Source: a virus. From it: a stretch of 26,093 nucleotides of DNA. Numbering within the stretch: position 1 is the stretch's first letter; the number at the start of each line of letters is the position of its first letter. The stretch lies in IMG/VR virus record IMGVR_UViG_3300030116_001440, positions 1-26,093 of that record, one strand, 5' to 3'. This document shows positions 1 to 26,093 of the stretch, in pieces. Made by a program: the position numbers and the translations under genes. The notes below the pieces were generated by a model. It saw nothing but the letters and a program-made list of their open reading frames with translations, was not told where the DNA came from and made no database searches.

Positions 1-412
1 CCGACAGCTCCAACGCTTCTGGCTCGTTCGTGCGTGCGTCTATGATGCGCCCGTGCGCGCTGGATAAAATACCAGCTAGATCAAGATTGTGGTTTACTTC
101 TTGGCGATCGCTCCAATTTTCAGAACGGTTTTTTAAATAGAATATCTGGGCGGTGACATTTTTATCAATCGTTGCGGATTCGTAAAGAGCATTTGCCACC
201 CGTGACACTCCTAATGCCTCACCTTTTTTTATAGCTTCGTCAATTTCCTCAAATTCTTTACGCCTTCGATCTATGGTTGACCATGAAACACCAAGACATC
301 TAGCAATTTGTCCGCTAGTTAATCCCTGAGATCCTAGCTCAACTATTTTATTTAATGTTTCTTTATCGTTAAGTTTTATCTTCTTACGTCCCGGTTTTTT
401 TGGCTTATTCAT
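1..412 (-). CDS. Terminase small subunit-like DNA-binding protein, 3' end cut by window edge
   Basis: The reading frame starts with ATG at 412 (minus) and stays open to base 1, giving 137 codons with no stop, so the C-terminus lies outside the window. A basic N-terminus (KPKKPGRKK) is followed by a helix-turn-helix at about residues 27-50 (LTSGQIARCLGVSWSTIDRR). Residues about 87-101 hold an IFYLKNR...WSDRQ motif. That motif after an HTH is typical of phage small terminase or packaging proteins, which recognise the packaging site and load the large ATPase/nuclease subunit. There is no clear Shine-Dalgarno site before the ATG. The gene diverges from the small plus-strand genes. Lying upstream of the leftward virion genes if the genome is circular also fits a terminase. 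The alternative is a generic HTH regulator or transposase-like HTH protein. Confidence 0.72.
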   Translation of the reverse strand, partial: MNKPKKPGRKKIKLNDKETLNKIVELGSQGLTSGQIARCLGVSWSTIDRRRKEFEEIDEAIKKGEALGVSRVANALYESATIDKNVTAQIFYLKNRSENWSDRQEVNHNLDLAGILSSAHGRIIDARTNEPEALELS

Positions 413-420
413 AAGGTTAT

Positions 421-450
421 TTTAGTTTAATTTTGCGGAACTAAATCCGC
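421..450 (-). promoter_or_regulatory. Leader with two mutually exclusive hairpins
   Basis: Two inverted repeats share bases. GCGGA (435-439) pairs with TCCGC (446-450), while TTTAGTT (421-427) pairs with AACTAAA (439-445), so only one can form at a time. The element lies 11-38 bases upstream of the terminase-like start on the minus strand and could act in its mRNA leader or as an operator. What is seen is the base pairing; regulation is inferred. Confidence 0.3.
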
Positions 451-487
451 TTTATATTAATTAATTTAATTATTTATTAGATTATTG

Positions 488-515
488 TTGAATATTTTCT
501 ATTTATAGGTAGAAT
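488..515 (+). promoter_or_regulatory. Possible sigma70-type promoter for the small plus-strand genes
   Basis: A TTGAAT hexamer (488-493) and a TAGAAT hexamer (510-515) are 16 bases apart in the very AT-rich divergent gap 413-553, upstream of the first small plus-strand gene. The gene's ribosome site AAGGAG follows at 541-546. In such AT-rich DNA a match of this quality can arise by chance. Confidence 0.3.
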
Positions 516-553
516 TAGGTATTAATAAGTAATCATTTAAAAGGAGTTAAATT

Positions 554-877
554 ATGAATAGTAAAGAAAAGAAACAAGAAGCCAACGCAGAATTGATGCA
601 GAGGCTACCAAAAGGAATAACTTTATATACTGACCTTGTCCATGTGTCGCAGTCTGGAATGACTCGTTGGATCAAGCCAATAGTTATTATTAATAATGAG
701 CCAATCAATATATCCTATTGGGTAAATAATTTGTTTGGAGATAAGCAAGCAGAAAAAAACGGCAGTCAATGTGTAAAAGTTGGCGGTTGTGGTATGGATA
801 TGGGTTTTCATCTTGTGTACTCAATATCTTCAAGACTGCATGATGACGGCTACGCAATCAATCAGAGGTGGATTTAA
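554..877 (+). CDS. Conserved phage hypothetical protein with GCGMDMGFHLVY motif
   Basis: A 107-residue protein that starts the rightward small-gene operon, with a strong ribosome site (AAGGAG, 8 bases before ATG). It contains HVSQSGMTRWI at about residues 30-40 and GGCGMDMGFHLVYSIS at about 77-92. I recall the paired pattern VSxSGMxRxI ... GCGMDMGFHLVY from uncharacterised small proteins found in many phages and some bacteria; no function is established to my knowledge. No membrane segment or signal peptide is visible. Its stop codon overlaps the next start by one base (TAATG), so the two are probably translationally coupled. First place in the operon suggests early expression. Confidence 0.85.
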   Translation: MNSKEKKQEANAELMQRLPKGITLYTDLVHVSQSGMTRWIKPIVIINNEPINISYWVNNLFGDKQAEKNGSQCVKVGGCGMDMGFHLVYSISSRLHDDGYAINQRWI

Positions 878-1074
878 TGAAAGACTATCAAACAGAATTA
901 AATTCAAAAGAACTAGAAGCATTAGTTGGAATTTTAAATAGTGTTAATTCTATGGCATCAACACAAATACATTTAGATAATTTAGATGGATTTGTTGAGG
1001 AGAGGCTTTCACCGAGAGAAATAGATTCTTTACATGAAAAACTTTTGATTAAGTGGAAGGCGGTGCAACAATGA
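877..1074 (+). CDS. Small hypothetical protein (65 aa)
   Basis: I chose ATG 877, which follows the ribosome site AGAGGTGG (864-871); a GTG at 868 in the same frame lies inside that site. The product begins MKDYQTELNSKELEALVGIL and is mostly helical and charged, with no recognisable domain. Its first twelve bases (ATGAAAGACTAT) are repeated exactly at the start of the next gene at 1071, and its last codons contain that gene's ribosome site. This suggests the two start regions arose by duplication. Function unknown. Confidence 0.75.
   Translation: MKDYQTELNSKELEALVGILNSVNSMASTQIHLDNLDGFVEERLSPREIDSLHEKLLIKWKAVQQ
1059..1074 (+). repeat. Stop/ribosome-site/start junction, copy 1
   Basis: GGCGGTGCAACAATGA carries the ribosome site, the ATG of the next gene and the TGA of the previous one. 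It differs by one base from the copy at 1211-1226. Confidence 0.7.
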
Positions 1075-1226
1075 AAGACTATATAAACCACCGCCCACAG
1101 ATAACCACCAAAGAAAAGATAAACCTATTCCGTCATTTTATGGCGGAATTAACCTTCGGATTTTTGGTCATGTTTGTGATTGTTTCAATGGCTTTAATTA
1201 TATTTGGTTTGGAGGTGCAACAATGA
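1071..1226 (+). CDS. Small single-span membrane protein (51 aa)
   Basis: The frame ATG 1071 to TGA 1226 encodes 51 residues starting MKDYINHRPQ. A basic, polar N-terminal half (to about residue 25) is followed by a hydrophobic segment at about 26-47 (LTFGFLVMFVIVSMALIIFG), long enough to span the membrane once, and a very short tail LEVQQ. It overlaps both neighbours by four bases (ATGA type), which supports it being a real gene. The N-in, C-out topology with positive N-terminus is inferred. Tiny membrane proteins of this kind in phages can be holins, superinfection-exclusion or host-takeover factors; nothing in the sequence decides among them. Confidence 0.7.
   Translation: MKDYINHRPQITTKEKINLFRHFMAELTFGFLVMFVIVSMALIIFGLEVQQ
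1211..1226 (+). repeat. Stop/ribosome-site/start junction, copy 2
   Basis: GGAGGTGCAACAATGA matches the junction at 1059-1074 in 15 of 16 bases and plays the same role for the gene starting at 1223. Confidence 0.7.
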
Positions 1227-1465
1227 GCGCAGAATTTATTGTTAAATGGAATCCCGAAGCATACGGAAACGTACCCGCTAAATTTGTATATATGCAAGAA
1301 TTTATTAATGACGGCATAGGCGGAAATTGGGGACTAGAAGAGGATAGCGAAGATGCGGAGTTTTGCCTCCAAAACCTAAAGGATTTAAAACTAGGCGATA
1401 TTTATACCGTTTATGATCCTCAGGGTTGGTCTGTCCGTATTATTAGAATCAAGGAGGTTGACTAA
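1223..1465 (+). CDS. Small acidic hypothetical protein (80 aa)
   Basis: An 80-residue protein starting MSAEFIVKWNPEAYGN, with ribosome site GGAGG at 1211-1215. It is acidic in the middle (LEEDSEDAEF) and ends in a beta-like segment (GDIYTVYDPQGWSVRIIRI). I do not recognise a family. It overlaps the previous gene by four bases and the next by one (TAATG), so it is embedded in a translationally coupled chain. Its last codons contain the GAGGTTGA ribosome-site module that recurs before 1671, 1942 and, less exactly, 2159. Confidence 0.75.
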   Translation: MSAEFIVKWNPEAYGNVPAKFVYMQEFINDGIGGNWGLEEDSEDAEFCLQNLKDLKLGDIYTVYDPQGWSVRIIRIKEVD

Positions 1466-1671
1466 TGTCTAAGACTTATAAAGTAGAAGCCTACGCTTTA
1501 AATAAGATTTGGTATAAAGAAACCTACAGCGTAAAAGCTAACAGCGTAGAAGATGCCAAACAAAAAGTAATTGATTGCAGTAAAGATGCTGAATTGATAA
1601 ACGATCAACAATCAGAGGTTGATGATACTAGATACAAATTTAATATTGATTCTGTCGAGGAGGTTGAATAA
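1465..1671 (+). CDS. DpnD/PcfM-like small protein, paralogue 1 (68 aa)
   Basis: A 68-residue protein with the pattern YKVEAYAL...ETYSVKANSVEDAKQKVID at about residues 5-37: a beta-strand, a second strand ending in V-x-A-N/D, then an ED-A helix. The same pattern occurs in the proteins at 2746-2913 and 3229-3423, so these are three diverged paralogues. It resembles the DpnD/PcfM-like domain, a short alpha/beta fold of unknown role found in phages and plasmids; the assignment is from motif memory. The ribosome site AAGGAGG lies 7 bases before ATG inside the previous gene's end. Confidence 0.72.
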   Translation: MSKTYKVEAYALNKIWYKETYSVKANSVEDAKQKVIDCSKDAELINDQQSEVDDTRYKFNIDSVEEVE

Positions 1672-1955
1672 TGGCTAAAGAAATAATTGTTAGTAATGAT
1701 TGTTGCGATTATAAATTAGACGGTAATAGTCTTTTATATAATGACGAAAGGGGAACGAATGGACAATACAACGAATGGGGTGAAGTCCAAATATTTGAAC
1801 ACTTTTCTAGGGGTGATATTCAATATCTTAATAAAAAATTTGGTGTTGATGTTTGGGTTGGTTGCAGTCAGTTTGGAGATTGTACCGAGGAATTAATTGA
1901 TACTTATGATTTGGTTGAATTTGCCAAAGAGAGGTTGACCAATGAAACACATTAA
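1671..1955 (+). CDS. Hypothetical acidic protein (94 aa)
   Basis: A 94-residue protein starting MAKEIIVSNDCCDYKLDG. It is acidic, rich in aromatic residues and has four cysteines (two adjacent near residue 11, then in WVGCSQFGDCTEE). The cysteines are not spaced like a classic zinc finger. No family recognised. It is coupled to its neighbours: start overlapping the previous stop by one base, 14-base overlap with the next gene. The ribosome site GAGGAGGTTGA is part of the recurrent junction module. Confidence 0.72.
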   Translation: MAKEIIVSNDCCDYKLDGNSLLYNDERGTNGQYNEWGEVQIFEHFSRGDIQYLNKKFGVDVWVGCSQFGDCTEELIDTYDLVEFAKERLTNETH

Positions 1956-2169
1956 GGAAAGGCGGTTTAGTTTATTTAATTATATGTGCGATATCCTTTT
2001 TGAATTTTACGATAAAAACGGATTGGAACATTGTTGCGCTTTAGAATCTCGTATCGGTGGCAACTTTAACACCGAAGAGCAAAAAAAATGGTTGGAGAGG
2101 TTTAGCGATGTTTGGGATAGAGTAGAACAAAGAGAGATAAAAAAGAGGAGGTTAGCTAATGGCCACTAA
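1942..2169 (+). CDS. Hypothetical basic protein (75 aa)
   Basis: A 75-residue protein, basic at both ends (MKHIKERRF and EIKKRR), with a helical aromatic stretch FNYMCDILFEFYDKNGLEHCC at about 12-32 and a WLERFSDVWDRVEQ helix at about 50-63. It lacks a convincing membrane span. No family recognised. It overlaps the previous gene by 14 bases and the next by 11. The ribosome site GAGAGGTTGACC precedes ATG. Confidence 0.65.
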   Translation: MKHIKERRFSLFNYMCDILFEFYDKNGLEHCCALESRIGGNFNTEEQKKWLERFSDVWDRVEQREIKKRRLANGH

Positions 2170-2356
2170 GTACAAGATAAAATCTTTTAGCGTTGCGTAT
2201 GGTTGCTATGCTTCACATTGCCAAGACCACAATAGGATTAAGGAATGGATTGATGAAGATAAATCTGCAAATAATAATCTAGGTGAATACGTCCTAAGAA
2301 ATGGCAACGGTAAGACTGTAGCAATTGTTTCACCAAGTGGACATGTAAAATGTTAA
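2159..2356 (+). CDS. Hypothetical small protein (65 aa)
   Basis: A 65-residue protein starting MATKYKIKSFSVAYGCYAS, with a basic strand-forming N-terminus, a central polar helix (HNRIKEWIDEDKS) and a C-terminal YVLRNGNGKTVAIVSPSGH segment that looks like a beta-hairpin. No family recognised. The ribosome site GAGGAGGTTAGC lies in the end of the previous gene. A further short frame starts at 2350 over its last codons. Confidence 0.65.
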   Translation: MATKYKIKSFSVAYGCYASHCQDHNRIKEWIDEDKSANNNLGEYVLRNGNGKTVAIVSPSGHVKC

Positions 2357-2478
2357 AACTATACAGGAACAACACACACGCCACACAAGGCGACATCTTA
2401 ACAAGGCAATACCATCCTATTAACCAAGCTGTAAATATTAATTACACACAACCACACGCCACGGAGGAGGCTTTTTAA
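2350..2478 (+). CDS. Possible 42-residue protein filling the gap before 2481
   Basis: An open frame from ATG 2350 to TAA 2478 exactly fills the gap between two genes, overlapping the upstream stop and ending two bases before the next ATG, with the next gene's GGAGGAGG site inside its final codons. The product is polar, starting MLKLYRNNTHATQGDIL and rich in N, Q, T and H. The ribosome site is weak (GTGGA). Its layout matches the chain of coupled genes around it, but composition alone does not prove coding; the alternative is an untranslated spacer. Confidence 0.4.
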   Translation: MLKLYRNNTHATQGDILTRQYHPINQAVNINYTQPHATEEAF

Positions 2479-2480
2479 TT

Positions 2481-2756
2481 ATGGCTAACTTAAATTATTT
2501 CATCGTAGAAGATATCAAAGACATGGAGAGAGTTTTTGAAGAGGTAAAACAATTCATTAATAATTCTGTGTACCCTGATTTATTAGAGGAACACGGAATA
2601 AACCAAAAGATTGAAAGGTTAGATCAATATTTCACTTATTGGTCGCACCACGCTCAAAAACTTGCAGACGATTATCAAATCGTTCCTGACAAGTACCAAG
2701 CGATAACCAACAACAACGCAGATTATTTTGTGCAGGAGAATAAAAATGAAATATGA
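2481..2756 (+). CDS. Hypothetical helical protein (91 aa)
   Basis: A 91-residue acidic protein, predicted mostly helical (DIKDMERVFEEVKQFI, then LLEEHGINQKIERLDQYF). It has one of the best ribosome sites of the block (GGAGGAGG, 2463-2470). No family recognised and no membrane segment. It restarts the coupled chain after the 2350-2478 gap and overlaps the next gene by 11 bases. Confidence 0.75.
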   Translation: MANLNYFIVEDIKDMERVFEEVKQFINNSVYPDLLEEHGINQKIERLDQYFTYWSHHAQKLADDYQIVPDKYQAITNNNADYFVQENKNEI

Positions 2757-2913
2757 AATAAAGCTAGAAGTGATTGAAACCCACTACTTAAACATAGATG
2801 CTGACAACAAAGAAGATGCAGAAGAACAGGCTTATAGTTATGGCGTTAATTCACAAGATGCACACCATATAAATTTAGAGGTTGTTTCAGTTATGGAGAA
2901 CAAAGATGAATAG
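2746..2913 (+). CDS. DpnD/PcfM-like small protein, paralogue 2 (55 aa)
   Basis: I chose ATG 2746, after AGGAGA at 2734-2739, over an upstream in-frame start because of spacing; this gives 55 residues. The N-terminal MKYEIKLEVIETHYLNIDADNKEDAEEQA has the same strand, strand, D/N-x-EDA-helix pattern as the proteins at 1465 and 3229. It overlaps the end of the previous gene in another frame. Function unknown; likely a diverged duplicate of its two relatives in this block. Confidence 0.72.
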   Translation: MKYEIKLEVIETHYLNIDADNKEDAEEQAYSYGVNSQDAHHINLEVVSVMENKDE

Positions 2914-3061
2914 AGGATGTTGCAACAAGTGTGGCTATAAAGCCGATTACATTATTGATAAAAATAATTGTGAGGCTAACGGCTACGAAGATTTAAACCA
3001 AGTACCACAAGACAAGATGTTATGCGGTGCGTGTTATGAGGAGAATGAAGATGAAAATTGA
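2906..3061 (+). CDS. Small zinc-knuckle-like protein (51 aa)
   Basis: The frame ATG 2906 to TGA 3061 encodes 51 residues with two CxxC pairs: C6-N-K-C9 near the start and C40-G-A-C43 near the end. Additional cysteines are C5 and C22. This spacing could bind one zinc ion as a zinc ribbon, seen often in small phage regulators and host-takeover proteins. The tail EENEDEN is acidic. The ribosome site GGAG (2896-2899) lies 6 bases before ATG. It overlaps neighbours at both ends by about ten bases, as other genes here do. Zinc binding is inferred from the cysteine pairs; the partner is unknown. Confidence 0.65.
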   Translation: MNRGCCNKCGYKADYIIDKNNCEANGYEDLNQVPQDKMLCGACYEENEDEN

Positions 3062-3227
3062 GATAGATCGAAAGTCTAATTGTTCTGCATATATAAGAGT
3101 AGGAGATATAACAATATATGTAGAAAACTCAAATTATGCGCCTGAATTTATTGATATTTGGAGAGAAGAAATCAAAACAGGTGATAAAAAAACTTTATTT
3201 AACACATTTGAAAGTGAGGAGAACTAA
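3051..3227 (+). CDS. Hypothetical small beta-rich protein (58 aa)
   Basis: I chose ATG 3051, 7 bases after GAGGAG (3038-3043), rather than 3045 or the upstream GTG-type starts. The product starts MKIEIDRKSNCSAYIRVGD and alternates strand-like segments (AYIRVGDITIYVENS) with a helical EFIDIWREEIKTGDKK. It has no recognised family. The last codons (ESEEN) encode the GTGAGGAGAAC module reused before 3410. Confidence 0.65.
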   Translation: MKIEIDRKSNCSAYIRVGDITIYVENSNYAPEFIDIWREEIKTGDKKTLFNTFESEEN

Positions 3228-3228
3228 G

Positions 3229-3423
3229 ATGAGCGTATATAAAGTAGAAGTGTGGGAAAAATATATTCTTGAGGTAGATGCTGAAAATCAAGATGATGCT
3301 GTAAGAGTTGCACATAACAAAAGGCTGAAAGCTATAGAAGATAGACATCAATTATCTTTAACAAAAATAGATAAGGTTAAATGGTTGCGTAAAAGTGAGG
3401 AGAACGAACATGACACAGCATAA
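3229..3423 (+). CDS. DpnD/PcfM-like small protein, paralogue 3 (64 aa)
   Basis: ATG 3229 follows AGGAG at 3217-3221, giving 64 residues. The N-terminus MSVYKVEVWEKYILEVDAENQDDA shares the YKVEV...VDAxN-DDA pattern with the genes at 1465 and 2746. The C-terminus is basic and then acidic. It is preceded by GTGAGGAGAACTAAG and followed by the nearly identical GTGAGGAGAACGAAC, so this gene is flanked by direct repeats of its own junction, as a duplicated or exchanged cassette would be. Confidence 0.72.
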   Translation: MSVYKVEVWEKYILEVDAENQDDAVRVAHNKRLKAIEDRHQLSLTKIDKVKWLRKSEENEHDTA

Positions 3424-3598
3424 AGCAATGATTGAAGAGGCCAGACGATTACTTAGAAGTAAGAACGAAAACTTGCCGACACTATCTCACAATGTGCAAG
3501 ACGATTTCTGGCTTTACACTTACCCATGCGGGAAGGTTGTTAAATCTTTTAACGATAAACGTAAGCGAGATATAATTATTAAAGAATCAAACCAATGA
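3410..3598 (+). CDS. Hypothetical basic protein (62 aa)
   Basis: ATG 3410 follows GAGGAG in the recurrent junction module, giving 62 residues starting MTQHKAMIEEARRLL. The N-terminal half is a charged helix; the C-terminal half (WLYTYPCGKVVKSFNDKRKRD) is basic and strand-like. No family recognised. It overlaps the previous gene by 14 bases and the next membrane-protein frame by four bases (ATGA). Confidence 0.65.
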   Translation: MTQHKAMIEEARRLLRSKNENLPTLSHNVQDDFWLYTYPCGKVVKSFNDKRKRDIIIKESNQ

Positions 3599-3696
3599 CC
3601 GATTTTTTGCTATGGCTGCCGTTGTTCCTCCTTTTACTTATATTCATATCAACGGTGGCTGTAGCACTCTACTTAGTTTTATTTAACAATGGGTAA
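3595..3696 (+). CDS. Tiny single-span membrane protein (33 aa)
   Basis: The frame ATG 3595 to TAA 3696 encodes 33 residues that are almost entirely hydrophobic (MTDFLLWLPLFLLLLIFIST followed by VAVALYLVL), enough for one membrane span. No independent ribosome site is visible; the ATGA overlap with the upstream gene implies translational coupling. It overlaps the next small basic frame by eight bases. Size and composition resemble small phage holins or other lysis-related peptides, but no family is recognisable. Confidence 0.55.
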   Translation: MTDFLLWLPLFLLLLIFISTVAVALYLVLFNNG

Positions 3697-3811
3697 GCTA
3701 CGGCAATGGTTTCGGATCTGGCTAGACAGACAGATAGAGAAATCATTGCAACGCCAAGCAGATCGAATGTTCAAAAGATCACTCAAAAAAAGACAAAGGT
3801 ATAACCGATGA
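3689..3811 (+). CDS. Small highly basic protein (40 aa)
   Basis: The frame ATG 3689 to TGA 3811 encodes 40 residues starting MGKLRQWFRIWLDRQIEKSL and ending KKRQRYNR. It is strongly basic and amphipathic, with Trp and Arg spread along one helix, like nucleic-acid-binding or membrane-active peptides. It overlaps the upstream membrane peptide by 8 bases and the next gene by 4 (ATGA). No family recognised; coding status rests mainly on the tight overlaps. Confidence 0.5.
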   Translation: MGKLRQWFRIWLDRQIEKSLQRQADRMFKRSLKKRQRYNR

Positions 3812-4011
3812 TATCCCACGGGAACGCTAAACTTACCTTTAAACAATTCGCACGCAAGCACCTCGTACGCTACCTAGAACAGCTGTTCGATAACCCAAGC
3901 AAGCACATACCCGACTTTGACGACTTAACACACCGCCAACAAGAAGAGGTATTACGCCACATAAGTTTATTTGAAGATAGAATCAAAAAAATAATCGGAG
4001 AAAAGATATGA
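3808..4011 (+). CDS. Hypothetical protein (67 aa)
   Basis: A 67-residue protein starting MISHGNAKLTFKQFARKHLV, with two predicted helices rich in charged residues (FARKHLVRYLEQLF and HRQQEEVLRHISLFEDRIKKI) and a DDLTHRQQEEV turn between. No family recognised. It is bounded by four-base ATGA overlaps on both sides, next to two tiny membrane-protein frames downstream. Confidence 0.65.
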   Translation: MISHGNAKLTFKQFARKHLVRYLEQLFDNPSKHIPDFDDLTHRQQEEVLRHISLFEDRIKKIIGEKI

Positions 4012-4109
4012 AGAAAGATAAAATTAAAACCGCATTTACAATATATTCAATAATCATATTAATTTGTTGTATCGGTATCTGGACGATGCTTATTACCTGT
4101 AAGTTTTAA
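4008..4109 (+). CDS. Tiny single-span membrane protein (33 aa)
   Basis: The frame ATG 4008 to TAA 4109 encodes 33 residues: a basic start (MKKDKIK) then a hydrophobic span (FTIYSIIILICCIGIWTMLI). There is a GGAG site at 3997-4000 and an ATGA overlap with the upstream gene. The positive-then-hydrophobic layout suggests an inner-membrane peptide with N-terminus inside. Function unknown. Confidence 0.55.
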   Translation: MKKDKIKTAFTIYSIIILICCIGIWTMLITCKF

Positions 4110-4110
4110 A

Positions 4111-4200
4111 ATGATAGATACTATTTTATTAATCACCGCAACCCTATTACTAATTTCTATCGTTTTTTTAAACGATGATGACAACGGCACGGGATTTTAA
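4111..4200 (+). CDS. Tiny membrane peptide (29 aa)
   Basis: The frame ATG 4111 to TAA 4200 encodes 29 residues: hydrophobic MIDTILLITATLLLISIVFL then an acidic tail NDDDNGTGF. It starts one base after the previous stop. With the preceding gene it forms two adjacent membrane peptides, one with a basic head and one with an acidic tail. Support is layout and composition only. Confidence 0.5.
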   Translation: MIDTILLITATLLLISIVFLNDDDNGTGF

Positions 4201-4215
4201 GATAAATTAAAAGGT

Positions 4216-4401
4216 ATGGACAACATACCTAAACATAACTTCTCATGTTCGTACGATGAATACCCAATCGATCAGGACATTCTAAAACAAGCCGAGAGTT
4301 ATAACTTTAAGTATCATTCGCACGGGAAAGTTCCTCAACCAACAACTTACCTAACCCCACAAACAATAAATGTTTCCGAACCCCAGGCTTTGCAGTTTTA
4401 A
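4216..4401 (+). CDS. Doubtful last gene of the plus-strand block (61 aa)
   Basis: An open frame starting MDNIPKHNFSCSYDEYPIDQ. The nearest purine run (AAAAGG, 4209-4214) is only one base from the ATG, too close for a normal ribosome site. Its last 95 bases overlap the convergent winged-helix gene on the other strand. The first half looks protein-like, the part inside the overlap is low in complexity. It could be a real gene with a tail-to-tail overlap, or only its first half may be meaningful. Confidence 0.35.
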   Translation: MDNIPKHNFSCSYDEYPIDQDILKQAESYNFKYHSHGKVPQPTTYLTPQTINVSEPQALQF

Positions 4402-4750
4402 GGATTCGTTTCTCACCTTCGACTGCAATCCATAAAATATCAGCACGCACGAGTTCGCTCACGCATCGCCCTACTGTTTTACTTGATAGGCCTGTCATCT
4501 TTGCATAATAACTATACGCATCATGCGAACTAAACGTTTCAACTCTAAACCTTTCACAGATCGCCCAGAGCGTTAGCTTGCACGCAGGCGAGAGCGTACG
4601 ATCTCCCGCACGGGATCTAAACCACTTCCACACGCACGCACGCATTTTGCTAAAACTTTTAAACTTAGCACGCACGGATGCACGCACGCATCCGCTCTTG
4701 CTTTCATGCTTTGGGATTCCATTTTCGATCCACCAATACTCTTCTAACAT
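4307..4750 (-). CDS. Winged-helix DNA-binding protein, candidate replication initiator
   Basis: A 147-residue basic protein. Residues about 53-110 match the general pattern of HTH_36/phage-O-type winged helices: LSPACKLTLWAICERF, a linker, then YYAKMTGLSSKTVGRCVSELVRADIL, where the recognition helix is SSKTVGRCVSEL. An Arg/Cys-rich N-terminal region (about 20-47) comes from GCACGCACG tandem DNA repeats inside the gene. The gene lies directly downstream of three 22-bp iterons and a strong hairpin, with no other gene between. Lambda O and plasmid Rep proteins show this combination of a winged-helix initiator with repeats in or next to its gene, so initiator is the favoured reading; a transcriptional regulator is the alternative. 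It looks richer in GC than its neighbours, hinting at acquisition from elsewhere. No clear ribosome site is seen. Confidence 0.7.
   Translation of the reverse strand: MLEEYWWIENGIPKHESKSGCVRASVRAKFKSFSKMRACVWKWFRSRAGDRTLSPACKLTLWAICERFRVETFSSHDAYSYYAKMTGLSSKTVGRCVSELVRADILWIAVEGEKRILKTAKPGVRKHLLFVGLGKLLVEELSRANDT
4443..4693 (-). repeat. Cluster of GCACGCACG-type repeats inside the winged-helix gene
   Basis: GCACGCAC or close variants occur at 4443-4450, 4580-4587, 4631-4644, 4668-4676 and 4680-4690, with shorter CGCAC pieces between. The stretch 4675-4694 also forms a 7-bp stem (CGGATGC/GCATCCG) with a 6-base loop. Similar GTGCGTGCG runs occur in the terminase-like gene at 27-39 and singly near 8377. 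They are concentrated here far beyond the rest of this AT-rich window. Confidence 0.6.
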
Positions 4751-4760
4751 CTTGCTAATT

Positions 4761-4791
4761 TAAGGGTAAGGGCGCAAGCCCTTCACCCTTA
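4761..4791. promoter_or_regulatory. Strong hairpin in the leader of the winged-helix gene
   Basis: AAGGGTAAGGGC pairs with GCCCTTCACCCTT around a GCAA loop, giving a 12-bp stem with one bulged base. It sits 11 bases before the winged-helix start on the minus strand and 24 bases from the iterons. Neither side has a T-run, so it is not a good intrinsic terminator. It could control translation of the gene or be a structural part of an origin. Confidence 0.55.
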
Positions 4792-4814
4792 TTTGTATAT
4801 GTAATGGATATATA

Positions 4815-4872
4815 GGACATCTACGGTAGTTAAACAGGACATTTACGGTAGTTCATAGGGACATCTACGGTA
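4815..4872. repeat. Three iterons with exact 22-bp spacing, candidate origin or operator
   Basis: GGACATCTACGGTAGTT (4815-4831), GGACATTTACGGTAGTT (4837-4853) and GGACATCTACGGTA (4859-4872) start exactly 22 bp apart, two helical turns, so a protein would meet each on the same face. Each contains an odd palindrome CTACGGTAG or a variant. They lie in the 163-base gene-free stretch 4751-4913 between the winged-helix gene and the next minus-strand gene. This is the layout of iteron origins and their autoregulated initiator promoters; the function is inferred. Confidence 0.7.
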
Positions 4873-4913
4873 CATCTCAAGGCGGTAATGTAGCCAGAAA
4901 TTGAAAACATCAT

Positions 4914-5060
4914 CTATTTTTTAGGGGGTAGATTTGATGTTTTCTTTTGTGTAGAGGATATTTTTCCGACTACATTACCTTTTCTTTTACCAAAGATTTT
5001 ATCGAAGTTAGTATCAAACTTAGACTTATCAAAGGGACGAGGTTTTGAGCCTTTACTCAT
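4914..5060 (-). CDS. Small conserved phage protein, MSKGSKPRPF type (48 aa)
   Basis: The frame ATG 5060 to TAG 4914 encodes 48 residues. The pattern MSKGSKPRPFD...FDTNFDKIFGKRK resembles a very short hypothetical protein that I recall from many marine and enteric phages (MSKGSxxRP...FxxNxDxIFGKK); no function is known. The C-terminus is Lys/Pro-rich. It overlaps the upstream gene by eight bases (ATGAGTAA). It is the last gene of the leftward operon before the iteron region. Confidence 0.65.
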   Translation of the reverse strand: MSKGSKPRPFDKSKFDTNFDKIFGKRKGNVVGKISSTQKKTSNLPPKK

Positions 5061-5229
5061 CTTCAAACTCCCTTCCCCAATGGATTTGTTGGATCAGCTT
5101 TTCAATAGAATTAATCTTCCTTTGATCGTCCCTAGTGGGCTTTTGTTTGTTAACCAATGGTTTACCAAACTCTGCCAACGCATCAACTAAAAGCTGTCGT
5201 TCTTGTTTATCTGCGTATATCTTTAACAT
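5053..5229 (-). CDS. Small hypothetical protein (58 aa)
   Basis: The frame ATG 5229 to TAA 5053 encodes 58 residues starting MLKIYADKQERQLLVDALAE. It is helical and charged and ends IEKLIQQIHWGREFEDE. A good AAGGAG ribosome site (5241-5246) overlaps the end of the PAPS-reductase-like gene. Family not recognised with confidence. Confidence 0.65.
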   Translation of the reverse strand: MLKIYADKQERQLLVDALAEFGKPLVNKQKPTRDDQRKINSIEKLIQQIHWGREFEDE

Positions 5230-5244
5230 GGTTATTTTTTCTCC

Positions 5245-6111
5245 TTAATCATGACAAAAACAATCCATACTGTCGTCGTCAAATTTAAACTCTTGCTGAA
5301 CATCAACCAAAGTAATCATTTCTCTATAACTTGGCCTATCCTTCCTAAATCTGTTATTAAATTTTTCTTCAGTTTCCGCCCACCAAATAGCCTTGGATTT
5401 ATCTTCCTTTATTATTTGACTTATTTTCTTATGGCTTTTAAGGAAACATAGATCACAATTACCGTGAGGTGTTTCGTTATCTATTATTGGTAAATTAAGA
5501 TCAAAGTTTTGTTTTTTCCAAAAATCATTAACATCTTCTTTAGTGACTTTTGCATCATAAAGCGGTGTTAAATTAAATTTCTTTTGTGTGTTTTTTGCTT
5601 TCTGTCTTGCTACCCTTCTTGGCTCATCATATCTAAGACCAAGCGCAATATCATAAATACTTATACCTTGTTGTTTCATGTACTCACTAATTCTTACAAT
5701 TTTTAATTTATCAGTACAAAATCTAGCAACGGGATTTGGTAATAGTGCCTGATCTTTTTCATACTTTCCTGGAGTATTTATTTCTGCTCTGGCTTTAAAA
5801 TATTCAATCATTTTGGTAAACGGCTCACCGTTTCTGCTTGCTGTTTGATAATCAACTATCTTTGTCCCTTGCTTATCCCCACCGTCCCAATCAAACTCCA
5901 ACCAAACAATATTTACACCCCACTTTTCTTGGCAATCTCTAACAAAATCTAATGTTTCTGGACATTCTTTGCCTGTGTTTGCAAAGATTACATGAATGTC
6001 TTTTGGTAGCTGTCCGTTATATGCTTGTAAAATATGAAATAGCATAAAGCCAGATGTTCTGCCACCGCTAAATGTAATGACTGCTGGTGTTGGAATCTTA
6101 TATGGATTCAT
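5245..6111 (-). CDS. PAPS reductase-like PP-loop enzyme with paired cysteines
   Basis: A 288-residue protein of the PAPS reductase/ATP-pyrophosphatase superfamily. The PP-loop SGGRTS is at residues 15-20, followed by VIFANTGKECPETLDFV (41-57), FCTDKLKI (131-138) and LGLRYDEPRRVAR (158-170), in the family order. It has C132, C219-x2-C222 and a C-terminal C284-x-C286-H, possibly ligands of an Fe-S cluster or zinc; this resembles DndC-type enzymes as much as assimilatory PAPS reductases. True PAPS reductases carry a C-terminal ECGLH-type motif, not seen here. Superfamily enzymes activate a substrate by adenylation, usually for sulfur transfer. Context (methyltransferase upstream, no sulfate-assimilation gene) favours a nucleic-acid or nucleotide modification role. 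It is coupled (ATGA) to a 52-residue gene. Confidence 0.85.
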   Translation of the reverse strand: MNPYKIPTPAVITFSGGRTSGFMLFHILQAYNGQLPKDIHVIFANTGKECPETLDFVRDCQEKWGVNIVWLEFDWDGGDKQGTKIVDYQTASRNGEPFTKMIEYFKARAEINTPGKYEKDQALLPNPVARFCTDKLKIVRISEYMKQQGISIYDIALGLRYDEPRRVARQKAKNTQKKFNLTPLYDAKVTKEDVNDFWKKQNFDLNLPIIDNETPHGNCDLCFLKSHKKISQIIKEDKSKAIWWAETEEKFNNRFRKDRPSYREMITLVDVQQEFKFDDDSMDCFCHD

Positions 6112-6266
6112 TTGTCCTTTTCCTTCGGTGGATTAATCATTTCAATATGAAATTTGTTTTCCTTCATGGCCTTCTGGATAACTCTAAGCTGCTCATCAAA
6201 GTTCTCACTCATAATATCTTTATCGGTATAGACCACTAACTTTAATATTTGTTTATGTTTCATCAT
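6108..6266 (-). CDS. Small hypothetical protein (52 aa)
   Basis: The frame ATG 6266 (second ATG at 6263) to TGA 6108 encodes 52 residues starting MMKHKQILKLVVYTDKDIMS, charged, ending NPPKEKDK. It overlaps the PP-loop gene by four bases and begins at the stop of a 16-residue frame, so it is probably translated by coupling. No family recognised. Confidence 0.55.
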   Translation of the reverse strand: MMKHKQILKLVVYTDKDIMSENFDEQLRVIQKAMKENKFHIEMINPPKEKDK

Positions 6267-6313
6267 TTTGGTAATTGTTCTGGATCAAACCAGCCACATG
6301 GATAATTAATCAT
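6263..6313 (-). CDS. Possible 16-residue micro-protein MINYPCGWFDPEQLPK
   Basis: A tiny frame links the end of the methyltransferase to the 52-residue gene: GGGAG lies 8 bases before ATG 6313 (an ATG at 6319 is two bases after it), and its TGA overlaps the next ATG. The composition (CGWFDPEQLP) looks protein-like, but the frame is too short for confidence and may only serve to couple translation. Confidence 0.3.
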   Translation of the reverse strand: MINYPCGWFDPEQLPK

Positions 6314-7277
6314 TTTCATTTCTCCCTGTTATTATTTCTGTATTTGCCATGATACCTAAATCTTTATGTATTCTTTGTTTAGCTATCTCAATGTAATCTG
6401 GATTCAACTCACACATAACTGCATTTCTATTATGTTTGTTTGCGACTATACCTGTGGTTGCAGATCCGCCAAAAGGATCAAGCACAACACCGCCTTCTGG
6501 ACAACCCGCTAATACACATGGCTCAATTAAATCTGGTGGAAAGGTAGCAAAATGAGCTCCTTTAAATGGTTTTGTTGTGACCGTCCAAACACTTCTTTTG
6601 TTTCTTTTCTCTTGCGGTTTCATACCTTTAAAACCATGTCTTACCCTAAACATAGGATCATCTTCCACGGATTTACCAATAGTTTTTATGCTGTTTGGAA
6701 CTCCCCTTTCTCCTTTTGAATTTACCGTGACTGAATCTTCTTTAATTGCCTCGTTATCAAAATAATACTTTACATTTTTACTGAGCAAGAAAATATACTC
6801 ATGGGCTTTAGTGCAACGATCTTTGACACTCTCTGGCATAGGATTAGGTTTATGCCAAATAATATCTTGTCTTAGATACCACCCGTCCTCTTGTAGAGCA
6901 AAGGCTACTCGCCACGGGATACCAATTAAATCTTTGGGTTTTATATTCTTGCTAGGCTTTGGTCTTGTCACTCCATAATCTTTATCGCCACGCAATGATT
7001 GATTTGTTGTCGTTGTCCTTCCACCGCTTGAATAACTATCACCAAGATTTAACCAAACCGTACCGTCATCTTTTAGTATTCTTCTTATTTCTCTAAAAAC
7101 CTTGACTAAGTTATGAGTAAAATCTTCTGGTGTATCTTCTAAGCCTAACTGTTTATCTTCGTCATTGTAGTTTCTAAGGCCATAATAAGGTGGAGAAGTA
7201 ATGCAAGTGTTAATTGATTGATCTTCTAACATCTTCAATGTTTCTAAACAATCGCCTTGATAAATCTTAATATCCAT
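6306..7277 (-). CDS. DNA methyltransferase, beta class (N6-adenine or N4-cytosine)
   Basis: I chose ATG 7277, which overlaps the upstream stop by one base, over a GTG at 7289; this gives 323 residues. The catalytic motif IV is TSPPY (27-31), followed by YYGLRNY, and the AdoMet-binding motif I is DPFGGSATTG at 267-276, so the order IV to I marks the beta class. SPPY occurs in N4-cytosine and some N6-adenine enzymes. NLGDSY (77-82) and ELNPDYIEIAKQRI (289-302) are family-typical. No restriction endonuclease lies next to it, so it is an orphan phage methyltransferase, probably protecting phage DNA from host restriction or adjusting packaging or replication. Target sequence cannot be read from the protein. 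Confidence 0.92.
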   Translation of the reverse strand: MDIKIYQGDCLETLKMLEDQSINTCITSPPYYGLRNYNDEDKQLGLEDTPEDFTHNLVKVFREIRRILKDDGTVWLNLGDSYSSGGRTTTTNQSLRGDKDYGVTRPKPSKNIKPKDLIGIPWRVAFALQEDGWYLRQDIIWHKPNPMPESVKDRCTKAHEYIFLLSKNVKYYFDNEAIKEDSVTVNSKGERGVPNSIKTIGKSVEDDPMFRVRHGFKGMKPQEKRNKRSVWTVTTKPFKGAHFATFPPDLIEPCVLAGCPEGGVVLDPFGGSATTGIVANKHNRNAVMCELNPDYIEIAKQRIHKDLGIMANTEIITGRNEND

Positions 7278-9112
7278 CAATAATCCCACTCAATATCTTT
7301 GTTATGAAATACCTCTAACACGGCATTTCTCCTTATCAATGTCATTGGCGACATATCGACTTCGCTAGAGTTAGACTTAACCACTCCCGCATTGACAACC
7401 CTAGTTCTATCAAAATCTAAACCTTCTTCCGCACAGATGTTCTCTACGGTGTTTTCATCTGCTAAACCTATGGCTATCGCCAAACGCATACCGTCAACCA
7501 ATGAGCTTGATCCACGAATACTTGCTCTTAAATTCATAATATCTTCTTGCATATTCAAGGCAGTTTTAGCCATGTGATGCAAAGATAAAACGCTTGCGTT
7601 AAATTTAGATGCAATGCTTGAACAAAACTGACAATACAACTGAGCAGCCTCTTGGCTTGTAGTTATCGGTGCGGCCACGAATGATTGCACAGGATCAATC
7701 ACAACCAAAGATAAATCCTTAATAGTAGAGATTTCATCAATCAATTCATGTGCTTCAGGTGTTAAATCTAAACCTCTGCTGTCATCTTTAAGTAAGATTA
7801 AAGGCTTTTCTGCATCTGGAACGGTATAAACATAAGTATCGTATTCAGTTTCATATCGCTTTTCATTGGGATCAAGAGCCTTAATCCTTCTAAAGACTTC
7901 GTTTCTATCGTCCTCTGCACATAAAACTAATGTATTGCCAGGACTTTTTATTGGCTTATCCAACCAAGTGCCATGACCTTGACTGACCTTCATTGCCAAA
8001 TCTAACGCCAACATACTCTTACCAATACCACCAATGCTTGCAAGTATGCTTGGCTTGGATCGTTCTAATAAACCTTCAACCAACCAAGACTTTGGCGGTG
8101 GATCACCTACAAACTGTCTGATAGAGAAGTTTCTGATACCAATACCAAGATTACTAATCTCTAACTTAACTGCATCTAAACCTTGTTCTTGTGCTAGATC
8201 ATTAAAATCACCTTCGATAGACGGTATCCTAATAAAACAATTAAAGAATCTGGAACAGATATCCTCTGCCTTTTTTCTACCTAAATTAGTTTTATCGTTA
8301 TCAAATGCTAAATAAATTCTTGCATCAGTCTTATCTCTTAACTTCTTGACCGCATCATAACCAAAGTTAGCTGAAAACACGCACGCAACGGGCAACCCTG
8401 TCGCCTCATAAACGCTTGCACCTGTCGCCATACCTTCGACCACAACCAACGAATCAATCTTCTCTAATGATTTAAAGTCTGTACCGATTAAAAATAGATT
8501 ACCTTTAACTTCTCCAGCAGAAACAAAACGCTTTTGACCGTCCTCTTGTATGTATTGCAACGACCTAAGGTCGCCCTGTGTGTTGTAAATAGGAACAACT
8601 AATGCTTTATTGTGTAGCTTTAAAGAATAACTTTTGATCTGTTTAGATTCCAGATAAGGATGCTTGATAACCTCTGAATAAGATTGAAACCTTTGCTCAC
8701 AATCTTTTGCAACTTCCTTATATCTGGTTAGTTTTTCTTGCCTTGCCTCTTCTTGGGCTTGCTTTATTTTGGCTTGTAAATCCTGTCTTTGATCTGGTGT
8801 AAGTTTGTTGACCGCAGCTGAACTCCATTTAAACTCCGTCCCCGTTCTCCAATTTCCGTAATTTGCGAATATGTGATTATCGACAACATTAATAACATAC
8901 CAACCCGATTTTTCATTGCCTTTGTCTGGTCTAACTCCTGAAGTAGCTAAAACGGAAACTCGAACTAAGTCCCCTGTTGTGTTTAAGAAACCGACATTTA
9001 AACCTATCGCTTGCATTTCTGCAATAAGGTCTTGTTCATTTCCTCTGTTTTTTTCTAAATAATTATTGTCTTTGACTAATCCGTAAAGTTTTTTATATTT
9101 CTTGAGATCCAT
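7277..9112 (-). CDS. Primase-helicase with TOPRIM and RecA-like (AAA_25) domains
   Basis: A 611-residue replication protein. The N-terminal about 160 residues are partly coiled coil (QAKIKQAQEEARQEK). A TOPRIM domain at about 215-300 has VVVEG (223-227) and DND (271-273), the metal-binding glutamate and aspartates for primer synthesis. A RecA-like helicase/ATPase at about 330-560 has Walker A GGIGKS (361-366), the catalytic-type CAEDD (398-402), Walker B LVVIDP (469-474) and HHMAK (512-516). It lacks the N-terminal zinc finger of T7 gp4; a separate Cys-rich gene immediately upstream overlaps it by 20 bases and may supply one. It should unwind and prime the fork in place of DnaB/DnaG. No DNA polymerase is visible nearby. 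Confidence 0.9.
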   Translation of the reverse strand: MDLKKYKKLYGLVKDNNYLEKNRGNEQDLIAEMQAIGLNVGFLNTTGDLVRVSVLATSGVRPDKGNEKSGWYVINVVDNHIFANYGNWRTGTEFKWSSAAVNKLTPDQRQDLQAKIKQAQEEARQEKLTRYKEVAKDCEQRFQSYSEVIKHPYLESKQIKSYSLKLHNKALVVPIYNTQGDLRSLQYIQEDGQKRFVSAGEVKGNLFLIGTDFKSLEKIDSLVVVEGMATGASVYEATGLPVACVFSANFGYDAVKKLRDKTDARIYLAFDNDKTNLGRKKAEDICSRFFNCFIRIPSIEGDFNDLAQEQGLDAVKLEISNLGIGIRNFSIRQFVGDPPPKSWLVEGLLERSKPSILASIGGIGKSMLALDLAMKVSQGHGTWLDKPIKSPGNTLVLCAEDDRNEVFRRIKALDPNEKRYETEYDTYVYTVPDAEKPLILLKDDSRGLDLTPEAHELIDEISTIKDLSLVVIDPVQSFVAAPITTSQEAAQLYCQFCSSIASKFNASVLSLHHMAKTALNMQEDIMNLRASIRGSSSLVDGMRLAIAIGLADENTVENICAEEGLDFDRTRVVNAGVVKSNSSEVDMSPMTLIRRNAVLEVFHNKDIEWDY

Positions 9113-9467
9113 CTACCCCGTTCCTTGCTTGCTCATTTGCATAATTAAGATACTCACGAATTATCTTATTAAAAAAATTCATGCGATCTTCCTCTGTCCA
9201 ATCACGCAACGCCCAGCTTTTATTTTCTTTGGATATTTTTATATACCTATCCCTTGATTGTGCTTTTGCATACGCAACACCTTTCTCAGAAACTTGAGCA
9301 ATATTTTTTAATTTATTACCTTTGACTATTTCTTTTTGATGTTCCACGCAACAAGCTCCGTACCATTTATCCTCAAACTTTGTAAGTAGGCCGCCTACGG
9401 GGTTAAAACAATAACCACATAGGGAAGGCCTATCTACACTTAAAAAATTAAAATGGGATGTTTTCAT
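9093..9467 (-). CDS. Cys/His-rich protein, possible detached zinc domain of the primase
   Basis: A 124-residue protein. Residues C17-x2-C20 (SLCGYCF) and C39, C40 with H43 (ACCVEHQ) form a plausible treble-clef or zinc-finger site in the N-terminal half; the C-terminal half is helical and charged (DWTEEDRMNFFNKIIREYL). It overlaps the primase-helicase by 20 bases and the SSB-like gene by 20 bases, so the three are co-translated. T7-type primases need an N-terminal zinc domain to recognise primer-start sites, so a detached zinc partner is an attractive but unproven role; another nucleic-acid-binding function is equally possible. Confidence 0.7.
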   Translation of the reverse strand: MKTSHFNFLSVDRPSLCGYCFNPVGGLLTKFEDKWYGACCVEHQKEIVKGNKLKNIAQVSEKGVAYAKAQSRDRYIKISKENKSWALRDWTEEDRMNFFNKIIREYLNYANEQARNGVDGSQEI

Positions 9468-9909
9468 CGCCTGATTCTTTAGTTTCAGGTTCAGATTTCT
9501 TTTCCGATTTTACAGGCTTAGATTTAGGTTCTAGCCAACCTTTACCTTTACCGTCATCAATAGCTGGATATCCTTTGTCATCAATAATAACATTGGCCCT
9601 TACTTTTGATCCGACTAGGTCGCTACTGTCATCGGGAAAACCATCTGGAAACCCACAAACTTTTGCAAGTTTGTCCAGCGATTGTAAACCGATTTCAACA
9701 GCTTGTTCACTCGTATCATGCTCGCAAGTAAAAGAATGACCGACCAAAAAGTTAGGCTTGTCAACAACTCTAAAGTAAACCTTTAAAGCAACCCAACCAT
9801 TTTTACCTTTTATCTCTTCATCCTGTGCATACTCAAAGTCATACACACCTGGCTCAAGAGTTTCAAGGGCTGTAGCATCCCTTTGTTGTTTATATTTACT
9901 TAATTCCAT
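9448..9909 (-). CDS. DUF669 protein, SSB-like with canonical acidic tail
   Basis: A 153-residue protein of the DUF669 type: LEPGVYDFEYAQDEEIKGKN then a W/F-rich core and a final Lys/Glu-rich linker. It ends GDENIPF, matching the C-terminal peptide of bacterial SSB (DDDIPF), which binds host SSB partners. The fold is expected to be an OB-type single-strand DNA binder, and the position between primase-helicase and Sak4-like ATPase supports this. A strong ribosome site (AGGAG) precedes ATG 9909. Confidence 0.85.
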   Translation of the reverse strand: MELSKYKQQRDATALETLEPGVYDFEYAQDEEIKGKNGWVALKVYFRVVDKPNFLVGHSFTCEHDTSEQAVEIGLQSLDKLAKVCGFPDGFPDDSSDLVGSKVRANVIIDDKGYPAIDDGKGKGWLEPKSKPVKSEKKSEPETKESGDENIPF

Positions 9910-9917
9910 TTTTTCTC

Positions 9918-10118
9918 CTATCCTGGATCATAACTGTGGTAATCATTAAGGTAGTTAATGAGATCCTTGCAGTCTTGGTTAATACTAATGAGATGATGAA
10001 GGCCGTCTATAGGTAGATCATTATTATCAGGATTTATAGTGTCTATAAGTGTGGATAATAATACATCTATCGTTGTCAAAGCACCTTTGCTTCTAGTGAC
10101 ATCATCAACTCTACTCAT
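9918..10118 (-). CDS. Hypothetical small acidic protein (66 aa)
   Basis: A 66-residue helical acidic protein starting MSRVDDVTRSKGALTTIDVL and ending YLNDYHSYDPG. It overlaps the ATPase gene by eight bases and precedes the SSB-like gene by eight. No family recognised; a small accessory factor of the recombination module is a guess from position. Confidence 0.7.
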   Translation of the reverse strand: MSRVDDVTRSKGALTTIDVLLSTLIDTINPDNNDLPIDGLHHLISINQDCKDLINYLNDYHSYDPG

Positions 10119-10854
10119 CTTTACCGCCTATCATGGCTGATCGAATCTCTTTCCAATCAAACGGTAAAGTATCTGGAAGTGCATATCTATTCTTCGCTAG
10201 AAACGCAGGTTTCTCACGACAATAGGCTATAACATCTCCAGCTACGGCTTTTGTTGTCATCGTGCCACCTTTACCTTGGACTTTAACAGTACCAAGTTTA
10301 TAGTTAGCAAAGAAACAACAATCGCTGTTCTCTAAAACTAAATCCGCAGCTTTACGGTGCAGTTTTAATTCATGTCTATCGTATGGCTCAATCTCAGGCG
10401 ATTCAAACCTTTTGATTTGATTGTGGCCTATCTGCAAAGTAATCATGCCTTTATCCTCTCTTAGAGTGTTAAGCAAATCTAAATATTGTCGCCAATACTT
10501 CAATACTTCTACATAACCTTTACCATAACCAGGTTGCTCAATGGATCGCCAGCCATTATCTTGACAGGCTTTATCCCATATTAATGGTTCTAACCAATCA
10601 AGTGAATCGACTACAACAGTTTTGTAATCGTGATCTTCCTCTATCAAATCTTTGAGATAACCCATAGCATCTTCAAAAGATTTACATAAAGGAAACTGTG
10701 GTGCTTCAATCGTACCCATACCATCTTCTGTAAGTATAAAGATAGGTTTTGGCATCGTTGATCCAAAGGTTGTTTTACCAATACCAGCACCACCATAGAC
10801 AACAAGTCTTGGCGGTTTCTGTTTTGATTTAGTTCTAATATCAGCTAGGCTCAT
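10111..10854 (-). CDS. Sak4-like RecA-fold ATPase (AAA_24)
   Basis: A 247-residue P-loop ATPase: Walker A GGAGIGKTT (21-29), Walker B VVVDSLD (80-86), and a following QIGHNQIK segment (about 142-149). Phage Sak4-type proteins with this layout are RecA-like cores that assist single-strand annealing and replication restart, and they are regularly found next to DUF669 and DUF2800 genes, as here. The start at 10854 overlaps the upstream gene by four bases (ATGA). Name from family memory; activity inferred. Confidence 0.88.
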   Translation of the reverse strand: MSLADIRTKSKQKPPRLVVYGGAGIGKTTFGSTMPKPIFILTEDGMGTIEAPQFPLCKSFEDAMGYLKDLIEEDHDYKTVVVDSLDWLEPLIWDKACQDNGWRSIEQPGYGKGYVEVLKYWRQYLDLLNTLREDKGMITLQIGHNQIKRFESPEIEPYDRHELKLHRKAADLVLENSDCCFFANYKLGTVKVQGKGGTMTTKAVAGDVIAYCREKPAFLAKNRYALPDTLPFDWKEIRSAMIGGKDE

Positions 10855-11099
10855 TTGACCACCTCAACCTTTTTATCATCACCTTCTACAGCTTCTTTAA
10901 GTAGATCGCTGTAATGTTTTGCAAGAATGTCTAGCTTTTCAACCTCAAAGTTTGCATTGCTAACAATCTCATTTTTTTGTCTATTGACCAACATAACCTT
11001 GTTGTAAATAAGTTTATGTTCATCAGACAAATCATCTACCTTGTACTCTTTACCATCATCGGAAAAGCTAAAGGTAAGTTCTTCATTATTATCGGACAT
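10851..11099 (-). CDS. Small acidic coiled-coil protein, DUF6447-like (82 aa)
   Basis: An 82-residue protein starting MSDNNEELTFSFSDDGKEYK. The pattern DGKEYKVDDLSDEHK...LVNRQKNEI...HYSDLLKEA matches the DUF6447-type layout (short beta-hairpin, then a helix heptad run). It lies between the nuclease and the ATPase with one-base and four-base overlaps, so it is part of the recombination module. Function unknown. Confidence 0.75.
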   Translation of the reverse strand: MSDNNEELTFSFSDDGKEYKVDDLSDEHKLIYNKVMLVNRQKNEIVSNANFEVEKLDILAKHYSDLLKEAVEGDDKKVEVVK

Positions 11100-11836
11100 T
11101 ATTTTTCTCCCATATTTAATTTATAAGTTTCACAAAGACTGCGCCCATTGCAGAATTTGCAATGATCCCCGAATACATATTCAGGGTTTTCCTCAAAACA
11201 GGCTTCCGCCCGTGGTTTTAAGAAATCGTATCCCCAATTCACAAGGTTTTCTGCTGTGGTTTCCCATGTCTTGACAGCCTTTTCCTTCTTAACGCCTCGT
11301 GGTTGGACTATTGTTAGTTCAATCTTGGTGTCTGTATCTCCGTATCTGGACAACGCACCAAGCCCATAAATCATTAGCTGGTAATTATTTTCAGGTTTGA
11401 CAGGCCATTTACCAGACTTTAAATCAATGACACATATCTTATCTTTAGCCAAGATAATTGCATCAGCTGTTCCCCAACAACTATCTGTTATTTCATCGAT
11501 TGATACTTGTTCTTCAATTAATAGTTTTCCATCAAGTTCTTTTGTTTTTGCTTGCACATATTCTGTATAAGTTCTAGCACAATCAATCATTTCTTGATCT
11601 ATCTCAATCTCAAAATCTTCAACGCTCTCTACTTTACCAAGCCAATAATCCTCTAATGTTATATCACCATCTAATCTATCCTTCATTATGATTTCACTTA
11701 TTTGGTGTACCAATGTACCTGTGACAGCTGGTATAGATACTTGATAGGGTACTTGTGCAGCTAACTTAGGCATACCTGCACATCTCGTCCATTTGTCCGA
11801 TGCGGATGGTGATAATAAAGCGTGTTTACTAGGCAT
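11099..11836 (-). CDS. DUF2800 nuclease, Cas4/RecB-type with iron-sulfur cysteines
   Basis: A 245-residue PD-(D/E)XK nuclease. The N-terminal SPSASDKWTRCAG gives C19; GTLVH is at 40-44; active-site residues are GTAD (D124) and VIDLK (D138, K140), followed by Q153. The C-terminal C226-x2-C229-x5-C235 with C19 forms the four-cysteine pattern of Cas4/AddB 4Fe-4S nucleases. Such enzymes trim DNA ends during phage recombination; its gene order with the Sak4-like ATPase and the SSB-like protein supports an exonuclease role. Confidence 0.9.
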   Translation of the reverse strand: MPSKHALLSPSASDKWTRCAGMPKLAAQVPYQVSIPAVTGTLVHQISEIIMKDRLDGDITLEDYWLGKVESVEDFEIEIDQEMIDCARTYTEYVQAKTKELDGKLLIEEQVSIDEITDSCWGTADAIILAKDKICVIDLKSGKWPVKPENNYQLMIYGLGALSRYGDTDTKIELTIVQPRGVKKEKAVKTWETTAENLVNWGYDFLKPRAEACFEENPEYVFGDHCKFCNGRSLCETYKLNMGEK

Positions 11837-12041
11837 TGCTGGAAATGTAAGACTCTTTTTCGTAATTTATAACATCATCAAGGTCATAGTAAATCTTGCC
11901 TGTAATCTTCCAATGATTAGGCCTCTCACCTTTAAGCCTTCTGTTATCAATAGTTTTCTTAGTCACACCCCATCTTTTAGCGAGTGCTTCTGCATCTATC
12001 GTGTTTGTTATGTCAAAATCTTTTTGGTCTTTTATTTCCAT
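11829..12041 (-). CDS. Small HTH protein, MerR/excisionase-like fold (70 aa)
   Basis: A 70-residue protein with DAEALAKRWGVTKKTIDNRR at about 17-36, a helix-turn-helix, and a wing-like GKIYYDLDDVINY segment at 48-60, as in HTH_17 (excisionase-type) DNA-binding domains. It is the first gene of the leftward replication operon and lies beside a perfect palindrome at 12085-12100, suggesting it regulates its own divergent promoter region. No integrase is seen, so excisionase function is unlikely. A GGGA ribosome site lies 6 bases before ATG. Confidence 0.8.
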   Translation of the reverse strand: MEIKDQKDFDITNTIDAEALAKRWGVTKKTIDNRRLKGERPNHWKITGKIYYDLDDVINYEKESYISSNA

Positions 12042-12069
12042 TGAATTCCCTTTTTTCGTAATTAATGCT

Positions 12070-12075
12070 TATAAT
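12070..12075 (+). promoter_or_regulatory. Possible -10 box for the 12130-12695 genes
   Basis: A perfect TATAAT in the 88-base divergent gap. No good -35 hexamer is seen at 15-19 bases upstream. The predicted start point would be about 12082, just before the palindrome at 12085, so a bound repressor would block it. Confidence 0.35.
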
Positions 12076-12084
12076 ACATCAAGA

Positions 12085-12100
12085 ATACCAATAATGGTAT
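12085..12100. promoter_or_regulatory. Palindromic operator candidate ATACCA-ATAA-TGGTAT
   Basis: A perfect 6-bp inverted repeat with a 4-bp spacer lies between the divergent HTH gene (start 12041) and the DUF3310 gene (start 12130). Size and symmetry fit a dimeric regulator site. Binding by the HTH protein is inferred. Confidence 0.5.
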
Positions 12101-12129
12101 AAATTTATTAATTTAATATAGGAGATTAA

Positions 12130-12468
12130 ATGTCGATTGATAATGCTACAAAAAGGGAATGGGATGAAGCCAGAAAGGGTGTAGAGTGGGATCAAGAGAT
12201 TGACAGGTTGCCAATCAATAATCAGGTGGGCGGTAATCATTACAACCACTTGAAGATTCAACCTATTGAGTATGCTTACGCAAACAATCTAAGCCCATGT
12301 CTTACAGATGTTGTGCAATACATAACCAGAAGTAAGGGTGAAGAAAAAGATAGAATTAAGGATCTTATGAAAGCCAAACATTCTATCGATCTTGAATTAC
12401 AGTTAGTTTATGGCTGTGATAAAGATGGCAATAGGATTGGTAAGTACACCAAGGAAATCTCCATATAG
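12130..12468 (+). CDS. DUF3310 family protein
   Basis: A 112-residue protein whose core NQVGGNHYNHLKIQPIEYAYAN (about 31-52), with CLTDVVQYITRSKG (57-70) and DRIKDLMKAKHSIDLEL, matches DUF3310, a small phage protein often annotated as a nucleotide kinase without proof. Ribosome site AGGAG at 12120-12124. It is followed nine bases later by the small gene at 12477; the pair is transcribed against the two large leftward operons. Confidence 0.9.
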   Translation: MSIDNATKREWDEARKGVEWDQEIDRLPINNQVGGNHYNHLKIQPIEYAYANNLSPCLTDVVQYITRSKGEEKDRIKDLMKAKHSIDLELQLVYGCDKDGNRIGKYTKEISI

Positions 12469-12476
12469 GAGTAATT

Positions 12477-12695
12477 ATGAGCAACTTTTTTGACTTTGAC
12501 GATAGCATCGAAAACGAAAGAAAGAACGGGCAAGCTCTGTATTTAAACAAGTATCTTGTTCATTCTTTGAAAGACTTTGCTAAGTCAACCAAGAAAGATC
12601 CTCGTGTGTTGGCGGAGTATTTTTTATCTCTAGGGATAAACTCCGCTAAACATTATGAAGATCAAAAGATTAGATTTGATATTAAGAATTTATAA
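12477..12695 (+). CDS. Small hypothetical protein (72 aa)
   Basis: A 72-residue protein, acidic at the N-terminus (FFDFDDSIENERK) with a central helix pair (YLVHSLKDFAKSTKKDPRVLAEYFLSL). The KDPRVLAEYFLSLG turn may resemble a ribbon-helix-helix-like second helix, but no family is recognised. Ribosome site AGGAG at 12467-12471. Its stop abuts the convergent nuclease gene with zero bases between. Confidence 0.75.
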   Translation: MSNFFDFDDSIENERKNGQALYLNKYLVHSLKDFAKSTKKDPRVLAEYFLSLGINSAKHYEDQKIRFDIKNL

Positions 12696-13091
12696 TTAAA
12701 TATTATCTAATATATCGTTAAGGTTCTTTACAGAATCGTTGTTCTTCATGTGTTCATCGGCTATGGTTATTTGGTTCTGATCCATAGGTTTTATAAAAAC
12801 TACATTTCTATATTTAAGACTAACCAAAGCAAAAATATCTACCGCTTGTTTTTGATATTCTCTATCTTTACTATGCGATCCTCTACGCATATCAAACCGC
12901 CAATTAACTCTGCCTGTATTAATCTTGGATGAAGTTTTAACTTGGACTTTGTAAAGTTTATTGTTGTGTTCAAAGACTAAATCAGCCTCAGATCCATGAG
13001 GTACGACCATGACAGTATCGGAAACTAGAGAGAGGAGTGCTGCTGTGAGATATTCACCTGATCGACCAACTCTTTCGGTCGCTCTTGGCAT
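12696..13091 (-). CDS. PD-(D/E)XK endonuclease-like protein
   Basis: A 131-residue protein with the short PD-(D/E)XK core of Hjc-like resolvases and group I-type phage nucleases: E13 in GRSGEYL, D37 in SEADLVF, and the Q50-V-K52 dyad in YKVQVKTS. It ends the leftward virion operon (3 bases after the gene at 13095). A Holliday-junction or branched-DNA resolving role before packaging is plausible; other DNA cutting is possible. Confidence 0.78.
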   Translation of the reverse strand: MPRATERVGRSGEYLTAALLSLVSDTVMVVPHGSEADLVFEHNNKLYKVQVKTSSKINTGRVNWRFDMRRGSHSKDREYQKQAVDIFALVSLKYRNVVFIKPMDQNQITIADEHMKNNDSVKNLNDILDNI

Positions 13092-13094
13092 GGT

Positions 13095-15224
13095 TTATTG
13101 GGGAGGTATTTGTTCCTCTGATATAGGTTGATTTGTTCTCTCAACTTGAGGAGAAACACTATTTATAATATTTAAAACTAACTTAATCGCCTCTTTTGAT
13201 TGTGGATTAGTTTTTCCTAACTCAACCAAGGATGCAACGGCATTATTATTTGCCATAATTCTGCCTAAATTATCCATTGCACCACCAGCCTTTAGCTCTC
13301 CATATTTTGTTGAAAGCCTTACAAGAGGATTAAATGTTTTCATCATAGCCAAATCTTTAGTTAATGTTCGTGCAGCAATACCTTGAACATCAAAACCAGG
13401 CTTGTTAATGTTTGATATTCTTCCAGTTCTCTCTAATACATCCATCATATTTTCAAAACCAACTTTAAATTCTTTTCTGTTAACGCCGTGTGCATCTGCA
13501 ACATTATCTAAAACTGCCAAGAAATTTTTTCTAGCATTACCTGTTTTAGCAATAGATTCAATAAGTTTGAATCCTGCTGTTAAATCTTCACCTTGCTTAA
13601 CTATTGGAAAAGCATTATTAATTGCATTTCTAAAATAGATATTAGCAATTTGTTTGGTAGCTTCGGGATTAGTAGCATTTAATGTGCTGAGAGTATCGTT
13701 GATATCTTTAACATTAGCCTTTGCTGGATTAAAAACAAATTGTTCTATTTTTGTTAAATCTAAACCTTCTCTTGCTAAAGTCCCTGTATTAGATTTGGTA
13801 ACATCTACCAACTCTTTTGATAATCTCTCAAAAGTTTGAGTAGCTGTATTATAATTTGGATTTTTCTTTAATTCTGTAACTAATACATCTAAAGCACCTG
13901 TACCATCTTGGTTAAATAGTTTTGCAGATAAATCTTTTTGTATAAACCTTTTTGGATCAGCTACATTTTTTCTTGAATCTTTTACAGCATCACGATAAGT
14001 TTTGAATGTTGAATCTAATTTATTTATATTTGTTACAGGAACAATATATTTAACTCCATCTTCTTTACCCTCTTTTTCAATGAGTTCTTTTCTTATGGCT
14101 TTTAATTTTCTTTGATTTGCGCTATTAGGTGCAGATGCATCAATTAAATTATCAATATTCCTTATAATATTAAGTGCTTGACCAACACCTATATTTTCAT
14201 TGTTAGCTAATTTATAACCATCATTGTAAGCTGTAATTCTTCTTGTGCTTTCTGATGATTTAATTGATGATGCGGCTGTTTTTTGTATTGATTCTAAAAC
14301 TCTTCTTTGACTTTCGGGCATCTGAGCAATTCGTAGTGCGTTTTCTTCTGCAAGTTTTATAGCATCTGCTGGTCTGCCTTTAACAGCTTCATATAGATAT
14401 GGCGCACCTTTCTCACTTTTAAGAACATCTTGTGTCAACTGATTAAATAATTTACTGTCTATAGTTTCGCCAGGTAATAATTTAATTCCTTGTGTTTTAG
14501 CTATATTTTCAAGTCGTATAGCTTCATTTATAGTTGCATCATCTATTCCTTCTAATGCTTTGGATGTTAATTTTGAGGCTGTTGTTGGGCCAAACAACAA
14601 ACCCACAGCAATAGATGTTGGCAGAGTTATGCCTGTTGCTGTAAGTGGGCTTGCTCCTGCTAGCTCTGCTGTTTCATAAACACCGCCTGAAAAACCACCC
14701 AAACCAAGACCGAATTTTTTAGCACTTTTAGTTTTTGCTAATAATCCTGGTGCTGCAAACTCAGGTATGGTTTGTAAATATCCACCAAATTTTGTTTTTG
14801 GTTCGTATGCACCATAATCTTTTAACGCAGGTACAAACTCTTCAGTTTTTTGTCTAATTTGTGCGGATGTTGGAAAAGAAACAGGTTCTACTTTTTCGTC
14901 AGTAAAAAATTGACCAATAGGTTGTGTTAAGACATTAGGTAAAAATCTTTCCCCTAGTTCTTCTATATCACCAGCAAATCCTGGTATATAAGACAAACCT
15001 TTATATGCACCAGAGGCAAGAGATTTTAAATAATCAATGGCAGTATCTCTTTTATTTAATGGAACAACCTTTGGTTTAGATTCAGGTAAGGGTTCTGTTG
15101 TAATTGTTTGTGATGATTGTAATTTTAATATTTCGTTAGCTAGAATTTGAGCATCCTCTGTATTACCAGATTTATCTGCTTGTATTAAGGCTTGCTCTAG
15201 TTCTTTTAATGTTGCTGTTGACAT
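13095..15224 (-). CDS. Large internal virion (ejection) protein, 709 aa
   Basis: A 709-residue protein. A short helical N-terminus (EQALIQADKSGNTEDAQILA) resembles the regularly seen start of phage injection proteins; a glycine-rich hydrophobic region at about 155-215 (KFGLGLGGFSGGVYETAELA then ITLPTSIAVGLLFG) could enter a membrane; the rest is long and helical. With the two genes upstream it forms a trio of large proteins at the end of the virion operon, the usual place of podovirus proteins ejected into the host. No lysozyme motif was recognised in it. Confidence 0.68.
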   Translation of the reverse strand: MSTATLKELEQALIQADKSGNTEDAQILANEILKLQSSQTITTEPLPESKPKVVPLNKRDTAIDYLKSLASGAYKGLSYIPGFAGDIEELGERFLPNVLTQPIGQFFTDEKVEPVSFPTSAQIRQKTEEFVPALKDYGAYEPKTKFGGYLQTIPEFAAPGLLAKTKSAKKFGLGLGGFSGGVYETAELAGASPLTATGITLPTSIAVGLLFGPTTASKLTSKALEGIDDATINEAIRLENIAKTQGIKLLPGETIDSKLFNQLTQDVLKSEKGAPYLYEAVKGRPADAIKLAEENALRIAQMPESQRRVLESIQKTAASSIKSSESTRRITAYNDGYKLANNENIGVGQALNIIRNIDNLIDASAPNSANQRKLKAIRKELIEKEGKEDGVKYIVPVTNINKLDSTFKTYRDAVKDSRKNVADPKRFIQKDLSAKLFNQDGTGALDVLVTELKKNPNYNTATQTFERLSKELVDVTKSNTGTLAREGLDLTKIEQFVFNPAKANVKDINDTLSTLNATNPEATKQIANIYFRNAINNAFPIVKQGEDLTAGFKLIESIAKTGNARKNFLAVLDNVADAHGVNRKEFKVGFENMMDVLERTGRISNINKPGFDVQGIAARTLTKDLAMMKTFNPLVRLSTKYGELKAGGAMDNLGRIMANNNAVASLVELGKTNPQSKEAIKLVLNIINSVSPQVERTNQPISEEQIPPQ

Positions 15225-16594
15225 TAGGGATTCGTACTATATTTTTTAAGTAATAAAGCAGCTTCGTCAGATATATTGGTAGAAGATTCATTTAGTAAAA
15301 GTGGGTTTTGGAAAGGCAAAAATGGTGTTGCATCAGTTAAAGATTGCAATTGGCCTAAAGATTCATCAAAAAAAGTAGCTCTGTCTGGAAATATTTTTTT
15401 CTGAGAATTTAAAACTGCAATTTTGTTATTTAATACACCAGAAACTTCAGCACTCAATCTATTATAAACATCTTCGATAACTTTTATTTTTCCTGATTTA
15501 CCAACACCGCCAGAAACTATATTTAAAGCATTTTCATAATCTCTATCAGAAAGACCTCTGCCCTCTTGACCTCTTGCGGCTGCAAATAAATATGCCAAAT
15601 CTCTAACCCTTGATTCATTAACGCCAAATTGCTCACTTATGTTTTTAACACGATCTGTGAAATCAGTACCAGTATCAGATACAAAATTTTTATTTTTTTG
15701 AGATTCTTTATAAAAAGCATTTGTTTCAGAGCTTGCTTGCGCTATAAAGCCTTGTGTATTTTGTATAATTGAATTTATAAAATTAGCAGTAGCACCTACT
15801 CCTGTTAAAGCTGCTTCGTCTGATTTTGCATATTCATTAGCAAGGCCTTGCAAATTTGTTTGTAGTGTATTTGTAGCCTGCCACCTTTCAGCTATAGGCT
15901 TTGTTTCTTCATTAAACAAAGTAGGGGCTTTAACTGTTGGGGGTTTTTCTCCTTTAGCTATTTCAACTAAAGTAAAATCAGGTTTAAATTCACCAGATTT
16001 TTGTTTTTCTACAAATTCAGAATATGTAATTGGGCCACCAACCCTTTGGTTGTTACCGTCAACTGGCTGGTATATTTTTGCCTGGCTAATACCGCTAGTT
16101 GGTGTAACAGGGCCTAATGTTAAACTAGGATCTTCATTTATTTTTGCGATGGTAGCCATGTCATCTTTTAATATAGCACCAACCTGTTGACCATTTTTAA
16201 ACACGCCAAACCTTTCAAAAGTATCTCGGTCAGATCCAAAAGACTTGCTTACTAATTCTATGCCTTTTTCTGGCGGTAAAATTTCTACAAGTGATTGTAG
16301 TCGTGGATCTAAAGTTTCTTTATTTTCAGCAACCCAATCTGTCCACAATTTATTTTGTTTTTCTTCTTTTTCTTTAGCATCGCTGATTTCTTGCAAAGCC
16401 ATTGTGTTTTGCACAAAGTTTTTATCCCCCCTTAATGCACCACCCAAACCATAAAGCAAAAAACCAAGTTTTTTGTTTCTCTCACCTGTTCTTCTTTGCT
16501 GACCTCTTGGATCAACCATAGGCGTGCCAAATGTTCCTTGTTCTTGAACAAAAGGAGTTCCAGTATTAAATGGTTGCATGAATGGGTTTATCAT
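15224..16594 (-). CDS. Internal virion/ejection-type protein, 456 aa
   Basis: A 456-residue protein starting MINPFMQPFNTGTPFVQEQG, followed by a basic stretch (QQRRTGERNKKLG) and a hydrophobic GFLLYGLGGAL segment at about 44-54. The rest is helical and Gln/Asn-rich, with FGVNESRVRDLAYLFAAARGQEGRGLSDRDYENAL at about 315-350. That GRGLSDRDY pattern recurs in putative internal proteins of marine podoviruses. One-base overlaps on both sides show co-translation. Function from position and composition only. Confidence 0.65.
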   Translation of the reverse strand: MINPFMQPFNTGTPFVQEQGTFGTPMVDPRGQQRRTGERNKKLGFLLYGLGGALRGDKNFVQNTMALQEISDAKEKEEKQNKLWTDWVAENKETLDPRLQSLVEILPPEKGIELVSKSFGSDRDTFERFGVFKNGQQVGAILKDDMATIAKINEDPSLTLGPVTPTSGISQAKIYQPVDGNNQRVGGPITYSEFVEKQKSGEFKPDFTLVEIAKGEKPPTVKAPTLFNEETKPIAERWQATNTLQTNLQGLANEYAKSDEAALTGVGATANFINSIIQNTQGFIAQASSETNAFYKESQKNKNFVSDTGTDFTDRVKNISEQFGVNESRVRDLAYLFAAARGQEGRGLSDRDYENALNIVSGGVGKSGKIKVIEDVYNRLSAEVSGVLNNKIAVLNSQKKIFPDRATFFDESLGQLQSLTDATPFLPFQNPLLLNESSTNISDEAALLLKKYSTNP

Positions 16595-17604
16595 TACAAA
16601 GCTCCGTAATTAACCATGTAATAGCCGTTAGCATCTTTGCTAACTGCTTCAGGCATATATTTAATAACTTCTTGTGCAATAACACCTTTTGTTGGATTAT
16701 CAATACCAAGTTCTTTTGCTTTATCGTTCCAATCCCAAGTGTAAATATTATGACCATCACTAGACTTGCCAACATATTCTATGTTTTCTTTTAGTCTTTC
16801 ATCTGATTGTCCCATATAATACATACCAGCTAATTGAGCAGCACTTCCTAAAATATCTCCAAGACCTGTTTCTCTTTCTGTGGTTTGTGATGTTAAAGGT
16901 GTACCTAATCCAGCTTGTAATAAACCAAGCTGTTGAGGCCCATAAGCCAAGGCTCTTTGGAACTCTTGATAAGGAATACCCAATGCTTGTTGTTGTAGCA
17001 TTTGTTGTTGTCTGCCAATATCTCCAAGCATAGCTAATCTTGTTGATTGCTCTCCTTGCAAACCACTAAGTAATCCTGCTTGAAATCTTCTTTGAGCATC
17101 AGCAGCCGCTTGTGCTTTTTCAAAACCTCTTTGCTGTAAACTAGCAGAAGCTCTAGCCATGGTTTCTGCAAATGGTCTTTGTGATTCTGCTTCTAAAATA
17201 GCTGATCGTGAACCACCAAAAGCACCTGCACCTATTGCAGCATCCTGTGATCTTTGTCTAGCAACATCAGCTTGTCTTTGAATGTCTGCCATAGTTGTAT
17301 CTATGACTTGTTGCTGAAAAGGTGATTGATATTGTTGTAGTGTTGATGCTTGTGTTAATGGATCAGGTGCGGCTAATAAACCACGCAACCCAACCATAGG
17401 ATCGTACTGCATACCAGTTTCAAATAAACCACGAGTGGCTTGAAATTGTCTTAACTGATCTGGATTAAATCCAGCAACCAATGGCCCTGTATAGGGTACA
17501 AATGGTTGTCCAGCCATACCTTTTGCGGCTTGAAACAACTCTTGTTGCTGTCGCTTTTGATATTCTGGTAAATCTAATGATGTTGTTTGTGATCCTTTAC
17601 TCAT
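16594..17604 (-). CDS. Gln-rich virion protein with C-terminal S74-type chaperone domain
   Basis: A 336-residue protein. Residues about 1-240 are Gln/Ala-rich and helical (e.g. DIQRQADVARQRSQDAAIGA) like an internal or coiled structural protein. The C-terminal about 70 residues resemble the peptidase_S74 intramolecular chaperone: GQSDERLKENI (265-275), with the Ser267-Asp268 site, then YTWDWND, KGVIAQEV (306-313) and YMVNYGAL. S74 domains normally trimerise tail fibres and then cut themselves off. Carrying one on a protein beside the ejection proteins is unusual; the protein may be a fibre or hub rather than an ejection protein. Confidence 0.78.
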   Translation of the reverse strand: MSKGSQTTSLDLPEYQKRQQQELFQAAKGMAGQPFVPYTGPLVAGFNPDQLRQFQATRGLFETGMQYDPMVGLRGLLAAPDPLTQASTLQQYQSPFQQQVIDTTMADIQRQADVARQRSQDAAIGAGAFGGSRSAILEAESQRPFAETMARASASLQQRGFEKAQAAADAQRRFQAGLLSGLQGEQSTRLAMLGDIGRQQQMLQQQALGIPYQEFQRALAYGPQQLGLLQAGLGTPLTSQTTERETGLGDILGSAAQLAGMYYMGQSDERLKENIEYVGKSSDGHNIYTWDWNDKAKELGIDNPTKGVIAQEVIKYMPEAVSKDANGYYMVNYGAL

Positions 17605-17999
17605 AATTCTTTTTTAATTAAATATTCAGATTCAAAACCTAAATGTTTTATTTTTCGTAGCCATCCTTTTCTACCACCGCCATAGAGCCTTTTACATTCT
17701 GCGGCTCTTGCAAATGCCTCTAAGGAAGGCAACATTTCTTCTAACTCTGTGTAATCTCCACCACATAATAGCAAGTTCATTGCTTTGTTTTGTGGGAATA
17801 TTACAAATTCTGTGACCATTGCACTACGCTTTCCAGGCCACAAATGGAATAATCCATGTCTTATTTTATCCTCTACATCATTAATTGTATAGGAATCTTG
17901 ATGTTCTAAAGCCTTTTCAATCCAATGTTTACAGCGATTCCATTCAATCTCCCAAGGATCTTTGCTTGGGAACTCAACAATATTAGTCGCCTTTTCCAT
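17601..17999 (-). CDS. GNAT-like / T7 gp13-like virion-associated protein
   Basis: I chose ATG 17999 over TTG 18005, giving 132 residues. The last half (LEAFARAAECKRLYGGGRKGWLRKIKHLGFE) has the layout of the short GNAT-like domain found in T7-type gp13 and related phage proteins annotated as acetyltransferase or internal virion protein A. Key features are the A-x-x-A-x-C-K-R-L and G-R-K-G-W stretches. In T7, gp13 is 138 residues, close to this length. The position between a nozzle-like gene group and the ejection-type genes agrees. No acetyl-CoA-binding signature is evident, so enzymatic activity is doubtful. Confidence 0.65.
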   Translation of the reverse strand: MEKATNIVEFPSKDPWEIEWNRCKHWIEKALEHQDSYTINDVEDKIRHGLFHLWPGKRSAMVTEFVIFPQNKAMNLLLCGGDYTELEEMLPSLEAFARAAECKRLYGGGRKGWLRKIKHLGFESEYLIKKEL

Positions 18000-18345
18000 A
18001 TTCAACGATACTCGCTGTTACATTGATGTTTGCATGGTTTACTTGTATTTTAAGTATTTCACCTGCTGTAAGAATCAAACTCTTAGACAACATCTCTTGT
18101 GTTTCGTATGCAGTAATATTGTGGCTTTTCCAAAGATAATGATTGGTAGCACCTGAAGTTATTACAATATCTACATTGGTTTGTTGGTTGCCATCATCAC
18201 CTACCAATAAAGATTCTATGATTGCGAAATCAAAATCACCGCCTGTGGGTGCTGTGTAAATAGTTTCTAATGATGCAGTACCGCTTACATCTAATTTAGC
18301 ATTGACAGCCCTTTGTATGTACTGTCGTTGTGAGGATAAATCCAT
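17983..18345 (-). CDS. Small beta-rich virion protein (120 aa)
   Basis: A 120-residue protein starting MDLSSQRQYIQRAVNAKLDV, rich in Thr, Ser, Asn and Ile, with alternating strand patterns (VDIVITSGATNHYLWKSHNI). It resembles small beta-sandwich virion components and lies between nozzle-like and GNAT-like genes. No family named. It overlaps the downstream GNAT-like gene by 17 bases and meets the nozzle-like gene in a one-base overlap. Confidence 0.65.
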   Translation of the reverse strand: MDLSSQRQYIQRAVNAKLDVSGTASLETIYTAPTGGDFDFAIIESLLVGDDGNQQTNVDIVITSGATNHYLWKSHNITAYETQEMLSKSLILTAGEILKIQVNHANINVTASIVEYGKGD

Positions 18346-19853
18346 TATCTTCTGCCTCTATTTTTTACATCTAAGCGTATGTCACCGACTTGGAAGTCTT
18401 GAGTTGTACTTCCTGTGACTGTCATTTCTACTTGTCTTGCGGTAAAGCGAGCATCGGTATAGCCATCATTTTCAAAGGTAAATGATCCAAAATCTTGTTC
18501 TGCGCCAAGAGGATTAAATCGACCTTTGAAACTAAGGGTTACACCGGGCAAGGTATTAGCTTCTTCGTCTGGAAGGATTTGATTGCATTGTACTAATCTA
18601 TTGCCTTGACCAATTTGTATTGGCCCTGAGGTACAAAAAGGTGATCTACCATTAAGGTTAGGTGAATTACCAAGTAAAGTTGATTCGTGTTCATAAACAA
18701 ATCCACTTGAATCAGCAGAGATAGGATAATTAAACACGCCTTGGTCGATCCAACATCCTCTATCAAGTTCACCGATTGACCATACATTTTGTGCATAGTT
18801 CCAAATCACATATTTATTCGGTGCGTATTGAGTATCACCGCTTGGAAATCCCCACCATATCTCATTAAAGTTAGAGTTATGTCCACCCCAACAAGCACCT
18901 TTGCCTGGTACATTAAGATTATCAAAAACATAATCATGCACATCGCAAGGTATTTCTCTAACTGTACCATCATAGATATAGAAAGCATTTTCACCCATCC
19001 ATGCAAGGAAGTTACCTGTAGGCACAATCACTCTTCTACCTACTGCTTTACAGTTTGTACCTGCATCAGCAATACCATAAACAAAAGGTGAGCCAGAATA
19101 AAACATTCTGTTAATGCCTGTATCACTAAAAATGATAATGTCAGATCTAAACTTAACAGCGTATAAAGCTCTACCACCTGTAGGGATTTGTAAATCACCT
19201 GCGGTGTTGGTTGCTTTAGATGTCCAAGTATTACGATCTTCTCTGGTTGACCATGCTACTTTTCTTGGATCACTTGCTGAACCAATTGCAACTAAATGTC
19301 TTTCATTAGTAACAATGGTTGCTTGGTTGCCTACGGGTGCGCCTGTGACTGCGGTTGCTATGGTGTCAGGTGTACCGCCTGAGTTTGGCGACCATTCATA
19401 AATCTTGCCATCGCCTGAAAAACAAAAAACTAAATCTTCACCCCAATTACTGAATGAGAAATGACCTGTTTTTAAGGGTAGTCCAGATTGACTTCTAGCA
19501 TCGCCATAATCTTCTGAGCCATAAGTATATGCACCGAATCCCAAAGGATCATTACTTGCATCATTAACAAAGCCTGTGGGTGTAATATCTGTCCATGTAT
19601 TGTCATATAAGACATAGACTTTTTCTCTAGTACCAACTGCTAAAACAGGATCACCAGCATTATCTGAATAGGCGTACATCCCAATGGGTGCGCCTGTAAG
19701 TGCTGTGTTTCTAAGTTTCTCCCAACCACCAATAGGTTTTAGGTAGCCATTTTCAAAGCGAACTAAATCCCCGTCAACCCAACGGCCTTTGTTGCCATAG
19801 TCAGTTCCGTTCTTGACTATGCCTGCGGGTGGTGTGACTGGAATGAGTGCCAT
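18345..19853 (-). CDS. Tail nozzle / stabilization-like protein (502 aa)
   Basis: A 502-residue, nearly all-beta protein starting MALIPVTPPAGIVKNGTDYG, then GRWVDGDLVRFENGYLKPIGGWEK (27-50), a pattern shared by SU10/P22-type tail-stabilising or nozzle proteins of short-tailed phages. Repeated W/G/Y-rich blades (e.g. GHFSFSNWGEDLVFCFSGDGKIYEW) suggest a beta-propeller-like body, and the final third has GACWGGHNSNFNEIWWGFPSG. It sits where short tails are encoded. Identification is from pattern memory. Confidence 0.78.
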   Translation of the reverse strand: MALIPVTPPAGIVKNGTDYGNKGRWVDGDLVRFENGYLKPIGGWEKLRNTALTGAPIGMYAYSDNAGDPVLAVGTREKVYVLYDNTWTDITPTGFVNDASNDPLGFGAYTYGSEDYGDARSQSGLPLKTGHFSFSNWGEDLVFCFSGDGKIYEWSPNSGGTPDTIATAVTGAPVGNQATIVTNERHLVAIGSASDPRKVAWSTREDRNTWTSKATNTAGDLQIPTGGRALYAVKFRSDIIIFSDTGINRMFYSGSPFVYGIADAGTNCKAVGRRVIVPTGNFLAWMGENAFYIYDGTVREIPCDVHDYVFDNLNVPGKGACWGGHNSNFNEIWWGFPSGDTQYAPNKYVIWNYAQNVWSIGELDRGCWIDQGVFNYPISADSSGFVYEHESTLLGNSPNLNGRSPFCTSGPIQIGQGNRLVQCNQILPDEEANTLPGVTLSFKGRFNPLGAEQDFGSFTFENDGYTDARFTARQVEMTVTGSTTQDFQVGDIRLDVKNRGRR

Positions 19854-19857
19854 TCAC

Positions 19858-20139
19858 TTAGTTAGCTGCGATATATGCTTTACCAGTTGTAATCGCTGAA
19901 GTGTAAGATGATTTATCATCAGAGCTTCCTGCTACATCAGGTGTATCATCTTGATTATCTACAGGTGCATAAGCCAAAATAATTTCTAAATGGTCAACAT
20001 TACGCTGAACCATTTCATTTATTTCATCTTGACTAAAATTACTAGGTATATAAGTTGAATCAGTGCCGTTTGTATTAATATCATTTATTAAGGCCACTGA
20101 ATCATCTGCTGCTGATAAAACTTGTGCTACGGTTGTCAT
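19858..20139 (-). CDS. Small virion-operon protein (93 aa)
   Basis: A 93-residue acidic protein starting MTTVAQVLSAADDSVALIND, helical then disordered (DDTPDVAGSSDDKSS). It lies between the fibre and the nozzle-like gene and is joined to both by gaps of two and four bases. No family recognised; a fibre chaperone or adaptor is a guess from position. Confidence 0.65.
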   Translation of the reverse strand: MTTVAQVLSAADDSVALINDINTNGTDSTYIPSNFSQDEINEMVQRNVDHLEIILAYAPVDNQDDTPDVAGSSDDKSSYTSAITTGKAYIAAN

Positions 20140-20141
20140 AT

Positions 20142-22460
20142 TTATTCTCCTTTAAGAATGTTAATTTCGTTTTGCAAGCTATCACATTTAGCTGATAACT
20201 CTTGTACTGCTTTTATAAGTGGATGCACAAACATCTCTTGTGAAATACCTTGTATGCCTGAATCTTCTTCAATATTCCACCCACCAAAATCTGTAATGTT
20301 ATGGTTATCCATTGCTTGTTTTACTTCTTGAGCAATAAGACCATACATTTTGTTTTCGTAAGTCCTTTCAGTTGCTTCTGCATCATAATCTGGCAACGTA
20401 TTGTTAATATCTGCTTTAGCTTTCCACTTAAAGGTGACTGGTCTTAAATCATTTATAAAATCTAAACCACAATCAGTATTATCAACAATCTCTTCTTTAT
20501 AGCGTTTATCTGAAACCCTAGACCAAGAAGCATTTGAGTCAAAATGATTATAAACTCTGTCTGAACCAGTGGATGAGCCAAAAGTTAATGAGTTGTAATC
20601 TCTTTGTGCTTTTACAGCAAAACCAAGAACAATATTGTAATTTGAGTTAGTTCCATAATTTTGTGTGTCCACACCAATAAAAGTGTTGCCATAACCAGTA
20701 GTCATGTTGTAACAAGCTGAACCACCTAATAATGTATTTTTAGCGCCTGTAGTTACTGCTGTACCTGCTTCTCTACCGATAATTGTATTTTTATCACCTG
20801 AGGTATTTGAGTCACCTGCACCTGCACCCATAAAAGTATTATTATTTGCAGTGTTATATCTTCCTGCATCTTGACCTATAGCAACACAATAATCCTGAGA
20901 TGTACCAAATTGCATGGCGTTATCACCCATCGCAGTATTGTTAATTCCATCAGTCAATTGATTTAAAGTTGCTTGACCAAAAGCACAGTTATAATTTCCT
21001 GTAGTGCAAGAAGTTAATGATGCTTGTCCAAAAGCATTATTTTGTGTGCCTGTAGTGTTATATCTAAGAGCATATTTACCGACAGCAACATTATTACTAG
21101 CAGTAGTATTACTTGTCATTGTTCTGTAGCCTATAGCTACATTACCTGACCCTGTAGTATTGGCATCCATACATTCAGTACCCATTGCTGTATTGTCACT
21201 ACCACTAGTGGTTGTATCCATGCATTTGTAGCCAACTGCTACATTATCAGATGCAGTGTTCGCTGCAAGTGAGCTAGAACCTATAGCTGTATTTCTTGTG
21301 CCAATAACGTTTAAATCTAAAGCATGATAACCAACAGCAGTATTATTTGAAGCTGTTGTGTTTGCAGATAAAGCTCCTTTTCCTATAGCTGTATTCTGTG
21401 TTCCTGTTGTGTTTAAGGTGAGAGCAACAAGACCTACTGCTGTATTGTTACTTGCTGTAGTATTAGCTTCTAATGCTTTTTGTCCTACTGCTACATTTTG
21501 TGATCCAGTCGTATTAGCTTTCATAGCATCCATACCTACAGCAACGTTATTAGATGCTGTAGTATTAGCTTTTAATGCTTCACTACCAACTGCTGTATTG
21601 TGTAGACCTGTAGTGTTTGCGTTCATAGCATTGTAACCAACTGCTGTATTGTCAGATGCAGTTGTGTTCGCTAATAAAGTTCCATAGCCTATTGCTACAT
21701 TATCATCACCAGTTGTAGTTGAGAATAAAGTTCCATATCCAAGAGCAGTATTATTTGAGCCAGTAGTATTTGCATTTAAAGCAAATGTACCAAAAGCAGA
21801 ATTACCATCACCTGAAGTTAAGGCTGCAAAAACATCTACTCCAACTCCAGTATTGTAATTAGCTGCATCAATTGTACCTGTAGTGGTATCGCCAATCATT
21901 ATTGAGTTAGTGCCAAATGTTTTACTTGTGATTCCGTTTACAGTTGCTACTGCATTTTCGTCAATAGAAATTGCACCTGTAGTTCCAACTGTTGATCCAA
22001 CACCAATAACCAAATCATCGGCACTATCGTCTAAACCAATGTAAAAGTCTTGGGCATTACCATCAAAAACTAACTTTGAATCAACTGCTGCTCCGTCACC
22101 TATGGTCACAGAATCATCTGTAATGGTAAGAATATTATTTGTCCCTACAGTAGAGCCTTCACCGATTACTAGCTTATCTGCTGAATCATCGAGACCTACA
22201 TAAAAATCTTTTGCATTACCATCAAAAACAAGTTTAGTATCTTCAGCATCGCCATCGCCTATTGTTAAACTTGGGTTAGTCCCTTTAACAATAACTGCGC
22301 CACCGAAGTCAACTTGGCCCATGTCAACCGCAGTTCCAGATAAACTGAAAATGCCATCAACGGTATCTAGGTCATTATTAATCTTTGTACCCCAGGTATC
22401 GGTGGATGCACCGACCTCTGGTTTGGTTAGGTTTAAGTTAGTAGTAAATGTATCTGCCAT
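20142..22460 (-). CDS. Trimeric tail fibre with YadA-like repeats and S74 auto-cleaving chaperone
   Basis: A 772-residue fibre. The N-terminus [20 protein letters not shown] (8-27) is a typical attachment region. Two near-identical 46-residue blocks follow (65-110 and 118-163, core [22 protein letters not shown]). Residues about 203-597 hold a 17-residue repeat N-T-A-V-G-x2-A-L/M-x2-N-T-T-x3, as in left-handed beta-roll (YadA head-like) fibres. The end is an S74 chaperone (about 641-772): the Ser650-Asp651 site in [13 protein letters not shown] and [11 protein letters not shown] (707-717). S74 domains help three chains assemble and then cut themselves off. It is the likely receptor-binding fibre. 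Confidence 0.88.
20670..21854 (-). repeat. 51-bp coding repeats of the tail fibre
   Basis: About 20 tandem units of 51 bp encode the 17-residue NTAVG...NTT repeat. Units alternate between endings of the TTG-x-x and TTASN kinds, giving a 102-bp super-period over much of the array. They are degenerate at the DNA level, so they are old or diverse copies. Confidence 0.75.
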
Positions 22461-22471
22461 AAATCTTTCCT

Positions 22472-23317
22472 TTAAGCTGCTTCTTGTTTATCTTTCTCTG
22501 TCCATGATGTTGACGGATTCGATACATCCGTCCAAGTTGTTGTGACTGTTTGATCTGTCCATGTATCAGAGGGAACAACAATATCAGTCCATTTTAAACT
22601 ACCAATCGCAGAAAAACTACTTGTTTGTGCTAGTGTTGCTGTACCTCTGTCGATTTGTCTGCCGATTGCAGTAAATCCTGAAGTTTCAGCACAAGTCGCA
22701 TTGCCTGTAACTGTAAATCTGCCTGTGGCAGTCATGTTTGATATTACAGGGCCAATGGATGCACCTTTATCAATCTGAGTTCCTGTAGCGGTCATGCTAG
22801 AAACACCAGCGATGGTTGCAGAACCTAGGTCAATTTGCACCCCTGTAGCAGTCATACTGCTTGTTGCTGCAATCGTAGATGCGCCTCTATCTATTTGTGT
22901 ACCAACCGCAGACATACTGCTGACACCTGCGATTGTGGCTGTACCACGATCAATCTGTCTGCCTGTTGCAGTTGCGCTAGATGTTTGAGCTATAGTCGCT
23001 GATCCACGATCTATTTGTCGTCCTATAGCTGAAGCACTAGAAACTGCTGATATGGTTGATGCACCTAATTTTATGGTAATACCAACCGAGGTAAATCCTG
23101 AAGTTTGAGCAGATGTTCCTGCTCCAAGTTTGATAACTACTCCAGCAGAAGTAAATCCTGAAGTAGAAGCTATGGTGGCGCTACCTTTTACAAACTGAAG
23201 TTTGCCTGTAGCTGTACCACCAGAAGTTTGCGATGCGGTAGCCGCACCAAAATGATAAACGGGAGATCCATAATGGGACTTCCCGTAGGTATATTCACCG
23301 TAGCCTACTGAGGCCAT
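22472..23317 (-). CDS. Virion protein built of 20-residue repeats (281 aa)
   Basis: A 281-residue protein. The N-terminus [19 protein letters not shown] is aromatic; residues about 25-240 consist of about eleven 20-residue repeats of the type [20 protein letters not shown], and the C-terminus has three Trp-Thr motifs ([20 protein letters not shown]) that also end many phage structural proteins. The Ala/Thr/Ser-rich repeats suggest a beta-solenoid or stacked beta-hairpins. It sits next to the fibre gene, so it is probably a tail or fibre component. Family name unknown. Confidence 0.75.
22598..23245 (-). repeat. 60-bp coding repeats of the 281-residue protein
   Basis: About eleven tandem 60-bp units; the central ones differ mostly at one or two residues (RQIDR, TQIDR, VQIDL, TQIDK), the edges are more diverged. 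This suggests growth by duplication or unequal exchange. Confidence 0.75.
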
Positions 23318-23321
23318 TGTC

Positions 23322-23714
23322 TTATGCTAATGTGATATCTAAATCGCCAGCATCAAATCTGAATACATCTCCACTAGATACAGTTTTAGAGGCAGTCAAA
23401 CTTGCATAAGCAAGTAAGTTACCAGAACTTGAGGCATCTAAAATACCTACAGCTACAACTGTTCCATAGTCTGCGGTTGCAGTTGGATATTCAATCGCAG
23501 CAGCATTGGTTGCTTCTGTTGGGTTTGTACCTGATACGTTAAATGTAGCAGTTTGTCTTGCATAAGCTCCACCTGAAACTTCAGTACCACCACCTGTATC
23601 GGTTGGTGCTACAGTATATAAAGCCACATAAAGTGTAGATGGTGCTGTGTAAGCAGTTCCGCCAAAAACGTGATCTAATACTTTGTCTTCTAAATAATCG
23701 CTAAATCCAGCCAT
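23322..23714 (-). CDS. Phage virion protein, tail fibre/head-associated family (130 aa)
   Basis: A 130-residue beta-rich protein with FSDYLEDKVLDHVFGGTAYT (4-23), LYVALYT (28-34) and GGTEVSGGAYARQTATF (42-58). This set of motifs is common to a widespread small phage structural protein usually annotated tail fibre protein. Its place after the adaptor and before the fibre genes agrees. Exact location in the virion is not known from sequence. Confidence 0.82.
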   Translation of the reverse strand: MAGFSDYLEDKVLDHVFGGTAYTAPSTLYVALYTVAPTDTGGGTEVSGGAYARQTATFNVSGTNPTEATNAAAIEYPTATADYGTVVAVGILDASSSGNLLAYASLTASKTVSSGDVFRFDAGDLDITLA

Positions 23715-23722
23715 TTTTACTC

Positions 23723-24373
23723 CTAGTTATTATTCCAATAATGTATGTTTTTACGAGATTTACCATAAGTTCTTCTTCTTTGAACCAATGATCCTTTGCC
23801 AAACTCAGCCTTTTCTTGTTGTAATCTCATTTCTTCAAGAGATTTTTCAAACTGAGCATTGAATAAAGGTATTCTCTCATCTTCCATCAAAAAAACTGAT
23901 GCGTGTTTTAGTGATCCATGCAAGTAAACATCTGGATGTGTATTAGACACAAAGTTAGATGTATTAGAATCAGAAAGTGCATCTATCTTTCCGAAGTATG
24001 TTAATTGTAATGTATAACTGCTGTCAGGGGTAGGTGCAAGTTCGATTGTATCGTCAACTAATGCGTAATAGATTGGTTGACCAGTTTTGTTATTAATTGA
24101 TTTTCTATACACATCAAGTGATTCAATAGACATTTGCATCAATGGTCTAAAGTCATTGGATGTAATTTCAATGTTGATGGCTTCTAGCCAATCAGAAGGT
24201 ACTGATAAATATTGTCCGTCTGCTGTAGCGGTTGCTCGCTTAATCATTTCTTTAACTCTAAGTTTACGATTAAGTTCAGCTTCAGTATTATCAATAAATA
24301 TATCTATTTCAGAAGTTAAATCTGATCTGTTTAGATAATTAGCTATGTTAGTTTTAAGCTCTGCGTATGTCAT
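23723..24373 (-). CDS. Head-tail adaptor, SU10 adaptor-like (216 aa)
   Basis: A 216-residue protein starting MTYAELKTNIANYLNRSDLT with a helical N-terminus (DIFIDNTEAELNRKLRVKEM), then a beta central region (SVPSDWLEAINIEI) and helical C-terminus with EKSLEEMRLQQEKAEF. These blocks match the SU10/phiEco32-type adaptor that joins the portal to the short tail. It overlaps the upstream gene by four bases. Fourth gene after the scaffold, the expected position. Confidence 0.82.
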   Translation of the reverse strand: MTYAELKTNIANYLNRSDLTSEIDIFIDNTEAELNRKLRVKEMIKRATATADGQYLSVPSDWLEAINIEITSNDFRPLMQMSIESLDVYRKSINNKTGQPIYYALVDDTIELAPTPDSSYTLQLTYFGKIDALSDSNTSNFVSNTHPDVYLHGSLKHASVFLMEDERIPLFNAQFEKSLEEMRLQQEKAEFGKGSLVQRRRTYGKSRKNIHYWNNN

Positions 24374-24660
24374 AGTTTACCTTGCCATGTTCTAAAGACT
24401 TTATTATCAGAATGATTTAACCACTTTCTCCATTGTTTCATGTCGTTAGCCCAGCCTTCTCTACAGGCTTTTTGGTAAATTACCAATGGTACTTCCGCAA
24501 CATGACGTAAATCTTTGCCTGGCTTGTTCTCTGCTAATGCTTTGCAATGCTCTATAACAGGCGCAACATCTTGGGTGGTATGATAAATCAGCTTATCATC
24601 TTCCGTAGCAAATTCATTGGTAAAACCAGTCTTGTGATCGATAATTGTTCGTCTTGCCAT
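24370..24660 (-). CDS. Hypothetical protein between capsid and adaptor (96 aa)
   Basis: A 96-residue protein starting MARRTIIDHKTGFTNEFATE, with tryptophan-rich C-terminal half (CREGWANDMKQWRKWLNHSD). It is downstream of a terminator-like hairpin and is linked by a four-base overlap to the adaptor gene. The position suits a head completion or adaptor-accessory protein; no family is recognised with confidence. Confidence 0.72.
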   Translation of the reverse strand: MARRTIIDHKTGFTNEFATEDDKLIYHTTQDVAPVIEHCKALAENKPGKDLRHVAEVPLVIYQKACREGWANDMKQWRKWLNHSDNKVFRTWQGKL

Positions 24661-24719
24661 ATTGTTAATAATTTTATCATTGACTAAGGCTTTTAGGGAA
24701 ATAACTTTATAGATAAATA

Positions 24720-24738
24720 AAATGACATGGTGTCATTT
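24720..24738. other. Second hairpin in the capsid downstream gap
   Basis: AAATGACA-TGG-TGTCATTT is a perfect 8-bp inverted repeat with a 3-base loop. On the minus strand it is followed by TTTATTTATC, so it could be a weak second terminator or an operator for the genes from 24660 on. Confidence 0.45.
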
Positions 24739-24751
24739 ATATAGGTTAGAT

Positions 24752-24789
24752 AAAAAAATGGGAGTCAATGCAAATGCACTAACTCCCAT
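24752..24789 (-). terminator. Rho-independent terminator after the major capsid gene
   Basis: On the minus strand, ATGGGAGT pairs with ACTCCCAT (8 bp) around a 16-base loop, followed by a run of seven T. It lies 14 bases beyond the capsid stop, where phages often end part of the transcripts to keep capsid expression higher than tail expression. The 142-base gap 24661-24802 holds this and the hairpin at 24720. Confidence 0.75.
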
Positions 24790-24802
24790 CCGTCCCAGAT
24801 AA

Positions 24803-25738
24803 TTAGGATGTGCTTAAGTCTGCAACAACACCATGAGCAGCTTCGTTGGACACTTCTAGTCCATACTCAACTACGATCATTTTTGTTTCTGCATCACCAA
24901 TAGTAGCTATATCTACTGTTTGGAAATTTCTTAAGTAAGCAACTTTAGCAAATTCTGGATCTACTAAAAGAAGCGATCTTTCTCTTGATCTGTTTGATGG
25001 AACGATTTTGAGTTCACCAAAGTCAGATGAATAGATAGATACTGAAGCCTCTACAGTATTTTGATCCACAAATTGTCTAGCTTGTGATCTACCTGTGAAA
25101 CCACTAATAACTTGTTTGTTATGTGGGCCACAAATAGCCAATGATGGTTCACCACCATTTGTGAAAGCTAACTCAAGTGTATCTTTGAGTAGAGTTTCAG
25201 TTAAAGCTCTTTGAGTTCCGTCAGTTGGAGCAGCACCGCTTCCTGTTGAAGCACCACCAGTTCCTCTTGAATCGTTTGAAGTGATCCAAGATTCAAAACC
25301 ACCAGTTACACGAGCAGTTGTCGCATTACCAGTTGTTTTAGCTCCTTTTTGACATAGAGCCTCTTCCATATCTCTTTTAAGAGCTTTAGACATAATAGCA
25401 AGTTGATGAGCCATTTCTGACCTTTTACCTGCTGGATCTGAACTCTCTTGAGATCCTGTTACAGTTGCATCTCTTTTTGAGATCATACATACGTTGCTTG
25501 CTCTTACAGTAGCAGTTGAAGCTGCTCTTGAAAGTTCAAAGCCTTCTAATTCTCCACTTGCACTTGGTGTAGGTAGAGATTCTGTTTGCCAATCAAACAC
25601 CACATTGCTCACATTTCGTGTACCGATTGAGGACATGAACGGAGTTTGCATAGGAGAGATGTTGTAAATGATATTACTTAAATCTTCTCTATCAGCAGTT
25701 GCGGTGTAAGTATCAAAAGCGTTAGTTACTTTTGCCAT
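24803..25738 (-). CDS. Major capsid protein, SU10/DUF5309 type (311 aa)
   Basis: A 311-residue capsid protein of the DUF5309 type: MAKVTNAFDTYTATADREDLSNIIYNISPMQTPFMSS region at 1-36, SSDPAGKRSEMAHQLAIMSKALKRDMEEALCQ at about 98-130, and a beta-rich C-terminal with FVDQNTVEASVSIYSSDFGELKIVPSN. This family forms HK97-fold heads of phages such as SU10. It has a strong ribosome site (AAGGAG, 9 bases before ATG) and lies directly after a scaffold-like gene, with a terminator after it. No Ig-like domain is attached. Confidence 0.9.
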   Translation of the reverse strand: MAKVTNAFDTYTATADREDLSNIIYNISPMQTPFMSSIGTRNVSNVVFDWQTESLPTPSASGELEGFELSRAASTATVRASNVCMISKRDATVTGSQESSDPAGKRSEMAHQLAIMSKALKRDMEEALCQKGAKTTGNATTARVTGGFESWITSNDSRGTGGASTGSGAAPTDGTQRALTETLLKDTLELAFTNGGEPSLAICGPHNKQVISGFTGRSQARQFVDQNTVEASVSIYSSDFGELKIVPSNRSRERSLLLVDPEFAKVAYLRNFQTVDIATIGDAETKMIVVEYGLEVSNEAAHGVVADLSTS

Positions 25739-25758
25739 GATTTTTTACTCCTTGTAAA

Positions 25759-26093
25759 TTACTTTAATAATTGTTCAAAAACTTTAGCTGCATCTGAGGG
25801 TTTCCCAGTTTTAGCTAACCTTTGTTTTGCTTTCTTCACAGGAGCTACTGATTTTGGTCGGTTCGTAGTACCAGGTCTTGCAACCCTAGCCTTTGCTTTT
25901 TCAGTTGGTTTTTTCTTGACTGCTTTAACAGTTTTGCTTTGCAACCAAGCATTTCTTAAACCAAGTAAGGCTCGGTAGTCATACACAGCATCCATCTCTT
26001 GAGGTGTGTAACCTAAGACGTTGATTCCATATTCTCGAATCGCTAGCTTATCCTTTGTTGCAACTTCAGGATCTTGCCATTCTGGTATAAGTT
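25759..26093 (-). CDS. Scaffolding protein C-terminus, 5' end cut by window edge
   Basis: The frame is open from 26093 to the stop at 25759; an internal ATG at 25995 is not the true start, because the upstream codons IPEWQDPEVATKDKLAIREYG continue in frame. The pattern W-D-P/E...A-x-x-YG-x3-LGYT...E-M-D-x-V-x-DYRALLGLRNAW is common to the C-terminal capsid-binding part of phage scaffolding proteins. The tail is Lys/Ala/Pro-rich with a basic helix (KKAKQRLAKTGKPSDAAKVFEQL). It is 21 bases upstream of the major capsid gene, as expected. The N-terminus and start lie beyond the edge. Confidence 0.75.
   Translation of the reverse strand, partial: LIPEWQDPEVATKDKLAIREYGINVLGYTPQEMDAVYDYRALLGLRNAWLQSKTVKAVKKKPTEKAKARVARPGTTNRPKSVAPVKKAKQRLAKTGKPSDAAKVFEQLLK

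Follow-up and report, generated by a model that had tools for sequence, protein, structure and literature searches.

A NinC-like PP-loop protein of a marine phage is a predicted sulfurtransferase encoded separately from a neighboring DNA methyltransferase

We analyzed the entire 26,093-base IMG/VR record of a marine phage (hereafter, the window). In this phage, a DNA methyltransferase gene and a gene encoding a PP-loop protein occupy a slot shared with near-identical phages, each as an insertion the size of one gene that is gained, lost, or replaced independently of the other. By its sequence, the PP-loop protein is a new member of the known NinC-like family. We consider it about an even bet (probability of roughly 0.5) that this protein is a solo, IscS-fed, ATP-using sulfurtransferase that acts on nucleic acid, with phage DNA the most likely target, and serves as a defense-related accessory.

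The genes of interest all lie on the minus strand. The PP-loop gene (positions 5245–6111, 288 aa) is preceded by a 52-aa gene (6108–6266), a 16-codon frame with the sequence MINYPCGWFDPEQLPK and a ribosome-binding-like GGGAGA (6263–6313), and a gene encoding a β-class N6/N4 DNA methyltransferase of 323 aa (6306–7277). The slot is bordered upstream by the gene for a 611-aa primase-helicase with Toprim and AAA_25 domains (7277–9112; PF13481, E = 4.4e-33; PF13362, E = 2.3e-10) and downstream by a 58-aa gene (5053–5229). A check of ORFs and motifs across the window recovered every feature of the first-pass annotation where it had been placed. That annotation described the methyltransferase, the 16-residue frame, the 52-residue gene, and the PP-loop enzyme as joined by ATGA-type overlaps, and the interlocking starts and stops were all confirmed. 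The helicase and methyltransferase genes meet at TGATG, the methyltransferase gene and the 16-codon frame at ATGATTAA, and both the 16-codon/52-aa and the 52-aa/PP-loop junctions read ATGA. A scan of the window for promoters and terminators returned fewer sites than expected from shuffled sequence, and no tRNA genes were found. The translational coupling describes the window genome alone; in relatives, the genes prove separable.

Two sister phages, L008 and L009, are ~93–97% identical to the window over most of both flanks. In L009, positions 7281–10888 of the window are matched at 93.2% and positions 4000–5241 at 97.4%, and the helicase, 52-aa, and 58-aa proteins are 99%, 100%, and 98% identical, respectively. 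Both phages lack the methyltransferase in the slot and carry a PP-loop allele that is 50% identical to that of the window; no methyltransferase homolog was found in the 26,867-base record of L009. Phages L411–L413, which were found via the 52-aa gene, are ~94–96% identical to the window beside the slot, and both enzyme genes are absent. In L411, the flanks of which are ~95% identical, the segments at window positions 6314–7280 and 5247–6114 are missing, leaving clean junctions, and the 6314–7280 segment is also missing in L008, L009, L412, and L413. The helicase, 16-codon, 52-aa, 58-aa, and 50-aa frames occur in succession in L411, and the 58-aa gene comes directly after the 52-aa gene in L411–L413. 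The more distant L041 has a methyltransferase (66% identity) and a PP-loop protein (51% identity) in the same slot. The PP-loop protein of the window is itself closest (83–86%) to those of L001–L007, the flanks of which are largely unrelated. Because of these comparisons, we conclude that the two enzyme genes are separate insertions. The single coupled modification operon or system proposed by the first-pass annotation does not hold, since the methyltransferase and PP-loop genes are present or absent separately among near-identical phages. No phage of this lineage with the methyltransferase gene and without the PP-loop gene was seen in this small sample.

The 52-aa and 16-codon frames had also been counted as parts of the operon, yet both persist without either enzyme gene and belong to the conserved backbone of the phage lineage, the 16-codon frame lying outside the insert. 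In L008, L009, and L411–L413, this frame retains a GGGAGA of its own and reads MVNYPCGWFDPEQLPK(K), with in-frame length changes of 3 nt. In the lineage, a frame of 16–17 codons, M(I/V)NYPCGWFDPEQLPK(K), is conserved together with a ribosome-binding-like site. Homologs of the 52-aa gene in L414–L426 have no PP-loop gene in the retrieved flank. At the junctions of both insertions (5247–6114 and 6314–7280) lie ribosome-binding-like sequences, GGGAGA/AAGGAGAAA, a pattern suggesting that genes are exchanged one at a time via short ribosome sites that they have in common. Two candidates for a partner of the PP-loop protein were considered and rejected. The product of the 52-aa or 16-codon gene was set aside because both genes persist in L411–L413, where the PP-loop gene is absent, and the small ORFs upstream of the PP-loop gene in relatives were set aside as a single conserved partner family because, by eye, their sequences are unrelated.

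The assignment of the neighboring enzyme as a β-class methyltransferase was borne out. The protein carries TSPPY (residue 27) ahead of DPFGGSATTG (residue 267), which is the β-class motif order (motif IV before motif I), and it matches PF01555 (N6_N4_Mtase) over its length (E = 1.3e-51; 176 bits against a cut-off of 26.7). It also matches PHROG_67 (E = 8.2e-85) and the PADLOC model MTase_II (E = 8.5e-112). N6-adenine is a possible target base, as the nearest solved relative is CcrM (E = 5.6e-20). TSPPY occurs in N4-cytosine enzymes too, so the target is not settled between N6 and N4. In motif order and full-length match, this protein is like the orphan β-class methyltransferases of other phages (PHROG_67, CcrM-like), with no notable difference from them. 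It would be an independent DNA-modification gene that was gained in the same slot as the PP-loop gene; it may serve the same purpose as the PP-loop enzyme while standing outside its mechanism.

We then examined the genomic context of the PP-loop family, a survey of PP-loop and methyltransferase pairs that the first-pass annotation had proposed. We collected 243 phage loci, which form 77 clusters at 75% identity. A DNA methylase of any kind was present in the retrieved flank, ~6 kb and often less, in 16/77 clusters. When only genes of at least 170 aa were counted in a phage set that included the window, the source of the question, methylases made up 7/59 genes within 400 bp of the PP-loop gene vs 13/303 further off (Fisher P = 0.03; within-contig permutation P = 0.015). 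Loci from bacterial genomes (44 clusters) yielded 6/48 near vs 5/168 further off (permutation P = 0.0046), and a Pfam check of the nearest neighbors against a distant control set went in the same direction. The survey thus returned a modest enrichment, confined to a minority of clusters. In the reverse search, a PP-loop gene was present in the retrieved flank of 5/80 relatives of the window methyltransferase. The methylases themselves are of several kinds: N6/N4 enzymes neighbor the PP-loop gene in the window, L041, L045, and L082, C5 enzymes in phage C72C1, L045, and L082, and an MT-A70 enzyme in L038. Other neighbors are often replication or recombination genes, and a tRNA gene was present in the retrieved locus of 5/76 clusters. 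We read the methylase link as co-location of DNA-modification or counter-restriction genes rather than as a fixed enzyme pair.

Several loci showed closer arrangements of the two kinds of gene. In Vibrio phage 41E34.2 (MW824394; L028:3992–5431), a NinC-like PP-loop domain is fused to a C-terminal Dam domain (PF05869, E = 1.8e-38) in a protein of 479 aa. In L014:5153–6514 and L015:7221–8582, a class I methyltransferase domain (PF13489, E = 4.6e-6) lies inside the PP-loop domain, before NSASRDGEPF. The PP-loop gene is located between C5-cytosine and N6/N4 methylase genes in L045:747–4995 and L082:4388–8129. A few lambdoid contigs (L117, L118, L120, and L134) have a Dam-type gene that ends at the start of ninC with a short overlap.

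The PP-loop protein matches PF01507 and aligns over its full length (residues 1–286) with PHROG_424, which carries the label "phosphoadenosine phosphosulfate reductase" (E = 1.7e-52). PHROG_424 includes lambda NinC and matched 396 records in the phage collection; one scan of viral contigs confirmed at least 478 stretches of the family. The conservation of the protein across hundreds of viral contigs is above chance. The residues singled out in the first-pass annotation are all present in the window protein: SGGRTS at position 15, C132, C219-x2-C222, and a C-terminal C-x-C-H (within CFCHD), with no ECGLH. Its cysteines are at positions 50, 60, 132, 219, 222, 284, and 286. An alignment of 91 relatives was used to assess conservation, and 17 residues are invariant in 91/91: S15, G17, S20, E49, C132, K137, G158, R160, D162, E163, R166, W198, N218, C219, C222, K225, and C284. 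These include an ATP-type loop (SxGxxS) and the signature GxRxDExxR. At least two C-terminal cysteines are present in 91/91 relatives, and an ECGLH-type tail in 0/91. Because they are kept throughout the aligned sequences, SGGRTS, C132, C219/C222, and the C-terminal cysteines are features of the family rather than oddities of the window protein.

The likeness to DndC that had been noted in the cysteine pattern was upheld, as a DndC/SspD-like pattern is present. The best-ranked PADLOC model for the protein, one with no curated cut-off, is SspD (E = 5.6e-16, residues 11–250), and the DndC model TIGR03183 scores 18.9 bits, below its cut-off of 290.4. Like SspD and DndC, the window protein would be a PP-loop ATPase with this set of cysteines; unlike them, it has no identified Dnd or Ssp partner genes around it. 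None of the genes identified in the survey was a DndD/DndE- or SspB/SspC-like partner, SspB and SspC having been looked for in the relatives without dedicated models. No cysteine desulfurase was found near the gene in the 243 phage loci or in 80 genome loci.

Lambda NinC is 30.6% identical to the window protein over residues 11–239 (E = 1e-18) and shares with it SGGRTS, FCTD, GxRxDEPxR, GNCxxC, and a C-terminal cysteine pair. It is likewise located among replication and recombination genes. The two differ in the tail, which is SCSESC in NinC and CFCHD in the window protein, and in setting, as ninC lies between ninB and ninD, whereas the slot of the window gene also holds a methylase gene. NinC is dispensable for plaques, and it has no function established so far (PMC10695390).

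A search of PDB sequences with the family profile returned, as its best match, chain C of entry 21fy, PptA (E = 3.9e-6), and hhalign of the family against PptA gave a probability of 96.4 (E = 1.4e-9). A single-sequence search of the PDB returned only chance matches to lectins and phosphatases. PptA is 100% identical to the product of a gene of Vibrio phage vB_VhaP_VH-5. It keeps ACTTQLK, NNCVGCVK, and CSLVC, with cysteines at places equivalent to those of the window family (ACT, NCVGC, and CxxxC), but it is only ~19% identical to the window protein, its PP-loop reads SCGAPS, and no DNA methylase is annotated beside its gene in VH-5. When the E. coli IscS sequence was searched, IscS was also listed in entry 21fy. 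Thus, PptA, a phage protein of the broad family, is solved together with a host-type cysteine desulfurase, which links a related phage protein to such an enzyme. No paper on PptA or entry 21fy was found in the library that we searched. Sulfur uptake from IscS is the favored reading for PptA because SspD, the equivalent protein in the Ssp system, binds its desulfurase SspA (PMC7188994).

We modeled the window protein using AlphaFold 2 and obtained a mean pLDDT of 92.9, with values <50 at residues 276–282, just before the C-terminal cysteine pair. The model matched APS reductase (Z = 13.3, the top match), an ATP sulfurylase subunit (12.8), LarE (~12), GMP synthetase (~12), and NcsA (11.4). These predicted matches are spread over the whole PP-loop superfamily and choose no function.

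PP-loop enzymes adenylate their substrates, and several of them (DndC, TtcA, NcsA, and LarE) then help to add sulfur by means of cysteines or an Fe-S cluster. In the mechanism that we propose, host IscS would pass persulfide sulfur to the PP-loop protein, and the SGGRTS PP-loop would bind ATP and adenylate an oxygen of the nucleic-acid target. An Fe-S site is likely at C132, C219, and C222, and the flexible tail bears the C284/C286 pair, which may act as the sulfur carrier or provide a fourth ligand. The most likely target, phage DNA, would thereby receive a phosphorothioate-like or other sulfur mark for evasion of defense. The DNA context speaks for this reading (the Dam fusion, the inserted methyltransferase domain, the methylase enrichment, and the replication or recombination neighbors), as do allele replacement and presence or absence in near-identical phages. 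Lambda carries NinC, and phosphorothioate is not known from lambda DNA; a constitutive DNA mark is therefore disfavored. Strict DNA phosphorothioation is disfavored for the same reason and because the survey identified no DndD/E or SspB/C partner. The suggestion in the first-pass annotation that the enzyme adds sulfur remains the best reading and is backed by the PptA/IscS entry, but the idea that such a phage enzyme would be new fails, as the family includes lambda NinC and such genes have already been noted in phages.

Four other explanations were weighed against this sulfurtransferase reading. The protein family label would make the gene an auxiliary metabolic cysH, an assimilatory PAPS or APS reductase that boosts host sulfate assimilation, and we regard this as very improbable. 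The PF01507 match, the PHROG label, and the top fold match (Z = 13.3 to 2goy) speak for it, and we take the spacing of C132 to C219/C222 to resemble the APS reductase cluster. However, the fold match is common to PP-loop enzymes generally, and CysH has an ECGLH tail and a CC pair, whereas the window protein lacks both (the CC pair at 132) and its ATP-type PP-loop is intact. CysH-type NCBIfam models gave 21.6, 19.3, and 15.2 bits against cut-offs of 235, 154, and 165, respectively. We rejected CysH identity on these grounds, in agreement with the first-pass annotation; judged on sequence evidence, the PAPS reductase label is wrong for the NinC-like branch. We give equally little credence to a dedicated two-gene system in which the PP-loop enzyme acts on the product of the methylase or vice versa. 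The overlapping genes, the same arrangement in L041, the methylase enrichment, and the fusions are what such a system would have in its favor, but the PP-loop gene occurs without the methyltransferase gene in L008/L009, both are absent in L411–L413, the neighboring methylases are of unrelated kinds, and both survey counts (16/77 and 5/80) are low. The sister genomes and the family survey led us to reject it.

Two further alternatives deserve more weight, although we hold each to be unlikely. The protein could be a non-catalytic counter-defense factor that binds IscS or a DndA-type desulfurase, or mimics DndC/SspD, and so blocks phosphorothioate defense. The presence of PptA and IscS in one PDB entry would fit such a role, as would the presence/absence pattern and allele swapping, which are what an arms race would leave. 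PMC10945359, citing Piel 2022, credits phage PAPS reductase with countering Dnd; among that study's own phages, however, carriage of a PAPS gene was unrelated to infection of a Dnd host, a finding that also counts against the sulfurtransferase reading. Against the inhibitory role, the ATP-site and cysteine residues, which a decoy could do without, are invariant in 91/91 relatives. Slightly less probable is a TtcA/NcsA-like solo thiolase acting on tRNA or on a free nucleotide. TtcA and NcsA, which have an Fe-S site, need no Dnd-like partners, the modeled fold matches NcsA and LarE (Z = 11–12), and no DNA-acting partner was found. Against this, tRNA genes are rare in the retrieved loci, no RNA-binding domain was seen, and DNA enzymes are found among the neighbors and fusions.

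The sister-phage comparison shows single accessory genes entering and leaving a fixed slot in near-identical phages. The broader interest lies in the family, through its abundance and its tie to lambda NinC, and not in the window operon. NinC-like proteins are usually annotated as PAPS reductases and counted as sulfur-metabolism genes, and PMC11437467 calls for study of phage PAPS reductase proteins. We tentatively propose, as a possibility that we hold well short of even odds, that NinC-like proteins are widespread single-gene, IscS-fed phage enzymes that modify phage DNA or other nucleic acid with sulfur, without Dnd or Ssp partners. If so, many phage "cysH" auxiliary metabolic genes would be nucleic-acid modification genes.
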